From NCBI GenBank assembly GCA_001552765.1, contig KQ959425.1, positions 1-64,000 on the forward strand: a DNA stretch of 64,000 nucleotides. The letters are read 5' to 3'. How positions within the stretch are numbered: the stretch's first letter is position 1; every line of letters starts with the position of its first letter. The position numbers and the translations under genes were made by a program. Source of the DNA: Bacteroidales bacterium KA00344. Lineage in GTDB: Bacteria; Bacteroidota; Bacteroidia; Bacteroidales; Bacteroidaceae. Below, in pieces: positions 1 to 64,000 of the stretch. Below the pieces are notes generated by a model. That model was not told the origin of the DNA. It ran no database searches and saw only the letters and a program-made list of their open reading frames with translations.

Positions 1-679
1 CGGTTATCAGTACAGCGAAATCATCCGTTCCCTTGCGTTTCTTCTTAATCAGTCCGATGAAGGCCTGGCGGACTTCCGTGCGGTGGGTCTGCGGTTTCTT
101 CACCTTGTGACGTGCGCAGAACTTATCAAGCAGGCGGTCTATCAGCTTGCTGCCGTCCTCCAACAGGTTGGAATCCGTTGGATAGCGTACCTCGGCGTCG
201 CAGCATGTGGCGTCAATCTTCATCGTCCCGCCGTGATCGTTGCCGTCCTCGTCGGTGTGTTCCTTCTTCGGCTTGCTCCCGTCTGTTTCCGCCAGCATCA
301 GGGTCAGCATGTTGAAGAAGTCATGATCGAGTCGCTTGCGGACAAGGACGAACAACTCTGGAACGAATACCGGCTTTTCCGTAAACTTCTCAAGCCCAAG
401 CAGGTACTGCATGTAGGGGCTCTCCTGAATGGCTTGGATGGTTTTCTCATCGCTCAGTTTTTCCCCATGCTTCACGATTAGCGCTCCCACCACCATGCGG
501 GCGGGCTTGTTGCCGGCACCGTTGTGACTGTTCCTCAGACGTTTGTTGTATTCCTTCTCTATCCTGTCCCAGGGAAGGTGGTCGGCCAGCTTGACCCAAC
601 GGTTGGATTTGCTCAATCCCGAAAGTGACTCCTGAAGTTCAAACAGGTCGTGACTGCGATATTGTGAGTAGTATTTCAT
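1..679 (-). CDS. DDE transposase, N-terminal part (runs off window)
   Basis: An open frame begins with ATG at 679 and stays open to base 1, giving about 226 residues of N-terminal sequence starting MKYYSQYRSHDLFELQESL. It contains a DUF772-like helical N-terminal region and the motif MKIDATCCDAEVRYPTD at roughly residues 155-170, where the D after I fits the first catalytic Asp of IS5/IS1182-type transposases. The following region (LLEDGSKLIDRLLDKF) is typical of the same group. The remaining DDE residues would lie beyond the window edge. The visible part has no frameshift or internal stop, so the element may be intact. The family is recognised by motif only; the exact IS name cannot be given. 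Confidence 0.85.
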   Translation of the reverse strand, partial: MKYYSQYRSHDLFELQESLSGLSKSNRWVKLADHLPWDRIEKEYNKRLRNSHNGAGNKPARMVVGALIVKHGEKLSDEKTIQAIQESPYMQYLLGLEKFTEKPVFVPELFVLVRKRLDHDFFNMLTLMLAETDGSKPKKEHTDEDGNDHGGTMKIDATCCDAEVRYPTDSNLLEDGSKLIDRLLDKFCARHKVKKPQTHRTEVRQAFIGLIKKKRKGTDDFAVLIT

Positions 680-704
680 CTCGATTCTTGAATGTTTTAA
701 CATC

Positions 705-736
705 CAAAGGTAGTCATTTTGGGCGAATTGACCAAA
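705..736 (-). promoter_or_regulatory. Bacteroidetes-type promoter of the transposase gene
   Basis: On the minus strand TTTG (733-736) is followed after exactly 20 bases by TACCTTTG (705-712), matching the Bacteroidetes -33/-7 pattern TTTG-N19/20-TAnnTTTG. The transposase ATG at 679 follows about 25 bases later. Confidence 0.6.
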
Positions 737-812
737 TTTTATACAATATAGATGGTTAATTGTCAGATAGTTATAGTTAATTGGTAGACCCTAATTACAG
801 TTCGGGGATTTT

Positions 813-2714
813 TTATAGATAGATGAACACACCGTCAAGGTGTATCAGTTCTTCGTTTACAAGATGTTGAAGCGCCTTGTCCAACTGGGATTGGCTGATG
901 TTGAGTTGATGCAGTTCGTCGATTTTGTGTTTTTGTTTATCGTTGAGTAGTGTCATGATTTGCTCCTGAGCTTCTGTTGTTGCTTTAGATGAGCTGTAGT
1001 TAGGCTTGTTGTCCAGACAAACGTCACAAACATTACAATCGTGAGTATTGGCCTCTCCAAAGTAACGGAGCAGCTGTCGGCTTCGGCACACCTTGTCATT
1101 GGTGGCATATTCTATCATGGCCTCAATTCGTTTGGCGAATTGATCCTTTCGATTTTCATATACATTTCGGGGAATAATCACGTCAGACTCATCCACACGA
1201 TTTTGTGTGTAGGTGATATACGGAGTTTTGCGTTGCGGTATAAAATGCAGAATATGCTTCCCGCTCAATGTCTTTAACACCTGATAGGTCAGCTCTCGCC
1301 CAATTCCGGCTTCCATGGCAATCAGTGCTTCGTCGATATAACCGTAGTCAGTAAAGAGGCTTCCATAGTTTCTCAGTATGGCCGTAATCACGGCTTCTTC
1401 ATGTGAAGTAAGTTCGTTGAGTCGGTAGAGTTCGTTCCTTCCCAATAGAAACATCAGCCTTGCACTCGAGTCCGGATCCATTTCATATTCCAGATAACCG
1501 GCATTTTGCAATAAGCGTAGGGCTGCATTGACTCTCAGAGGAAAATATTTATAGATATGGCAAAACTTATCTATCTCGAATGAGAAAGTGTGTTCGCTGC
1601 CACTCCCAACACCTATCACGTAATAATAGGCTAAGTGTTCATATACATCCCTGATAAAATCTTTTTCCGGAAAATTGTCTGCAATTCGTTTGTTCAGTTT
1701 CCGATGGTCGCTGTTATTCCATAACAACACGGCATAGGCCTTGTTCTTATCTCTTCCGGCTCGGCCTGCTTCCTGAAAATAGGCCTCTATAGAGTCCGGA
1801 CAGTCCATGTGCACAACTGTTCTGACGTCCGGTTTGTCTATACCCATACCAAATGCGTTGGTCGCCACCATCACTCTTTTCTTATCTTGTTTCCATTGCT
1901 TTTGCCGTTCGTCTTTTATTGTCGGCTCAAGGCCGGCATGATAGAACGTTGAGGATATACCGTTTTGTTCCAGCATTGCCGAGACGTCCTTGCATCTGCG
2001 GCGACTGCGTACATAAACGATGGCACTACCGTTTACGCTTGATAAAATATGCACAAGTTCTCGCTCCTTATCGGTTGCCACTCTCACCACATAAGCCAAA
2101 TTCCTGCGTTCAAAACTCATGTGGAACACATTTTCGGCTTTGAAGGAAAGTTGCTTCTGAATGTCGCCTATCACTTGAGGAGTGGCGGTAGCCGTAAGGG
2201 CAAGTACAGGTGCGTTTGGCAGCAACTTCCTTATTTCTGCAATTCGCAAATAGGAGGGACGGAAATCGTACCCCCATTGGCTGATGCAGTGAGCCTCGTC
2301 CACAGTGATGAAGCTCACATTCATCTTTCTAATCTTGGTTTGAAAAATAGCGGAGCCAATGCGTTCGGGCGATACATAGAGCAATTTTATATCTCCGAGA
2401 ATGCAATTATCCAGACTCTTCACAATCTCATGCCTGGACATTCCCGAATAGATTGCCGTAGCCCTAATACCTTTGTCCCGAAGGTGTTGCACCTGATCTT
2501 TCATCAGAGCAATCAGCGGGGTTACCACAACGCATAAGCCCTCCTGTGCCATAGCCGGCACTTGGAACGTGATAGACTTTCCTCCGCCGGTAGGCATCAG
2601 CCCAAGCGTATCTTTACCGGAGCCGATGCTTTCGATGATTTCTCGTTGAATACCTCGAAAACTATCATATCCCCAGTATTGCCTCAGTATTTTAAGATAT
2701 GAATCTGTCTTCAC
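813..2714 (-). CDS. recQ: ATP-dependent DNA helicase RecQ
   Basis: A 633-residue superfamily 2 helicase that unwinds DNA 3'-5' in recombination and replication-fork repair. Motifs are in order: Walker A PTGGGKS at 41-47, DEAH box at 139-142 followed by CISQWG, ALTATAT, and the motif VI region QEAGRAGRDK near 315-325. The RecQ C-terminal zinc site is visible as C-R-S-R-Q-L followed by CNVCDVC near residues 560-575. The tail after it ends in a short winged-helix-like segment and lacks a recognisable HRDC domain, so this is a short-form RecQ. The gene follows recJ with an 11-base gap and is probably cotranscribed with it. The IS end lies immediately downstream of its stop but does not disrupt the frame. 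Confidence 0.97.
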   Translation of the reverse strand: MKTDSYLKILRQYWGYDSFRGIQREIIESIGSGKDTLGLMPTGGGKSITFQVPAMAQEGLCVVVTPLIALMKDQVQHLRDKGIRATAIYSGMSRHEIVKSLDNCILGDIKLLYVSPERIGSAIFQTKIRKMNVSFITVDEAHCISQWGYDFRPSYLRIAEIRKLLPNAPVLALTATATPQVIGDIQKQLSFKAENVFHMSFERRNLAYVVRVATDKERELVHILSSVNGSAIVYVRSRRRCKDVSAMLEQNGISSTFYHAGLEPTIKDERQKQWKQDKKRVMVATNAFGMGIDKPDVRTVVHMDCPDSIEAYFQEAGRAGRDKNKAYAVLLWNNSDHRKLNKRIADNFPEKDFIRDVYEHLAYYYVIGVGSGSEHTFSFEIDKFCHIYKYFPLRVNAALRLLQNAGYLEYEMDPDSSARLMFLLGRNELYRLNELTSHEEAVITAILRNYGSLFTDYGYIDEALIAMEAGIGRELTYQVLKTLSGKHILHFIPQRKTPYITYTQNRVDESDVIIPRNVYENRKDQFAKRIEAMIEYATNDKVCRSRQLLRYFGEANTHDCNVCDVCLDNKPNYSSSKATTEAQEQIMTLLNDKQKHKIDELHQLNISQSQLDKALQHLVNEELIHLDGVFIYL

Positions 2715-2725
2715 TTTGTGCTGAC

Positions 2726-4462
2726 TTAACCGATTGGATCTTCTCCTTCAGCAGGTCTTATGTCTTCAATTTGCAGCTGCACTTGGTTGCGTTTAAACAC
2801 ATTGTCTTCAATGGTGTAGGCAATGTCGAATGCACGTTTCGACTTGATGTATCTTGCCGAGGCACTTTGTCCGAACGCTATTCCGTTCATGACGGTGGCA
2901 GAGATAGAATCTACCAGTTCCAATTTAATGTGTTCTTGTGAACGCCCTACTACCTTACTTGTACCATAATCGTAAACGCCTTTGGTGTAGAAAATGGGTT
3001 TGCTGTTTCCCGGACCGAATGGAGAGAAACGCTTCAAATCGCTGTGAAATCGTTTGGTAATATCCTTAAAGTTAATTTCTGCGTCAATTTCCAAACAGGC
3101 TTCTATCTGTTCCGGCTCAATGTGTTCTTCCACATATTGGTGGAATCGTTCGCAAAATTCCGGAATGTCCTCCCATTTCAGTGTGAGGCCGGCAGCATAG
3201 GTGTGTCCTCCGAAGTTGGTCAAGAGATCACGGCAGCTCTTGATGGCCGCATACACATCAAATCCCATGACAGACCGTGCCGACCCCGTCGCAAGTTCAC
3301 CATCACGTGTGAGCACTACAGTGGGGCGGAAATACATCTCCGTGAGCCTTGATGCCACAATACCGACAACGCCTTTTTTCCAATGCTCGTCGTAGAGAAC
3401 GATGCTTGAATGATGCTCCTGACTTTCAAGTTTAGCCACGATTTGATTGGCCTCCTCTGTCATTTGCTTGTCAATATCCTTGCGTTGCTCGTTGTATTCA
3501 TTGATAAGACGTGCTTCTTTCAGGGCTGCGCTGTAATCTTTCTCAACTAGCAGATCAACGCTTTCCTTTCCGTTTTCCATACGTCCGGAGGCATTGATGC
3601 GTGGTCCTATTTTAAAAATGATGTCGCTCATAGATAGTTCGCGCCCGTTGAGTCCGCATATATCAATAATCGACTTCAGACCGATGCTTGGATTCTGATT
3701 GAGTTGTTTCAGTCCGTGAAAGGCCAGAATTCTGTTTTCGTCCACCACCGGAACAATGTCTGCAGCGATGCTCACTGCACAGAAATCGAGTAGGGGGATA
3801 AGCCTTGAAAAAGGAATACCGTTGTTTTTGGCAAAGGCTTGCATGAATTTAAAGCCCACGCCGCATCCGCACAGTTGCTTAAAGGGATAGGTATCATCAG
3901 GCCTTTTAGGGTTGAGAATGGCCACGGCGGGAGGCAGAACTTCATCAGGAACATGATGGTCACAAATAATAAAATCTATGCCAAGACTTTTGGCATATTT
4001 GATTTCCTCGATAGCTTTGATGCCACAATCGAGAATAATAATTAGCTTTACATTGTTTTTCTGTGCATATTCCACTCCTTTTTTGCTCACTCCATACCCT
4101 TCATCGTAACGGTTGGGAATGTAGTATTCTATGTTTGAGTAGAACTGTTGCAGGAATTTATATACCAATGCAACTGCTGTGCATCCATCCACATCGTAGT
4201 CGCCATATACCATGATGCGCTCTTTGCGTCCCATAGCATCGTTTAGACGGTCTACAGCAACATCCATATCTTTCATCAGGAAAGGATTGATGAGGTCTGC
4301 CAGTTGGGGCCTGAAAAATCGCTTGGCAGCACTTTCAGTGGTTATTCCGCGATTAATAAGCAGGCCGGCCAATAGGGGAGCTATCTTGAGTTTCTCGCCT
4401 AATTCTTTAGCTTGTTGGGTATGGTCTGATGTAGGTGGGTTGTATTTCCATCTAAAATGCAT
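2726..4462 (-). CDS. recJ: Single-stranded-DNA-specific exonuclease RecJ
   Basis: A 578-residue 5'-3' single-strand exonuclease of the DHH phosphoesterase family, acting in RecF-pathway recombination, mismatch and base-excision repair. Metal-binding motifs are visible: DYDVD at 88-92, LDCGI at about 144-148, DHH at 168-170 and the DHHA1-domain sequence GPRINASGRM near 285-295. The C-terminal OB-like domain (GPGNSKPIF onward) is complete. It is slightly longer than the E. coli enzyme core, as usual in Bacteroidetes. It is the first gene of a recJ-recQ pair, which makes functional sense because the two cooperate in resection: RecQ unwinds and RecJ degrades the 5' strand. Confidence 0.97.
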   Translation of the reverse strand: MHFRWKYNPPTSDHTQQAKELGEKLKIAPLLAGLLINRGITTESAAKRFFRPQLADLINPFLMKDMDVAVDRLNDAMGRKERIMVYGDYDVDGCTAVALVYKFLQQFYSNIEYYIPNRYDEGYGVSKKGVEYAQKNNVKLIIILDCGIKAIEEIKYAKSLGIDFIICDHHVPDEVLPPAVAILNPKRPDDTYPFKQLCGCGVGFKFMQAFAKNNGIPFSRLIPLLDFCAVSIAADIVPVVDENRILAFHGLKQLNQNPSIGLKSIIDICGLNGRELSMSDIIFKIGPRINASGRMENGKESVDLLVEKDYSAALKEARLINEYNEQRKDIDKQMTEEANQIVAKLESQEHHSSIVLYDEHWKKGVVGIVASRLTEMYFRPTVVLTRDGELATGSARSVMGFDVYAAIKSCRDLLTNFGGHTYAAGLTLKWEDIPEFCERFHQYVEEHIEPEQIEACLEIDAEINFKDITKRFHSDLKRFSPFGPGNSKPIFYTKGVYDYGTSKVVGRSQEHIKLELVDSISATVMNGIAFGQSASARYIKSKRAFDIAYTIEDNVFKRNQVQLQIEDIRPAEGEDPIG

Positions 4463-4485
4463 TTTAAATTATTTTTATTCTGCTT

Positions 4486-4493
4486 CAAAGTTA
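4486..4493 (-). promoter_or_regulatory. Probable -7 box for recJ-recQ
   Basis: TAACTTTG on the minus strand, 24 bases upstream of the recJ ATG, matches the Bacteroidetes TAnnTTTG element. No clear -33 TTTG is visible at the usual spacing. Confidence 0.5.
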
Positions 4494-4760
4494 CTAAAAT
4501 ACATTGAGAATAGGTTGGCTTTTCATTAAAAAGTTATAATAATTTCTACAACTTTATGTTTTTAGGTGGGTATATGTTGATGAAGAAGGGAATAGGATTT
4601 CTGCTGCAATATGCGAACTTGCAGACTTACCCTGAGCGTATTTCGAGTCGGTTGTCACGTTTTTGACAAAGTGAGGCTTATCGCAGAATTTCGTTTGTCC
4701 GGCATGAACGGTGCTTTAACCTGCAATTTTTGTTTTCTATTCTGCCGGTTATGGTACTAC
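4494..4760. other. Intergenic spacer between recJ promoter and peptidase terminator
   Basis: No convincing gene. It includes a short inverted repeat, TTGTCA/TGACAA, around 4651-4667 with unknown role. Apart from the recJ promoter at one end and a terminator-like hairpin at the other, nothing else is recognised. Confidence 0.5.
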
Positions 4761-4803
4761 ACAAACGCCCCCGAACAGCCAAATGTTGTTCGGGGACGTT
4801 TGT
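4761..4803. terminator. Hairpin terminator downstream of the C1 peptidase gene
   Basis: Arms 4761-4776 and 4788-4803 (ACAAACGCCCCCGAAC and GTTCGGGGACGTTTGT) pair over 16 positions with one G-T-type mismatch and an 11-base loop. It sits 17 bases after the peptidase stop at 4821. There is no strong U-tract on either side. Confidence 0.7.
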
Positions 4804-4820
4804 ATTCAGGATATCATCTG

Positions 4821-6023
4821 TTAGATATTGATTTTCTTTCTTATGTCTTTCGGAACAGCGTTTTTATTCACCATGAAATCCATTGTGTTGGCGATGATGA
4901 AATTCTTGGTCATATACCATATTCCCTTGTACTCTCCGGTTTCGCCCCACGAGTTCTTCACCATATAGTATTCCTTGCCGTTCTGGTCTTTGGCAATACC
5001 GTAAATCAGCATACCATGATCGTCCGTGAGTTCCCAGTTGTCAAAGCGCTCCTGTCGTTGCTTTTGTGTAGGTGTTAGCTCCGGAACATTAACGCCCAGA
5101 GAGTCTATGATGTTCTTTTTCTTTTCTACCGACAGTTTAAGCCAACGTGCCATGTCGCTTCCATCCATGTTTTCCATTTTCTTGGTGTCGTACATATAGG
5201 CCAGGCCCTGACGGGTAAAGCCATCTTCGCTCACGTCGCCACCCCATGCTACGGTGTATCCGTTCATGATGGCATTGTCGATAATCCTTTCCAAATCTTT
5301 AATGGGCACGTTCCATGAGAGCGGGTAGCGCCAGTTGTCCTGTACCTCAACGGCAAATGCTGTCCAGAACGGGTGGTGTGTGTACGATGTGAAAGTAACA
5401 TAGTTGTTCCAGTCCAATCCGAGACTTGCGGCGAAGCTTTTCGGAGTGTAGGTCTTACCTTGATAGGTGAAGCTTTCCGGACACTTGCCCAGATAAGCGT
5501 CGAGGATTCCTTGCAGTCCCACTTTCCATTGGCTGGAAAGTTTTTTGGCTTTGCTTTTAGCCACACTTTCTACGTATGGAGTCATCACCGAGAAAAATTC
5601 GTTGAAGTTGTTCAGCGAGTCGCCATACAAGCTGCCGGGGAATGGCATGGCTTCCTCAGGACAAATACCGAAGTTTTGTATCACATAGAGCGGGTCGAAA
5701 GCGCTGCCACCCTGCGCGAACTGACAGTCGCCATGTAGACGCACCACCTGAATGGCGCGGTCCATATAGGTCTTGTTGGCGACGAAACTTTCACAAAGGT
5801 CGTATGTCTTGCCTGTAGCTTTCAGTATTTCTGCCTCAAAAAAGCTCAGCGTGGAATATGCCCAGCAAGTGCCGGAACGGTTTTGGTCCTTGATACTGGT
5901 AATGGCATTTTCTTTCACTACAGTGAAAACGGGCTTGTTAGGATTCTCTTCCGTCTTCTTTTCCTGTGCGTTAGCTCCTAACGCAAACACTGTTAGGAGA
6001 GCCGCAAAAAATAGTTTTTTCAT
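4821..6023 (-). CDS. Secreted C1-family cysteine peptidase (PepC/bleomycin hydrolase type)
   Basis: About 400 residues. The start at 6023 is preferred because it gives a clean signal peptide (MKKLFFAALLTVFALGANAQ); an upstream in-frame Met at 6053 would add ten residues before it. Catalytic motifs of papain/C1B peptidases are visible: Q-N-R-S-GTCWAYS (active Cys) near residues 50-60, DDHGMLIYG (active His) and VKNSWGE (active Asn) near the C-terminus. Bleomycin hydrolases are usually cytosolic; Bacteroidetes homologues with signal peptides are probably periplasmic or exported. It lies 48 bases after pepP with no promoter box seen between, so the two peptide-degrading genes are probably one transcript. 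The substrate is unknown. Confidence 0.9.
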   Translation of the reverse strand: MKKLFFAALLTVFALGANAQEKKTEENPNKPVFTVVKENAITSIKDQNRSGTCWAYSTLSFFEAEILKATGKTYDLCESFVANKTYMDRAIQVVRLHGDCQFAQGGSAFDPLYVIQNFGICPEEAMPFPGSLYGDSLNNFNEFFSVMTPYVESVAKSKAKKLSSQWKVGLQGILDAYLGKCPESFTYQGKTYTPKSFAASLGLDWNNYVTFTSYTHHPFWTAFAVEVQDNWRYPLSWNVPIKDLERIIDNAIMNGYTVAWGGDVSEDGFTRQGLAYMYDTKKMENMDGSDMARWLKLSVEKKKNIIDSLGVNVPELTPTQKQRQERFDNWELTDDHGMLIYGIAKDQNGKEYYMVKNSWGETGEYKGIWYMTKNFIIANTMDFMVNKNAVPKDIRKKINI

Positions 6024-6071
6024 TATGATTGTTACTTGTTTATATTTTAACATTATATTTATGATTGTCTT

Positions 6072-7469
6072 TTAACGGGCAATAAAGGCCTCTACATCCT
6101 TGGGATGATAGGGAATGCGTTCTTTCCCGATGAAACGACAGCCGTCTTTGGTGATGAGCAGGTCGTCTTCAAGTCGAATGCCGCCAAAGTCTTTGTAAGT
6201 TTCGAGTTTGTCGAAATTGATGAAGTCCTTGCAGTGTCCTTTGGCTCTCCATTCATCGATGAGGGCCGGAATGAAGTAGATGCCCGGCTCGTCGGTCACC
6301 ACAAAGCCCTCCTGCAAACGTCGACCCATACGCAGGCAGTTTGTTCCAAACTGTTCGAGATTGGGACGCACTTCATCGTCGAAGCCCACATTGATTTGGT
6401 CGAAATTCTCCATATCGTGTACGTCCATTCCCATCATGTGTCCCAGACCGTGCACCATGAACATGGCATGTGCTCCGGCTGCCACAGCGTCGTCGGTGTC
6501 ACCCATCATCAGACCGATTTCTTTCAGTCGCTCAGTCATCAGCCGACATACGCCGAAATGCACGTCCCACCATTTCACGCCGGGTTTGGCTATGGTGAGC
6601 ACATAATCATGACATTCTTCTACAATAGAATATATCTCCAACTGACGTTGGTCAAACTTGCCGCTGACCGGCGTCGTGCGCGTGTTGTCCGAGCAGTAGT
6701 TGTTGATGGTTTCGGCTCCCGCGTCGCAGAGCATGAGCCTTCCTTCCTGCAATTTATCCATCGAGGGTGAGCCGTGCATACATTCTCCGTGTTGTGAGAG
6801 AATCGTTGGGAAACTCACCATAGCCCCCAATCCATTGGCTATTCCGTCCAGCACACCTGCAATTTGTTTTTCCGTGATGCCCGGACGGCACATCTTCATG
6901 GCCGTTGTGTGCATCTTGTATCCAATGCTTGCCGCACGTTCCAATTCTTCTATTTCTTCCGCGCTTTTCGTAGAGCGCATTTTTACAATGGCCTGAATCA
7001 GAGGCATCGAAGCACTGTCCTTTTGCTGGTTGGGATGAATACCCAACAGATCGAATATCTGGATTTTGATGTCCGAGCGATAGGGGGGTAGGAAGTGCAC
7101 TGTGCGTTTTTGGCGCAGAGCGTCAAGACAGATGGTTGTCAGTTCCTTCATGGGGGCTGTGTGGGCTACTCCCACTTGAGCTGCCATGTCATGCATGGTT
7201 TCTACGGTACCATACCAGACGATGTCGTCAATGGAAATATCATCACCGATGAGTGTTTCCTTATTGTTGTCTATATCGATAACGCCAACGAGCCCATCTC
7301 TGTTTTGTCCAAAATAATAGAGGAATGAAGAGTCCTGACGAAACGGGTGATAACCGTTGCTGGGAAAGTTTGCCGGTGAGCCGTTGTTACCAAAAAGAAC
7401 AATGATACCACTCTTTACGAGTTTTTTTAATTCTGTGCGTCGGCTGACGTAGGTCTCTTTACTGAACAT
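6072..7469 (-). CDS. pepP: Xaa-Pro aminopeptidase (M24B family)
   Basis: A 465-residue metallopeptidase that removes N-terminal residues ahead of proline. It has an N-terminal creatinase/AMP-N-like domain (about 1-170) and a C-terminal pita-bread domain. The five metal ligands can be placed: LCDAGAE and SDNTRT (two Asp), HGLGHMMGMDVHD (His), VTDEPGIY (Glu) and GIRLEDD (Glu). No signal peptide is visible, so it is presumed cytoplasmic. It precedes the secreted C1 peptidase gene, suggesting a joint peptide-utilisation role. It is transcribed divergently from the patatin gene, with separate -7 boxes in the 88-base gap. Confidence 0.95.
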   Translation of the reverse strand: MFSKETYVSRRTELKKLVKSGIIVLFGNNGSPANFPSNGYHPFRQDSSFLYYFGQNRDGLVGVIDIDNNKETLIGDDISIDDIVWYGTVETMHDMAAQVGVAHTAPMKELTTICLDALRQKRTVHFLPPYRSDIKIQIFDLLGIHPNQQKDSASMPLIQAIVKMRSTKSAEEIEELERAASIGYKMHTTAMKMCRPGITEKQIAGVLDGIANGLGAMVSFPTILSQHGECMHGSPSMDKLQEGRLMLCDAGAETINNYCSDNTRTTPVSGKFDQRQLEIYSIVEECHDYVLTIAKPGVKWWDVHFGVCRLMTERLKEIGLMMGDTDDAVAAGAHAMFMVHGLGHMMGMDVHDMENFDQINVGFDDEVRPNLEQFGTNCLRMGRRLQEGFVVTDEPGIYFIPALIDEWRAKGHCKDFINFDKLETYKDFGGIRLEDDLLITKDGCRFIGKERIPYHPKDVEAFIAR

Positions 7470-7498
7470 ATTAGGGATTTTTATATTTTAAATTATTG

Positions 7499-7506
7499 CA
7501 AAGTTA
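7499..7506 (-). promoter_or_regulatory. Probable -7 box for pepP
   Basis: TAACTTTG on the minus strand, 30 bases upstream of the pepP ATG at 7469, matches TAnnTTTG. Confidence 0.5.
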
Positions 7507-7528
7507 TGAATAAATCGGCAAATTTGAG

Positions 7529-7536
7529 TATTTTTG
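7529..7536 (+). promoter_or_regulatory. Probable -7 box for the patatin gene
   Basis: TATTTTTG lies 21 bases upstream of the ATG at 7558, implying a short 5' leader of about 15 bases. Confidence 0.5.
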
Positions 7537-7557
7537 CAATTAAAATTAAGGTTTCTT

Positions 7558-8400
7558 ATGCGAATTGACAGAAATACAGGACTTGTGCTTGAAGGTGGAG
7601 GGATGCGCGGTGTTTTTACGAGCGGCGTGTTGGATGCTTTCATGAAGAACGACTTGTATTTTCGTTATGTGGTTGCCGTTTCAGCGGGGGCGTGTAATGG
7701 GATGAGTTATATCTCCCGTCAGCCGCGACGTGCCCGCATATCCAACATTGATTTTCTTGCTAAGTATGATTATATCGGCTTGCGCTATTTGGTGACACAG
7801 GGTTGTCTGTTCGACCGGAAACTGCTTTACGAGCGTTTCCCAGACGAATTGATACCTTTTGATTATGACGAATATTTCAGGCATGCCGATGGTTTCGAGA
7901 TGGTGGCAACCAACTGCCGTAGCGGACAGGCTGTCTACCTGAAGGAGTTGAAGGATAAGGTTCGTGTTAATGAAGTTGTGAAAGCGTCGAGCAGTCTGCC
8001 CTTTGTGAGCAAGATTGTAAACATAGACGGGGAGCCGTATCTTGACGGTGGAATAACGGATTCCATTCCCGTGATGCGGGCCATAGAAACGGGCCACAAG
8101 ACGAATATCGTTGTCTCAACTCGTAATCACGGCTTTCGCAAGACCGCTAAAGACCGCAAAATACCCTATTTCATTTACAAGAACTATCCACGCCTTCGTG
8201 TGGCGTTGAGTCGTCGCATTGAAGCCTATAACAATCAGTTGAAGCTTATAGAAGATTTGGAAGCCCAAGGCAACATCGTCTGCATACGCCCTCAAAAGCC
8301 TGTGGAGGTGGGGCGTCTCGAACGGGACACTGGTAAACTTGAGCGGCTCTACGAGGAGGGTTTCGAGCTGGGTAACCGTTTTTGTGAGGAATATATATAA
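7558..8400 (+). CDS. Patatin-like phospholipase
   Basis: About 280 residues. The start at 7558 is chosen because it lies at normal distance from the -7 box; the upstream start at 7534 would overlap that box. The patatin fold signatures are present: oxyanion-hole LEGGGMRGVFTSGVLDAF near the N-terminus, VSAGACNG as the nucleophile elbow (Ser in the position of GxSxG, though the first Gly is replaced by Ala), and LDGGITDSIP carrying the catalytic Asp. This resembles the RssA/YjjU-type bacterial family. No signal peptide or C-terminal barrel is seen, so it is likely cytoplasmic. The substrate is not predictable from sequence. It is monocistronic and ends at a strong hairpin shared with trmD. Confidence 0.92.
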   Translation: MRIDRNTGLVLEGGGMRGVFTSGVLDAFMKNDLYFRYVVAVSAGACNGMSYISRQPRRARISNIDFLAKYDYIGLRYLVTQGCLFDRKLLYERFPDELIPFDYDEYFRHADGFEMVATNCRSGQAVYLKELKDKVRVNEVVKASSSLPFVSKIVNIDGEPYLDGGITDSIPVMRAIETGHKTNIVVSTRNHGFRKTAKDRKIPYFIYKNYPRLRVALSRRIEAYNNQLKLIEDLEAQGNIVCIRPQKPVEVGRLERDTGKLERLYEEGFELGNRFCEEYI

Positions 8401-8406
8401 GCAAAT

Positions 8407-8434
8407 ATCCCTTTTGCCGATTGGCAAAAGGGAT
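8407..8434. terminator. Bidirectional terminator between patatin gene and trmD
   Basis: A perfect 12-base-pair stem (ATCCCTTTTGCC with GGCAAAAGGGAT) with loop GATT begins 6 bases after the patatin stop, between two convergent genes. Confidence 0.85.
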
Positions 8435-8480
8435 GAATTTCATGTAGAACAGACCTATCTAAAGAATAGCATTTCAAGTG

Positions 8481-9155
8481 CTATTTCAGCAGGTCGGGTC
8501 TCAACCGCTTGGTCCGCTCCATGGCTTGGTCTATTTCCCATTGCTTGATTTTTGCTTCGTTACCACTCAGTAGAATGTCGGGCACCTTCCAACCCTTATA
8601 GTCGGCCGGCCGTGTGTAGATGGGGGCGGCCAATAAGTCATCCTGAAAACTGTCGGAAAGAGCACTTTGTTCGTCGCTGATGGCTCCCGGCACAAGTCTC
8701 ACAACGGCGTCCGTGATGATCGCTGCTGCCAGTTCTCCGCCAGTGAGCACAAAGTCGCCGACACTGATCTCTCGCGTGACCAAATGGTCTCGCACCCGCT
8801 GATCGATGCCTTTGTAATGACCACAAAGTATCACCAGATTCTGTTGCAGGCTCATCTCGTTGGCTATGTGCTGGTCGAACTGCTCTCCATCGGGCGTCAC
8901 AAAGATCACATCATCGTAGTTTCGCTCGGCTTTGAGGGCAGAAATGCAACGGTCGATGGGCTCTATCTGCATCACCATTCCGGCGAAACCGCCGTAGGGA
9001 TAATCGTCTACGCGACGCCATTTGTCCAGCGTGTAGTCACGCAAGTTGTGCAAATGGATTTCGGCCAGTCCTTTCTTTTGAGCACGAGCCAGTATCGACT
9101 CGTTAAGAAAGCCCTCTATCATTTCCGGTAAAACGGTGATGATGTCTATTCTCAT
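8481..9155 (-). CDS. trmD: tRNA (guanine37-N1)-methyltransferase TrmD
   Basis: A 224-residue SPOUT methyltransferase that makes m1G37 in tRNAs reading CNN codons and prevents +1 frameshifting. Visible family motifs are the N-terminal [12 protein letters not shown], the substrate loop [11 protein letters not shown], and the trefoil-knot AdoMet site [13 protein letters not shown] followed by [14 protein letters not shown]. In many bacteria trmD lies with rpsP, rimM and rplS; here none of these is adjacent, which is common in Bacteroidetes. The length is normal for the family. Confidence 0.97.
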
Positions 9156-9194
9156 GTTCTTGTATGCGATTTAATGATGTTTTAAAAGGGGGCG

Positions 9195-9938
9195 TCAATC
9201 AAACGTCCATTTCAATGCAAGGGTGGGAATGGCATAAAGATGGTTGTTTTCCCCCTTGTTGTTCCAAACAAAATTGTTGCTCAATTCTACTTCCGTACCG
9301 ACACTTAAATTTACTTTATCCCATCCCTTTAAAGTGTTGAGGTTGAACCAGAACTGTGGCTCTGAAAGCAGAATCCACTTCCCCTTTACATTGGGGTCGT
9401 ACCATGTGTCGCAGAATCCGCTGAAAGTGCAGAGTTTGTTGGCGAATGTGATGTTCCAAACTTCGGTCAGCTGAAAGGAGCTGAAGGGCCGTGCAGCGTA
9501 ATGACGGTTTTTGAAATAATATTTGTACATTGCCTGAATACTGAATGTGCGACTGAAATCGGCACTGTGCCAGTTCCATGCTCCTCCGATCAATGTGGCA
9601 TGTTGGAAGCGTGTTGCCTTCCAGGTGTTTTCATCGCTGGTCAGTCCACCGTTATATTCCATGTGGGCTGCCCATTGTTTATTCTTCGTCACGTTAAACT
9701 CGCGGGCAATTTCCCAATAGGCTCCGGCCACACCGTCGCGCTGATAGTCAATGTCCGTGAAGGTGAACGTGCTTCCCCAAGCGTCGGCTTTGAACATCTC
9801 AAACGTTGTAGTCATACTTGGGCGATTGCTGAGGTTTTGCCCCATTGAATGTCCGAAATCATAGTGCAGCTGGATATTCTGCGCGCTCAACGAAAGCGCT
9901 GCTGCCATCAAGGCTGCTGTTGTGAGGATTTTTTTCAT
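9195..9938 (-). CDS. DUF5020-family outer-membrane protein (Tsx-like barrel)
   Basis: About 247 residues starting at 9938, where a signal peptide (MKKILTTAALMAAALSLSAQ) begins; an upstream Met at 9959 would place seven residues before it and lies inside the promoter. The mature part is rich in alternating aromatic/polar strands (HYDFGHSM, FTFTDIDYQ, AHMEYNGG, SIQAMYKYYF, LKWTFD) and ends in a Trp-Thr-Phe-Asp beta-signal-like sequence, as expected of a small outer-membrane beta-barrel. It resembles DUF5020 proteins, which are distantly like nucleoside channel Tsx. The transported solute is unknown. It has its own promoter, so it is not simply part of a ligA operon. Confidence 0.8.
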   Translation of the reverse strand: MKKILTTAALMAAALSLSAQNIQLHYDFGHSMGQNLSNRPSMTTTFEMFKADAWGSTFTFTDIDYQRDGVAGAYWEIAREFNVTKNKQWAAHMEYNGGLTSDENTWKATRFQHATLIGGAWNWHSADFSRTFSIQAMYKYYFKNRHYAARPFSSFQLTEVWNITFANKLCTFSGFCDTWYDPNVKGKWILLSEPQFWFNLNTLKGWDKVNLSVGTEVELSNNFVWNNKGENNHLYAIPTLALKWTFD

Positions 9939-9956
9939 GTTTTTGTAAATTTTGCG

Positions 9957-9988
9957 CAAAAGTAAGTTAAATTCTCAAAACGTCCAAA
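9957..9988 (-). promoter_or_regulatory. Promoter of the DUF5020 gene
   Basis: On the minus strand TTTG (9985-9988) is followed after 20 bases by TACTTTTG (9957-9964), 19 bases before the ATG at 9938. Both elements and their spacing match the Bacteroidetes consensus. Confidence 0.65.
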
Positions 9989-9999
9989 TGTTTGCTTGT

Positions 10000-11997
10000 T
10001 TATTCCGCAAACCGATCGATAAACTCATCCTCCGACAGGATGGGGATATTCAGTTGCTGTGCCTTTTTGTTTTTGCCACTGGTCGAAGTCACGTCATTGT
10101 TGATGAGAAACGAGGTCGATTTACTTACCGCACTAGTCACCTTTCCGCCCTGACTCTCGATATAGGCCTTCAGTTCGTTGCGGTTTTTATAGTGGTGTAC
10201 GTCTCCGGTGACCACAAAAGTCAGTCCTTCACATTTCTTTCCTACGGGTTGGGTCGATGTCTGTTCTATGGTAACTTCAGCCAATAGTCTGTCAACAATT
10301 GCTAAATTTCGAGCATCTCTGAACCAATTCACAAATGAGGCCGATGTCTCCGGACCAATACCCGGTATCATGGTGAGCAATTCATTTGGCGCCGGCGCAA
10401 AGAGGTCGTCGGCCTTTTGGCGACCTGCAGCCATGTCGATGAGTTCTCGCAGGGGATAGGCGGCGAGCAGACGATTACACGCATCCTGCCCAACCATGGG
10501 GATAGACAGGGCGTACAAAAATCTGCGGGCTTCCACCGTGCGAGCTTTTTCGACAGATCGTGCGATGTTGGCCGCCGACCTTTCGCCAAATCCTTCCAGA
10601 CGGGCAATCTCGCGGGCGTGGTCGGGGAGATGATAGATGTCGGCATATTCGGTAACCCATCCGAGGTTGATAAATTTAGAAATGATTTGTTCGGAGACGC
10701 CATCCACATTCATTCCCTCCTTAGACAGGAATCGCCTGAATTTCTTCAGTTGTTTGGCTGGACAGCCCTCGTTGGTGCAGTGCAGTGTCTTGGTACCGCT
10801 GTTGGGACTTATGACAATCTCTGTAGGCGATTGGCAGACCGGACATTCGCACGGAATTTGCATTTCGCCCACCTTTTCCCTGACCTTGATCACCTTCGGA
10901 ATAATCTTGTTGGCCTTGATCACGGCCAGTTTTGTGCCTTTCCCACCAATGCCCAGTCGTTCACACTCGCTGATGTTGCAGAGCGAAGCGCGCTTCACGG
11001 TGGTGCCTTCCAGTTCTACGGGTTTGAAGACGGCAACGGGCGAGATGGTCGATGCCGCACAGCTCCATTCTATCTCTTCCAGCTCCGAGTCGGCGCTTTC
11101 GTCCTGCCATTTGAATGCGTAGCCGCCACGTGTGGCATGGTGACCCGTCACCGAGCCGGTGGCTGCATATTCGGTGTCGTCATAGACAATCACAAGACCG
11201 TCTACGGGATAGGGGTTTTGCCGGTTGGTGACGTGTAGCGTCCACCGGTCAATCACCGCTTTAATGTTGTCGAGTGTGGGGTGTTCGATGCGTTCGTGTT
11301 CTACGCATTTCATGCCGTTGACTTTCAGAAAATCCATGCGTTTGCCCCACGACGAAATTTCCTCGTCGCAATACACCAGATTAAACGGAATCCAATTGAT
11401 GTGTCTTGGGCCCACCTCGTTAGGATCTTTCAGAGTGAGGGAGCCGGAAGCGAGATTTCGTGGGTTGGCATACTCCTCATCGTTCTCCATGTTGAACTGC
11501 TCAAAATCCTCATACGAGATGACCGCTTCGCCACGAATAACCACATGGCCGTTGGCTTTTATCTTCTGCGGAATGCCTGCAATGGCTTTGCTCAGGTGGG
11601 TGATGTTGGTACCGATATGTCCGTTGCCGCGCGTCACCACCTTGGTCAGCGTACCGTTGTCATAGGTCACTACCAGCGTCAGTCCGTCCAGCTTCCACGA
11701 CAACCATATAGGCTTGTCTTCGGCCCATTTCACCAAATCTTCCGGCTGTTTGGTCTTGGCCAGAGACAAGGTGGCAAACTCGTGTTCCTCTTTTTGCCCC
11801 GCGATGTTGTCCTCCGAAACTTTTGTAGTAGGAGAGTCAGGCAGCGTTTCGCCCGTTTCCTGTTCAAGCTGTTTCAACTCGTCAAACTTTGCGTCCCACT
11901 CGTAGTCGGTCATCAGTTCTCCCTGACCGTTATAATATGCGTCCGAAGCGCGGTTGAGTTGCTCAACCAGCAGCTGCATTTTCTGTTTTTTGTCCAT
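10000..11997 (-). CDS. ligA: NAD-dependent DNA ligase, divergent LigA
   Basis: A 665-residue NAD-dependent ligase that seals nicks by adenylating itself from NAD. The catalytic Lys is in WKLDG (KLDG at 102-105). Other LigA landmarks are DSPT near 54-57, TRGNGHIGTNIT (canonical TRGDG is altered to TRGNG), VIRGEAVI, EGTTVKRASLCN, a four-Cys zinc finger (CPVCQSPTE to CTNEGCPAKQ), HhH repeats around 440-560 and a C-terminal BRCT domain (GLTFVVTGDVHHYKNRNELK). The N-terminal region (HEFATLSLAKTKQPEDLVKW) differs from the HPVPMLSLDN-type sequence usual in Bacteroidetes LigA and, from memory, resembles ligases of clostridia. It may be a second or acquired ligase. Confidence 0.9.
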   Translation of the reverse strand: MDKKQKMQLLVEQLNRASDAYYNGQGELMTDYEWDAKFDELKQLEQETGETLPDSPTTKVSEDNIAGQKEEHEFATLSLAKTKQPEDLVKWAEDKPIWLSWKLDGLTLVVTYDNGTLTKVVTRGNGHIGTNITHLSKAIAGIPQKIKANGHVVIRGEAVISYEDFEQFNMENDEEYANPRNLASGSLTLKDPNEVGPRHINWIPFNLVYCDEEISSWGKRMDFLKVNGMKCVEHERIEHPTLDNIKAVIDRWTLHVTNRQNPYPVDGLVIVYDDTEYAATGSVTGHHATRGGYAFKWQDESADSELEEIEWSCAASTISPVAVFKPVELEGTTVKRASLCNISECERLGIGGKGTKLAVIKANKIIPKVIKVREKVGEMQIPCECPVCQSPTEIVISPNSGTKTLHCTNEGCPAKQLKKFRRFLSKEGMNVDGVSEQIISKFINLGWVTEYADIYHLPDHAREIARLEGFGERSAANIARSVEKARTVEARRFLYALSIPMVGQDACNRLLAAYPLRELIDMAAGRQKADDLFAPAPNELLTMIPGIGPETSASFVNWFRDARNLAIVDRLLAEVTIEQTSTQPVGKKCEGLTFVVTGDVHHYKNRNELKAYIESQGGKVTSAVSKSTSFLINNDVTSTSGKNKKAQQLNIPILSEDEFIDRFAE

Positions 11998-12312
11998 AGA
12001 AGGCGTTTATAGTTTCCTTATGTGGCCATCCGATCTAATCTAAAAAGATGTGCCAATTCTTCTACAAAGATAGCTATTTAATTTTGGATTTGCTCCGATT
12101 TCTGTTCTAAAATTCACGGTCATCGCCAAGTGTCAGGCACAAACAGACATTAACAGTTCGAAATGTATTTGCTTCCGTGTGTCCGTGTTTTATCATGTTC
12201 TTCTCATAATCAAGACAGGAAGCCTGTTGATGGAAATGCAGGAATCCACACTATGATGCTTGTCATGGTGTGCCGGATAAGCCAAAACATACACTGCACA
12301 CCACTCGACATC

Positions 12313-12342
12313 GTCAAGAAAACTTCACTGTAAAGTTGTCTG
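12313..12342 (-). repeat. 30-base repeat block, copy 1 (inverted relative to 59282-59311)
   Basis: The reverse complement of this block matches 59282-59311 at 27 of 30 positions by hand alignment. Both copies lie in spacers that also hold a 22-base-period array. Confidence 0.75.
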
Positions 12343-12425
12343 AATTTTAGGATGCTACAGCAAAACAAAAGTCATTTTCTGCCCATTTTATCGAGATTTT
12401 CATTCCTCTTGTTCATCATGAGTTT

Positions 12426-12513
12426 GCGACTAAGGCCTATTGGCATTGCGGCTAAGCCTTATTCGTGATGCGGTTTGGCTTTTGCCGTGATGTGATTAGG
12501 CCTCAACCACACT
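12426..12513 (+). repeat. 22-base-period degenerate repeat array, locus 1
   Basis: Four consecutive 22-base units start at 12426, 12448, 12470 and 12492. Unit openings are GCGACTAAGGCCTAT, GCGGCTAAGCCTTAT, GCGGTTTGGCTTTT and GTGATTAGGCCT, and units 2 and 3 close with CGTGAT. The next 22 bases (12514-12535) look like an inverted unit, since their complement reads GCGATTGGATATG. Units are degenerate rather than identical, so this is not a CRISPR. The same periodicity recurs at 39.0 and 59.1 kb. Confidence 0.8.
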
Positions 12514-12586
12514 GCCGTTGCATATCCAATCGCAGGGCAGAAAATGGTTACTTTTTTGCCGTTGAGCGCAATTTGTTTGTAAATCT

Positions 12587-12674
12587 CTGTTAGTCAGTAA
12601 ATTGTAAACTATGCGTTATTTTTGCGTATTTTGAGCCATCGCCTTTTCATTTTCAAATACGCAAATTCTGGGAG
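12587..12674 (+). repeat. Shared flanking module B, copy 1
   Basis: Begins CTGTTAGTCAGTAAATTG and continues through ATTTTTGCGTATTTTG to ATTTTCAAATACGCAAATTC. A similar series in the same order is found on the complement of 58961-59036, and the segment TTTTCAAATACGC recurs at 38912-38924. Confidence 0.6.
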
Positions 12675-12740
12675 GACTTTTGTCCATATTTTTCTCCTTA
12701 TTAAATAACGCTACTGATAGGTTTGTTTGGAAATTCTTCG

Positions 12741-12748
12741 TATATTTG
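12741..12748 (+). promoter_or_regulatory. Probable -7 box for the B3/B4-domain gene
   Basis: TATATTTG, 77 bases upstream of the ATG at 12825, matches TAnnTTTG. The implied leader is about 70 bases, longer than for most genes here. Confidence 0.45.
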
Positions 12749-12824
12749 CACAAGCCCTCAAAGAAGATGAAGCCATTTTCTGATAAAGAATGGAGAGAGG
12801 CAACGGACTGAAAAATCATACAAA

Positions 12825-13490
12825 ATGAATATCATTGTTTCTGAAGAGATTAAACAGGTATGCCCTGATTTTGTGGGGGCGTGTGTGGATGCACAGGTGA
12901 AAAACAGCAAATATAGCCAAGCATTGTGGGATGAGATCAATGCTTTGGGTGATGAATATCGTGCCACGCTAACCACCGAGTCGCTGAAGGATTTGTCGGG
13001 GATTGCTGCCACGAGAAAGGTTTACAGAGCTTGCGGGAAAGATCCCTCGCGCTATCGACCGGCTGCTGAGGCTCTGATTCGCAGACAACTTAAGAACAAG
13101 GAGTTCTACCAAATAGATACTTTGGTAGACCTTATCAATTTGGCGAGTATCCGCTTTGGCTACAGCATCGGAGGCTTTGATGCTGGCCGGTTTGCAGGCG
13201 ACACTTTGACATTGGGCGTTGGCCGTAGAGATGAGCCATTCGAAGGAATTGGACGGGGAATGATCAATATAGAGGGGCTGCCTGTCTATCGAGATGCGGA
13301 GGGTGGAGTAGGCACACCCACTTCGGACCATGAACGCACGAAAATCAATATTGGCACCACACATCTTGTGGTGTTGATTAACGGATACGACGGTGATGAG
13401 GAGCACGTAAGGGCTAACGCGATGTATATTCAGGAGCTTTTGCGGAAGTATGGCGAGAGCGATGGAGGAACATACAAGGTTTACAAATGA
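12825..13490 (+). CDS. B3/B4-domain protein (stand-alone PheRS-beta editing-like domain)
   Basis: A 221-residue protein made essentially of one B3/B4 domain, the fold used by the beta subunit of phenylalanyl-tRNA synthetase to hydrolyse misacylated tRNA. Recognisable features are the N-terminal helical lead (SKYSQALWDEINALGDEYR), the KDPSRYRPAAEALIRRQLK segment and the DLINLASIRFGYSIGGFDA stretch, all typical of this family. Stand-alone members are thought to be tRNA or amino-acid editing/deacylation factors, but substrates are mostly unproven. It is monocistronic, convergent with the Nudix gene. Confidence 0.85.
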   Translation: MNIIVSEEIKQVCPDFVGACVDAQVKNSKYSQALWDEINALGDEYRATLTTESLKDLSGIAATRKVYRACGKDPSRYRPAAEALIRRQLKNKEFYQIDTLVDLINLASIRFGYSIGGFDAGRFAGDTLTLGVGRRDEPFEGIGRGMINIEGLPVYRDAEGGVGTPTSDHERTKINIGTTHLVVLINGYDGDEEHVRANAMYIQELLRKYGESDGGTYKVYK

Positions 13491-13499
13491 CAGAGCCGT

Positions 13500-13554
13500 A
13501 AGGTCTTCCCATAAGCCAATCGCTGCTGAGAGATTGAAACCACAGGAAGACCTT
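13500..13554. terminator. Inverted repeat after the B3/B4 gene
   Basis: Perfect 10-base arms (AAGGTCTTCC at 13500-13509, GGAAGACCTT at 13545-13554) separated by 35 bases, located between two convergent genes. It could be a terminator with a large loop; the loop length makes this uncertain. Confidence 0.4.
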
Positions 13555-13579
13555 GCTGCTTTCAGAAATAGACAACGGG

Positions 13580-13972
13580 TTATTGCTGCTGTATTAAATC
13601 TACGATTTTCCTGTCGGCATCGGTCCATGCCAATGTGGAAAGGTCTTCGGCGGAGAGCCATTTGGCATCGAGATGTTCGAACATCGTGAATTTTCCTTCT
13701 CCGCCCTTGCAGAGATAAGCGGTCAGTTCGATGGTGAAATCGGGATAATCGTGTGTGATGGTGCCTATTTTGCGCCCTACATACACATCCCAGTCCATTT
13801 CTTCGTTGATTTCCCGAAGGAGTGCTTCGTGATCGCTCTCGCCTTCTTCTACCTTTCCGCCGGGAAATTCCCAACGTTCGGAGTTGTATGCTTCGTGCGA
13901 GCGACAACGTTGCATACACAGATATTTGCCGTCTCTGACAACGACGGCTGCAACAACTTTGGTTTTCTTCAT
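13580..13972 (-). CDS. Nudix hydrolase, MutT/8-oxo-dGTP diphosphatase-like
   Basis: A 130-residue protein with a complete Nudix box (GGKVEEGESDHEALLREI then NEEMDWDV, residues about 38-63) whose REINEE core carries the metal-binding Glu residues. Length, the opening KKTKVVAAVVVRDGKYLCMQR and the WEFPGGK lead-in fit the MutT subfamily that removes 8-oxo-dGTP or related oxidised nucleotides and so limits mutation. Other pyrophosphohydrolase substrates are possible because Nudix specificity is hard to read from sequence. It stands alone. Confidence 0.9.
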   Translation of the reverse strand: MKKTKVVAAVVVRDGKYLCMQRCRSHEAYNSERWEFPGGKVEEGESDHEALLREINEEMDWDVYVGRKIGTITHDYPDFTIELTAYLCKGGEGKFTMFEHLDAKWLSAEDLSTLAWTDADRKIVDLIQQQ

Positions 13973-14439
13973 CGTGTTTTATTTTTGGTTTGATATTCGC
14001 GTTGTAGGACTGTAGAATTTCAGTCGGGCTTGTCTGATAGCGGGCCGCGACCATCAGTTGTGATGACTGCCATGCTTGTTCCGCTCCCTTACATGCTTTT
14101 GCGAATTTACAAATAATCTCTTGTACATGCTTTAAAATGCGCCGTTTTTTCGTATTTTTTAGAAAACATATCAAAAATGATAGGCATATTATTGATGCTT
14201 ACGACTGCCGATTACCTTGATAAACTGCAAATTACTTGCGTATCCCAAGTATTTTAACGAACTTTGTAATTGGTTAGTACACATGACGATCAGAACCTGA
14301 TGGTTTAGTTATGATCAGGGTTGTTAAAACCGGGCAAAATGTGTATTGCTCTATACGTGACACACTAATCAATGTCGCCATTAGAATTGGACGTGACGAG
14401 AAATTCATAATACAAAAAGCAGTTTGATATAAATATAAT
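13973..14439. other. Spacer upstream of the pantothenate kinase gene
   Basis: About 470 bases with no supported gene. AT-rich stretches occur at 14130-14175. A short imperfect repeat around GATCAG (14287-14292 and 14314-14319) is visible, but no regulatory class can be assigned, and no TAnnTTTG box is found close to the start at 14440. Confidence 0.4.
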
Positions 14440-15255
14440 ATGGTAATAGGTATAGATGTAGGTATCAGCACTACAAAAATTGTTGGAGTGGATGATCAGG
14501 GCGAGGTGATTTCGCCGATACGAATAAGAGCAACTGACCCTATAACATCACTTTATGGTGCGTTTGGTAAATATTTGTATGACAATAACATACAGTTGGA
14601 CGATGTAGAACAGGTGATGGTAACGGGAGTTGGCTCGACTTATGTTAATTCTCCCATCTACGGATTGCCGACAAAGAAAGCCGAAGAATTTCTCGCAGAC
14701 GGGCTTGGGGCGCGTTATGAGACCGATCTTGACCGTATGTTGGTTGTGTCGATGGGAACGGGTACAAGTATTGTTCAGTGTGACGGTGACGATATACGCC
14801 ATATCGGAGGTATCGGTTTGGGAGGCGGTACGCTTATGGGTTTGAGCCGTATTATGCTCAAGACCGACGATGTGAAGCAGATTGTTGCGTTGGCTTTGGA
14901 AGGTGATATCAGGAATATTGATGTGCTTATCGGCGATATCAGTCCCGATCCCTTACCGGGTCTGCCCAAAACGGCTACGGCTTCGCTCTTTGGAAATGCG
15001 CGAAGCAATACATCACGCGAAGATATTGCGTTGGGAATCATTACCAGCGTGCTTCAAACCATAGGGTCAAGTTGTATTCTTGCTTCACTCAATACGGGCA
15101 TCAAAGAGTACGTGCTTATTGGAAATCTCACGCTTCTGCCACAATGTAAAGATGTGTTTCCGGCGATGGAGAAACTCTATAAAGTGCGGTTTATCATTCC
15201 CAAATATTCAGAGTTTTGCACGGCTATTGGCGCAGCTTTGTCCTATAAACGCTGA
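14440..15255 (+). CDS. coaW: Type II pantothenate kinase-like protein (CoaW-like)
   Basis: A 271-residue protein of the actin/Hsp70/sugar-kinase fold. The phosphate-1 motif GIDVGISTTKIVGV opens the protein, and the adenosine/phosphate-2 region MGTGTS and the glycine-rich GIGLGGGTLMGLS follow near residues 105-135. This arrangement and length match type II pantothenate kinases (CoaW), which phosphorylate pantothenate in the first step of coenzyme A synthesis. Bacteroidetes more often use the unrelated-looking type III enzyme CoaX, so a BadF/BcrA-type ATPase role or a second kinase is possible. It is convergent with the GH25 gene, with no obvious hairpin in the 88 bases between them. Confidence 0.75.
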   Translation: MVIGIDVGISTTKIVGVDDQGEVISPIRIRATDPITSLYGAFGKYLYDNNIQLDDVEQVMVTGVGSTYVNSPIYGLPTKKAEEFLADGLGARYETDLDRMLVVSMGTGTSIVQCDGDDIRHIGGIGLGGGTLMGLSRIMLKTDDVKQIVALALEGDIRNIDVLIGDISPDPLPGLPKTATASLFGNARSNTSREDIALGIITSVLQTIGSSCILASLNTGIKEYVLIGNLTLLPQCKDVFPAMEKLYKVRFIIPKYSEFCTAIGAALSYKR

Positions 15256-15343
15256 GCGGACTTGTTGGATATATGCAGAGTGATGTGCATTCGGGACGTG
15301 TCAGGAAGTTTTAGGAGTTAAATGTTGGCACGCCAGATGGTTT

Positions 15344-16540
15344 TTATTTCTTCCTAACGATGTTGAGCCATTGGGCAAACTCATCACTATAGCCATTAAA
15401 CACGTTGATGTCTACATCACCATGAATGCCTGCAACGCGACCGTCGGGAGCCAGTTGCCATATCCATAGCTTGATATCGGGCTTGTATTCGCCATATCGA
15501 GCTATCCACACGGGGTAATTGTGCTTGATGTCTGGGGCTACATTGAGGTATTTGTTCACAAACATCTGACTGATGTAAAGGATGGGGCGCATCCCTGTTT
15601 GTTGTTCTATGATTTTCAACCAACTCCGTACTTGTTTCCACATGGCAGCAGTGCCGCCCATCTTGCGCACTTGACTCGGAAAAGGCTCCAAGTCTAAGAC
15701 CGGAGGCAAATCACCTTTCCTGAAATTTGAATGACGCAGAAAGTACATGGCTTGGGCAGTTCCCGTTTTGCGGTGTGAAAAGAAATGATAGGTGCCTACG
15801 GGGTATCCGTGAGCACGAGCAGCGGTATAATCGGCCCGATAATATGGGTTGCGGATAGTGGTCCCCTCTGTGGACTTGATGAAGATAAATGATACTCGGT
15901 AGTCTACTTTCCCGCTAATCCTCTTTTTTGATAGCGTTCCCAAATGGCTGATGCGTAGTTTCTTCCAGTTAATGTTATACCGTTTTCTCCCTTTAACATG
16001 TTGGTGTTTGGATATATCGATACCATAGATACGAGCCGAAGTGTAGTTAAGACGTTCGCCTTTGTACACGTTTTGTTTCCATTCGCCAACTCTGAAAATA
16101 TGGTGTTGGGATGAAAAACCGAAGCCGCTGCGTTTGTCATTATGCCATTGTCCTTCGTAATAGGTTCCTTGATTATCGCGAAAAGCACCATGTCCCTGTG
16201 CCATAAGGTGACGATTAAACTCTCCTTGATAGGAGCCGGAGGAGTCTTTCCGTATGCCGTTTACAATGGTATCAGCCACCCAGACGGCATCGATGCGTCG
16301 GCCAAAAGCGTCGATTGCCCATCCTTTTCCATATCGTTGACCATGCCGCCATTGCCCGGAATAGACAATGGAGTCACCTTGATAAAGCACGCCTACACCT
16401 TCACGCTTGCCGTTTTTCATCTGACCGCGATAGGTAATGTTGCCTTGCTGAACGGTCGTTATGTCATCGCTGTTGATGGTGCAACCGGAAAATAGGACGA
16501 TAATAATTAGGAATGGATATATGTTTTTAACCGTTTTCAT
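15344..16540 (-). CDS. MORN-repeat / GH25 muramidase lipoprotein
   Basis: About 398 residues from the ATG at 16540. The N-terminus has a hydrophobic stretch ending LFSGC, a lipobox, so the protein is probably lipid-anchored. Residues about 35-160 hold MORN-type repeats (YRGQMKNGKREGVGVLY, YSGQWRHGQRYGKGW, YQGEFNRHLMAQGHGAF, YYEGQWHNDKRSGFGF). From about 185 a GH25 (Chalaropsis-type lysozyme) domain follows, with YGIDISKHQ carrying the first acidic residue, IKSTEGTT, VLDLEPF carrying the Asp-Leu-Glu catalytic pair, and the late IWQ motif. It should cleave the MurNAc-GlcNAc bond of peptidoglycan at the envelope. It lies 30 bases after the membrane protein gene in a probable three-ORF operon. 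Confidence 0.88.
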   Translation of the reverse strand: MKTVKNIYPFLIIIVLFSGCTINSDDITTVQQGNITYRGQMKNGKREGVGVLYQGDSIVYSGQWRHGQRYGKGWAIDAFGRRIDAVWVADTIVNGIRKDSSGSYQGEFNRHLMAQGHGAFRDNQGTYYEGQWHNDKRSGFGFSSQHHIFRVGEWKQNVYKGERLNYTSARIYGIDISKHQHVKGRKRYNINWKKLRISHLGTLSKKRISGKVDYRVSFIFIKSTEGTTIRNPYYRADYTAARAHGYPVGTYHFFSHRKTGTAQAMYFLRHSNFRKGDLPPVLDLEPFPSQVRKMGGTAAMWKQVRSWLKIIEQQTGMRPILYISQMFVNKYLNVAPDIKHNYPVWIARYGEYKPDIKLWIWQLAPDGRVAGIHGDVDINVFNGYSDEFAQWLNIVRKK

Positions 16541-16570
16541 TATTTTTTGATGCGCTTTCAAGTCCTAATT

Positions 16571-17512
16571 TCAACGTTTAATGTTTTGTCTGTTTATGAT
16601 GCCGACAAACTGCCCGTGTGTTGTGAACACCGGACTGCCTTCTCTTGCAAACAAATCGGGTAGATTGTGACGCGTTTCGTCAATCCAGTTACCTGTTGTT
16701 AAGAGTGCATGATGGGGAGCCGTAGATTTATCTCGGGTAAGTGTTGCCGTTACAATTTGTTTGCCACCTATTATCGGACAAGGCGTTCTCTTTATGGCAT
16801 ACACTCCATGAGGAGTTTGGAATTGTTCCGTGTGGATAATGATTGGCACTTCCGATAGATTGTCGTCGACCAACGACGGTTGGCAATTCATGGTGTTGAG
16901 CAGGCCGTCAGAATCATACCATGACACATGAAGGAAATACCTTCGCAGCCAATGGCTTTCCGGATTAAGTTTAAAGGATTTCAGCTTCTGCCAGACTATC
17001 TTTAGGGAATCTGCTTTTCTCTTTTGAACATCTGCATAATACGAAATCCTGTTATAGCCTTCATCCTGCACTCCATGACTGCGAATATAATACTCAATTT
17101 CCTTTTGTTCTCTATCCTTTGTAATGAGTAATTGCTCGATGGAATCGACTATTTCTGATATTTGAAGGGATAAATTGGAGTCTTCAGCGTTGTTGCTATG
17201 GTGTGAGGAAACATTCTTCTGACCAATGGTAAGTATGCTTCCGTGACAACTTGGCCACCACCAGTGTTTGTTAATCCATGTTCCCTGCTGACAAACAGTA
17301 TCAGATTGCAATATGATGGTGTCTTGCTCGGTGACGAGGCACAACTGAACTTTTCCGTCTACGAAGCATACTGACTTTCGTATATCGCTTTCACCGGTCG
17401 GCATCAGTCTTGTCAGTAATACAGCAAATAGTGTGATTATCAGGATAACAGCAACGATCTTTAGCCTACACCTTGATATTATTTTCTTCAGATGAGAATT
17501 TTCCCGTTTCAT
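16571..17512 (-). CDS. Membrane-anchored protein with trypsin-like C-terminal motif
   Basis: A 313-residue protein not assigned to a named family. One transmembrane segment (about residues 18-36, IVAVILIITLFAVLLTRL) follows a basic N-terminus, so the bulk should be periplasmic. A central helical region (about 115-190) is charged. The C-terminus reads REGSPVFTTHGQFVGIINR, very like the GNSGSPVF-x-G-x-FVGI strand of trypsin/HtrA-type proteases, and TPCPIIGGKQIVTATLT and HHALLTTGNWIDE would be compatible with barrel strands. The residue where the nucleophilic Ser should sit appears to be Glu, so catalytic activity is doubtful. Its position directly before a GH25 muramidase suggests an envelope role. 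Confidence 0.6.
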   Translation of the reverse strand: MKRENSHLKKIISRCRLKIVAVILIITLFAVLLTRLMPTGESDIRKSVCFVDGKVQLCLVTEQDTIILQSDTVCQQGTWINKHWWWPSCHGSILTIGQKNVSSHHSNNAEDSNLSLQISEIVDSIEQLLITKDREQKEIEYYIRSHGVQDEGYNRISYYADVQKRKADSLKIVWQKLKSFKLNPESHWLRRYFLHVSWYDSDGLLNTMNCQPSLVDDNLSEVPIIIHTEQFQTPHGVYAIKRTPCPIIGGKQIVTATLTRDKSTAPHHALLTTGNWIDETRHNLPDLFAREGSPVFTTHGQFVGIINRQNIKR

Positions 17513-17525
17513 TTCCTTACAAGGT

Positions 17526-17681
17526 TTATGATTTCATCGATGTGTCGTGTTGCTTTATCAGTACGTCGATGAAGTCGACATAAAAAAGCTCTTGCGGGGC
17601 TATTCTCTCGAATATTACCTCCAATCTCTTACCTGTTTGTGACAAATCCAGTCCGTTTGTTGTCATATTTCGTGCTATCAT
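17526..17681 (-). CDS. Small 51-residue ORF leading the GH25 operon
   Basis: An ATG at 17681 opens a 51-codon frame ending TAA at 17526-17528: begins MIARNMTTNGLDLSQTGKR and ends IKQHDTSMKS, with an acidic/hydrophobic helix-like middle (LEVIFERIAPQELFYVDFI). It lies just downstream of a good -7 box and ends 13 bases before the next gene, as expected of the first cistron of the operon. No homologue is recognised. A second Met five residues in is an alternative start. It may be a real small protein or a leader peptide. Confidence 0.5.
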   Translation of the reverse strand: MIARNMTTNGLDLSQTGKRLEVIFERIAPQELFYVDFIDVLIKQHDTSMKS

Positions 17682-17703
17682 ACGATGAATATCTTTTCGT
17701 CTG

Positions 17704-17711
17704 CAAAGTTA
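17704..17711 (-). promoter_or_regulatory. Probable -7 box of the small ORF / GH25 operon
   Basis: TAACTTTG on the minus strand lies 22 bases upstream of the small ORF start at 17681. It matches TAnnTTTG; the -33 element is not clear. Confidence 0.5.
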
Positions 17712-17849
17712 ATCATTTTATTATTTTACAGTTTTATAATCCCATAATTTGTTGGTTATAATACAAACTTTACAATGATGTATGGCAAAAATATGTGCTG
17801 TGTGGTTTTTAAATGTTGCATTTCAAATTGTATTCTTACCTTTTTTGCA

Positions 17850-17857
17850 TATATTTG
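17850..17857 (+). promoter_or_regulatory. Probable -7 box for the MATE transporter gene
   Basis: TATATTTG, 17 bases before the ATG at 17875, with ATTG about 19 bases further upstream. The location supports the start at 17875 rather than an upstream in-frame one at 17782. Confidence 0.55.
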
Positions 17858-17874
17858 TAAACCAAATAAAAATA

Positions 17875-19182
17875 ATGAGAAAGATAGACAAGGATATACT
17901 TAGATTGGCTATACCATCTATTGTGAGCAATATTACGGTGCCTTTGCTTGGATTGGTAGACTTGGCCATTGTAGGACACATGGGGTCTGAACAATATATA
18001 GCAGCCATTGCGGTGGGTGGAATGATATTTAACGTCATTTATTGGTTGTTCGGATTTCTCCGTATGGGCACAAGTGGCATGACCTCGCAGGCGCTTGGCC
18101 GTGAGGATTATGCTTCGGTGAGAATGTTGTTACGCCGTTCACTTTATGTATCTGTGGTCATAGCGATGACGTTTGTTATTTTACAACTACCATTACGTTG
18201 GCTTGCCTTGTTCATCATATCGCCTTCACCCCAGATTCATTCGCTGGTGACTACCTATTATAATATCGTGATATGGGGTGCCCCCGCAATGTTGGGTCTT
18301 TACAGTCTGAACGGTTGGTTTGTGGGAATACAGACAACCAAAATTCCGATGATGGTGGCTATATGGCAAAACATTATCAATATTTTTGCTTCATTATTCT
18401 TCGTTTTTGGATTAGGAATGCACATTGAGGGAGTGGCTTTGGGCACACTGATAGCCCAATGGAGTGGATTTCTGCTCGCCATGTGGTTTGCCCAAAGACG
18501 TCTTAGGCCAGGGACTGTGTTGAGAGAAAATGGTCGTGGAGAAGGGAAGAAAAAGGTTACATGGTCTGATTTCTTCGTGGTCAATCGGGATATATTCCTC
18601 AGAACATTATGTTTGGTGGCGGTCAACCTTTTCTTTACCTCTGCAGGTGCCCGACAAGGAGATATGATGTTGGCGGTGAATACATTGCTTCTCACTTTCT
18701 TTACCCTCTTCAGCTATGTAATGGATGGGTTTGCCTTTGCAGGCGAAGCATTGAGTGGTAAGCTGTATGGGGCTGGAGACCACAGTGGGCTGCGTGCCAT
18801 GATACGTCGCCTTTTTATTTGGGGAGGCGTCATGGTTGTCGGTTTTACAATGGTATATGTGCTGGGAGGAAACGGGTTTTTGGGTTTGCTTACCGATGAT
18901 CAGGACGTTATAGCAGCCTCAGATGCCTATTTTGTATGGGCTTGTATGGTGCCGGTGGCTGGTGTTACGGCTTTCGTCTATGATGGAATTTTTATAGGTA
19001 TTACGGCCACACGGGGAATGTTGCTGTCGAGTTTTGCTGCAACCCTTATGTTTTTTGTATTCTTTTTTATAGGCATCAGGTTGTATCATCCCAACCATAT
19101 TTTATGGATGGCCTTTATTATATATTTGGCATCGAGAGGCGTGATGCAATATTTTATTATGAAACTACAATTAAAATATTAA
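17875..19182 (+). CDS. MATE-family multidrug/sodium efflux transporter (DinF-like)
   Basis: About 435 residues with twelve predicted hydrophobic segments arranged as two six-helix halves. The N-terminal DKDILRLAIPSIVSNITVPLLGLVDLAIVGHMGS is typical of the MATE family, and the second half repeats the pattern (NLFFTSAGARQGDMMLAVNTLLLTFFTLFSYVMDGFAFAGEAL). The latter includes features of the DinF subgroup. MATE proteins export cationic compounds in exchange for Na+ or H+. The substrate is not predictable. The rmuC gene starts 8 bases after its stop, so the two are probably cotranscribed. Confidence 0.93.
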   Translation: MRKIDKDILRLAIPSIVSNITVPLLGLVDLAIVGHMGSEQYIAAIAVGGMIFNVIYWLFGFLRMGTSGMTSQALGREDYASVRMLLRRSLYVSVVIAMTFVILQLPLRWLALFIISPSPQIHSLVTTYYNIVIWGAPAMLGLYSLNGWFVGIQTTKIPMMVAIWQNIINIFASLFFVFGLGMHIEGVALGTLIAQWSGFLLAMWFAQRRLRPGTVLRENGRGEGKKKVTWSDFFVVNRDIFLRTLCLVAVNLFFTSAGARQGDMMLAVNTLLLTFFTLFSYVMDGFAFAGEALSGKLYGAGDHSGLRAMIRRLFIWGGVMVVGFTMVYVLGGNGFLGLLTDDQDVIAASDAYFVWACMVPVAGVTAFVYDGIFIGITATRGMLLSSFAATLMFFVFFFIGIRLYHPNHILWMAFIIYLASRGVMQYFIMKLQLKY

Positions 19183-19189
19183 TGTACCC

Positions 19190-20593
19190 ATGGAAATCGT
19201 TTTTCTTTTTATAGGAATAGTTGTTGGCTTTGTGGTGGCCTATCTACTGCAACAAGGTCAGAAGAAGAGTATTTCAGCCGACCTTATGCTATCGCGCCAG
19301 CAGAGTGAGACAGAGGCAAAAACACGAAGCGAGGTGCAGGAAAAACTTGATCAGGCTATCAATGAGATACAAAAACTGCAGCAACAACTCACCGATACCA
19401 AAGTGTTACAAAGTGCTCTGGAAACGCAACTGGCTGCGGAGCGCAGGCAACATGACGAAGAAACCGCGTTGAAACGTGAGCAAGAAGAGAAGTTAGAACA
19501 GCAGCGACAGCAGCAGTTCGAAGCACAGATAGAAACTGTAAAGGCACAATTTCAGAACTTGGCGGCCAAAGTTTTGGACCAATCTACTGACAAACTAAAG
19601 GTACAAAACACGGAGGCAATGGAAATTATTACGGCGCCGCTGAAAGATAACTTAACCAAACTCCACGACGCGATATTCAATACCAATCAGGAAACCGCAA
19701 AGAACACAGCTTCGTTATCGGAGCAGTTGAAGGCCATGGCGGAGCAGACGCAGAAGATTGACGATACGGCCACAAGACTGACCAATGTGATGCGCGGAGG
19801 AAATAAGATTCAAGGCAATTGGGGAGAGCTGATACTGACTGAGATATTAGAGCAGAATGGCTTTAAACAAGGAATAAATTACGATGTGCAACAGACACTT
19901 ACGGACGAAAAGGGATACGTCCTTACCAATTCGGAAAGTGGTAGGAGAATGGTGCCCGACGTTATCCTTCACTATCCGCAAAACGAAGATGTGATCATCG
20001 ACTCAAAGATGTCAATCGAAGCCTATGAGTTGTACGTGAATACAGAACATGAAGATTTAAAGAAGAAATATGCCGATGATTTAGTGAGAAGCATTCGTAC
20101 CCAGTTTACAAATCTTGCGAAGAAAGACTACAGCAGCTACGTGAAGCCGCCCCGTCGTGCAATAGATTTTGTAATTATGTTTGTTCCCAACGAAGGAGCG
20201 TTACAGTTGGCGATGGCTACCGACAAGCAACTGTGGAATGATGCGTTTGCCAAACACGTGTTCATCACGTCTCAGCAAAACTTGATGGCCATACTGAAGA
20301 TCATCGAAATAGCGTGGAGACAGTACATCCAAACGGAAAATCAGCTGAAGGTATATGGTTTGGCTGAGGAGATGTTGAAGCGGGTAGGAGAGTTCATTAA
20401 ACGATTTGATAAGGTGAAAAAAGATATTGACATACTTGCAAAAGACTATGATGATGCCTACAAAAAAGCTTATACGGGCCGACAAAGCATAGTTCAGAAA
20501 GCTAATGAACTAAAGCAACTGGGGGTGAAAGAGGCGCCCAACCAACCGATTCCGCCTGTGGAAGAAGACTTTCTTACGCTGATAGAAGACTGA
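19190..20593 (+). CDS. rmuC: DNA recombination protein RmuC
   Basis: A 467-residue protein with an N-terminal transmembrane helix (about 3-19), a long coiled coil (about 30-190, rich in Gln/Glu/Lys) and a C-terminal RmuC nuclease-like domain. The latter shows GNWGELILTEILEQNGF, VPDVILHYPQNEDVIIDSK with the Asp and Lys of a PD-(D/E)xK-type site, and FVPNEGALQLAM. RmuC limits inversions and other rearrangements at repeats. Stop codons TGA and TAG are in tandem within an 11-base duplication (20580-20601). Confidence 0.95.
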   Translation: MEIVFLFIGIVVGFVVAYLLQQGQKKSISADLMLSRQQSETEAKTRSEVQEKLDQAINEIQKLQQQLTDTKVLQSALETQLAAERRQHDEETALKREQEEKLEQQRQQQFEAQIETVKAQFQNLAAKVLDQSTDKLKVQNTEAMEIITAPLKDNLTKLHDAIFNTNQETAKNTASLSEQLKAMAEQTQKIDDTATRLTNVMRGGNKIQGNWGELILTEILEQNGFKQGINYDVQQTLTDEKGYVLTNSESGRRMVPDVILHYPQNEDVIIDSKMSIEAYELYVNTEHEDLKKKYADDLVRSIRTQFTNLAKKDYSSYVKPPRRAIDFVIMFVPNEGALQLAMATDKQLWNDAFAKHVFITSQQNLMAILKIIEIAWRQYIQTENQLKVYGLAEEMLKRVGEFIKRFDKVKKDIDILAKDYDDAYKKAYTGRQSIVQKANELKQLGVKEAPNQPIPPVEEDFLTLIED

Positions 20594-20913
20594 TAGAAGA
20601 CTATTGTGAAGTAATGGCATTATTGTTAGCGCATGACTATCTCACCATAGTTTATGAACATACAAACGCATTACAGTGCACGGACAGCCTATATCGGGGA
20701 TGGCATTATTTATGTAAACTTTTGCTTTCAGAGCGGATGCAGGCTGTTCTTATGTGCAGAAATTTTCGATTTAGGAAAGTGAAGAAATGTCATAAATATG
20801 CATTATATCTTTCTTTTTTGGTTTCATTTTGATAAAAAATAAAGAATTGTAATTACATTTTGAATTGTTTTTTATAAATTTGCAAACTAATAATAACAGC
20901 AAAAGCAGACAGT
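20594..20913 (+). other. Spacer between rmuC and aconitase
   Basis: About 320 bases. A 72-codon open frame (20614-20832) lacks protein-like character and is not called. The stretch after 20800 is AT-rich and contains the aconitase promoter. Confidence 0.5.
20875..20882 (+). promoter_or_regulatory. Probable -7 box for aconitase
   Basis: TAAATTTG, 31 bases upstream of the ATG at 20914, matches TAnnTTTG. Confidence 0.5.
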
Positions 20914-23208
20914 ATGATTTTAGACTTAGATATGTTAAGGCAATTTTATGCCAATTATTCTACAAAGGTAAAAAAGGCTCGTAACCGTTTAAACAGACCG
21001 CTTACCTATACGGAGAAAGTGCTTTTCGCACATTTATATCATGATAATGACCTTGCTCCCTTTAAACGCGGTGAGACTTATGTCAATTTCCGCCCTGATC
21101 GTGTAGCCATGCAAGATGCTACGGCTCAGATGGCATTACTGCAGTTTATGAATGCTGGCAAAACTCGGGTGGCCGTCCCTGCCAGTGTGCATTGCGACCA
21201 TCTCATTCGTGCGGATATTGGAGCAGCGAAAGACTTGGCAACGGCAAAGGATACCAATCGAGAGGTTTACGACTTTCTTCGTTCGGCATCGGCTAAATAT
21301 CACATAGGTTTTTGGGCACCGGGAGCAGGTATAATCCATCAGGTGGTACTCGAAAACTATGCCTTCCCGGGTGGAATGATGGTAGGCACCGACTCGCATA
21401 CGCCTAATGCCGGAGGTTTGGGCATGGTGGCTGTAGGCGTTGGTGGTGCCGACGCGGTGGATGTATTGACCGACCAACCGTGGGAACTCAAGATGCCTCG
21501 ACTCATTGGAGTGCACCTCACGGGTAGACTGTCGGGATGGGCTTCGCCAAAAGACGTGATACTCAAAATATTGGGTATATTAACGGTAAAGGGAGGCACA
21601 AATGCCATCTTAGAGTACTTTGGAGAGGGTGCTCAAACCATATCCACTACCGGTAAGGCTACCATCTGTAATATGGGAGCCGAACTCGGAGCTACGTGCT
21701 CTATATTCCCATTCGATGACAATGCTGTGGATTATCTGCGCCAGACCGGTCGTCAGGAAATTGCGGATATGGCACGACAGCATGTTTCAGATTTAAGGGC
21801 CGATGACGAAGTCTATGCTCATCCTGCCACTTATTACGACCAAATCATTGAGATTAACCTTTCGGAAATAGAGCCACACCTTAATGGACCGTTCACACCG
21901 GACGCGGCGTCTCCCATTTCACAGATGAAATCAGTAGGAACAGCCAACGATTATCCTATGGTTGTGGAAGTGGGGTTGGTAGGTTCGTGCACCAACTCTT
22001 CGTATCAAGACCTTGCTCGTGCTGCCTCGATAGCACGTCAGGCTACGTCGAAGAATCTCAACATCAAGGGACAGCTCATTATCAATCCTGGCTCTGAGCA
22101 GATTCGCTACACCGCAGAACGTGACGGGCTGTTGGAAGACTTTAAGAAGATGGGGGCGGTGATTATGACTAATGCCTGCGGACCGTGTATCGGTCAGTGG
22201 AAACGACATACCGACGACAACAACCGAAAGAACGCGATAGTAACGTCGTTCAACCGAAACTTCCGTCGCCGGGCAGATGGAAACCCCAACACTTATGCCT
22301 TTATCGGATCGCCGGAATTAACTACCGCTCTGGCCATTGCAGGCAGATTGGACTTCAATCCGATGACCGACAGCCTGACAGACAGAAACGGTAACAACGT
22401 GATGTTGGACGAACCACACGGCTTTGATTTCCCTCCAAAAGGTTTCAGTGCAGGTAAAGGCACGGCCGAAGATAGTGTTCAAACATTGATAGACATGGGG
22501 CTTTTCATTGCGCCCAGTGATAAACACAAAGATGTTAAGGTGGAAATCAGTCCCTCGTCTGATAGACTTCAGAAACTGGAGCCATTTAGCTCTTGGGATG
22601 GTGAGGAGTTGACGGATATGCCCTTGCTGATCAAGACAAAGGGCAAATGTACTACAGACCACATCTCGATGGCAGGACCTTGGTTAAAATATCGTGGACA
22701 TTTACAAAACATCTCCAATAATCTCCTGATGGGGGCCGAAAATGCGTTCAACGGGGAAAGTAATTGCGTGAAAGATCAGATAGACGGTAGATATAAAGAG
22801 GTGTCATCGGCTGCGAAGAATTATAAAGCTGACCATGTGGCAAGTATTGTGGTTGCCGAAGACAACTATGGTGAAGGCTCATCGCGCGAACACGCTGCGA
22901 TGGAGCCACGATTCCTCAATGTTTGTGTCATCCTGTCCAAAAGTTTTGCTCGTATCCACGAAACCAATCTGAAAAAACAAGGTATGCTTGCTCTGACGTT
23001 TGTCAATAAGGAAGACTATGACAAAGTGCAGGAAGACGACAAAATCTCTGTTGTCGGACTCAAAACGTTTGCACCGGGCTCTAAGTTCACCGTTATCTTG
23101 AAACATAAAGATGGCTCTGAGGAGAGCTTTGAGGCCAGCCATACTTATAACGATACGCAAATCGCATGGTTTAAAGCTGGGTCGGCTCTCAATTATGCTG
23201 CCAAATAA
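20914..23208 (+). CDS. acnA: Aconitate hydratase
   Basis: A 764-residue enzyme that interconverts citrate and isocitrate through a [4Fe-4S] cluster. The three cluster cysteines are seen as GSCTNSS (one) and [10 protein letters not shown] (two). Substrate motifs include [12 protein letters not shown] near residue 155, and the late [14 protein letters not shown] contains the catalytic Ser-Arg. Domain order and length match the mitochondrial-type aconitases, without the extra segment of iron-regulatory forms. Citrate synthase follows in the same direction after 207 bases. In Bacteroides the two usually flank or adjoin isocitrate dehydrogenase, which is absent here. Confidence 0.95.
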
Positions 23209-23415
23209 CTTATAAGGATCAATTATATGACACACTTGCAGACTATATGTAAAGCTGATTTTACGATTTTAAGACTCATACCCATTTAAAAAATGAGAGA
23301 AACGAGCGTATAGGATATACTCGAGAACAATAATTAAAACTTTGTGGAATATTTATTCTATATCAATATCAAGTTTAACCATTAACAAACCGTCTTGCGA
23401 GGAAAAAAGCAGATT

Positions 23416-24762
23416 ATGAATAAAGAATATTTGATATATAAACTAAGTGACGAGGTAAAAAGTATATGTAAATTGCCTCAGGAAGCATTCCAGAAATATG
23501 GAGTGAAACGTGGATTACGCAACGAAGACGGATCAGGTGTGTTGGTCGGCCTTACCAATATTGGTAACGTGGTAGGGTACGAGCGCGATGCAGACGGCAA
23601 ACTCGAAGCATGTCCCGGACAGCTTTTCTATCGGGGATATGAGTTGGATGACCTGGTATCACCATTGTTGGCAGAGAAACGCTTTGGTTTTGAAGAAGTG
23701 GCCTATTTGCTGTTGTCGGGCGAGTTGCCGGATAAGGAAGAACTTTATGCTTTCCGTGAGCTCATCAATGAGAACATGCCGCTCGACCATCGCACCATAG
23801 TGCATATTATAGACCTTGAGGGCACAGACATCATGAACATCCTCTCACGATGCGTGTTGGAGATGTACACTTTCGATCCCAACCCCGATGACATATCCCG
23901 TGACAACCTGATGCGTCAGGCCATAGAACTCATAGCCCGTTTCCCAACGGTTATAGCCTATGCCTACAACATCTATCGTCACACCGTTCATGGGCAGAGC
24001 CTCAACATACGCCATCCCCGCGAGAACAAAACGATAGCGGAAAACTTCCTTTATATGTTGAAGGACGATAATTATACGGAATTGGATGCACGTATGCTCG
24101 ACCTGTTGCTGATTATCCAGGCAGAGCATGGCGGTGGTAACAACTCTACTTTCACGGTACGCGTAACTTCGTCTACCCGCACCGATACCTATTCAAGCAT
24201 TGCAGCGGGTATAGGCTCTTTGAAGGGACCTTTGCATGGAGGAGCCAATATCAAAGTCATCTCAATGTTCCACCATTTAAAGGAAACCATTAGGGATTGG
24301 AAGAATATTGATGAGATTGATACCTATCTCAACCGTATGCTCAACAAGGAGGCCTACGACAAGTCTGGCTTAATATATGGTATCGGTCATGCCGTTTATA
24401 CGATGAGCGATCCGCGTGCCGTTGAACTTAAACGCCTGGCTGGCGAACTGGCTAAGGAGAAGGGGCGGGAGAGCGAGTATGATTTCTTGAGACTTATAGA
24501 GCAAGAAGGTATTAAATGTGTAACAGCTTTCCGAAAAACAAATAAGCCAATCTGTGTCAATCTCGATTTCTATAGTGGGTTTATCTACGAGATGATAGGT
24601 CTGCCGCAGGAAATATATACGCCGATATTTGCTATGGCACGTATCGTTGGTTGGATGGCCCACCGGATTGAAGAACTCAACTTTGATAGCAGAAGAATTA
24701 TTCGTCCGGCATATAAGAATATCTTAGATCAGAAAAGATATACACCAATTGACGAGAGATAG
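23416..24762 (+). CDS. gltA: Citrate synthase
   Basis: About 448 residues from the ATG at 23416; an earlier TTG in frame at 23395 is less likely. It condenses oxaloacetate and acetyl-CoA. Catalytic landmarks are GPLHGGANIKVISMF (His of the first site), GIGHAVYTMSDPRA (His of the second site) and CVNLDFYSGFIYEMIG (the Asp). The N-terminal region (about 1-80) is longer than in E. coli GltA, as in other Bacteroidetes forms. With aconitase it makes the oxidative branch towards isocitrate and probably 2-oxoglutarate for glutamate synthesis in an otherwise anaerobic metabolism. Confidence 0.95.
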   Translation: MNKEYLIYKLSDEVKSICKLPQEAFQKYGVKRGLRNEDGSGVLVGLTNIGNVVGYERDADGKLEACPGQLFYRGYELDDLVSPLLAEKRFGFEEVAYLLLSGELPDKEELYAFRELINENMPLDHRTIVHIIDLEGTDIMNILSRCVLEMYTFDPNPDDISRDNLMRQAIELIARFPTVIAYAYNIYRHTVHGQSLNIRHPRENKTIAENFLYMLKDDNYTELDARMLDLLLIIQAEHGGGNNSTFTVRVTSSTRTDTYSSIAAGIGSLKGPLHGGANIKVISMFHHLKETIRDWKNIDEIDTYLNRMLNKEAYDKSGLIYGIGHAVYTMSDPRAVELKRLAGELAKEKGRESEYDFLRLIEQEGIKCVTAFRKTNKPICVNLDFYSGFIYEMIGLPQEIYTPIFAMARIVGWMAHRIEELNFDSRRIIRPAYKNILDQKRYTPIDER

Positions 24763-24829
24763 CATAGTTACATAATTTGATAAAGTCTTTAAAATCATAA
24801 AACAATAGAGAGCGTAGAAAAAGTCAATT

Positions 24830-25509
24830 ATGGGTATTTTGTCTATTCTATTGATAAGCATCGTTGTTATGGCGTTTATGGACACTGAACAAAGTATTAT
24901 CACTCATACCTCTATGTCGATGGCTCTTGGAATCACGGTTTGTGGCAAGGCCCTTCATACGGACTTACAAATATCTAGAGAATTAAATCTAACCTAATTT
25001 CTTCCTTCGATAGTAAAACGGAAAAAGAGATAAGTAATGGAGATGATATAAAATATTATATACTAAAACAGTACGAAACTGTCCATCGTCACTATGAGCA
25101 TGACCATTATCCCAAATCTTCAAATTATGATTTGACGAGAGAACTACAGTTGTGGAGAATCCCTGTAGGCCATACTACAGGGATAATTCTTAATGAGAAA
25201 GGGCGGATAACATGCTACGTCTTAAATGGTAAATGTACCTTTGAATACTCACATTGGGAATATGCGATATTTGTAGATGACGATAATAAAAACAATGATG
25301 TAGCTACATGGAAAGAATTCAGAGCAAAAGAGCAACTATCTATAAACAAGATTGGTTTTGCGAAATGTAACGCTTCCCGAGAGGAGACAAATGCCCCTCA
25401 AACAGCATGGTATAGAATAACGAACACAGGTAATTCCGAATTACTTCTTTATGTTGTAGATGCAGATAAAACTTGGCTCAGTAGAAATTTACCGGAGATA
25501 GACGTATAG
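24830..25509 (+). pseudogene. Decayed gene for an unknown secreted or membrane protein
   Basis: An ATG at 24830 begins a signal-like stretch (MGILSILLISIVVMAFMD) that terminates after 55 codons. A protein-like reading appears in another frame (YLYVDGSWNHGLWQGPSYGL), is interrupted by TAG near 24978, and resumes uninterrupted to 25509 as about 175 codons (including ILKQYETVHRHYEHDHYP and LWRIPVGHTTGIILNEKGR). The simplest reading is one gene broken by a frameshift and stops. The C-terminal part could still be translated from a TTG near 25132. No family is recognised. The spacer is otherwise AT-rich and lacks a clear promoter. Confidence 0.5.
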
Positions 25510-25638
25510 TTTTGCAATTCTGAACAGGAAGAACTTCTTGTTTGCTACTCCTCTTAGATTGACTCGGTAAGGTTTAATTATGGCATTGTTATAGAAGTTT
25601 AATATCTCATCATAATGCTCGTAGAATGGTAATCATGA

Positions 25639-25673
25639 AAAAGCTCTGCCCAAATCAAGAGGGTAGAGCTTTT
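25639..25673. terminator. Terminator between the decayed gene and dapA
   Basis: Arms AAAAGCTCTGCCC (25639-25651) and GGGTAGAGCTTTT (25661-25673) pair over 13 positions with one G-T wobble and a 9-base loop. It carries A/T tracts on both sides, so it can serve both convergent genes. Confidence 0.8.
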
Positions 25674-25707
25674 GCGGTTAGTTTAACATGGTACTTTATC
25701 AGATGAA

Positions 25708-26595
25708 TTATATGCTCATTTCTTTAAGTATTTCTGCCATCTTCTGTTTTGTCTCAATCTTTGTGGGAACTAAAGGCAGACGAAGTATATTGTCTATGAA
25801 CCCCATATCATTGAGCAAAGCCTTCACTCCGGCGGGGTTTCCATCGACGAATAGCAAGCTGTAAAGCTCTGTAAACATGTGGTGTATCTTTCTTGCAGGC
25901 TCATATTCACCCTTAAATTCCAAGCGGATCATGCGGGAAAACTGCTTGGGCAAAGCATTGCCTATAACCGAAATCACGCCGGCTGCACCACTGGCTACCA
26001 TCGAAAAGGTCAGTGCGTCGTCGCCACTAATGACGTCAAAATTATCGGGTTTATTTTTGATGATTTCGTCAACCTGTTCCAAACTCCCTGAAGCTTCCTT
26101 AATGCCCACGATATTAGGACAGTCGTTTGCTATCCGTACTGTAGTTGCAGCAGTCATATTGACACCTGTTCTACCCGGCACATTGTACAGCACGATGGGT
26201 AAAGGACTTACGTTGGAAATGGCCTTGAAATGCTGATATAGTCCTTCTTGTGAGGGCTTGTTGTAATAGGGGCAGATGCTCAAAATACCATCGATGCCAC
26301 TCCAGTCTGTATTCTTAATATCCTCGATAACTGCTGCTGTGTTGTTTCCACCACAATATTTCAATATGGGAATACGTCCACGCACGAGGTCTTTGACGAG
26401 TTCTGTAATTTTATCCTTTTCTTCCCTGTTCAGACAAGGGGTTTCAGCTGTGGTAGCCAGAATACATAGAAAGTCGGCACCGTTATCCAGCTGATACTCA
26501 ACAAGTCGTTTCAAAGCCTTATAATCCACTTCACCGTTTGGGGTAAAAGGGGTTACCAAAGCTATGCCAAGCCCTTTGAAAATGTTTTGTGCCAT
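25708..26595 (-). CDS. dapA: 4-hydroxy-tetrahydrodipicolinate synthase
   Basis: A 295-residue TIM-barrel aldolase that condenses pyruvate with aspartate semialdehyde, the first committed step of lysine and diaminopimelate synthesis. The Schiff-base Lys is in GIKEASG near residue 165, the catalytic Tyr in LYNVPGRTGV near 138, and the N-terminal ATTAETPCL replaces the common GTTGESPTL. The aspartate semialdehyde used here also feeds the threonine operon 8 kb away. It has its own promoter and a terminator, so it is monocistronic. Confidence 0.96.
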   Translation of the reverse strand: MAQNIFKGLGIALVTPFTPNGEVDYKALKRLVEYQLDNGADFLCILATTAETPCLNREEKDKITELVKDLVRGRIPILKYCGGNNTAAVIEDIKNTDWSGIDGILSICPYYNKPSQEGLYQHFKAISNVSPLPIVLYNVPGRTGVNMTAATTVRIANDCPNIVGIKEASGSLEQVDEIIKNKPDNFDVISGDDALTFSMVASGAAGVISVIGNALPKQFSRMIRLEFKGEYEPARKIHHMFTELYSLLFVDGNPAGVKALLNDMGFIDNILRLPLVPTKIETKQKMAEILKEMSI

Positions 26596-26646
26596 ACTTT
26601 TATATTATAAAATTACACTTGCCGTTCTTTGATTACAAATCGACCA

Positions 26647-26677
26647 CAAAGTTACTCTTTTAGTTTCAAATTGCAAA
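26647..26677 (-). promoter_or_regulatory. Promoter of dapA
   Basis: On the minus strand TTTG (26674-26677) precedes TAACTTTG (26647-26654) by 19 bases. The ATG follows 51 bases after the -7 box. Confidence 0.6.
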
Positions 26678-26704
26678 ACAATAGGCTACAAACTATTAAA
26701 AAAA

Positions 26705-27622
26705 TTATTTACTGCCTATATATAGAAACACCATGCCCAACAAAACAAGTGCTAAATCCACGGCTTTAGTCTTGAGATTCCGTTCGTGGAACACAATTGC
26801 TCCAAAGAGAAAACTAACAATAACACTGCCGCGTCGTACCATAGAAACAATAGAAATCATGGCTCCCGGCAAACTTAGTGCGTAAAAGTACACAAAATCA
26901 GCTGCACACAGAAAGACGCTGATGCCAATAATGGTCCAGTTCCAATGAAAGGGCGTGTGGGCTTTGCGGGTAGGCCACCATAGAATCCAGAGGATGATGA
27001 ACATCATTATCATTTGATAGATGTTGTACCACGCTTGTACGGTCATGTGGTCAATACCGATTCCGCCATTCTCTACAGAGGCCATGAGGTATTTGTCGTA
27101 CAGGCCGCTGATGGCTCCTAATACTGCTGCAATGACGACAAACCATATCCAACGATTGTGTGCAAAGTTGATGCCTTCGCGTTTGCTTGATCTGCTCAGT
27201 AGGAAAAACGAGAGAATGGCAAGCGATACGCCTATCCATTGCCATCTGTTGAGGCTTTCGCCAAACACTAACAGGGCGCCTAATAGTACCATGACGGGGC
27301 GAGTGGCATTAATCGGACCAACGATGGTGAGCGGAAGATGCTTCAGACCGAAATAGCTGAATAACCAACTCGACAATACGATGAGGCTTTTCAGTAGGAT
27401 ATACTTATGAATTTCCCATCCGCCTGACGGTACATAAAAGATGCTTCCATCCAACAGATGTCCCGTCGCGGAGATGATAATGAAAGGTAGAAAGATGAGC
27501 GATGAGAAGACAGTATTGAGTAGCAATACGGGAATGACAGCGTTACCCTGAAGTGATTTTTTCTTGAACGAGTCGTAGAAGCCTAACAGCGCTGCTGATA
27601 GGAAAGCTAAAATTAACCACAT
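26705..27622 (-). CDS. EamA/DMT-family transporter
   Basis: A 305-residue membrane protein with about ten hydrophobic helices in two EamA halves (first LAFLSAALLGFYDSFKKKSL, second VIAAVLGAISGLYDKYLMA). The GPINATRPVMVLLGALLVFGESL and SMVRRGSVIVSFLFGAIVFHERNL segments are the conserved helix 4/9 regions with the Glu of EamA repeats. Such proteins export or import amino acids or other metabolites. It sits between dapA and the glycine cleavage operon, but has its own -7 box, so a link to either is only circumstantial. Confidence 0.88.
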   Translation of the reverse strand: MWLILAFLSAALLGFYDSFKKKSLQGNAVIPVLLLNTVFSSLIFLPFIIISATGHLLDGSIFYVPSGGWEIHKYILLKSLIVLSSWLFSYFGLKHLPLTIVGPINATRPVMVLLGALLVFGESLNRWQWIGVSLAILSFFLLSRSSKREGINFAHNRWIWFVVIAAVLGAISGLYDKYLMASVENGGIGIDHMTVQAWYNIYQMIMMFIILWILWWPTRKAHTPFHWNWTIIGISVFLCAADFVYFYALSLPGAMISIVSMVRRGSVIVSFLFGAIVFHERNLKTKAVDLALVLLGMVFLYIGSK

Positions 27623-27647
27623 AATCTATATTATCCTTTAATGGATA

Positions 27648-27655
27648 CAAAGGTA
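27648..27655 (-). promoter_or_regulatory. Probable -7 box for the EamA transporter gene
   Basis: TACCTTTG on the minus strand lies 25 bases upstream of the ATG at 27622. Confidence 0.45.
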
Positions 27656-27690
27656 CGAATATATTTCAGAAGTCACGCGGAAAGTTAAAT

Positions 27691-29013
27691 TCATCTTGAC
27701 GCATCCAATATAATTTCGCTCAGGGTGGGGTGAATGTGGATAATGTTGGATAATTGCGAACGGGTAACATCGAAGTTCATTAAGGCTGAAATCTCCTGAA
27801 CGATGCTTGCAGCATCGGCACCAAGAGCATGACAAGCTATGATTCGGTCGTTTTCGTCAAAGATAAGTTTAACCAATCCGTCAGTCTGCTCTATGGCCTG
27901 TGCTCGCCCATTGGCGCGATAGATGGCCTTTTGGGTTGTAAAAGGCACATCGTTGGCTTTGCAAACGCTCTCTGTCGGACCGACCGACGCAACCTCCGGA
28001 TGCGTAAATACTGCAGCCGGCATGATGTCGAGACGAATGTTATCTGTTTTGCCCAGAATGTGATTTACAGCCCGATAACCCTGAAATGTAGCGGCATGAG
28101 CCAGCATCTGGCGTCCGTTCACATCGCCAATGGCATAAATATGAGGTAAATTGGTCTGCATATTCTCATTGGTAAGAATGCCTTTGGGACCGCTTCCCAC
28201 TCCTATATTTTCTATATTCAGATTCTCCACACAGGGCTTTCTACCCGTTGCAACGAGTATAACGTCTGCCTCAATATCTGCCACAAGGTCTTTCTTGACA
28301 TCTTTAAAGATAACCTTGTTGTTATCAATGCTTTGTACGGCTGATCCCAAGTGAAACTTGATGCTTTTTTTTTCCATTGATCTGCGCAGCCTTCGGGCTA
28401 TTTCCGCATCCATCGTTGGCAGACATTCGTTGAGAAACTCTACGACAGTGACCTTGCTACCAAAGGTGGAAAACACAGAGGCCATTTCCAAACCTATGAC
28501 ACCTGCTCCTATGATGCAGATTTTGTTAGGTAACTCCTTTCGGGCTAAAAGTTCTTCAGAGGTAACCACAAACGGACTAATCGGTTGTCCATTTCCTCCT
28601 AATCCGTCTATGGGGGGGAGTTTAGAGGTGGAGCCTGTGGCAATAATGATGTGCTCAGCTTCAAAGTTTTCTTCTCCCACTACAACGCAATGACTGTTCT
28701 TGAACGTACCATGCCCCCGAACCAAACGAATTCCCGGTTGATGCATTAGGGCCTCCACACCTTGTCGAAGATTGGTAATAATACGGTCTTTACGTTCAAT
28801 GGCTGCCTCAAACAGAGCTTTTCCATCCGATTTCCCCATAGCTTCCTCGGCATCGTGTACCAATGCTTTGGTGGGGATGCAGCCGCAATTCAGGCATGTA
28901 CCTCCTACGTTTTTCTCTTCGATAATCGTTACTTGTAAGCCTTGACGGGCAGCATAGGCAGCGGTCTCGTATCCTCCGGGACCACCGCCAATGATAATTA
29001 AATCTGTTTTCAT
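27691..29013 (-). CDS. lpd: Dihydrolipoyl dehydrogenase (glycine cleavage L protein)
   Basis: A 440-residue FAD-dependent disulfide oxidoreductase that reoxidises the lipoyl arm of GcvH with NAD. Features are the FAD motif IIGGGPGGYETA at 7-18, the redox disulfide GGTCLNCGCIPTK near 37-49, a second nucleotide site IIGAGVIGLEMA near 170, and the catalytic His-Glu in HIHPTLSE at the C-terminus. At 440 residues it is shorter than typical E3 (460-475). Its ATG overlaps the gcvPB stop by four bases (ATGA), so the two are translationally coupled, tying this L protein to glycine cleavage rather than a 2-oxoacid dehydrogenase. Confidence 0.95.
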   Translation of the reverse strand: MKTDLIIIGGGPGGYETAAYAARQGLQVTIIEEKNVGGTCLNCGCIPTKALVHDAEEAMGKSDGKALFEAAIERKDRIITNLRQGVEALMHQPGIRLVRGHGTFKNSHCVVVGEENFEAEHIIIATGSTSKLPPIDGLGGNGQPISPFVVTSEELLARKELPNKICIIGAGVIGLEMASVFSTFGSKVTVVEFLNECLPTMDAEIARRLRRSMEKKSIKFHLGSAVQSIDNNKVIFKDVKKDLVADIEADVILVATGRKPCVENLNIENIGVGSGPKGILTNENMQTNLPHIYAIGDVNGRQMLAHAATFQGYRAVNHILGKTDNIRLDIMPAAVFTHPEVASVGPTESVCKANDVPFTTQKAIYRANGRAQAIEQTDGLVKLIFDENDRIIACHALGADAASIVQEISALMNFDVTRSQLSNIIHIHPTLSEIILDASR

Positions 29014-30401
29014 AGTTTATTTTCAGGGAAAACCAATACAGGTTGGCGCGCGGCCATCACATCGTCTACTCTCGAAATAGGCGTGTTGTGAGGTGCAGAT
29101 TTTACCTTTTCCGGTTGCGTTCGAGCTTCCTCAGCAATCTGTCGCATCACCTTAATAAACTTATCTATCGTTTCCAAGCTTTCGTTTTCTGTAGGCTCGA
29201 TCATCATTGCCTCATGAAACAGCAAGGGGAAATAGATTGTAGGGGCATGATAACCGAAGTCGAGCAGACGCTTGGCAACGTCCATTGTGGTTACGTTTGT
29301 AGATTTGTCTCGCAGCCCATTGAACACAAATTCATGTTTTGAAAGCCCTTCAATGGGTAGTTCATAGATGTCCTTGATCTGTTCTTTGATGTAGGTGGCG
29401 TTAAGTGTAGCCAACGATCCGACCTTCATTAGATTTTCCTTGCCTAAAGTGAGAATGTAGGTTAAGGCCCGAAGCTCGACCAAGAAATTACCGTGATATG
29501 GATTTACCATTGGGAAGAAGGCTTGCAGCCCATCGCGAACACCTACCGGACCACTGCCCGGACCGCCTCCTCCGTGTGGGGTTGAGAAGGTCTTGTGTAA
29601 GTTTAGATGCACCACGTCAAAACCCATATCGCCCGGACGGCATACGCCCAATAACGGATTAAAATTTGCACCATCGTAATACATCAGACCTCCACATTGG
29701 TGTACCATTTCAACAATCCTCACAATGTCGTGTTCAAAGAGTCCCAACGTATTTGGGTTGGTCATCATCATGGCTGCAATCGAATCGTCAAGCTTGGTCG
29801 CTAAGTCGTCTACGTCTACAGTGCCATCATCTTTGCTTTTCACTTCAACCACTTCCAATCCACAAACGGCAGCCGAAGCCGGGTTGGTGCCGTGTGCCGA
29901 ATCGGGTACAATAACCTTTGTTCTTCTGGTGTCTCCACGACTCTCGTGATACCCCCGAATAATCATCAGCCCCGTTAATTCCCCATGAGCACCGGCGCAT
30001 GGCTTCAAAGTAAAGTCTGCCATACCGATAATTTCCGACAAGGCTTTGCGTAAAGTCTTGCTCACAGACGCCGCTCCGCGTGTCGTTTCTTCCGGTTGCA
30101 GAGGGTGCAGATTTAGGAAATGACGGTTCCCTGCTATCTCATCATTGATTTTAGGATTGTATTTCATGGTACACGATCCTAACGGATAGAAGCCGTTATC
30201 CACCCCAAAGTTATTGCCACTATGATTGGTATAATGACGCACAACCGTCATTTCGTCACATTCGGGAAGTTCAGCCGGATGTTCTCGTAGCATGGAGTTG
30301 GGTAGGGCATGGCGTGAAAACTCGTTTTTGGGCAGGCTGTAGCCTTCTCGTCCATTATGGCTGAGTTCAAAAATAAGATTGTGATATAGCTTATTGTTCA
30401 T
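29010..30401 (-). CDS. gcvPB: Glycine dehydrogenase (decarboxylating) subunit 2
   Basis: A 463-residue PLP enzyme, the C-terminal-half homologue of the P protein. The PLP Lys is in NLHKTFSTPHGGGGPGSGP near residue 270. Other features are GSCTMKYNPK near 75 and PDSAHGTNPASAAVCGLEV near 165. Together with GcvPA it decarboxylates glycine and passes the aminomethyl group to lipoylated GcvH. It lies 36 bases after gcvPA, overlapping lpd downstream. The two-subunit form replaces the fused roughly 950-residue GcvP known from Bacteroides species. Confidence 0.95.
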   Translation of the reverse strand: MNNKLYHNLIFELSHNGREGYSLPKNEFSRHALPNSMLREHPAELPECDEMTVVRHYTNHSGNNFGVDNGFYPLGSCTMKYNPKINDEIAGNRHFLNLHPLQPEETTRGAASVSKTLRKALSEIIGMADFTLKPCAGAHGELTGLMIIRGYHESRGDTRRTKVIVPDSAHGTNPASAAVCGLEVVEVKSKDDGTVDVDDLATKLDDSIAAMMMTNPNTLGLFEHDIVRIVEMVHQCGGLMYYDGANFNPLLGVCRPGDMGFDVVHLNLHKTFSTPHGGGGPGSGPVGVRDGLQAFFPMVNPYHGNFLVELRALTYILTLGKENLMKVGSLATLNATYIKEQIKDIYELPIEGLSKHEFVFNGLRDKSTNVTTMDVAKRLLDFGYHAPTIYFPLLFHEAMMIEPTENESLETIDKFIKVMRQIAEEARTQPEKVKSAPHNTPISRVDDVMAARQPVLVFPENKL

Positions 30402-30437
30402 AGTTTTACTTCTTCTTTAATTCATTAAACTCAACCT

Positions 30438-31754
30438 TTATTGAACAAAACTCAACAGAGTTTCCATTTCTTTCTTTGTGCGTTGCTCGGTTACGGCAAG
30501 CATCAGGGTGTTCTCGGCAATCTTCACGCCACCAAAAATTCCATTGTCAAGCCATAGCTTTTGCAATGCGTCAAGATTTCCATCATATTTTACGCAGAAC
30601 TCATTTAAGAACTCTTTGCCGGGGAAAGCATCATGAAAACGACCTGTTTTCAATAGCGCATCGTGCAGAAAATGTGCACCGTCGCATCCTCTCTGTGTAA
30701 CTTCCTGCATTCCTTGTTTGCCCATGAGCGACAAATAGAGAGTCACCCAAAGCGTCATTAATCCCTGATTGGAGCATATATTTGAGGTCGCTTTTTCACG
30801 ACGAATATGCTGTTCGCGTGCTTGAAGGGTCAATACAAACGACCTTTGACCGTCTTCGTCTACGGTTTGTCCAACTATTCTGCCCGGCATCTTGCGCATA
30901 TACTTCTCTATAGTGCACATATAGCCAAGGTACGGGCCACCCCATGCCATTGGTATTCCTAAACTCTGGGCCTCACCAACAGCAATATCGGCACCCCATT
31001 CGCCCGGTGTCTTGAGCAAGGAGAGGTTAGCTGCAATACTATTAATGATGAATAAGGCTTTCTGTTCATGACATTTATCGGCTATGCCGGAGAAGTCCTC
31101 GATAATACCATAGTAGTTGGGCTGCTGCACGATCACACCTGCCACACCACCTTGCGCAAGCTTTTCAGACAATGTCGAGAAATCGGTTTTGCCGTTCTTT
31201 TGGGGTATCATGTCAATGCCGATGTCACGAAAATGAGCATAGGTTTTCAACACCTTCAATACCTTTGGATCAATCGTTTCCGAGACGAGGACCCGACTCG
31301 ACTTCCTCACAATGGCCGATGCCATCATCATTGCTTCGGCCGTTGCGGTGGAGCCATCATACATCGAAGCATTGGACACCTGCATTCCGGTGAGCCGAGC
31401 CATCATCGTTTGGTATTCAAAGATATAATGTAACGTACCTTGCGATATTTCGGCCTGATAGGGAGTATAGCTCGTCAGATATTCAGAACGACTCGTGATT
31501 TGTGGAATGACAGAAGGAACGTAGTGATCGTAGACGCCCGCTCCGGCAAAACAAATCTTTTGTTGATTCTCTGCTCCTACCTGTTCAAAGTATCGACGTA
31601 TCTCAATCTCACTCTTTGCACTTGGCAGGTTGTAGTCATTTTGCAGGCGAATATCTTTGGGGATGTCAGCGTTTAGCTCGTCCAAAGAATTTACTCCAAT
31701 GACTTTCAGCATGCGTTGAATGTCATCAGGGGTATGTGGAAAATATTTAAACAT
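30438..31754 (-). CDS. gcvPA: Glycine dehydrogenase (decarboxylating) subunit 1
   Basis: A 438-residue partner of GcvPB. It begins MFKYFPHTPDDIQRMLKVIGV and includes the family signatures CFAGAGVYDHYVPSVIPQI and TPYQAEISQGTLHYIFEYQTMMARLTGM. This subunit lacks its own PLP Lys and forms the alpha2beta2 P complex with GcvPB. It follows gcvH by 42 bases. Length is normal for the split form. Confidence 0.95.
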   Translation of the reverse strand: MFKYFPHTPDDIQRMLKVIGVNSLDELNADIPKDIRLQNDYNLPSAKSEIEIRRYFEQVGAENQQKICFAGAGVYDHYVPSVIPQITSRSEYLTSYTPYQAEISQGTLHYIFEYQTMMARLTGMQVSNASMYDGSTATAEAMMMASAIVRKSSRVLVSETIDPKVLKVLKTYAHFRDIGIDMIPQKNGKTDFSTLSEKLAQGGVAGVIVQQPNYYGIIEDFSGIADKCHEQKALFIINSIAANLSLLKTPGEWGADIAVGEAQSLGIPMAWGGPYLGYMCTIEKYMRKMPGRIVGQTVDEDGQRSFVLTLQAREQHIRREKATSNICSNQGLMTLWVTLYLSLMGKQGMQEVTQRGCDGAHFLHDALLKTGRFHDAFPGKEFLNEFCVKYDGNLDALQKLWLDNGIFGGVKIAENTLMLAVTEQRTKKEMETLLSFVQ

Positions 31755-31796
31755 CGGCTAATGTGGTCTATGGTGTTTAATGTTGGTGGATGGAGT

Positions 31797-32156
31797 TTAT
31801 TCAACAGAGGCTAAATAGGCTTCTTCGTCCATTAAATCGTCCAATTCAGATACGTCGGATAGTTTCACCTTGATAATCCAATTAGCGTTGGCATCTTGGT
31901 TGATGAGTTCAGGCTCGTCTTCCAAAGCCTCGTTCACCTCAACAACGACGCCACTAACCGGACTCATCAAGTCGCTGGCAGCCTTAACGCTTTCTACAGC
32001 ACCGAAGTCTTCACCGGCCGTTACTTCATCATCCACGTCGGGCATATCTACATACACAATGTTACCCAATGCTTTCTGTGCATAGTCGGTAATACCGATA
32101 TAACCAAACTCGCCCTCTACGCGAACATACTCATGTGATTTGCAAAAATAAGTCAT
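31797..32156 (-). CDS. gcvH: Glycine cleavage system H protein
   Basis: A 119-residue lipoyl carrier shuttling the aminomethyl group among P, T and L proteins. The lipoylated Lys lies in GAVESVKAASDLMSPVSG (K near residue 60). The Gly-rich turn and C-terminal acidic tail (SELDDLMDEEAY) are as expected. It lies 22 bases downstream of gcvT and upstream of gcvPA. Lipoylation enzymes are not encoded in this window. Confidence 0.96.
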   Translation of the reverse strand: MTYFCKSHEYVRVEGEFGYIGITDYAQKALGNIVYVDMPDVDDEVTAGEDFGAVESVKAASDLMSPVSGVVVEVNEALEDEPELINQDANANWIIKVKLSDVSELDDLMDEEAYLASVE

Positions 32157-32178
32157 AATAGTATTGTTTTATTGATAT

Positions 32179-33264
32179 TTATTTCTTGTAATGTTTCTCG
32201 TAAAACTTCTTTTTAACAATGGTACCGGGGAAGGTCTTCTTGCGAATTTGCACTTCCACCTTGTCTCCAAGCTTTAAATTCGCATCGACCAGAGCCACTG
32301 CACAACTCTTTTCTACAGAGATGAGTCGATAACCGGTAGTCACTTCGCCTACTTCCCGGCCATCTTTCAGCACTTTGTAGCCGTTTCGTGGCACAGCCTT
32401 GCCCTCCAATTCAATGCCGCGAAGCCGTTTTGATGGTCCCTCGGCCTTTTGCTTGGCAATCGCCTCCTTTCCAATGAAATCAGGCTTGTCCAATTTGCAG
32501 AACATGCTCAGACCTGCCATTACAGGAGTTATCGTGTCAGACAGTTCGTCGCCGTAAAGAGGCAGTCCGACCTCAAAGCGCAGCGTGTCACGACATCCCA
32601 GTCCGCACGGAACACATTGCTTGCTTGCCATCAGTTTGTCCCACTGGTCTATGATGAAGGCATGAGAGCCATAAATCTCAAAACCGTCCTCACCTGTATA
32701 TCCCGTCCGACTGATGATGACTTCCTCCTCACCGTTCATCTCTGTCTTTACGGTGTAAAATTTCAAGTCTTTGCAATCCCAACCCAGTACGTCGCACATC
32801 ACTTGCTCTGCCTCCGGGCCTTGTATGGCCAACTGGCCATAGCGTTCGGAGGCGTGGTCTATCTCCACTTCAAAGCCCTCCTTGTTCTTGTTAATCCAGT
32901 CCACATCCTTATCAATGTTGGCAGCATTGATAACGATGAAGAATTCCTGACTGCTCATTTTGTAGACCAACACGTCATCTACTGTACCACCATCGGGGTA
33001 GAGCATCATACCATAGTAAATCTGATGAATGGGAGCGTTGGTCACATCGTTGGTAAATATATGGTTTACAAAGCGTTCTGCATCCTTTCCTCGCACAAAA
33101 ATTTCGCCCATGTGGGACACGTCGAACACCCCGCAATGCTGTCGTACCGCATTGTGTTCCTCGATAATTGAAGTATATTGTATTGGCATTTCATAGCCGC
33201 CAAAAGGCTGAATGAGTGCACCCAGTTTGGTGTGCCGTTCATAGAGACAGGTTCGTTTATTCAT
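32179..33264 (-). CDS. gcvT: Aminomethyltransferase (glycine cleavage T protein)
   Basis: About 361 residues from the ATG at 33264; an upstream in-frame start at 33321 would lie inside the promoter box and is rejected. It transfers the methylene group from GcvH to tetrahydrofolate and releases ammonia. Landmarks are GGYEMPIQYTSIIEEHNAVR near the start, FDVSHMGE, the folate-site region VDWINKN, and RTGYTGEDGFEIY. First gene of the complete operon gcvT-gcvH-gcvPA-gcvPB-lpd. Confidence 0.96.
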   Translation of the reverse strand: MNKRTCLYERHTKLGALIQPFGGYEMPIQYTSIIEEHNAVRQHCGVFDVSHMGEIFVRGKDAERFVNHIFTNDVTNAPIHQIYYGMMLYPDGGTVDDVLVYKMSSQEFFIVINAANIDKDVDWINKNKEGFEVEIDHASERYGQLAIQGPEAEQVMCDVLGWDCKDLKFYTVKTEMNGEEEVIISRTGYTGEDGFEIYGSHAFIIDQWDKLMASKQCVPCGLGCRDTLRFEVGLPLYGDELSDTITPVMAGLSMFCKLDKPDFIGKEAIAKQKAEGPSKRLRGIELEGKAVPRNGYKVLKDGREVGEVTTGYRLISVEKSCAVALVDANLKLGDKVEVQIRKKTFPGTIVKKKFYEKHYKK

Positions 33265-33318
33265 AGTCTTGCAAGATATTGTAGTTTTATGTTGAAAGGC
33301 ATAAGGTTTCCTTACGTG

Positions 33319-33326
33319 CAAACTTA
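33319..33326 (-). promoter_or_regulatory. Probable -7 box of the glycine cleavage operon
   Basis: TAAGTTTG on the minus strand, 54 bases upstream of the gcvT ATG. No glycine riboswitch was recognised in the short leader. Confidence 0.5.
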
Positions 33327-33403
33327 ATGAAATATTTTGAATAAACTGATTATTTTTTGAAAAAAATATGCCCCACTGAAACCCTAAAAAAATATAAAAT
33401 AAA

Positions 33404-33488
33404 TGCGTGTATCAAATGATTCTCCTTTGGCAAATTGTCATCTTGACTCAAAAAAAAGAGCAAGGGTTTACATCTTTTGATACACGCA
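33404..33488. terminator. Long-loop inverted repeat downstream of thrC
   Basis: Perfect 13-base arms (TGCGTGTATCAAA at 33404-33416 and TTTGATACACGCA at 33476-33488) enclose 59 bases. On the minus strand the second arm is followed by a T-rich run (about 33380-33403), so it can act as a terminator of the threonine operon. The loop is unusually long and may itself be structured. Confidence 0.55.
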
Positions 33489-33522
33489 CCGACATGCTGT
33501 CTATTTGTTTAATAAAGCAATA

Positions 33523-34851
33523 TTATTCTTGCATAAGAAAATTCTTAAATGATTCAAAATCATTGGCCATCTCAACGCTCTGTTTTTTTCCTTTCATGAA
33601 ATTTTGCAGACGCTGGGGGATAGCAATATCCGTTCCAAGAATGTCATCCACCTTTTCCTTGAACTTGGCAGGGTGAGCTGTTTCGAGGAATACGCCCACG
33701 TCGTTACGTCCAAGTTGTTCTTTCAGTGCTTGATAGCCACAAGCCCCATGCGGGTCGAGTACATAGCCTGTAGAGGCATAACACTCCTTCATGCTTTCCC
33801 GGATGCGCGGGTCCGGATAGGTTGCTCCGCTGATGTCGGCCTTGATGCTTTCCCAGTGATTGTCGTAGAGCGTGAGAATGCGGGCAAAGTTGCTTGGGTC
33901 GCCTACGTCCATCGCATTGGCTAAGGTTTTCTTGCTTGGCATGGGCTGATAGTTTCCCGTTTGCAAATAATTGAAAAACACGTCGTTAGCATTGTTTGAT
34001 GCAATGAAGTGTTTAATTGGTAGTCCCATCCTTGCAGCAAACAGCCCGGCGGTAATATTTCCGAAATTGCCACTGGGTACACATACCACGAGATTGCTCG
34101 TGCCATCTTCCGACCAACTGACCTTCCCTGCTTTTTTCAGTTGAGCATAAGCATTGAAATAGTAGAAAGCCTGTGGCAGAAAACGAGCCACGTTAATGGA
34201 ATTTGCCGATGTCAATGCCATGTGTTCATTCAGCTCACTATCCATAAACGCAGTTTTCACCAGTGCCTGACAGTCATCGAATACACCGTCCACCTCCAAA
34301 GCCGTGATATTTTGGCCTAACGTGGTGAATTGACATTCCTGTATTTTGCTCACTTTGCCCTTGGGATACAACACATATACGTGAATACCGTCTACGCCGA
34401 GAAAGCCGTTTGCTACGGCCGACCCTGTATCGCCGGACGTGGCTACCAAAACATTGACACGGCCATTGCTGCGATTGTCTTTCCTGATAAAATATTGGAG
34501 CAGACGAGCCATAAATCGTGCACCTACGTCCTTGAAGGCAAGGGTGGGACCGTGAAAGAGTTCGAGCGTGTAAATATTTTGCTCCACGTTTACCACAGGA
34601 GTTTCAAACGCCAGTGTGTCATCAACGATTTGTTTCAGGGAAACCTCGTCCACATCGTCTCCAAAAAATGCCTTAGCCACCTCGAACGACATTTCCCGGA
34701 AGGTCATTTCGTCTATATGTTCGAAGAAATTACGGGGCAGAGCCTTGATATGTTCGGGCATATAGAGTCCTCGGTCGGGCGCCAAGCCTCTCTCCACAGC
34801 TTCTCGAAGTGTGGCGAGAGGAGCCTGATGATTGGTAGAATAATATTTCAT
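33523..34851 (-). CDS. thrC: Threonine synthase
   Basis: A 442-residue PLP enzyme converting O-phosphohomoserine to threonine. The PLP Lys lies in LAFKDVGARF near residue 110, and ATSGDTGSAVANGFLG gives the phosphate/cofactor-binding loop near 139-154. Length and the opening MKYYSTNHQAPLATLREAV match the Bacteroidetes/E. coli class. It lies 2 bases after the phosphoglycerate-mutase-like gene, last in thrA-apgM-thrC, so the three genes cover aspartate activation, homoserine formation, its presumed phosphorylation and threonine synthesis. Confidence 0.96.
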   Translation of the reverse strand: MKYYSTNHQAPLATLREAVERGLAPDRGLYMPEHIKALPRNFFEHIDEMTFREMSFEVAKAFFGDDVDEVSLKQIVDDTLAFETPVVNVEQNIYTLELFHGPTLAFKDVGARFMARLLQYFIRKDNRSNGRVNVLVATSGDTGSAVANGFLGVDGIHVYVLYPKGKVSKIQECQFTTLGQNITALEVDGVFDDCQALVKTAFMDSELNEHMALTSANSINVARFLPQAFYYFNAYAQLKKAGKVSWSEDGTSNLVVCVPSGNFGNITAGLFAARMGLPIKHFIASNNANDVFFNYLQTGNYQPMPSKKTLANAMDVGDPSNFARILTLYDNHWESIKADISGATYPDPRIRESMKECYASTGYVLDPHGACGYQALKEQLGRNDVGVFLETAHPAKFKEKVDDILGTDIAIPQRLQNFMKGKKQSVEMANDFESFKNFLMQE

Positions 34852-34853
34852 GA

Positions 34854-36131
34854 TTAGTCTATTTTCATAAATGATTCCATAAATTCACCCAGATGGAGTA
34901 GGCCGTATGCGCCTGATACACACGCCACTTCGTCATAACGTTGCACTGAGTCCGGCTCTATGCCCTTATGCCAAAACAGGAATGGCACCGGCTCAGAAAC
35001 GTGGGTACGAATTTCTATGGGTGTCGGGTGATCGGGCAGCACCGCGATACACACCGGCTCGTCCCATTGGCTCACCTCTTTATATATAGGCTCCACAATG
35101 CGGTGGTCCAGATATTCAATGGTGCGGAGTTTCAAATCCAAGTCGCCGTCGTGCCCGGCTTCATCGCTGGCCTCAAGATGAAGATATACGAAGTCCTGCT
35201 TGCGCAGCGCCTCAATGGCTGCAGCAACCTTACCCTCGTAATTGGTGTCGGCCAGTCCTGTGGATCCGGGCACCTTGATGATGTCCAGTCCCGCATAGTG
35301 GCCGATGCCCCGTATCAGGTCTACGGCCGAAATAACCGAGCCGGTCTTCACCTGCGGATAGTGTTGCATCAGGGTTTGCATACTTGGCCGATACCCCCCG
35401 CTCCAAGGCCAGATACTGTTGGCAGGGCGCTGGCCTTTGCGTTCCTTGTCTTGGTTGAATGGATGAGTGGATAGAAGTTTCTGTGATTTGAGTATCAGGT
35501 CGTTAAGCAAATCGGCTGTTTCCCTGCCCGACATTCTCACTTCGCCGGTCGGATTACCGTCAATCCCGAAGATTGGCTCGTGCACGTCTTCCCATCCTTT
35601 TTCGCTCTCAACCAGCAGTTTGCGCCATTCCTCGTTAGGATGGTCGTGAGGCGGAGCACACACCACGTGCTTGCTCGCACGCTTGATGACAAGCAGGTGG
35701 CGATATTGAATACCGGTTACAAAACGTATCTGCTCTGTACCAAGGTTGGCATTGAGGTAATCAATCAGCTTGTCGCCATTCTCCGTAGAGAGGTTTCCGC
35801 CGTTGTGAGTGATAATTGTTCCGTCTTTCAGCGTGATGAAGTTACATCTCATCGCCATGTCTTCAGGCTCCATGTCGTAGCCGATACTGGCTGCCTCAAG
35901 CGGTCCCCGACCTTCGTACACCTTATTCAGGTCGTAGCCTAAGATGGCCGTATTGGCAACCTCAGAGCCGGGATGAAATCCCTCAGGAATGGTCATCAGC
36001 CGTCCGCATCGCCCTTCACGGGCCATCCTGTCCATGTAAGGCGTGTCGGCAAACTGCAACAACGTCTTTCCGCCGAGCCTTTCCACAGCGTGATCGGCCA
36101 TGCCATCTCCCAATATAATAATGTGTTTCAT
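34854..36131 (-). CDS. Cofactor-independent phosphoglycerate-mutase-like protein, probable homoserine kinase
   Basis: About 425 residues from the ATG at 36131 (MKHIIILGDGMADHAVERLGG); the frame is open further upstream but that part lacks protein character and overlaps thrA. It belongs to the alkaline-phosphatase-superfamily ApgM group: the metal-binding IILGDGMAD opening, the NTAILGYDL motif and late HLEASDEAGHDGD with metal ligands are visible. No canonical thrB (GHMP) is present, although the operon encodes the enzymes before and after it. Related Bacteroides genes in the same place have been linked with homoserine kinase function, which I infer here. A true glycolytic mutase role is the alternative. 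Confidence 0.85.
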   Translation of the reverse strand: MKHIIILGDGMADHAVERLGGKTLLQFADTPYMDRMAREGRCGRLMTIPEGFHPGSEVANTAILGYDLNKVYEGRGPLEAASIGYDMEPEDMAMRCNFITLKDGTIITHNGGNLSTENGDKLIDYLNANLGTEQIRFVTGIQYRHLLVIKRASKHVVCAPPHDHPNEEWRKLLVESEKGWEDVHEPIFGIDGNPTGEVRMSGRETADLLNDLILKSQKLLSTHPFNQDKERKGQRPANSIWPWSGGYRPSMQTLMQHYPQVKTGSVISAVDLIRGIGHYAGLDIIKVPGSTGLADTNYEGKVAAAIEALRKQDFVYLHLEASDEAGHDGDLDLKLRTIEYLDHRIVEPIYKEVSQWDEPVCIAVLPDHPTPIEIRTHVSEPVPFLFWHKGIEPDSVQRYDEVACVSGAYGLLHLGEFMESFMKID

Positions 36132-36175
36132 TCTTTCATGTTTCTTGTTCCCAAGTAGGGAAATAAGGTGTTGCA

Positions 36176-38611
36176 TCAAATGTTTGCAATACTCATAATG
36201 TTGGCAAATACTCCGGCTGCCGTCACGCTTGCCCCGGCGCCATATCCTTGTATTTGCATGGGGTATTCTTTGTAGCGTTCGGTGGTGAGCATCACAATGT
36301 TGTTGCTCCCTTCCAGACGGTAGAATGGATGGTTGCGGTCTACAGCCTGCAATGCGACGCTTGTTTTTCCACCATCCATTGTGGCCACAAAACGCCATTT
36401 TTTGTCTTCAGCTTCGAGTTTCCTTCTTCGGGCTTCAAAGTCGGCGTCAAGCTGCGGCAGTTTTTTCCAGAAATCCTCTACAGACCCTTTAAAATATTCA
36501 TCGGGAACAAACAGCGACTTCTTTACGTCGGCCTGCTCCACACGATATCCTGCTTCGCGGGTCAGAATCACCAACTTGCGAATCACATCTATACCGCTCA
36601 GGTCAATGCGTGGGTCGGGTTCAGAATAGCCTTGTTTCTTAGCTCGCTTCACCGTTTCAGAGAAGGGAACGTCTGCTGATATTTCATTAAAGATAAAGTT
36701 TAACGTTCCACTCAAAACCGCCTTAATCTTAAGTATTCGGTCTCCGGAGTTTCTCAAGTCATTGATGGTGCCTATAATGGGCAGGCCGGCTCCGACATTG
36801 GTCTCGTAGAGAAACTTCACTCCACGTTCTAACGCCGTAGATTTCAAGTGTGCGTAGTTCTCAAATTCTGAGCTGGCAGCTATCTTGTTGGCTGTCACCA
36901 CACTGATATTGTGGCTTAGAAACGATTGATAGAGGGCTGCAATTTCCTTTGATGCTGTGCAATCCACGAAGACGGAATTAAAAATGTTCATCTTCAAAAT
37001 CCTGTCGCGCAGTTTTTCGGGATTGCTTGGCTCCGAAGTTTCGAGCAGTTCTCGATAGTTGTCGAGATCTACTCCGTCGCGAGAGAGGATGGCTCGCTTT
37101 GAACTGGCAATGCCCACCACATTGAGTTTCAGGCGCGAGTGTTCTTTCAGTTCTTCGTATTGTGACCTGATTTGCTCAATGAGTTTGCCGCCCACCGTAC
37201 CAATACCGCATATAAACACGTTGAGCACGTTGTATTCTGAAAGGAAGAATGAGTCGTGGAGCACGTTCAGCGATTTGCGGAGATATTGCGAATCGACTAC
37301 AAAAGAGATGTTGGTTTCCGACGCTCCCTGCGCACAAGCGATGACTGAAATACCGCTTCGGCCCAATGTGCCAAACAGTTTGCCGGCAATACCCGGTGTG
37401 TGTTTCATGTTCTCGCCGACAATAGCGACAGTAGCCAGATTGCTTTCGGCGTGCATGGGGAACATGGCTCCGTCTTCGATTTCGGCTTCAAATTCTTTGT
37501 TCAGCACGCCCATTGCCTCATCGGCATCTTCGTCGCGTACACCGATAGAAGTAGAATTTTCCGACGAAGCCTGCGACACGAGGAACACACTGATGCCGTT
37601 GTCGGCCAAAGCCGTGAAGATGCGGCGGTTTACACCGATGACGCCGACCATCGAAAGACCCGATACCGTGATGAGCGTGGTACCCTTGATGCTCGAAATT
37701 CCCTTAATAGCCTTGCGGTCGTTTTCCACCTTTTTCTTGATAACCGTACCCGGATTTTCAGGGTTGAAGGTGTTTTTTACGCGGATGGGAATATTCTTGA
37801 TGCAAACCGGATAGATGGTTGGCGGATAAACCACTTTAGCTCCGAAGTTGCAAAGCTCCATTGCTTCTATATAGCTTAGTTCGTCGATAGTGTAGGCCGA
37901 GCGAATAACTTTGGGATCGGCCGTCATGAATCCGTCCACGTCGGTCCAGATCTCGAGTGACTCCGCATTCAGGGCGGCGGCTATAACCGATGCCGTATAG
38001 TCGGAACCACCACGTCCGAGATCGGTGATTTCGCCCGTATCCCTGTCGGAGGCAATAAATCCCGGCACAAGCGATATGCGTGGTAAATCCTCAAAAGCAG
38101 CTTTCACCAACTTGGTACTCAACTCACTGTCGAGGTTGTTCTTGCCGTTCAAGGGCTCGGTTTTGATAAACTCCCTCGAGTCGAACCATTTAGAGCCTCG
38201 AACGAGCGTAGCAACAATATTGGAGCTCAGACGCTCACCATAGCTCACGATGGCGTCTTGTGTTTTTTTACTTAAATCATGAATGAGATATACTCCGAAA
38301 TAAATGGACTGGAGTTGTTCGAAAAGGGCGTCTACCTTATTAAATAAAGATTCGCGGTCGTGGGTGTCTGTGATAATGGTATCGATCAGTTTATGGTGTC
38401 GGTTCACCATATCCTGAAAGGAATTTTTCCAACTTTCGTCACCCTCTACTGCCATTTGCGATGTGGCAATAAGTTTATCGGTGATTCCACCTAAGGCACT
38501 GACTACTACAATAATCGGCTGGCGACGTGCCTCGTTTTCTACAATGCGTTTTAAGCTGAGAATGCTCTTTACGGAACCTACTGATGTTCCGCCAAATTTC
38601 AGTACTTTCAT
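36176..38611 (-). CDS. thrA: Bifunctional aspartokinase / homoserine dehydrogenase
   Basis: An 811-residue fusion from the ATG at 38611 (MKVLKFGGTSVGS); an in-frame TTG one codon earlier is not preferred. Residues about 1-300 are the aspartokinase (KFGGTSVG, LGRGGSDYTA), about 310-450 the paired ACT domains that usually bind threonine, and about 465-811 the homoserine dehydrogenase (ICGIGTVGGKLIEQI NAD-binding; later GYSEPDPRIDLSGIDVIRK). It catalyses the first and third steps from aspartate to threonine. It leads the thr operon, with 44 bases to the next gene. A six-codon ORF overlaps its start. Confidence 0.96.
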   Translation of the reverse strand: MKVLKFGGTSVGSVKSILSLKRIVENEARRQPIIVVVSALGGITDKLIATSQMAVEGDESWKNSFQDMVNRHHKLIDTIITDTHDRESLFNKVDALFEQLQSIYFGVYLIHDLSKKTQDAIVSYGERLSSNIVATLVRGSKWFDSREFIKTEPLNGKNNLDSELSTKLVKAAFEDLPRISLVPGFIASDRDTGEITDLGRGGSDYTASVIAAALNAESLEIWTDVDGFMTADPKVIRSAYTIDELSYIEAMELCNFGAKVVYPPTIYPVCIKNIPIRVKNTFNPENPGTVIKKKVENDRKAIKGISSIKGTTLITVSGLSMVGVIGVNRRIFTALADNGISVFLVSQASSENSTSIGVRDEDADEAMGVLNKEFEAEIEDGAMFPMHAESNLATVAIVGENMKHTPGIAGKLFGTLGRSGISVIACAQGASETNISFVVDSQYLRKSLNVLHDSFFLSEYNVLNVFICGIGTVGGKLIEQIRSQYEELKEHSRLKLNVVGIASSKRAILSRDGVDLDNYRELLETSEPSNPEKLRDRILKMNIFNSVFVDCTASKEIAALYQSFLSHNISVVTANKIAASSEFENYAHLKSTALERGVKFLYETNVGAGLPIIGTINDLRNSGDRILKIKAVLSGTLNFIFNEISADVPFSETVKRAKKQGYSEPDPRIDLSGIDVIRKLVILTREAGYRVEQADVKKSLFVPDEYFKGSVEDFWKKLPQLDADFEARRRKLEAEDKKWRFVATMDGGKTSVALQAVDRNHPFYRLEGSNNIVMLTTERYKEYPMQIQGYGAGASVTAAGVFANIMSIANI

Positions 38612-38631
38612 CAATATGATATTTTAGTCAT
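38611..38631 (-). promoter_or_regulatory. Six-codon leader ORF overlapping the thrA start
   Basis: ATG ACT AAA ATA TCA TAT TGA on the minus strand (38631-38611) ends so that its TGA shares the A with the thrA ATG (TGATG). This could couple translation; it has one Thr codon and might be chance. A short hairpin (CCCTG, CAGGG; 38641-38657) lies just upstream in the leader. Confidence 0.3.
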
Positions 38632-38677
38632 GTAATGCCACCCCTGAGACAAACAGGGCCGAAGCAAAACTTAGCTG

Positions 38678-38708
38678 CAAAAATAACAATTATTATAATG
38701 ATGTCCAA
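38678..38708 (-). promoter_or_regulatory. Promoter of the threonine operon
   Basis: TTGG (38705-38708) is followed after 19 bases by TATTTTTG (38678-38685) on the minus strand. The transcript leader before thrA would be about 60 bases. Confidence 0.55.
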
Positions 38709-38911
38709 CTAAAATGGTTGCAAAATATTGGTTTTATTGAATATTTGCCTACAAATTGTAGTTTCATATTCTTTTGATGTACATTTTGATAGTTTTAAAG
38801 GAAATATTACAGGCTTTTGAATAATACAGTCGGAGGTGTCATTATTAAACATTGAATTTACATGACAAAAGGGTCTTTAATTTTCGCTTATTTTTAAAAG
38901 ACATGAACTTG

Positions 38912-38975
38912 TTTTCAAATACGCGAAAATTGAGCGCATTTTCCAACTTTCTGATACTCACCAGATTAGCGGATT
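38912..38975 (+). repeat. Shared flanking module B-like segment, copy 2
   Basis: Contains TTTTCAAATACGCGAAAATT, then TGAGCGCATTTTCC and CTGATACTCACCAGATT. The first part resembles 12647-12668, and the second resembles 12563-12603 (TTGAGCGCAATTT to CTGTTAGTCAGTAAATT), although the two parts appear in swapped order relative to locus 1. Confidence 0.5.
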
Positions 38976-39015
38976 TTAGGTTGAAGTTGACCGGTTTTGA
39001 ACAAAAAATCGGCTT

Positions 39016-39125
39016 CAATTATATATCTAATCGCACTATGATTAGGGCTTAGGGATGAGGCGGTTAGCGTATAACCATGTTGCGATTAGGGCTTATCCAT
39101 GATGGGAAAAGGCCTTCACGGCAAC
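39016..39125 (+). repeat. 22-base-period degenerate repeat array, locus 2
   Basis: Units start at 39038, 39060, 39082 and 39104, each exactly 22 bases: openings ATGATTAGGGCTTAG, GCGGTTAGCGTATAA, GCGATTAGGGCTTAT, GGGAAAAGGCCTTCA. The preceding 22 bases (39016-39037) read as an inverted unit (complement begins AGTGCGATTAGATAT). It matches the arrays at 12.4 and 59.1 kb in period and core. Confidence 0.8.
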
Positions 39126-39202
39126 ATCGGCATGTTTTTATTTGTCAAAATTTAGAAAAAAATCGCTTATTCTTTAAATTTCAGATGCTATAATGTCAGT
39201 AG

Positions 39203-39251
39203 AAAAAAGCCCCTTTTTTGTGACTTTTTAATGACATAACGGGCTGTTTTT
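39203..39251 (-). terminator. Weak terminator-like hairpin after the small lipoprotein gene
   Basis: AGCCC (39208-39212) and GGGCT (39241-39245) pair, with A- and T-runs outside them. It follows the stop at 39273 by about 22 bases. The stem is short, so confidence is limited. Confidence 0.35.
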
Positions 39252-39272
39252 GATGTCCGGCTTTCGTGAGGA

Positions 39273-39686
39273 CTATTTGTAGTCTTTGGGGGTGAAAGTG
39301 ACTTCATACAACACTTCCTTAGTCTTTTCAGAATGTATGACGTAGTGGAAGTTGTAGCCCTTGTCTTTATAGGCCTTGCTGCCGGTGTTGCTGATAAGCT
39401 CGTTGCGCAGCGCCTCCTTGATCCTCGACTGCATCTTATTAACAGCCTGACTGTCGTCGGCAGCACCGGTAAATCTGTAATAATAATTGAAAGTCAATGT
39501 GGAACGGTCGAAAGTGACACTGTCTGTGCGCTGCATATTCTGCACGGGGGTAGGGCAATAGCGCTCAGTAAAAGCCTTTGCTTCTTTCTCGGCACGATCT
39601 TCCAGTGTGTCGTGTTTGCAGGAGGATAAGGCGACAACAGAAATAAATATCAATACGAATGCGAAGGGATGAAAATATTTTTTCAT
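39273..39686 (-). CDS. Small lipoprotein of unknown function
   Basis: About 137 residues from the ATG at 39686. A lipoprotein signal peptide (MKKYFHPFAFVLIFISVVALSSC) has the lipobox ALSSC, giving an N-terminal Cys and a likely periplasmic or outer-membrane location. The mature part has a charged helix (DTLEDRAEKEAKAFTERYCP) and then alternating hydrophobic/aromatic strands (LTFNYYYRFTG, YNFHYVIHSEKTKEVLYEVTF), suggestive of a compact alpha/beta domain. No named family is recognised. It is transcribed divergently from lepA. Confidence 0.75.
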   Translation of the reverse strand: MKKYFHPFAFVLIFISVVALSSCKHDTLEDRAEKEAKAFTERYCPTPVQNMQRTDSVTFDRSTLTFNYYYRFTGAADDSQAVNKMQSRIKEALRNELISNTGSKAYKDKGYNFHYVIHSEKTKEVLYEVTFTPKDYK

Positions 39687-39758
39687 TTGATGACGTATAA
39701 TTTTTTGCAAAGATAGTAAAAAAACGAAGTATCACGGTTTGATATGTTATCTTTTTTG

Positions 39759-39780
39759 TATCTTTGCAGAAGATAGGCTG
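39759..39780 (+). promoter_or_regulatory. Promoter-like cassette upstream of lepA, copy 1
   Basis: A 22-base segment beginning TATCTTTGCAGAAGATAGG contains a TAnnTTTG -7 box and is repeated 66 bases downstream with one difference. Confidence 0.6.
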
Positions 39781-39824
39781 CACTCGGCAATTCGAAAGTA
39801 AACTTTCATTGCGCTCGTTTGTGT

Positions 39825-39846
39825 TATCTTTGCAAAAGATAGGCTG
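39825..39846 (+). promoter_or_regulatory. Promoter-like cassette upstream of lepA, copy 2
   Basis: A second copy beginning TATCTTTGCAAAAGATAGG, 95 bases before the lepA ATG. Between the copies lies a small inverted repeat (GAAAGT, ACTTTC). Tandem promoters, or one promoter within a repeated element, are both possible. Confidence 0.6.
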
Positions 39847-39919
39847 GGGCTGTCAATGAAAACGAAAATGAATTGATTGGGTTTAAAAGGCTATCGCTAA
39901 AGAAGATTTATTATCATTC

Positions 39920-41701
39920 ATGAAACATATAAGAAACTTTTGCATTATTGCACATATAGATCACGGAAAGTCGACCTTGGCTGACCGTATGTTGGAATAC
40001 ACCGGGACGGTTGCGATAACCGAGAATCAGGTGTTGGACAATATGGATTTGGAACGAGAGCGCGGCATTACCATCAAGAGCCATGCCATCCAGATGGAGC
40101 ATGAACTTGATGGAGAAAGGTATATGCTGAATTTGATCGACACTCCGGGACACGTAGACTTCAGTTATGAAGTGTCGCGCAGTATTGCAGCGTGCGAAGG
40201 TGCCTTGTTGGTGGTGGATGCTACACAGGGAGTTCAGGCCCAGACAATATCGAACCTTTACATGGCCATCGACCACGATTTGGAGATTATCCCCGTTATC
40301 AATAAGATAGATATGCCCAATGCGATGCCTGAAGAGGTGGAAGACGAAATTGTGGAACTCATTGGGTGCGATAGGTCTGAAATCATACGCGCCAGCGGCA
40401 AGACGGGAGAGGGTGTAGACAAGGTTATAGAGGCCGTAATCAAGAGAATTCCGGCACCGGTCGGAGATGTCTCAGAGCCATTGCAGGCTTTGATTTTCGA
40501 CTCTGTCTTTAATCCTTTTCGTGGCATTATCACGATTTGTAAGATTGTAAATGGGAAAATTCACCAAGGCGACAAGGTGAAGTTTGTGCAAACCGGAATG
40601 GAATACGACGCCGATGAGGTGGGAGTGCTCAAACTACAGATGGAGCCTCACAAGACCTTGGCTGCCGGCGAAGTGGGTTATATTATATCCGGTATCAAGG
40701 ATGCGACAGAGGTGAAAGTGGGAGACACGGTCACTCATACGGAAAGGCCTTGCTCTAAAGCCATTTCCGGTTTTCAGGAAGTGAAACCGATGGTGTTTGC
40801 GGGAGTGTACCCGATAGACCCGGCTGAATATGAAAACCTCAGGGCGTCGTTGGAAAAACTTCAGCTTAACGATGCTTCTCTGACGTTCATGCCCGAATCA
40901 TCGCAGGCGCTGGGCTTTGGATTCCGCTGTGGTTTTCTGGGCCTGCTCCACATGGAAATAGTGCAGGAACGACTGGGACGGGAATTCAATACGGAGGTTA
41001 TCACGACTGTTCCAAACGTGTCGTACAAAGTACACGACAAGTTGGGTAATGTTACAGAGGTGCATAATCCGAGTGAATTGCCTGAGGTGACAAAGATAGA
41101 GTTTATTGAAGAGCCTTATATCAAGGCCAACATTATCACCTCTGCCGACTATTATGGTCCTATTATCAAACTGTGCCTGGACAAGCGTGGCGAATTGGTT
41201 AATGAACAATATGTTTCCGGCAACCGAGTGGAACTCCATCTGATGATGCCGCTTGGAGAAATTGTGATAGACTTTTATGACAAGCTTAAATCAATTTCGA
41301 AGGGGTATGCGTCATTCGATTACACGATAGACAGCTATAGACCTTCCAAGCTGATCAAACTTGATATATTGCTCAACGGCGACTCCGTGGACGCGCTGTC
41401 CACACTGACCCACTTTGACAATGCCACTTCGTTTGGTCGCAAGATGTGTGTGAAACTGAAAGAGCTGATACCGCGTCAGCAATTCGACATAGCTATCCAG
41501 GCTGCTATCGGCGCCAAAATCATAGCCCGCGAGACCGTGAAACAAATACGTAAGGACGTGTTGGCCAAATGCTATGGTGGAGATGTCAGCCGAAAGCGAA
41601 AACTGCTTGAAAAGCAAAAAAAGGGAAAGAAGCGCATGAAACAAATCGGTAATGTGCAGGTTCCGCAAAATGCTTTCCTTGCTGTGTTGAAGCTGGATTG
41701 A
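39920..41701 (+). CDS. lepA: Elongation factor 4 (LepA)
   Basis: A 593-residue ribosome-associated GTPase that acts on stalled or pre-translocation ribosomes and in 30S biogenesis. GTPase motifs: AHIDHGKST near 11-19, DTPGH near 76-80, NKID near 130. EF-G-like domains follow, and the LepA-specific C-terminal domain ends [25 protein letters not shown]. Length matches the family. The crp-like gene follows after 38 bases with no hairpin, so cotranscription is plausible. Confidence 0.98.
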
Positions 41702-41739
41702 TCAATAGTCTATTAATTACTCCTAATATTATTAACTGA

Positions 41740-42336
41740 ATGGAAAAGTTACAGACCACCACCCGCGATATAGCGCGTGAGTTAGCTCGAAAATACAGTA
41801 CGATGACCCATGAAGAACTTGATATTCTGGAGAGTATTCTGGTTCCCAAGAGATATGCTAAAGGAGAGATCATTCTTGCCGAAGGTGAGGTGTGTGAGGA
41901 AATATCATATATCGACAAAGGCCTTATCAGGCAGTTTTACTACAAGAATGACAAAGAACTGACAGAGCATATCGGAGCTGATGGCGAGATATTCATGTGT
42001 ATTGAGAGTCTCTTTAAGGAGGAAAAGACATATTTGCAGGTTGAAGCATTGGAGCCGACTACGGTGTATGCGCTTCCCAAAATGCGTTTGGAACAAGTGG
42101 CTCTGCACAATGTGAATATCCAGATTCTGTATAGAAAGATTCTTGAGGAAAGCCTTATTATTTCTCAAATTCATGCTGATTTGGTGAGATTTGAGACCGC
42201 GCAAAATAGGTATTTGCGACTTTGCAAAATGAAGCCGCAGGTGGTGTTGCGTGCCCCTTTGCTCTATATTGCCAGCTATCTGCAAATGACACCGGAAACT
42301 TTAAGTAGGGTTAGGGCAGCTACCGTGATGGGGTAG
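41740..42336 (+). CDS. Crp/Fnr-family transcriptional regulator
   Basis: A 198-residue regulator with an N-terminal cyclic-nucleotide-binding-like beta-roll (about 20-130; VPKRYAKGEIILAEGEVCEEISYIDKGLIR) and a short C-terminal helix-turn-helix (APLLYIASYLQMTPETLSRVRA). No Cys cluster for Fe-S sensing and no canonical cAMP-binding RS motif is seen, so the effector is unknown. It resembles Bacteroidetes Crp/Fnr proteins of about 190-200 residues. It ends at a strong terminator. Confidence 0.92.
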   Translation: MEKLQTTTRDIARELARKYSTMTHEELDILESILVPKRYAKGEIILAEGEVCEEISYIDKGLIRQFYYKNDKELTEHIGADGEIFMCIESLFKEEKTYLQVEALEPTTVYALPKMRLEQVALHNVNIQILYRKILEESLIISQIHADLVRFETAQNRYLRLCKMKPQVVLRAPLLYIASYLQMTPETLSRVRAATVMG

Positions 42337-42462
42337 GTGGTCGCAGGTTACACCGATCTGAAGCAAGTTAAACGTCAGAACAACCGCACAGTAGGGCAAT
42401 TTGAGATAAAAAACGATTCTATTTCTTAACGAAACATCCTGCACATTTGGTTAATATGATAA

Positions 42463-42494
42463 AACGCTCGCAAGCCTTGCAGCTTGCGAGCGTT
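42463..42494. terminator. Bidirectional terminator between crp-like gene and manA
   Basis: A perfect 13-base-pair stem (AACGCTCGCAAGC with GCTTGCGAGCGTT, loop CTTGCA), flanked by A and T runs, between convergent genes. Confidence 0.88.
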
Positions 42495-42552
42495 CTTAAT
42501 TAGTCAATACGCTATGGCCTATAACTCAGTGACCAAAGTTTATAGTGTTGAA

Positions 42553-43599
42553 TTAGAGTGTTTTGCTATTGTCTATATAGGCTTCAAGAAGCTGTGATTT
42601 CTTCTCCTTGTTGTCTGCTATGATTTCAAAATCGGCAACCGAGGCAGGTATCAATGCACTGTAGCCCTCTTTCAACGTCACTTCCTCATTGGTACATTTC
42701 AATCGAATACGACAGTCGCCATGCATACACATCAGGATTACAAAGCTGTCACATGCTTTCAAATCATGATGGAAGTTGCCATCGACATCCGTGACACACA
42801 CATTGAAAAAAGAACTTTCCACGATCGGGTTTGCCTTACCCTTTTGATAGGTATATTCCGTCCGATAGTTGTCTTTTACTTTGTAGTCTAATGCTTCGGC
42901 TGCCTGTTCGGTATGCAGTTCACGAGGTTTGCCGTCCATCCCGGGACGATTATAGTCAAATATGCGATAGGTGACGTCGCTGCTCTGCTGTATTTCTGCC
43001 AACAATATGCCGCTTCCGATAGCGTGTACACGTCCTGCCGGCAGATAAAACACGTCTCCGGCCTTAACCTCATGCTTGGCCAACACCTCTGTAATGGTGC
43101 CTTCTGCAATGCGTCGTCTGTATTCTTCAACAGCCTCCTCGCGATTTTCAGGACGCGCATAGTTCTCATCATGAGCCATAGGTTTGCTGAAACCGGAATA
43201 AAGGAAGGCGCCCGGCTTGGCATCGATGATATACCACATTTCGGTTTTTCCGCGTTTACCATACAGTCGTTTCGCCATCTCATCATTGGGATGCACCTGA
43301 ATGGAAAGATCGCGCTGAGCATCAATAAACTTGGCCAACAGTGGCAACTGGTTGTCATATTGACGTGCAACGGCCTTACCCAAGATCTCTTCCGGCAACT
43401 CATTGATGACCGATACCAAATCGCGTCCCCTGAATGTTCCATTGGCAATGATGTTCACGCTTGATGGTACTGCGCTAACCTCCCATGATTCACCAATGGG
43501 TTTGCCCTCGTCGGGAAGCCCCTTCCACTTTGCGATCTTGTCTCCGCCCCATATAATGGAATGTAGGTTAGACTCGAAAAGAAATGGGTATAATTTCAT
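42553..43599 (-). CDS. manA: Mannose-6-phosphate isomerase (class I-like, short form)
   Basis: A 348-residue cupin isomerase interconverting fructose-6-P and mannose-6-P. Visible features are the opening LYPFLFESNLHSIIWGG, IQVHPNDEMAKRLYGKRGKTEMWYI with metal-binding His/Glu, and FYLPAGRVHAIGSGILLAEIQQSSDVTYR with the second metal His. Length fits the bacterial ManA of Firmicutes and Bacteroidetes. It is 7 bases after manC and the last of rfbB-manC-manA, feeding mannose-6-P towards GDP-mannose. Confidence 0.95.
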   Translation of the reverse strand: MKLYPFLFESNLHSIIWGGDKIAKWKGLPDEGKPIGESWEVSAVPSSVNIIANGTFRGRDLVSVINELPEEILGKAVARQYDNQLPLLAKFIDAQRDLSIQVHPNDEMAKRLYGKRGKTEMWYIIDAKPGAFLYSGFSKPMAHDENYARPENREEAVEEYRRRIAEGTITEVLAKHEVKAGDVFYLPAGRVHAIGSGILLAEIQQSSDVTYRIFDYNRPGMDGKPRELHTEQAAEALDYKVKDNYRTEYTYQKGKANPIVESSFFNVCVTDVDGNFHHDLKACDSFVILMCMHGDCRIRLKCTNEEVTLKEGYSALIPASVADFEIIADNKEKKSQLLEAYIDNSKTL

Positions 43600-43606
43600 G
43601 CTTGTT

Positions 43607-44665
43607 CTATTTTATATTTTGTGAATACTCTTTTATCATTTGTTCATTGTCCAGCGAACAGATGAGCAACCTGCCATCACGTAAAGCAACAATATAATCC
43701 TCTAATCCCTGAATGACCACCTGCTTGGCATCTTGAGCATGAACGACACACCCCTTACTGTCATACAGATGGATGTTTGGACCAATATGGGCATTGCCCT
43801 GATTGTCGCTTTTAAGCAGATTTTGCAATGCTCCCCAACTGCCCAAGTCACTCCAACCAAACTCTGCTGGTATGGTATAGATGCTTTCCGACTTTTCCAT
43901 CACGGCATAGTCTATACTAATTTTTTCACAAGTTGGAAACACCTCTGCCAAAACGGCGGGTTCTCGTTCTGTGTAAAAACAAGAATTCATGTCGTCCATC
44001 TTCTTTGCCAAATCGGGAGTGAATTTACAAATAGCATGCGTGATGGTCTCGACATTCCAAACAAAGATACCCGCATTCCAGAAGTAGTTGCCGGCAGCCA
44101 TATATTTTTTTGCCGTTTCCAGGTCCGGTTTTTCCTTGAAGGCTGCCACCTTGTGTATCTCGCTATTTTCCATCTGCCCCGCAGCGGCTATGTATCCATA
44201 TCCGGTTTCCGGACGAGAGGGACGTATGCCGATTGTAACAATATTGTTGCTGTTGGCCGTAAACATCAAAGCCTCCTTGATGACACGCTGGTATTCCGTC
44301 GTATTGATGACCAACGCATCTGAAGGAGTCACTACGATATTGGCTGCGGGATGTTTTTTCTTGATTTTCCAACAAGCATAGGCGATGCAAGGAGCCGTGT
44401 TGCGCGGCTCCGGTTCTGCTAAAATATTTTGTTCCGGGATGTCGGGCAGTTGCTCTCTGACGATATCTACGTAACTTTGGCTGGTGACAACCCAGAAGTT
44501 GCTGATGGGGGCAATACTGCTTAAACGCTCTGTTGTGAGCTGAATAAGAGATTTCCCCATCCCCATCACGTCGATAAACTGCTTGGGATATTCCGGTGTA
44601 CTCATCGGCCAAAAACGGCTCCCGATGCCACCAGCCATAATCACGATATGATTATTATTTGCCAT
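43607..44665 (-). CDS. manC: Mannose-1-phosphate guanylyltransferase
   Basis: A 352-residue nucleotidyltransferase making GDP-mannose. It has the signature GGIGSRFWPMSTPEYPKQF near residues 12-30 and the Asp-bearing VVTPSDALV near 110. The manA-type cupin tail found in long bifunctional ManC/AlgA is absent; that activity is instead supplied by the next gene. No phosphomannomutase is present in this window. It is 11 bases after rfbB. Confidence 0.95.
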   Translation of the reverse strand: MANNNHIVIMAGGIGSRFWPMSTPEYPKQFIDVMGMGKSLIQLTTERLSSIAPISNFWVVTSQSYVDIVREQLPDIPEQNILAEPEPRNTAPCIAYACWKIKKKHPAANIVVTPSDALVINTTEYQRVIKEALMFTANSNNIVTIGIRPSRPETGYGYIAAAGQMENSEIHKVAAFKEKPDLETAKKYMAAGNYFWNAGIFVWNVETITHAICKFTPDLAKKMDDMNSCFYTEREPAVLAEVFPTCEKISIDYAVMEKSESIYTIPAEFGWSDLGSWGALQNLLKSDNQGNAHIGPNIHLYDSKGCVVHAQDAKQVVIQGLEDYIVALRDGRLLICSLDNEQMIKEYSQNIK

Positions 44666-44676
44666 GATTTCTATGT

Positions 44677-45816
44677 CTATCGATTTTTATACATTTCGTC
44701 GTAATACTTCAAATAGTCGCCGCTGGTCACATTGTCCATCCAATCTTGGTTGTCGAGATACCATTTCACTGTACGTTCGATACCTTCTTCAAACTGGAGG
44801 CTCGGCTCCCATCCTAATTCCCGTTGGAGCTTGCGGCTGTCTATGGCATAACGTGCATCGTGTCCGAGACGATCGGTGACAAAGGTAATCAAATCGTCGT
44901 CGGCTCCTTCCGGCCGGCCCAACAAGCGGTCTACCGTCTTGATGACAAGTTTGATGATGTCTATATTCTTCCATTCGTTGAATCCACCGATATTGTAGGT
45001 GTCGGCAACTTTACCTTTATGGAATATCAAGTCGATAGCTCTGGCATGATCTTCTACATACAGCCAATCCCTCACGTTTTCTCCTTTGCCGTAAACGGGC
45101 AACGGTTTGCGATGACGGATATTGTTGATGAATAACGGTATCAACTTTTCCGGAAACTGATACGGGCCATAGTTGTTGGAACAATTTGTTACGATAGTCG
45201 GCATGCCGTATGTATCATGAAAGGCCCGAACGAAATGGTCGCTGCTCGCCTTAGAGGCAGAATACGGACTGTGGGGCATATATTTCATGTCTTCTGTAAA
45301 GAAATCGGTACCATAGGCATGATGGTGATCGGACGAAGCCTTTGTGGTAAAAGGAGAGTCCACACCTTCCGGATTAGACAATTCCAATGCTCCATAAACT
45401 TCGTCAGTAGAAATATGATAAAACCGTTTGCCTTCATATTTCTCAGGGAGTCCTTCCCAATAAAGTTTGGCGGCCTGCAGCAGGCTTAGCGTTCCCATGA
45501 CATTGGTTTTGGCAAACGTAAAAGGATCTTTAATACTGCGGTCTACATGGCTCTCGGCAGCCAGATGAATGATGCCGTCAACATGATATTGAGCCATCAG
45601 CTCACTCATCTTCTCAAAATTACAAATATCTGCTTTGACAAAGGTATAGTTGGGTTTATCTTCTATATCTTTTAATGTAGCCAGATTCCCGGCATAGGTT
45701 AGTTTGTCGACGTTGATAATATGATAATCTGAATATTTGTTCACAAAGAGGCGAACAACATGGCTGCCAATAAAGCCGGCGCCACCGGTGACGATGATAT
45801 TGCGTTTGTAATCCAT
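44677..45816 (-). CDS. rfbB: dTDP-glucose 4,6-dehydratase
   Basis: About 379 residues from the ATG at 45816, chosen because MDYKRNIIVTGGAGFIGSH matches the usual start. This SDR enzyme converts dTDP-glucose to the 4-keto-6-deoxy form for rhamnose and related sugars. NAD motif GGAGFIGSH near 10-18; catalytic TDEVYG and YSASKASSDH (Tyr and Lys). The other rhamnose genes (rfbA, rfbC, rfbD) are not adjacent. It heads a three-gene sugar-nucleotide operon with its own promoter. Confidence 0.95.
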   Translation of the reverse strand: MDYKRNIIVTGGAGFIGSHVVRLFVNKYSDYHIINVDKLTYAGNLATLKDIEDKPNYTFVKADICNFEKMSELMAQYHVDGIIHLAAESHVDRSIKDPFTFAKTNVMGTLSLLQAAKLYWEGLPEKYEGKRFYHISTDEVYGALELSNPEGVDSPFTTKASSDHHHAYGTDFFTEDMKYMPHSPYSASKASSDHFVRAFHDTYGMPTIVTNCSNNYGPYQFPEKLIPLFINNIRHRKPLPVYGKGENVRDWLYVEDHARAIDLIFHKGKVADTYNIGGFNEWKNIDIIKLVIKTVDRLLGRPEGADDDLITFVTDRLGHDARYAIDSRKLQRELGWEPSLQFEEGIERTVKWYLDNQDWMDNVTSGDYLKYYDEMYKNR

Positions 45817-45834
45817 AATATAATTGGTTTTCTG

Positions 45835-45842
45835 CAAAGATA
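45835..45842 (-). promoter_or_regulatory. Probable -7 box of the rfbB-manC-manA operon
   Basis: TATCTTTG on the minus strand, 18 bases upstream of the ATG at 45816. Confidence 0.55.
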
Positions 45843-45927
45843 AAGTTTTTTAAGCTATTAATCAGGAAAAAACAATGAAATTATGAATAAAAGGCAGAAT
45901 CATCAAATGTAACATCATATTATAAGA

Positions 45928-45963
45928 AAATGAGAGGGTGCCTATGATGACATCCTCTCATTT
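45928..45963. terminator. Terminator downstream of uxaB
   Basis: Arms AAATGAGAGGGTG (45928-45940) and CATCCTCTCATTT (45951-45963) pair with one mismatch around a 10-base loop. It lies about 95 bases after the uxaB stop. Confidence 0.75.
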
Positions 45964-46058
45964 GAAATTACTCTCCCAGTTGCTTGCCAAGAAAGGTGTT
46001 GAGATTTTCGTTATTATCCCTACCAACCTCCAATACGGAAGGATGGGTGGGAGAGAAT

Positions 46059-47540
46059 TTACAGAATAGTCTTTACGGCCTCTAACATTCCCTTTTCCTG
46101 AATGAGGTCGAGATATTCCTTCACGAGGGCGGTCATGCCGGGAACGGTCTTGTTGAGGTCTTCTTTCCAAACATACTCGAAAGCAAGGATACCTTCGGCC
46201 ACCTTCTGTGTATCGCCGGTAGCCCAAAGTTCGTTGAGCTTGTCAATGATTTTCTGGTCATCATTTGGCACGATAGAAGCTCCGTCAGCACGCTTTCCGC
46301 CCTTGTAATAAGTAATAATGGCAGCGAGTCCAAATACCAATCCCTTAGGCAGTTCACCTTTTCGTTGCAAGTAAATCTTCACACCGGGAAGGTCGCGCGT
46401 CTCGTATTTGGGGAAGCTATTGAGCATAATGCTTGTCACTTGATGGTCTACAAATGGATTCTCAAAACGCTCCAGCACGTCGGAGGCGAATTGCTGAAGT
46501 TCGTCCAAGGGTAGGTCGAGGGTCTGCATGAGCTCATCGAACTGCACCTTATGGATGTACTTGCTAAGTACAGGGTGTTCGCAGGCATCACGGACAATGT
46601 CTACACCGCTCAAATATGTAACAGGCGAAAGCACTGTATGAGGGCCGTTCAACAATGTAACTTTACGTTCGTGATATGGTTTTTCGTTATCGGTAATAAG
46701 TACATGAAGTCCGGCCTTGTGAGCGGGGAACTCTGCTTTTAGTTCGTCAACAGTCATATTTTCTGCCTTTTCGATAACCCAAAGGTGGAAATTTTCAGCT
46801 TTCACCACAAGGTTGTCCTTGTAGCAAATCTTCTGTTGAATTTCATTAATGGTGTCGCGCGGGAAGCCCGGTACAATGCGGTCTACTAATGTGGCGCAAA
46901 CATAGCAATACTTTGTAAACCACTCTTTGAATCCCTCGTAGTCGGCTCCCATGTCGTTTTTCCACAACTCGATATACTTATAGATACATTCCTTCAGGTG
47001 ATGTCCGTTCAGGAAAATAAGTTCGCAAGGCATGATAATCATTCCCTTGCCGGGGCATCCATCAAAATATTTGTATCGATGGAACAACAGTTGAACCAAT
47101 TTGCCGGGATAACTTGAAGCGGGAGCATCGGTAAACTTGCAGCTTTCGTCGAAAGCGATACCGGCCTCAGTTGTGTTGGAAATGATAAAACGCATCTCTG
47201 GTTGCTCGGCCAGAGCCATAAAAGCCTGATTCTGAGTGTAGGGATTCAAGGCTCTGCTGATGACATCAATACGGGTTAAAGTGTTCACGGGTTGTCCTTT
47301 TTCTTTCCCCTGAAGATTAACATGATAGAGGCCGTCCTGCCCATTAAGCCAATCTACCATACCGCGTTCGATAGGTTGAACAACCACGACGGAGGAATTG
47401 AAATTCGTCTTTTGATTCATGTTGTAGATAATCCAGTCTACAAATGCACGGAGGAAGTTTCCCTCGCCAAATTGAATGATTCTTTCAGGCATATTGCTCT
47501 TGGGAGCCGTACGCTTGTTGAGTGCTTTAAGTTTGTTCAT
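46059..47540 (-). CDS. uxaB: Tagaturonate reductase (altronate oxidoreductase)
   Basis: A 493-residue enzyme of the mannitol dehydrogenase/long-chain polyol family, reducing tagaturonate to altronate in galacturonate breakdown. Features: RIIQFGEGNFLRAFVDWIIY near 20-40 (NAD site), ISNTTEAGIAF near 130, LVDRIVPGFP near 215 and KVTLLNGPHTVLSPVTYLSG near 290, containing the catalytic Lys region (K-x-x-x-x-N-x-x-H). The length suits UxaB better than fructuronate reductase UxuB. No other hexuronate genes are in the window. A palindromic operator-like site lies upstream, shared with pyk. Confidence 0.9.
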   Translation of the reverse strand: MNKLKALNKRTAPKSNMPERIIQFGEGNFLRAFVDWIIYNMNQKTNFNSSVVVVQPIERGMVDWLNGQDGLYHVNLQGKEKGQPVNTLTRIDVISRALNPYTQNQAFMALAEQPEMRFIISNTTEAGIAFDESCKFTDAPASSYPGKLVQLLFHRYKYFDGCPGKGMIIMPCELIFLNGHHLKECIYKYIELWKNDMGADYEGFKEWFTKYCYVCATLVDRIVPGFPRDTINEIQQKICYKDNLVVKAENFHLWVIEKAENMTVDELKAEFPAHKAGLHVLITDNEKPYHERKVTLLNGPHTVLSPVTYLSGVDIVRDACEHPVLSKYIHKVQFDELMQTLDLPLDELQQFASDVLERFENPFVDHQVTSIMLNSFPKYETRDLPGVKIYLQRKGELPKGLVFGLAAIITYYKGGKRADGASIVPNDDQKIIDKLNELWATGDTQKVAEGILAFEYVWKEDLNKTVPGMTALVKEYLDLIQEKGMLEAVKTIL

Positions 47541-47588
47541 GATTTGCTTTATAATTAAATATTTAAGAGATTCCGTTTGATTTATCTA

Positions 47589-47596
47589 CAAAGGTA
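47589..47596 (-). promoter_or_regulatory. Probable -7 box for uxaB
   Basis: TACCTTTG on the minus strand, 49 bases upstream of the uxaB ATG. A second match, TATTTTTG, at 47598-47605 overlaps the likely upstream region. Confidence 0.5.
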
Positions 47597-47638
47597 CAAA
47601 AATACATGAAAGAGTAGAGAATATGTTCACGTTAAATA

Positions 47639-47656
47639 TACGTAAACCTTTACGTA
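47639..47656. promoter_or_regulatory. Operator-like palindrome between uxaB and pyk
   Basis: TACGTAAACCTTTACGTA is a palindrome with perfect 8-base arms and a CC centre. Its core GTAAACCTTTAC resembles LacI-family operators (TGTAAACGTTTACA type). It lies about 42 bases upstream of the uxaB -7 box and about 48 bases upstream of the pyk -7 box. A related half-site (CACGTTAAATATACG) adjoins on the left. Confidence 0.55.
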
Positions 47657-47704
47657 AACAGTTTATTATTTGTCATATTTATTATTAATCTTAAAAAAAT
47701 CATG

Positions 47705-47712
47705 TACCTTTG
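47705..47712 (+). promoter_or_regulatory. Probable -7 box for pyk
   Basis: TACCTTTG, 87 bases upstream of the pyk ATG. The leader is long for this window. Confidence 0.5.
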
Positions 47713-47799
47713 CAGAAGAGGGATTGTTGTTTATGGCAAGAACATGAGATGATGCTTATAACAACATTTTCTTCAAGATAATATATAACTCCTCAAAAT

Positions 47800-49245
47800 A
47801 TGAAACAGACCAAAATAGTATGTTCCATCAGTGATCAGAGATGTGACATTGATTTTCTCCGCAAATTGTTTTTTGCCGGAATGAACGTGGTTAGAATGAA
47901 TACGGCTCATGCCACACCGGACGGTATTCGAAATATTATCAATAATACGAGAGCAGTTTCGTCTCACATTGGTATTCTTATTGATACTAAGGGGCCGGAG
48001 ATACGCACAACGGCTGTAGACGCCCCTATAAAATATAAAATGGGAGATGTTGTCAAAATTTTCGGTCGTCCGCAAATGAATACCACGCACGACATTGTTA
48101 ATCTCTCTTTCACGGACATTGCTAATGATATAAGAGTGGGCGACAATATTCTTTTTGATGACGGCGCACTCAACATGGAAGTGACCGACATTGTAGGTCC
48201 AACGATTTTTGCTCGTGTAACCAATGACGGCGTTTTGGGATCGCACAAAAGTGTAAATATTCCCGGAGAACACATAAATCTACCTGCCCTTACAAAAAAA
48301 GATAAGGACAATATTCTTCTTGCTATTGAAGAAGATATAGATTTTATAGCCCATAGTTTTGTGCGTTCAGCAGCCGATGTAAAAGCAGTACAGAGCATTC
48401 TCGACGAACATCATTCCGACATTAAGATTATATCGAAAATCGAAAATCAGGAGGGGGTAGACAATATCGACGAGATTATTGATGCCAGCTATGGTATTAT
48501 GATTGCGCGCGGAGACCTTGGTATCGAGGTGCCTCTTGAACAAATTCCGGGAATACAACGCAGCATTATTCATAAATGTGTGCAAAAGAAAAAACCCGTT
48601 ATTGTGGCCACGCAAATGCTCCATACGATGATCAACAATCCCAGACCCACTCGTGCAGAGGTAACAGATATAGCCAATGCCATTTATTCTAACACCGATG
48701 CACTCATGCTCAGCGGTGAGACAGCTGCGGGCAAATATCCAGTGGAGGCCGTACAGACCATGTCGGCCATTGCAGAGCAGGCAGAGAAAGATCGTGCTCA
48801 CTTCGGAGAACAAGACGAAGTGCCGTTGAGTCCAAGCTGTTCACAGAAAGATTTTCTTGCTCATACGGCAATCAGCTCTACTCGCCAGTTGGGTGTGGCA
48901 GGTATCATTACCGACTCTGAGACTGGTGAAACGGCACGCCATTTGGCAGCTTTTCGTGGTCCGAAACCCATTCTTGCCATCTGTTATAAAGAAAAAACGC
49001 AGCGTTGGCTTAATCTTTCGTATGGAATTATTCCTATTTATCAGAAAGAATACGTCAGCTCTGAATATATGTTTATGGCAGCTTTACGTATGCTTCGGCA
49101 AAAGAAATATATTGGCTTAGACGACAAGATAGCCTATCTGTCCGGGTCGTTTGGCGAAAATGGCGGTACTACCTTTGTTGAAATCAATGATGTGAGAAAC
49201 GTATTCGAAAAGAGCTATCAATTCCATCTGCCCGACAGACGATAA
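47800..49245 (+). CDS. pyk: Pyruvate kinase
   Basis: A 481-residue glycolytic enzyme making pyruvate and ATP from phosphoenolpyruvate. Motifs: TKIVCSISD opening, MNTAHA (usually MNFSHG, so altered), DTKGPEIRT near 62-70, KIENQEGVDN, MIARGDLGIEVP near 225-236, and MLHTMINNPRPTRAEVTDIANAI. The C-terminal domain is present, and no extra PEP-utiliser domain follows. The active-site strand is a little divergent from E. coli PykF. It diverges from uxaB, and ends at a strong terminator. Confidence 0.95.
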   Translation: MKQTKIVCSISDQRCDIDFLRKLFFAGMNVVRMNTAHATPDGIRNIINNTRAVSSHIGILIDTKGPEIRTTAVDAPIKYKMGDVVKIFGRPQMNTTHDIVNLSFTDIANDIRVGDNILFDDGALNMEVTDIVGPTIFARVTNDGVLGSHKSVNIPGEHINLPALTKKDKDNILLAIEEDIDFIAHSFVRSAADVKAVQSILDEHHSDIKIISKIENQEGVDNIDEIIDASYGIMIARGDLGIEVPLEQIPGIQRSIIHKCVQKKKPVIVATQMLHTMINNPRPTRAEVTDIANAIYSNTDALMLSGETAAGKYPVEAVQTMSAIAEQAEKDRAHFGEQDEVPLSPSCSQKDFLAHTAISSTRQLGVAGIITDSETGETARHLAAFRGPKPILAICYKEKTQRWLNLSYGIIPIYQKEYVSSEYMFMAALRMLRQKKYIGLDDKIAYLSGSFGENGGTTFVEINDVRNVFEKSYQFHLPDRR

Positions 49246-49334
49246 ACTAAGCAGAGCCACCAAAGACATAAAGGGTAACTCTTTATGTGCTTGGGGCCAT
49301 GATTTTCGTTGTTTTCAATACAGATGGACTGATA

Positions 49335-49373
49335 AAAAGCCTTGTACATTTATATTTAATGTGCAAGGCTTTT
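49335..49373 (+). terminator. Terminator of pyk
   Basis: Arms AAAAGCCTTGTACATT (49335-49350) and AATGTGCAAGGCTTTT (49358-49373) pair over 16 positions with one G-T wobble and a 7-base loop; TTTT ends the second arm. Confidence 0.85.
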
Positions 49374-49506
49374 GTAATATGGCCGTGTTCGAAAAGACAT
49401 ATCGGTTGTTTCTTTTCTTCGACAAATCAACATAAAGTGGGGGAGTCTCTCGCCGTTTCATTGCCGGAAGTAATTTCATAAGGACCTCGGCAGTGATACT
49501 ATTTCT

Positions 49507-49755
49507 TCATTCGCAAAAAAAGTTATGATACGCACCGACTATGCTGTCGCTTTCATCTAATATATAGCTATGGCGGTAGGCACTTATGACCACGTTTTTC
49601 AGTTTCAGTATGTAGCCGTTGTTATAATAGCCAATAACCTCTTGGCGTTTATCGAAAATGTAACCGTTTGCGTATGTTTGATAGGACATGTAGGAATACC
49701 CCATACTGATTGTTAAGAAACTAATCCAAAGGTAATGAATGTTTTTGCACTTCAT
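49507..49755 (-). CDS. Small secreted protein with 4-fold beta-flower-like repeats
   Basis: About 82 residues from the ATG at 49755, with a hydrophobic N-terminal segment (IHYLWISFLTISMGYSYMSY) acting as a signal anchor. Short repeats follow: NGYIFDKRQEVIGYY, NGYILKLKNVVISAY, HSYILDESDSIVGAY. This Gly/Tyr-Ile-x-Asp spacing resembles 4-fold beta-flower domains. An upstream in-frame start at 49785 is possible. Function unknown. It lies between the T9SS plug gene and pyk, and its own promoter is not recognised. Confidence 0.5.
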   Translation of the reverse strand: MKCKNIHYLWISFLTISMGYSYMSYQTYANGYIFDKRQEVIGYYNNGYILKLKNVVISAYRHSYILDESDSIVGAYHNFFCE

Positions 49756-49845
49756 ATTCTTAAATGAATGATAGCAAAACGACATGTTTCTAAGCTAAGC
49801 TCCCTTGCATCACAATGACATTTTTCGAGAAGACGACAGTAGGCG

Positions 49846-51081
49846 TTATTCTATTTTCCCGTATCCCACCAATCTATCTGTGCGTTCACCATTTCCACGA
49901 AAATACACCAGCATTTGATAAGCGTTCTGGGTTTGATAGAAATTGCCTTCTGAAGGTACCGGTACCATACGTCCATCAGTCTGTTGCAGGAGGTATTGAT
50001 AGTTGTAATAACCTTGTTTCAGCCACACACTTGCCTCATATAGCTGTTGCGTCTCGTCCCATTCCATCTTGTATTTCGGAATAAACCTGTCGTTGGTCCA
50101 CACTCCGTTCAAATAGACTTCACCGGGCAGTCGGGGAGAAGCAAGTCGGAAGTGTACCATTGCATATTCTGAAAGCACATTGTTGTCCCAGTTATCCGAA
50201 TTTCGTATGTAGAAACCGCCGTCGGCATCCTCGTCGTACACATAACTTGGGCGGGGCTCGTCGGTCCATATAGTTGCATGATACATCTCCCCGTCCCACG
50301 TCATACTTTCCAGCCCCATTGTGGTGTGACTCACATCGAGCATCTCAAATTTCCGGTATTCGTTTCCTCCGTCGAATATCAAATCACGGTTATGGTCCCA
50401 CATCAAACCGTTGTTGCTTACATATTGTGGTTTAGAATTCACCACGGCATTATCCCACCGTCCGTTTTGCATCACCACAGTTTTCACCTGTGTGGATGGG
50501 TCGGTCACTCTGATGTTTCCATAATCCACCTGCAGTGAAAGCTGCTGATGCCGACCGTTTATATCTGCATCTGTATTTGTGGTCAGCTCCATACTTACGC
50601 TCATGCGTGGCTCAACCACCATAAAGCATGCTGTAAATGCCACCGCATCTTCATTATACTCATCGTACACCGTTACTCTGTAATTACCTCCAAGCTTTAT
50701 TTTGCATTTATTGTTGGGTATATTAAACTGATAATGAGTATATAACTGATTTGTGTTTAAGGATTGTCTAAAGTCCTCTATAGTGTTTCCACTGGCGAAT
50801 CCCTCGCAATAATCACTCTCGAAAATGCCTTCCGATACGGTCCAGTCGGCTTCGCAGTGCTCCAATTTGTAGGAATAGCGATGATAATCATGCGTAAGGT
50901 CATCGAATGAAATAGTCAGAGGTGTTTGTTGTCCCAGTACAATGATTGGCAAATCCATCCAGTTATCACCTGCCACCACTTGCAGCGACGCAATGCGTTG
51001 GCTGACAATCTCGTGGCGCTGACCAAACAATGATAGTCCAATACAGGTACAAAATATAATCAATAAGATAGGTTTTTTCAT
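49846..51081 (-). CDS. Type IX secretion system plug protein (DUF5103 family)
   Basis: About 411 residues from the ATG at 51081, where a signal peptide (MKKPILLIIFCTCIGLSLFG) begins. The mature protein is two beta-rich domains: an N-terminal part with DLTHDYHRYSYKLEHCEADW and a C-terminal part with EVYLNGVWTN, KMEWDETQQLYEASVWLKQGYYNYQYLL. These are hallmarks of DUF5103, identified as the plug protein that closes the SprA translocon pore of the T9SS. This supports a Bacteroidota host with type IX secretion. The gene stands alone with a good promoter, and other T9SS genes are not nearby. Confidence 0.88.
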   Translation of the reverse strand: MKKPILLIIFCTCIGLSLFGQRHEIVSQRIASLQVVAGDNWMDLPIIVLGQQTPLTISFDDLTHDYHRYSYKLEHCEADWTVSEGIFESDYCEGFASGNTIEDFRQSLNTNQLYTHYQFNIPNNKCKIKLGGNYRVTVYDEYNEDAVAFTACFMVVEPRMSVSMELTTNTDADINGRHQQLSLQVDYGNIRVTDPSTQVKTVVMQNGRWDNAVVNSKPQYVSNNGLMWDHNRDLIFDGGNEYRKFEMLDVSHTTMGLESMTWDGEMYHATIWTDEPRPSYVYDEDADGGFYIRNSDNWDNNVLSEYAMVHFRLASPRLPGEVYLNGVWTNDRFIPKYKMEWDETQQLYEASVWLKQGYYNYQYLLQQTDGRMVPVPSEGNFYQTQNAYQMLVYFRGNGERTDRLVGYGKIE

Positions 51082-51101
51082 TGCATATCTATTATATGAT
51101 G

Positions 51102-51133
51102 CAAATATAAACAAAAGGAAGTGATGCGACAAA
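51102..51133 (-). promoter_or_regulatory. Promoter of the T9SS plug gene
   Basis: On the minus strand TTTG (51130-51133) is followed after 20 bases by TATATTTG (51102-51109), 20 bases before the ATG at 51081. It supports the downstream start over an in-frame one at 51132. Confidence 0.65.
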
Positions 51134-51254
51134 TTAAAAGAACAAACTTTAAGAAAGACTTGAAGCGTCTGACAATATGCAATATGTCAAGCGAATACAA
51201 ACAGACAGCTTTATGTCGTTTAGGTCCGTTGGTTTTAATGACAGCACATAATAA

Positions 51255-51285
51255 AAGCGTCTTCTCATGATTGAAGAAGACGCTT
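51255..51285 (-). terminator. Terminator of pgk
   Basis: A perfect 11-base-pair stem (AAGCGTCTTCT at 51255-51265, AGAAGACGCTT at 51275-51285), about 55 bases after the pgk stop. Confidence 0.75.
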
Positions 51286-51339
51286 AGTATATGTAAAGAT
51301 CTCATGTTGGAATGAGACGGCTTGTCTATTCAAAAGAAA

Positions 51340-52590
51340 TTAGCCTTTGATTGCAGCTACACCGGGGAGCGTTTTACCCTCAATGGCCTCGAGCATGGCA
51401 CCGCCACCTGTGGAAACATAAGATACCTTGTCAGCCAAGCCAAACTTATTGACAGCTGCAACAGAGTCGCCACCACCTACGAGCGAGAACGCACCGTTTT
51501 TCTGAGTAGCCTCAGCAACATACTTGGCAATCTCACCGGTACCGTGAGCAAAGTTTTCCAATTCGAAAACACCTACCGGACCGTTCCAGAGAATAGTCTT
51601 AGAGTCGAGGATTATCTTCTTCCATTCTACCAAGCTTGCTTCGCTGGCGTCCATGCCTTCCCATTCGTCAGGAATTTGGTCAATCGGGAATACTTTACGC
51701 TCGGTATCGTTAGAGAACTCCTTACCGCAAACCGTTGCAACAGAAAGCGAAAGGTTTACACCCTTCTTCTTAGCTTCAGCCATTACGTTCAGAGCCTCAG
51801 GCATCAACTCGTCCTCATGCAGAGACTTTCCAATCTTGCCGCCCTGAGCTTTGATGAAAGTATAACCCATACCGCCACCAATGATCAAATTATCAACCTT
51901 GTCGAGCAAGTTCTTGATAACGCCGAGTTTAGAGCTAACCTTAGAGCCACCAATAATGGCGGTGAAAGGATGCTTGGCATTCTTCAATACGTTGTCGATG
52001 GCTGTCACTTCTTTCTCCATCAGGAACCCGAGCATCTTAGCATCTGTGTCAAAATAATCGGCGATGACTGCGGTAGAAGCGTGCTTACGGTGAGCGGTAC
52101 CAAAGGCATCGTTTACGTAAACATCAGCATACGAAGCCAGTTTCTTGGCAAATGCCTTCTGAGATTCCTTAAGAGCTTTCTTTGCTTCGTCATATTCAGG
52201 AGTGCCCTTTTCAACGCCAACAGGCTTGCCCTCTTCTTCCGGATAGAAGCGAAGGTTTTCAAGCAACAAAGCCTCACCCATCTTCAAAGCTGCAGCTTCA
52301 GCCTTAGCGTTGCCGCAGTCCTTAGCAAACTTAACATCAACATCGAGAGCCTTCGATACGTTTGGTACAATCTGGCTCAGGCTCAACTTCTCATTAACCT
52401 TGCCTTTAGGTTTCCCCATGTGGCTCATCATGATTACAGCGCCGCCGTCTGCCAGCACCTTCTTCAATGTTGGAAGAGCACCGCGAATACGAGTGTCGTC
52501 TGTTACATGTCCGTTTTCGTCCAATGGCACGTTGAAATCTACGCGAACGATAGCCTTCTTACCGGCAAAGTTAAATTGTTCGATTGTCAT
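51340..52590 (-). CDS. pgk: Phosphoglycerate kinase
   Basis: A 416-residue glycolytic kinase transferring phosphate from 1,3-bisphosphoglycerate to ADP. N-domain motifs include [27 protein letters not shown] near 14-40 and [11 protein letters not shown]; the C-domain shows [27 protein letters not shown] and the late GGGDSVAAV and [13 protein letters not shown] (substrate and nucleotide loops). Length is normal. Codon use leaves a 452-codon open frame on the opposite strand, which is a shadow. It is monocistronic. Confidence 0.98.
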
Positions 52591-52636
52591 TTTTATCTTT
52601 ATTTTAAAGTTAGAAATTTTTCTGTCTGCAATATTG

Positions 52637-52644
52637 CAAAGTTA
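52637..52644 (-). promoter_or_regulatory. Probable -7 box of pgk
   Basis: TAACTTTG on the minus strand, 46 bases upstream of the pgk ATG at 52590. Confidence 0.5.
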
Positions 52645-52765
52645 ATCATTTTACGGGACAACATGAAAATCACAATATGATATTTTGGTTTTTTCACTCG
52701 TTTGCTTTCTATTTGTCATACGGATGTGGCAAAATGAGTGATGAGAAGTATCAAACAGACCCTCC

Positions 52766-53491
52766 TTAGTCTTCATATTCTGTGTGATCTTCGATGCCTG
52801 CTTCCCTGAGAGCTTCGATACGCTCACAACAAGTACCGCACTTGCCGCAATGCTTTTCGCCACCTTTATAGCAACTCCACGTTTCGGTATAGTCTAACCC
52901 TATTTCCTTGCCGCGACGCGCAATGTCACCTTTCGTAATGCCTGTGTAGGGAGCCAAAATCTCTATGCCGGGGAACGTTCCGGCCTTAATGGCTTCTGAC
53001 ATGGCACTAACAAATTCCGGACGACAGTCAGGATAGATAGTGTGGTCGCCGGAGTGATTGGCCATCATGACGTATTTCAGGTTACGGCTCTCGGCTATTC
53101 CGGCTGCAATACTTAGCATGATGCCGTTGCGAAAGGGCACAACGGTAGATTTCATGTTGTCTTCGTCATAATCGCCTTCGGGTATTGCATCAGCACCTTC
53201 GAGCAAACTCGACTTGAAATACCTGCCCATGAAGTCTAAAGGAATGGTAAGATGGGAAATACCCAACCGTTTACAATGCAACTCCGCAAATGGAATCTCC
53301 CTGGCATTATGGTTGCTACCATAATCGAAAGAAAGCCCCAAGGCAATACGATCTTTAAATTCATGAAGCATCGTGATGGAGTCCATCCCGCCACTTACGA
53401 TAATAACAGAGTCACGGTAACCCTGAGTAGGGACGTCCTCAATCCCCTCCAATGAAAATGACATTGCCTTGTCTGTCTTGTTTTTATTCAT
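52766..53491 (-). CDS. queC: 7-cyano-7-deazaguanine synthase QueC
   Basis: A 241-residue ATP-dependent enzyme forming preQ0 from 7-carboxy-7-deazaguanine in queuosine synthesis. The PP-loop VSGGMDS lies near residues 33-39, and the zinc site CYKGGEKHCGKCGTCCER is near the C-terminus. Compared with most QueC it carries about 25 extra N-terminal residues, which may simply reflect an earlier start; a later Met at residue 10 is the main alternative. It follows radA by 56 bases in the same direction, but no functional link is known. No preQ1 riboswitch was recognised upstream. Confidence 0.94.
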   Translation of the reverse strand: MNKNKTDKAMSFSLEGIEDVPTQGYRDSVIIVSGGMDSITMLHEFKDRIALGLSFDYGSNHNAREIPFAELHCKRLGISHLTIPLDFMGRYFKSSLLEGADAIPEGDYDEDNMKSTVVPFRNGIMLSIAAGIAESRNLKYVMMANHSGDHTIYPDCRPEFVSAMSEAIKAGTFPGIEILAPYTGITKGDIARRGKEIGLDYTETWSCYKGGEKHCGKCGTCCERIEALREAGIEDHTEYED

Positions 53492-53547
53492 AATATATCT
53501 TGTGTTAGACCATCAACTCTCTCCTTGAGCAGAGTTTAAACTGAATC

Positions 53548-54957
53548 TTATCCAAACAAACATCTCAATGCTCCTTCCACTTTTTTTACGGGATGTAGCT
53601 CTATCTTATACTTCTTGGCATTGAGATTCTTCATATTGTGCGAGGGTATGATAATGTGTTTGAATCCCAGCTTTTCAGCTTCGGCAATGCGTTGTTCCAC
53701 CCTGCTCACAGGACGCACTTCGCCACTAAGTCCAACTTCACCACACATACACCATCCCGCCTCTATAGGAGTATCAACATTACTTGATAGAACGGCGGCT
53801 ATTACGCTGAGGTCCATAGCCATATCGGTTACTCGTAGACCTCCGGCTATGTTGAGAAAGACGTCTTTCTGCATCAGCTTGAAGCCCACTCGCTTCTCTA
53901 ATACAGCCAGCAACATATTGAGTCTGCGCTGGTCGAAACCTGTGGCCGAACGTTGAGGGGTACCATAGGCTGCCGATGAGACAAGAGCCTGCGTTTCGAC
54001 GAGGAATGGGCGCACGCCCTCAATGGCCGAACTGATAGCCACACCCGACAGCCCATCATGGTCTTCGGTGAGCAAAAGTTCCGAAGGGTTGGAAACTTGA
54101 CGCAGACCGTTTTGCTGCATCTCGTAGATACCAAGTTCCGATGTACTCCCAAAGCGGTTTTTCATGCTCCGCAGTATGCGATACATATAATGTTGGTCTC
54201 CCTCAAACTGAATAACCGTATCTACAATGTGTTCCAATATTTTCGGTCCGGCCAGCGTGCCCTCCTTATTAATATGTCCAATCAAAATCACCGGCACACC
54301 ACTGGTCTTGGCGAAGCGAAGTAGGGCGGACGCACATTCACGCACCTGCGTGATGCTTCCGGGAGACGAGTCTACCGTTTCGGTGGAAATGGTCTGAATG
54401 GAGTCTATAATGAGCAGTTCGGGTTTCACTTCCTGAATATGTCCGAAAATGTTTTCCAATGATGTCTCACACAACACAAATATGGAGTCGGAATTGTCGG
54501 GATTGAGACGCTCGGCGCGCATCTTGATTTGGTGTGCGCTTTCCTCACCACTCACGTAGAGAATATCTCGTTCCGACATCGAAAGAATGGTTTGAAGTGT
54601 GAGCGTAGACTTTCCTATGCCGGGCTCACCACCCAGCAAAATGATGCTTCCCGGCACAATACCGCCTCCCAACACTCGATTAAGTTCGGCATCGTGAGTA
54701 TCGATGCGCGGCTCATCCTTGGCAGAGATGTCGTTCAGGCGCATAGGCTTGTTCTGAGAGCCAAGATGAAGATGGGTGCTCTTGTCGCCATGGCGAAGGG
54801 TCAATGCCGCACTCTTTGCCGCACCGGTACCCGATGTGTCGGCAACCTTTATTTTTTTGAACGATGACCATTCGCCACATGAAGGACACTTGCCCAACCA
54901 TTTAGCCGAGTCATAGCCACAGTTGCTACAAACATACATCGTTTTATCTTTTGCCAT
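53548..54957 (-). CDS. radA: DNA repair protein RadA
   Basis: About 469 residues from the ATG at 54957 (MAKDKTMYVCSNCGYDSAKW). Domains: an N-terminal four-Cys zinc finger (CSNCG, CPSCG), a RecA-like ATPase with Walker A GGEPGIGKST near residue 100 and the RadA-specific KNRFGSTSELGIYEM, and a C-terminal Lon-protease-like domain lacking peptidase function (VRPVSRVEQRIAEAEKLGF). RadA promotes branch migration and D-loop extension in homologous recombination. An upstream in-frame start at 55041 is less likely because it adds unconserved sequence. Confidence 0.97.
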   Translation of the reverse strand: MAKDKTMYVCSNCGYDSAKWLGKCPSCGEWSSFKKIKVADTSGTGAAKSAALTLRHGDKSTHLHLGSQNKPMRLNDISAKDEPRIDTHDAELNRVLGGGIVPGSIILLGGEPGIGKSTLTLQTILSMSERDILYVSGEESAHQIKMRAERLNPDNSDSIFVLCETSLENIFGHIQEVKPELLIIDSIQTISTETVDSSPGSITQVRECASALLRFAKTSGVPVILIGHINKEGTLAGPKILEHIVDTVIQFEGDQHYMYRILRSMKNRFGSTSELGIYEMQQNGLRQVSNPSELLLTEDHDGLSGVAISSAIEGVRPFLVETQALVSSAAYGTPQRSATGFDQRRLNMLLAVLEKRVGFKLMQKDVFLNIAGGLRVTDMAMDLSVIAAVLSSNVDTPIEAGWCMCGEVGLSGEVRPVSRVEQRIAEAEKLGFKHIIIPSHNMKNLNAKKYKIELHPVKKVEGALRCLFG

Positions 54958-55219
54958 TTTCTTTGGGAATTTATATTGTTTCAGGATTTGCTGTGTGTTC
55001 GATTCGACAGGAATTGAAAGTCGGTGATTCATATCCGGCACTGTAGAAATTGTTCGAAACAGTCATCAATATATTCGATAAGTTAAAGAAAAATCTACAT
55101 CTTCAGATTTTGGTTTTGCCTAATTTCAAGGTGGCAGCTTCCTTCAACTCCACGAGTTCGATTTAAATTTACTCATGCAAAAGTAATCTTTTTTTTCCGT
55201 AATTGCAAAATATAATTAT

Positions 55220-55227
55220 TAACTTTG
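55220..55227 (+). promoter_or_regulatory. -7 box very close to the lipoprotein start
   Basis: TAACTTTG ends 7 bases before the ATG at 55235, so the transcript may have almost no 5' leader. Confidence 0.45.
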
Positions 55228-55234
55228 CAATAGT

Positions 55235-56152
55235 ATGAAAAGACCTTTGTTTTACATTCTGTTGTTTGTCGTATCGCTTGCCTTTGCAGCCTGCGGCCAA
55301 TCGTATGAGCAGAAGCAGGCACTCTCGAAAAAACAGCGCTCGGAGGCAGCTCGGAGAGATTCTGCTGCCTTGAAAATTGCTACTACTCCGACGTTGGATT
55401 GTCTTCCACTTTTTGTTGCTTTAGAAGATAGTCTTTTCCAAAGCGGAGGGGTAGACGTGCGTCTCCGTGCGCGTACATCTCAGTTGGATGGCGACACGTT
55501 GATAGAAGGTGGGCACGTGGAGGGGTTCGTAACCGACCTTATTCGTGCCGAACGACTCAAGAAACGTGGCACGCCACTACGCTATGTGACGGCCACCAAC
55601 AGCTACTGGCAGTTTATTTCCAATCGTTTGGCTCGTGTAAAGGAGCTTAAACAGATGTCAGACAAAATGGTAGCCATGACACGCTATTCGGCTACCGACT
55701 ATCTGGCTGGGCTTGCCATAGATAGTGTCAAAACCAAACACGAGGTCTATCGAGTACAGATTAACGACGTGGACATACGGTTGAAAATGCTTTTGAACAA
55801 CGAAATAGACGCAGTGTTACTTACTGAGCCACAGGCTTCTACTGCAAGAATGTTCAAGAATATTGTCTTGATGGATAGTCGCGACAAGGACATCCGTTTA
55901 GGCGTGATTGCTTTCAGAGAGAAGGCATTGGCTCAAAAGGGGCGTCAGGCGCAGCTTGACGCTTTTGTCAGAGTATATAATAATGTGTGCGATTCCATCA
56001 ACCGGCATGGAGCGACACATTATCGTGACATTATCAAAAAATACATGCACGTAGACGACAAGACCATCGATGCTTTGCCCAAACTGCATTATCAACGGGT
56101 TGCACCACCGCGCGAGAAAGATGTTGCCCGTGCAAAGCGGTATTGGAAGTAA
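55235..56152 (+). CDS. Substrate-binding-like lipoprotein (NMT1/SsuA-like)
   Basis: A 305-residue lipoprotein: MKRPLFYILLFVVSLAFAAC ends in a lipobox Cys. After a charged linker (QKQALSKKQRSEAARRD), the sequence reads like a type 2 periplasmic binding fold: LKIATTPTLDCLPLFVALEDSLF, then TDLIRAERLKKRGTPLRYV, MSDKMVAMTRYSATDYLAGLAIDS, LLNNEIDAVLLTEPQASTA and RLGVIAFREKAL. This matches the NMT1/SsuA group that binds small organic ligands for ABC importers, but no permease or ATPase gene is adjacent. The ligand is unknown. The large TPR gene follows closely. Confidence 0.8.
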   Translation: MKRPLFYILLFVVSLAFAACGQSYEQKQALSKKQRSEAARRDSAALKIATTPTLDCLPLFVALEDSLFQSGGVDVRLRARTSQLDGDTLIEGGHVEGFVTDLIRAERLKKRGTPLRYVTATNSYWQFISNRLARVKELKQMSDKMVAMTRYSATDYLAGLAIDSVKTKHEVYRVQINDVDIRLKMLLNNEIDAVLLTEPQASTARMFKNIVLMDSRDKDIRLGVIAFREKALAQKGRQAQLDAFVRVYNNVCDSINRHGATHYRDIIKKYMHVDDKTIDALPKLHYQRVAPPREKDVARAKRYWK

Positions 56153-56193
56153 TTTATCGTGCTCATTTTCTTTATTTTTTCTCATTCTTCAAT

Positions 56194-58404
56194 ATGGACA
56201 ATTATCAACAGTCAGCTGACTGGACTTCCCAGCTACAAAATCTCCATCGCATACGGCAAAACATCATAGATTCAGGCTATTTGGGCGAGGCGCTGTCAAG
56301 AACTCGCACTTTCCTAAAATCCTTCCAATACGACTCTTTAGTTCCCCGACTGGAAGAGATTGAGAACGACTACAAGCTCATGTGCGATTTTCTGAAAAAA
56401 GGGTATCATGATGATAAACGGCAGGACTTATACGACAAACTGCTGATCAGACTCTACACACTGCTGCGCGACATCGAACTTGATTTTCGCAGACTGAACG
56501 ACCCCTCCGTCGTCAGTCATGCACCTGCCAAACCCATAATGGAGTTAAACTTGGAAACAGTTAAACATAAGCTGGAGGCTTTTGTCTCGAATGTGGCCAT
56601 GGCATCGCTCGACCCGGAAAATGAGAGAGACGCAACGCTAAAAAAACTTTATGTCGACCATTATCAATACATACAGTCGTTATTCAGCACGCTGCTTTTC
56701 TCCCACCAATGGTCACACGAGTTTGCTATGGGATTGGCCAAGTTGCTGGTTTCTCCCACAATAGATGCGAACGACGCACAACTATTAATCAGCGCTACAA
56801 TGCTGGGAGCCATTCTTTCGGGCGATGCGGAGCGTGTTCTCGCCCTGCTTCATATCTATGAATATGCCCAAGATGTACATAGCCGGCAACGGGCTTTGGT
56901 TGGATGGGTGTTTGCACTACATGGTTTGAGCCTGTCTATGTTTCCCCAAGTGAGTACACAACTCCAAACGCTTCTGAAAAAGGCCACTGTGAGAGAGGAA
57001 CTTGTAGAGCTGCAAATCCAGGTGGTGTATTGTAGAAACGCGAAACGCGACAACGAAAAATTGCAAAAAGACATTATGCCCACCTTGATGCGCAACCAGA
57101 ACTTTGAAATTACCGAGTTGGGTATCAAGGAGAAAGAGGAAAACACATTAGACAACATCCTAAATCCTGATGCTGCCGACCGGAAAATGGAAGAGATGGA
57201 GAAAAGCATCCGTAAAATGATGGATATGCGTGAACAGGGCGTAGACATTTATTTCGGAGGTTTTTCCCAGATGAAGCGTTTTTCATTCTTCTACACGCTG
57301 TGCAACTGGTTTATGCCGTTCACATTGGACCATCCGCAATTACAACACCTGACACCGGAATTTCTTCGCTCCAATATGATTAAAAATATTTTGGGTAGCG
57401 GTTTGTTTTGCGAATCCGATAAATATAGTTTTATTCTGGGCACCTCCAGCGTGTTTCGCAACCTCCCGGCCAGCCTCAAGGAGATGCTCAATTCCGGCAA
57501 CGTGGCCATGATGGGTATGGGCGAACAGAATATAGATACCCAAGATCCGAGTTACATCCGACGGATGTATCTACAAGACCTTTATCGTTTCTTCTCGCTT
57601 TGTGATGCGCACAAGATTTTCGAAAACCCCTTTGAGAGTTGGCAATTCCTTTTTATGGCCAACAATGTGTTCCAAAATCAGATGAGTGAGGAGGCTCGTC
57701 ACGTTCAGAAGTTTTTATTGAAGAGAAAGATGTATTCCTCTATGTCATACTTGTTTTACGCATATAAAGATCCCGACAATATTGAAGATATGCGTATGGA
57801 GGCAAGCCTCAAGATGCGAAGTCGTAAATATATGGAGGCCCAGGCTATCTATGCCCGGCTGTGTGAGCAACTCCCCGATGATGACCATGCCATGATGGGC
57901 TATGCTCAGGCATGCTTTTATGTAGAGGATTACGAAGAAGCCGCTCAACTTTATGAACAGCTTCATCAGCATTATCCTGAGCATCGCAATTTGGCACTCA
58001 ACCTTGCCATATCACAAATCAACTCCGACAATGCTGATGCAGGCATGAAGCTGCTCTATCGGTTGGATTATGAGAATCGGGGAGAGATAAATGTGAAACG
58101 CGCCTTGGCATGGGGGCACCTCTGGCTGAAACGTTTGGAACAGGCAGATGCCCTTTATCAGGAAATTCTGACCCATAAGGCTTGCAACGCCTCTGACTAT
58201 CTTAATGCAGGATATTGCAACTGGTTTGCGGGTAGGGTAGATCTGGCTATTACCCTTATCAAACAGTCTGTCGCCGCTTCCGAAAATGTGATGAAGAGTG
58301 CCGAAGACATCATGCGACAATTTGAGAAAGATAAGGCGCTGATAGATAAATACGATATAGGCGAGATCGAACAGAAGATGGTGGCCGAGTTATCGATGAT
58401 ATAA
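56194..58404 (+). CDS. Large tetratricopeptide-repeat protein
   Basis: About 736 residues from the ATG at 56194 (MDNYQQSADWTSQLQNLHRIR); an in-frame start at 56143 would overlap the upstream gene. The protein is mostly helical, with no signal peptide or transmembrane segment. TPR-like repeats appear at the C-terminal end (for example MEAQAIYARLCEQLPDDDHA, AMMGYAQACFYVEDYEEAAQ and ALAWGHLWLKRLEQADALYQ). The long N-terminal part is not assigned to a family. Location 41 bases after the lipoprotein gene suggests joint transcription. Function unknown; likely a scaffold. Confidence 0.75.
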   Translation: MDNYQQSADWTSQLQNLHRIRQNIIDSGYLGEALSRTRTFLKSFQYDSLVPRLEEIENDYKLMCDFLKKGYHDDKRQDLYDKLLIRLYTLLRDIELDFRRLNDPSVVSHAPAKPIMELNLETVKHKLEAFVSNVAMASLDPENERDATLKKLYVDHYQYIQSLFSTLLFSHQWSHEFAMGLAKLLVSPTIDANDAQLLISATMLGAILSGDAERVLALLHIYEYAQDVHSRQRALVGWVFALHGLSLSMFPQVSTQLQTLLKKATVREELVELQIQVVYCRNAKRDNEKLQKDIMPTLMRNQNFEITELGIKEKEENTLDNILNPDAADRKMEEMEKSIRKMMDMREQGVDIYFGGFSQMKRFSFFYTLCNWFMPFTLDHPQLQHLTPEFLRSNMIKNILGSGLFCESDKYSFILGTSSVFRNLPASLKEMLNSGNVAMMGMGEQNIDTQDPSYIRRMYLQDLYRFFSLCDAHKIFENPFESWQFLFMANNVFQNQMSEEARHVQKFLLKRKMYSSMSYLFYAYKDPDNIEDMRMEASLKMRSRKYMEAQAIYARLCEQLPDDDHAMMGYAQACFYVEDYEEAAQLYEQLHQHYPEHRNLALNLAISQINSDNADAGMKLLYRLDYENRGEINVKRALAWGHLWLKRLEQADALYQEILTHKACNASDYLNAGYCNWFAGRVDLAITLIKQSVAASENVMKSAEDIMRQFEKDKALIDKYDIGEIEQKMVAELSMI

Positions 58405-58460
58405 GGGTCGGACGCAGAGGCTGCACAAGAGTCAAAGAGACATTATGCAGCTTTCCGACA

Positions 58461-58841
58461 TCACTCTGACACAACCTCTTTGCCAAAGGGAGTCAAGGCC
58501 AATCCTGCCAAACTGAATTGCTTTTTGCCAAAGGGGATGCCCACGATCGTAAGACACAGCAATACGCCAAAAAAGATGTGTGTCAGCCAAATGGCAAGTC
58601 CTCCGCACATTATCCATATCACATTCATCATCAAATTCAAACAACCATAGTTTGCACTCGATGGCTTGGCTACAACTTGCTGTCCAAAAGGCCAGAGTAC
58701 ATACATCCCAATGCGCAATGTGGCAATACCAAACGGAATACCAATGATGGTACACATCAACAGCACGCTTGAAACAACGTATTCAAAAGCGGTAGCAAGT
58801 CCGCCAAATAACAACCAGAGAATGTTTCCCAATAGCTTCAT
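58461..58841 (-). CDS. yccF: YccF domain-containing membrane protein
   Basis: A 126-residue membrane protein with two tandem YccF domains. Each has an N-terminal hydrophobic stretch and an IGIPFG-type turn: LLMCTIIGIPFGIATLRIGMYVLWPFG, and later LTIVGIPFGKKQFSLAGLALTPFGK. The pairs PFG and NxxW are typical. Family function is unknown (inner membrane). It is convergent with the TPR gene and has no recognised promoter box close by. Confidence 0.92.
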   Translation of the reverse strand: MKLLGNILWLLFGGLATAFEYVVSSVLLMCTIIGIPFGIATLRIGMYVLWPFGQQVVAKPSSANYGCLNLMMNVIWIMCGGLAIWLTHIFFGVLLCLTIVGIPFGKKQFSLAGLALTPFGKEVVSE

Positions 58842-58960
58842 ATTATTTTATTCTTATATTAACTTATGTATCAGACGTTAGTATGATTTATAATGTTGCA
58901 TATAGATTTGATATGCTATTTATTATATTGAAATAACAAGACAAACACCTCTCTATATTT

Positions 58961-59036
58961 CGAGAATTTGAAAATTCAAATTCACTGATGCAGAATACTC
59001 CAAAATAGCGAGTTTTCCATAAGTTACTAACTATCA
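58961..59036 (-). repeat. Shared flanking module B, copy 3 (reverse orientation)
   Basis: On the minus strand it reads CTGATAGTTAGTAACTT, then CGCTATTTTGGAGTATTCTG and GAATTTTCAAATTCTCGAAA. The same series in order appears at 12587-12674 on the plus strand. Confidence 0.55.
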
Positions 59037-59113
59037 GCATGTAAGCCCATGTTATGTCGTTTTTCCGTTTTTAAAGTTTTATTGAAACTTTATCATTAGT
59101 ATTTAACGGCATG

Positions 59114-59201
59114 ATGATTAAGCTGTTATCGTCATGCGAATAAGCTTCATCCGTCCGACGGTTAAAGCCTAACCGCAAGGCGAATGGGCAGCAACGGCAG
59201 A
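59114..59201 (+). repeat. 22-base-period degenerate repeat array, locus 3
   Basis: Units start at 59114, 59136, 59158 and 59180: ATGATTAAGCTGTTATC, GCGAATAAGCTTCATC, ACGGTTAAAGCCTAAC, GCGAATGGGCAGCAAC. Each is exactly 22 bases. It is the most degenerate of the three arrays. Confidence 0.7.
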
Positions 59202-59281
59202 TGGGTGCTCATATATTGACTGAAATATTGAGATTTGGTGGGCATCAAATTGGTATTATTGTGCTGGAACGTCTAAAAATA

Positions 59282-59311
59282 CAGACAAGTTTATAGTGAA
59301 GTTTTATTGAC
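59282..59311 (+). repeat. 30-base repeat block, copy 2
   Basis: Begins CAGACAAGTTTATAGTGAAG; 27 of 30 positions match the complement of 12313-12342. It lies 11 bases from the end of the HAD gene, so the block might act in its 3' end. Confidence 0.75.
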
Positions 59312-59322
59312 AATTTAGAGTA

Positions 59323-59964
59323 TCAAAAATCGATGATATCCTTTGGATGGCTCACCAAAACCGTTGCACCATGCTCGATAAGAAAACTCCGACTTTTGAA
59401 TCCCCAGAGCACGCTGATGCAGGGTAGGGCGCAATTTTTCGCAGTGATAATGTCTACATCGCTGTCGCCTATATAGACAGTGTCGTCAGCATTACAGTCC
59501 AACTGCCGCATGGCTTCGAGCAACATGTCGGGTGCCGGCTTTTTGCTAATGTGTGCAGACTCACCGATGGCCACTTTAATATCATCACCGAAATATTGTT
59601 TCACCAATGCTTTGGTGGCTGCATCAAATTTATTGCTTACCACCGCTACGCCTTTGCCACGCGAATTCAGTGTTTTCAACAGCTCAGGAATACCATCATA
59701 AGGGCGGGTGTATACCGAATTATGTTCAAGATAATGAGTCTTGAATGTGCGTAAGGCTTGCTCAAACTGAGGGTTGTTAATTCCTTGTGGAACACTGCGT
59801 TCCATTAGCTTTTTTACGCCGTTTCCCACAAAGTCTTGAATCTCCTGAACAGAATATTCCGCCATTCCGCAACTGCGTAAGGCATAGTTGCAACTTGCAG
59901 CCAAATCCTCAATGCTGTTCAGCAAAGTTCCGTCTAAATCAAAAATATAGTTGTTGTATTTCAT
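59323..59964 (-). CDS. HAD-family phosphatase (phosphoglycolate phosphatase-like)
   Basis: A 213-residue hydrolase. The nucleophile motif DLDGTLLNS lies near residues 9-17, a four-helix cap follows (about 18-85), then motif II VVSNK, motif III KKPAPDM and motif IV YIGDSDVDI. This matches the Gph/pyrophosphatase-PpaX-like subfamily (type C1 cap). Substrate is not certain. The gene is preceded by a partial -7 box (TATCTTTA at 59973-59980). Confidence 0.9.
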   Translation of the reverse strand: MKYNNYIFDLDGTLLNSIEDLAASCNYALRSCGMAEYSVQEIQDFVGNGVKKLMERSVPQGINNPQFEQALRTFKTHYLEHNSVYTRPYDGIPELLKTLNSRGKGVAVVSNKFDAATKALVKQYFGDDIKVAIGESAHISKKPAPDMLLEAMRQLDCNADDTVYIGDSDVDIITAKNCALPCISVLWGFKSRSFLIEHGATVLVSHPKDIIDF

Positions 59965-60373
59965 CTTGAATGTAAAGATACGATTAAATATTCAATCTAA
60001 AGCGTAACAAATTAGATTTTTGTAGCTTTAAACATTCGTTTTAAGATTTTTCAACTCAAACTTTATGAAAATAAACGAAAATGAACAGTTACATCTCTAT
60101 AGAGCTAAAACAATATTGCTGCTCCTCAAATTCCAAAAAAATGACTTTAAATTTTCTAAATATAAAATTGGTACCTCTATATAGTTATATTGGAGTCCCT
60201 GTATTTTCATATTTCATTTTACAAAAATTCATTCTACCATTTATTACCAATCAAAACAACATATTTATATTGTATTATCCCCAATTCATTTTAATTTATA
60301 ATCGGCATTATGATAAATATAATACAACAACTTTAGTTCCCCTATAAAGACAGTGAAGATAAACAACAAGAAC
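59965..60373. other. AT-rich non-coding spacer
   Basis: About 410 bases, strongly AT-rich after 60070. An 88-codon open frame (60081-60347) is rich in Phe/Ile/Tyr and looks random, so it is not called. No repeat units are seen. Confidence 0.5.
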
Positions 60374-60409
60374 CCCCAATGCATATCATAAGAGAACTTT
60401 GCATTGGGG
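60374..60409 (-). terminator. Terminator of the PBP1A gene
   Basis: A perfect 9-base-pair stem (CCCCAATGC at 60374-60382, GCATTGGGG at 60401-60409) with an 18-base loop lies immediately after the PBP1A stop at 60417. Confidence 0.7.
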
Positions 60410-60416
60410 CTATTGA

Positions 60417-62729
60417 TTATTCATAAACTTCGTCTATTCCAACTTCGCCCATCGGATCGATGTCTTTGTCGCATGGATCGAAATTCTCCGGAATGTCGAA
60501 AGTTGAATTAGAATTGTATGGAAGGGTTTTGTCGCGATATACTTTTTTCATGAAATATGCCCATATAGGTAATGCCATTGTGGCACCCTGTCCCATTCGC
60601 ATGGAGTCAAAGTGGATATCACGTTCTTCACCCCCTACCCATGCTCCACTCACGAGTTGAGGGGTGAATCCCATAAACCAAGCATCCGAATTTCTATTTG
60701 TCGTACCGGTTTTTCCACCTATCTCTCCTTCCAGATTGTATTTAAAGCGAAGCCGTCCCGCAGTTCCTCCATCAACAACAGCCATAAGCTCAACCAGCAT
60801 TTTATAAGCACTTGAAGAACTGATCACCTCATTCATACGGGGTTGGAATTGTGTGATGATATTACCTTCGTTGTCTTCTATCTTTGACACAAACATCGGA
60901 GCAATCCGAATACCGTTGTTCGGAAATGTAGTATAGGCACTCACCATCTCTGCAACAGACACCTCGCATGGTCCTAAACACAATGCCATAGATGGGTATA
61001 TATCGGGATTGTCGATACCAAACTTATGAAGAATGGAGACAAATTGTCGGGGATTGAGGCGACTCATCAGATGTGCCGAAATCCAGTTGTTGGATTGAGC
61101 CAATCCCCATTTCAGTGTTACCATCTCCCCATAGCGTCGCCGACTGCCGTTTCTTGGCGTCCATGGTTTGCCGGCAACTATATAGGTCTGCTGCACATTG
61201 GGCACCTTGTCACATGGAGAAGCCCCATTTTCCATAGCCAATGAGTATAGGAAAGGTTTGATAGTTGAACCAACCTGACGACGCCCCCCCATAACCATGT
61301 CGTATTGGAAGTGTTCGAAGTCGATACCGCCAACGTATGCCTTTACGTGTCCGGTATGGGCTTCCATACTCATGAATCCAGCTCGTAGGAACGATTTGTA
61401 ATATCGGATAGAGTCCATCGGAGTCATCACTGTGTCTACATCGCCATGATAGGTAAATACAGCCATGTCTGTAGGCGTGCGGAAAGCTTTGGCAATTTCT
61501 TTTTCAGAGCATCCCGACTGTTTCATCGTAAGATATCGTTCGCTCTGTTTAACAGCTCGATCCATGATTTGCTTCACCTGCTTCTGGGACAGTTCGCTAG
61601 TGAAAGGAGCATTAGGTTTCTTACGATTTTCCTTGTTAAATTCAGGCTGTAGGTAGCGGGCCACGTGTCCATATACCGATTCCTCGGCATATCGTTGCAT
61701 ACGTGAGTCGATTGTGGTATATATTCTGAGACCGTCTGTATAGACATTATAGGGGCTGCCATCTTTCTTGGTATTTTTCTTGCACCAACCGCAAAGCGGG
61801 TCGGTAGCAAAGGCTATGGAGTCAATCACAAACTGTCGACGGTTCCACGAAGGATAGTCGTCCTTTTCGGGTTTATCCATCATCATGTATTGACGCAGAA
61901 ATTCACGAAAGTAAACAGCCACACCATCTTTATGGTCAGAGCGGTGGAAATGCAGTCCTATTTCTTCCCGGGCATTCTGTTGATATTCTGCATCGGACAG
62001 ATAGCCTGCCTTTTTCATCTGAGCCAGCACAACATTTCGGCGATGTTTACTGCGCTCAGGGTATCTTACAGGATTGAAGTATGAAGGATTCTTACATAAG
62101 CCAACCAGCAATGCCGATTCATTAACTGTAAGATCCTTAGGCTCTTTATTAAAATAAGTGTTGGCCGCAGTTTTGATGCCCACAGCTCCGTGAAGGAAGT
62201 CAAAATAGTTTAAGTATAGGGCAATGATCTCTTCCTTGGTAAAATTTCGTTCAAGTTTGATGGCAATAACCCATTCTATAGGTTTTTGCAACAGACGCTC
62301 GACGGTCGATTTTACGGGTGCAGAATAAAGCTGCTTAGCAAGCTGTTGCGTGATGGTGCTGCCTCCACCGGCGCTCTCCTGCCCCATGATGCCACGCTTG
62401 ACGACTGCTCGTGCCAGAGCGATAAAGTCTATTCCGGAATGCTCATAAAACCGTTCATCCTCCGTTGAAACAAGAGCATGGACCAAATGCGGAGACAGTT
62501 TGGAATAGGATATGGGAATTCGATTGGCCTTGTTGACATTATATGTTCCAATAACCTTGCTGTCAGCCGAATAGATAAGCGAAGCCGATTTGTTAATAGG
62601 GTTTTGCAAATGTTCTATATCCGGAGAGTAACCAATGGTTCCATTCCAAATGAGGTAAAAGAGTATGGAAGCTATTAACACCGTCAAGAACAAAAATGTC
62701 CACAGAGATATGATGAAAAATTTTCTCAT
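60417..62729 (-). CDS. Class A penicillin-binding protein 1A
   Basis: About 770 residues from the ATG at 62729 (MRKFFIISLWTFLFLTVLIA). The frame is open upstream to 62870, but that stretch overlaps pyrB and the promoter. An N-terminal transmembrane helix is followed by a GT51 glycosyltransferase with the catalytic EDERFYEHSGID near residue 90 and GGGSTITQQLAKQ near 121. The transpeptidase domain has STIK near 488, SNN near 546 and KTGTT near 673. It polymerises and cross-links peptidoglycan in the periplasm. No downstream gene in this operon. Confidence 0.96.
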   Translation of the reverse strand: MRKFFIISLWTFLFLTVLIASILFYLIWNGTIGYSPDIEHLQNPINKSASLIYSADSKVIGTYNVNKANRIPISYSKLSPHLVHALVSTEDERFYEHSGIDFIALARAVVKRGIMGQESAGGGSTITQQLAKQLYSAPVKSTVERLLQKPIEWVIAIKLERNFTKEEIIALYLNYFDFLHGAVGIKTAANTYFNKEPKDLTVNESALLVGLCKNPSYFNPVRYPERSKHRRNVVLAQMKKAGYLSDAEYQQNAREEIGLHFHRSDHKDGVAVYFREFLRQYMMMDKPEKDDYPSWNRRQFVIDSIAFATDPLCGWCKKNTKKDGSPYNVYTDGLRIYTTIDSRMQRYAEESVYGHVARYLQPEFNKENRKKPNAPFTSELSQKQVKQIMDRAVKQSERYLTMKQSGCSEKEIAKAFRTPTDMAVFTYHGDVDTVMTPMDSIRYYKSFLRAGFMSMEAHTGHVKAYVGGIDFEHFQYDMVMGGRRQVGSTIKPFLYSLAMENGASPCDKVPNVQQTYIVAGKPWTPRNGSRRRYGEMVTLKWGLAQSNNWISAHLMSRLNPRQFVSILHKFGIDNPDIYPSMALCLGPCEVSVAEMVSAYTTFPNNGIRIAPMFVSKIEDNEGNIITQFQPRMNEVISSSSAYKMLVELMAVVDGGTAGRLRFKYNLEGEIGGKTGTTNRNSDAWFMGFTPQLVSGAWVGGEERDIHFDSMRMGQGATMALPIWAYFMKKVYRDKTLPYNSNSTFDIPENFDPCDKDIDPMGEVGIDEVYE

Positions 62730-62752
62730 TATATAATTCAATGTAATTTGTG

Positions 62753-62760
62753 CAAAAATA
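62753..62760 (-). promoter_or_regulatory. Probable -7 box of the PBP1A gene
   Basis: TATTTTTG on the minus strand lies 23 bases upstream of the PBP1A ATG. Confidence 0.5.
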
Positions 62761-62845
62761 CAATTTTTCTTTTGAAATGGCATGAATAAATTGAAAATAA
62801 TCAGTAACTTCGCAATCGAATTTGCAACTCTCAATCTGTATTTAA

Positions 62846-63790
62846 ATGGAAAAACATGACTTTGTGACAATTGCCGACCTATCTAAGGAAGAGATCCATT
62901 ATCTCCTTGAAATGGCGCAAGAGTTTGAAACATATCCCAATCGGGAATTGTTAAAAGGTAAAGTAGTCGCCACCCTATTCTTTGAGCCTTCGACCCGCAC
63001 TCAACTTAGTTTTCAAACAGCAGCCAACCGTCTCGGCGCACGTGTCATAGGCTTTTCTGATGCTAAAACATCGAGCACCACAAAAGGTGAGACTTTGAAA
63101 GACACTATTCTGATGGTGAGCAACTATGCCGACATTATCGTGATGAGACATTTTATAGAAGGAGCTGCACAATATGCCAGTGAGGTGGCGCCGGTACCTA
63201 TTGTCAATGCGGGCGATGGCGCCCACATGCACCCCTCACAGTGCCTGCTCGACCTGTATTCCATCTATAAGACTCAAGGCACTTTGGAGGATTTGAACAT
63301 CTATCTTGTGGGAGACCTAAGATATGGACGCACCGTACATTCCTTGATCATGGCCATGCGCCACTACAATCCGACGTTTCACTTTATTGCTCCGGAGGAA
63401 CTCGCTATGCCTCAGGAGTATAAACAGTATTGCAAGCAAAATGGAATCAGGTTTTACGAACATACAAAATTTGATGAAAACATCATCGCCGATGCCGACA
63501 TCTTGTATATGACGCGTGTGCAGAAAGAACGTTTTTCAGACCTCATGGAGTATGAAAGGGTGAAAAACGTATATATATTGCGCAACTCCATGCTCAGTAA
63601 GGTTAAGCCCAATATGAAAATATTGCATCCCCTGCCCCGTGTAAACGAAATAGCATACGACGTTGACGACAATCCGCACGCATACTATATACAGCAGGCC
63701 AAAAACGGATTGTATGCCAGAGAAGCCATATATTGCCATTGTCTGGGAATATCCCTCGATGACGTTAGGAACGACAAGACCATTATCTAA
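62846..63790 (+). CDS. pyrB: Aspartate carbamoyltransferase catalytic chain
   Basis: A 314-residue enzyme making carbamoyl-aspartate, the first committed step of pyrimidine synthesis. The carbamoyl-phosphate site [13 protein letters not shown] lies near 49-61, [12 protein letters not shown] near 131-142, and the late HPLPRVNEI near 263-271. It starts the pyrB-pyrI pair; pyrI begins 28 bases after the stop. A weak promoter (TAACTTCG, 62805-62812) lies 33 bases before its ATG. Confidence 0.97.
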
Positions 63791-63818
63791 GAACACCAAT
63801 ATATAAACATCACAGACT

Positions 63819-64000
63819 ATGGGAAAGAAAGAATTACAAGTGGCGGCAATCGAAAACGGTACCGTCATCGACCATATACCGGCAAACAAGACCTATGAAG
63901 TGGCGAAACTGCTGAGGCTTCACGACTTGGACGCACAAGTTACCATCGGTTATAATCTGCCCTCAAGCAAGATAGGCAAGAAAGGCATCATCAAGATCGC
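63819..64000 (+). CDS. pyrI: Aspartate carbamoyltransferase regulatory chain, N-terminal part
   Basis: The ATG at 63819 opens a frame that runs off the window (about 60 residues visible), beginning [20 protein letters not shown]. The [10 protein letters not shown] sequence and following KLLRLHD and [15 protein letters not shown] match the allosteric nucleotide-binding domain of PyrI. The zinc-binding C-terminal part lies outside the window. With PyrB it forms the allosteric complex in which nucleotides regulate activity. Confidence 0.95.

Follow-up and report, generated by a model that had tools for sequence, protein, structure and literature searches.

The window analysed here is a stretch of 64,000 nucleotides from a 3.04-Mb draft genome (G000) of a Prevotella of rumen type; among named relatives, the one nearest to a flanking protein is from a rumen Prevotella. 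Three spacers of the window each contain a copy of the same repeated element, organised as a head, an array of 22-bp units and a tail. The features are as follows, with genes called by simple ORF length and with model E-values that are rough.

12308 to 12698, plus strand: element copy 1, whole (head, array and tail), with ligA (minus) and a 221-aa ORF (plus) as neighbours; E=3.1e-69 with a profile made without the window copies, full-profile match at 12309 to 12696
12308 to 12385, plus strand: head of copy 1, terminal repeat and next conserved block, including the 30-mer at 12313 to 12342 (copy alignment)
12422 to 12542, plus strand: array of copy 1, 22-bp units (about five, imperfect), dyads at 11-bp intervals
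12583 to 12698, plus strand: tail of copy 1, corresponding to module B of an earlier note (alignment)
38850 to 39248, minus strand: element copy 2, inverted, head decayed, with thrA (minus) and a 145-aa ORF (minus) as neighbours; the independent profile covers positions 108 to 394, E=4.8e-34
38850 to 38965, minus strand: tail of copy 2 (alignment)
39024 to 39122, minus strand: array of copy 2 (profile; also TRF, period 22)
58926 to 59321, minus strand: element copy 3, inverted, with yccF (minus) and a HAD phosphatase gene (minus) as neighbours; independent profile, E=5.6e-57
58926 to 59041, minus strand: tail of copy 3 (alignment)
59089 to 59205, minus strand: array of copy 3
59240 to 59321, minus strand: head of copy 3, including 59282 to 59311

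By alignment, the tail of copy 1 is made up of a CTGATTATCAG-type dyad, an inverted repeat (GCGTATTT..AAATACGC) and a terminal TTTGTC. A short 20-bp tandem repeat (2.1 copies) at 31759 to 31799 of the window is unrelated to the 22-bp arrays.

The earlier note on this DNA had described a match of 27 out of 30 positions between 12313-12342 and 59282-59311. The count is correct, although the match is to the reverse complement and not, as had been claimed, to the plain complement; the best 30-mer match among 40 shuffled spacer pairs was 22/30. The recurrence of module B (12587-12674) in inverted form at 58961-59036 and 38912-38975 is borne out, and only a part was seen at copy 2 because the head of this copy has decayed. 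The profile made without the window copies recovers all three loci (rounded E-values of 3e-69, 6e-57 and 5e-34), and the loci do share more than their 22-base arrays, each of the three being the whole ~395-bp element. However, the suggestion of a mosaic of modules changed in order and strand fails, because the head-array-tail order is identical in the three window copies; it is constant in every other copy as well, and only the entire element is flipped. A search of the same genome with the three spacers gave about 20 to 25 places each, which align as one colinear element. The note was right in proposing an element family, which is dispersed, non-coding and far larger than three loci, with at least 150 matches to the tail model in G000, but recombination or shuffling of its parts is not supported, the order being constant and the arrays of G000 never lying outside the head-tail frame.

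The element is a single non-coding, intergenic unit of ~395 bp with direct-repeat ends, a conserved head and tail and an array of about five 22-bp units, and this anatomy is constant across alignments of dozens of copies. In the consensus of 74 copies the head reads ATTTGTAAAATATGATTACCATTTTTCGGTGATTATTTTC..CATCCAGCGCAAAAAGGGCTATGTTT, the array units are of the kind TGCGATTAAGCCCTAACCGCAA and the tail reads CTGATTATCAG..AATTTTCGCGTATTTCGGACGAAAGCAAATTTATTTTTAAATACGCGAAATATAAAGGGGTGTTTGTAAAGAAAATTAACCA, with variable stretches on both sides of the array (between head and array, and between array and tail). The ends of the element are TTTGT[AC]AA. Head and tail ends agree at 14/20 positions in direct orientation, a level reached by 16 of 56,635 other 20-mer pairs, and within a copy the head and tail resemble each other slightly more than they do in shuffled pairs (p=0.017). 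Terminal inverted repeats are absent, the best inverted 16-mer between the end regions matching at 11/16 positions and lying away from the termini. Successive dyad centres of the array are spaced by 11 bp, and half-sites therefore alternate about once per helical turn. In the arrays of G000 and of a second genome, G016, dyad pairing is fully accounted for by column composition and within-copy covariation was not found; such symmetry would resemble that of protein sites rather than hairpins.

Arrays in G000 occur only within the head-tail frame, and some arrays in G016 have no recognisable head or tail. One copy (locus L125, G000:C112:109303-112842) is split by ~3 kb between array and tail. The ORFs of this insert read, by eye, as ahpC/ahpF-like and not as transposase, which speaks against an autonomous version of the element inside the split copy. 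At the junction on the tail side lies an inverted repeat containing GTTCGGGATAAG; this 12-mer is also found near a few other copies in G000 and G016. At L051:791-867, near an element but outside it, there is an Rfam match to BTncRNA_FopS, a Bacteroidetes sRNA family (62 bits, gathering score 56).

Sampling of 1.113 Mb of G000 as long stretches yielded 81 copies, or one per 13.7 kb, from which about 220 per genome are extrapolated. Runs of 100 N with duplicated edges were observed inside element copies at L010, L011, L013, L019 and L050; the element therefore breaks assemblies, and the copy number given may deviate slightly from the true one. Copies in this sample are essentially all intergenic, and in five contigs inspected copy by copy all were so, save for overlaps with short spurious-looking ORFs. 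Gene context is neutral, with tandem, convergent and divergent gaps occupied in background proportions and no orientation bias. No element matches were found in plasmids and phages.

The placement of the copies relative to each other is strongly ordered. In G000 only two neighbour pairs lie closer than 6 kb, compared with 26 expected for an equal number of copies put at random into intergenic gaps (two intergenic nulls), and the spacing has a CV of 0.41 compared with 0.92 expected, with 0 of 5000 shuffles being as even. The 5th and 95th percentiles of the spacings are 7 and 21 kb, and by percentile comparison the copies are placed a little more evenly than a pure hard-core model predicts. The closed genome G016, with 138 tails, has one gap below 4 kb where ~18 are expected (24 with regional density kept), and its gaps extend to more than 100 kb; exclusion is therefore evident here, yet a maximum spacing is not. 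The same tendency was found in genome G075 (0 gaps below 3 kb vs 3.7 expected, p=0.02). The exclusion is seen in the static distribution of copies. Deletion between direct repeats does not explain the spacing, because close inverted neighbours are missing like same-strand ones (no inverted pairs below 4 kb). The sole clear close pair in G000 (L109, G000:C134:14755-16070) consists of two copies ~1 kb apart on the same strand. Copy density stays flat as distance from the single perfect parS grows (23, 29, 23, 19, 24, 20) and strands are mixed with respect to replichore, so that neither an origin-terminus gradient nor a KOPS-like strand polarity is present. To our knowledge, dispersed repeats in bacteria are usually scattered or clustered, and even spacing is rare.

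Positions of the element change between species. Among 44 syntenic gaps compared between G000 and G016, four hold the element, each in one species only, and none is shared; in all four the partner gap is much shorter than the filled one, at 14 vs 753 bp, 368 vs 1185 bp, 152 vs 731 bp and 192 vs 855 bp. Conservation at orthologous positions is at most weak upstream of genes (odds ratio 3.9, p=0.06) and was not found downstream. A few loci may nevertheless be common to both genomes, as in two cases the same gene has an element upstream of it in identical orientation. The earlier note had asked whether relatives lack the modules at orthologous spacers, and this is so for the ligA spacer: six relatives have the divergent gene pair too, but with a spacer of 122-428 bp and no tail, compared with 827 bp here. 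On a shorter evolutionary scale, genomes G046 and G546 (94% identical) have all six comparable copies in common, with no fresh insertion among them, and identity is 85-89% in the element, 92% in the flanks and 95% in coding sequence. As the element diverges at least as much as its flanks and all six copies are common, the copies look unconstrained and their insertion not recent.

Of 120 genomes sampled from the genus (as in the GTDB genome collection), 63 have tail matches, several having at least 30 and others none or one; the profiles behind the calls in other species were trained on G000 or G016. The element is absent or undetected in many relatives, and with this tail model no other genus of the family gave a match at the threshold used (only one genus out of 22 being positive). 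Throughout the genus the head and tail can still be recognised, while the array unit is replaced between species, being GCGATTAAGGCCTAATCGCAAT-like in G000, ATTTGACGCAAATTACCNGGTA-like in G016, CTTGCGAAGAATGCAAT-like in G075, AAGGAGCTATGCTTTTAAGCGT-like in G118, AAAAGCTATGCTTTTACAAGGT-like in G012 and CAAAAGCATAGCTATTGGCAGC-like in both G046 and G546. The 22-bp period is present in 9/9 genomes compared, being weak in the single copy of G298, and dyads occur every 11 bp in both genomes tested (G000 and G016), the units of which are unrelated. Two array types were observed within G546 (L262-L264), one G000-like and two G046-like.

The element has ~220 copies per genome, short-range repulsion and positions that change between species. 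Repulsion without an evident upper gap limit, turnover of positions, drift of copies and a dyad array taken together are explained most simply by a mobile element with a zone of poor targets around each copy. It is tentatively proposed, as the best of several readings and at somewhat less than an even chance, that the element is a non-autonomous mobile element, with the array as a putative protein-binding lattice and with copies repelling new insertions nearby. A dimeric DNA-binding protein, with a specificity differing by species, would find a lattice of sites in the array; the bound protein would turn the surrounding 5-7 kb into a poor insertion target, in a manner similar to transposition (cis-) immunity; and copies would drift after insertion. 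The cis-immunity of Mu is strongest near 5 kb and reaches the bulk level from ~7 kb (PMC7350765), and a repulsion over 5-7 kb is therefore realistic. Confidence is restrained because inverted ends and a mobilising enzyme are missing, and neither an autonomous copy nor a recent insertion was found. DDE transposases with known immunity use terminal inverted repeats.

A possible though less probable explanation is a chromosome-organising site, where a nucleoid or topology protein, possibly gyrase, would bind to the array and selection would keep copies ~8-13 kb apart as domain borders. The even spacing is near the 10-kb scale of supercoil domains (PMC3420936), and copies are orientation-free and intergenic with a density that is flat from parS to the opposite pole. 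Furthermore, E. coli BIME-2 binds gyrase, which prefers phased A/T-G/C sequence (PMC6379681), and 16 of 20 arrays from other species have an 11-bp A/T periodicity (p<0.05 vs shuffles). However, the main A/T period of G000 arrays is 7.3 and not 11, so that gyrase-type helical phasing as a universal rule is unsupported in G000. Also against this explanation, species with ~71% protein identity do not have loci in common, the element changes no more slowly than its flanks, G016 has long copy-free gaps and in many species of the genus detectable copies are few or absent. A lattice bound by a dimeric protein is a putative feature of both the mobile-element and the chromosome-organising readings. Slightly less probable is the wider form of the latter, a genus-wide chromosome-spacing element in which a fixed-geometry lattice of alternating half-sites, placed every ~8-13 kb to organise the chromosome, would be re-specified in each species together with its binding protein.

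Site-specific integration is unlikely. Here the direct terminal repeats (TTTGTAAA..ATTAnCCA) would be attachment-site-like and a tyrosine recombinase would insert a circular form. The direct 14/20 match of the ends, the likeness of a copy's own head and tail and the absence of inverted repeats agree with this, as does the presence of TTTGTAAA at both ends in G016, but integration alone does not account for repulsion, a circular form was not seen and the empty sites are highly diverged. Regulatory cassettes, the second option of the earlier note, or transcription terminators for neighbouring genes are improbable: copies do lie in wide intergenic gaps, and promoter activity has been described for BrickBuilt segments of P. 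gingivalis (PMC4596501), but the neutral gene context and orientation go against such a role, as do a placement that is not conserved and an even spacing that would not be expected. A structured RNA gene family, to which the tail inverted repeats and array dyads could point, is dismissed, as RNAalifold on the element alignment gave essentially no common structure (-0.14 kcal/mol), covariation was not found, and Rfam gave no match in the window and, at ten other loci, none above gathering score overlapping an element.

Whether mobile, as is preferred here, or chromosome-organising, the element repels its own kind over 5-7 kb, and its array is exchanged for another sequence between species without departing from an exact 22-bp period. 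As a natural, countable system it lends itself to testing insertion immunity against a chromosomal need as the source of the spacing, and it hints at a yet-to-be-found DNA-binding protein in gut and rumen bacteria.

No description of the element was found in the literature searched, most subscription papers being outside its coverage. MITEs are likewise short, non-coding, multicopy and intergenic with filled and empty sites, but the element is not a standard MITE because its ends are direct repeats and terminal inverted repeats are absent. The binding sites of MuA and TnsB are 22 bp long. Transposition immunity of Mu, Tn7 and Tn3 resembles the repulsion seen here, with an exclusion range of about 5-7 kb for Mu (PMC7350765); the element differs from these in having no inverted ends, and because of this and as no transposase was found, the analogy with Mu and Tn7 is one of behaviour only and not of membership. 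REP/BIME sequences are also intergenic, present in more than 100 copies and built of palindromic units (PMC3733652, PMC6379681), whereas the element is a fixed frame of ~395 bp in which 22-bp units stand in tandem and 11-bp dyads alternate, and its copies repel. BrickBuilt of Porphyromonas gingivalis, as described in the available part of PMC4596501, has a similar layout of leader, tandem minisatellite and tail, is intergenic and multicopy in the Bacteroidales, and also has assembly gaps at its sites, with a size of about 0.1-1 kb. However, its unit is the 23-nt AGAYCATARTATCCTCTCRTRTG, unrelated in sequence to the 22-bp unit, its unit number varies from 1 to 22.8 in place of about five, its ends are IS5-type inverted GAGACC.. 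and not TTTGT[AC]AA, and its 19 copies are far fewer. Even spacing and replacement of the array between species, which that part of the source does not describe for BrickBuilt, are features of the present element.
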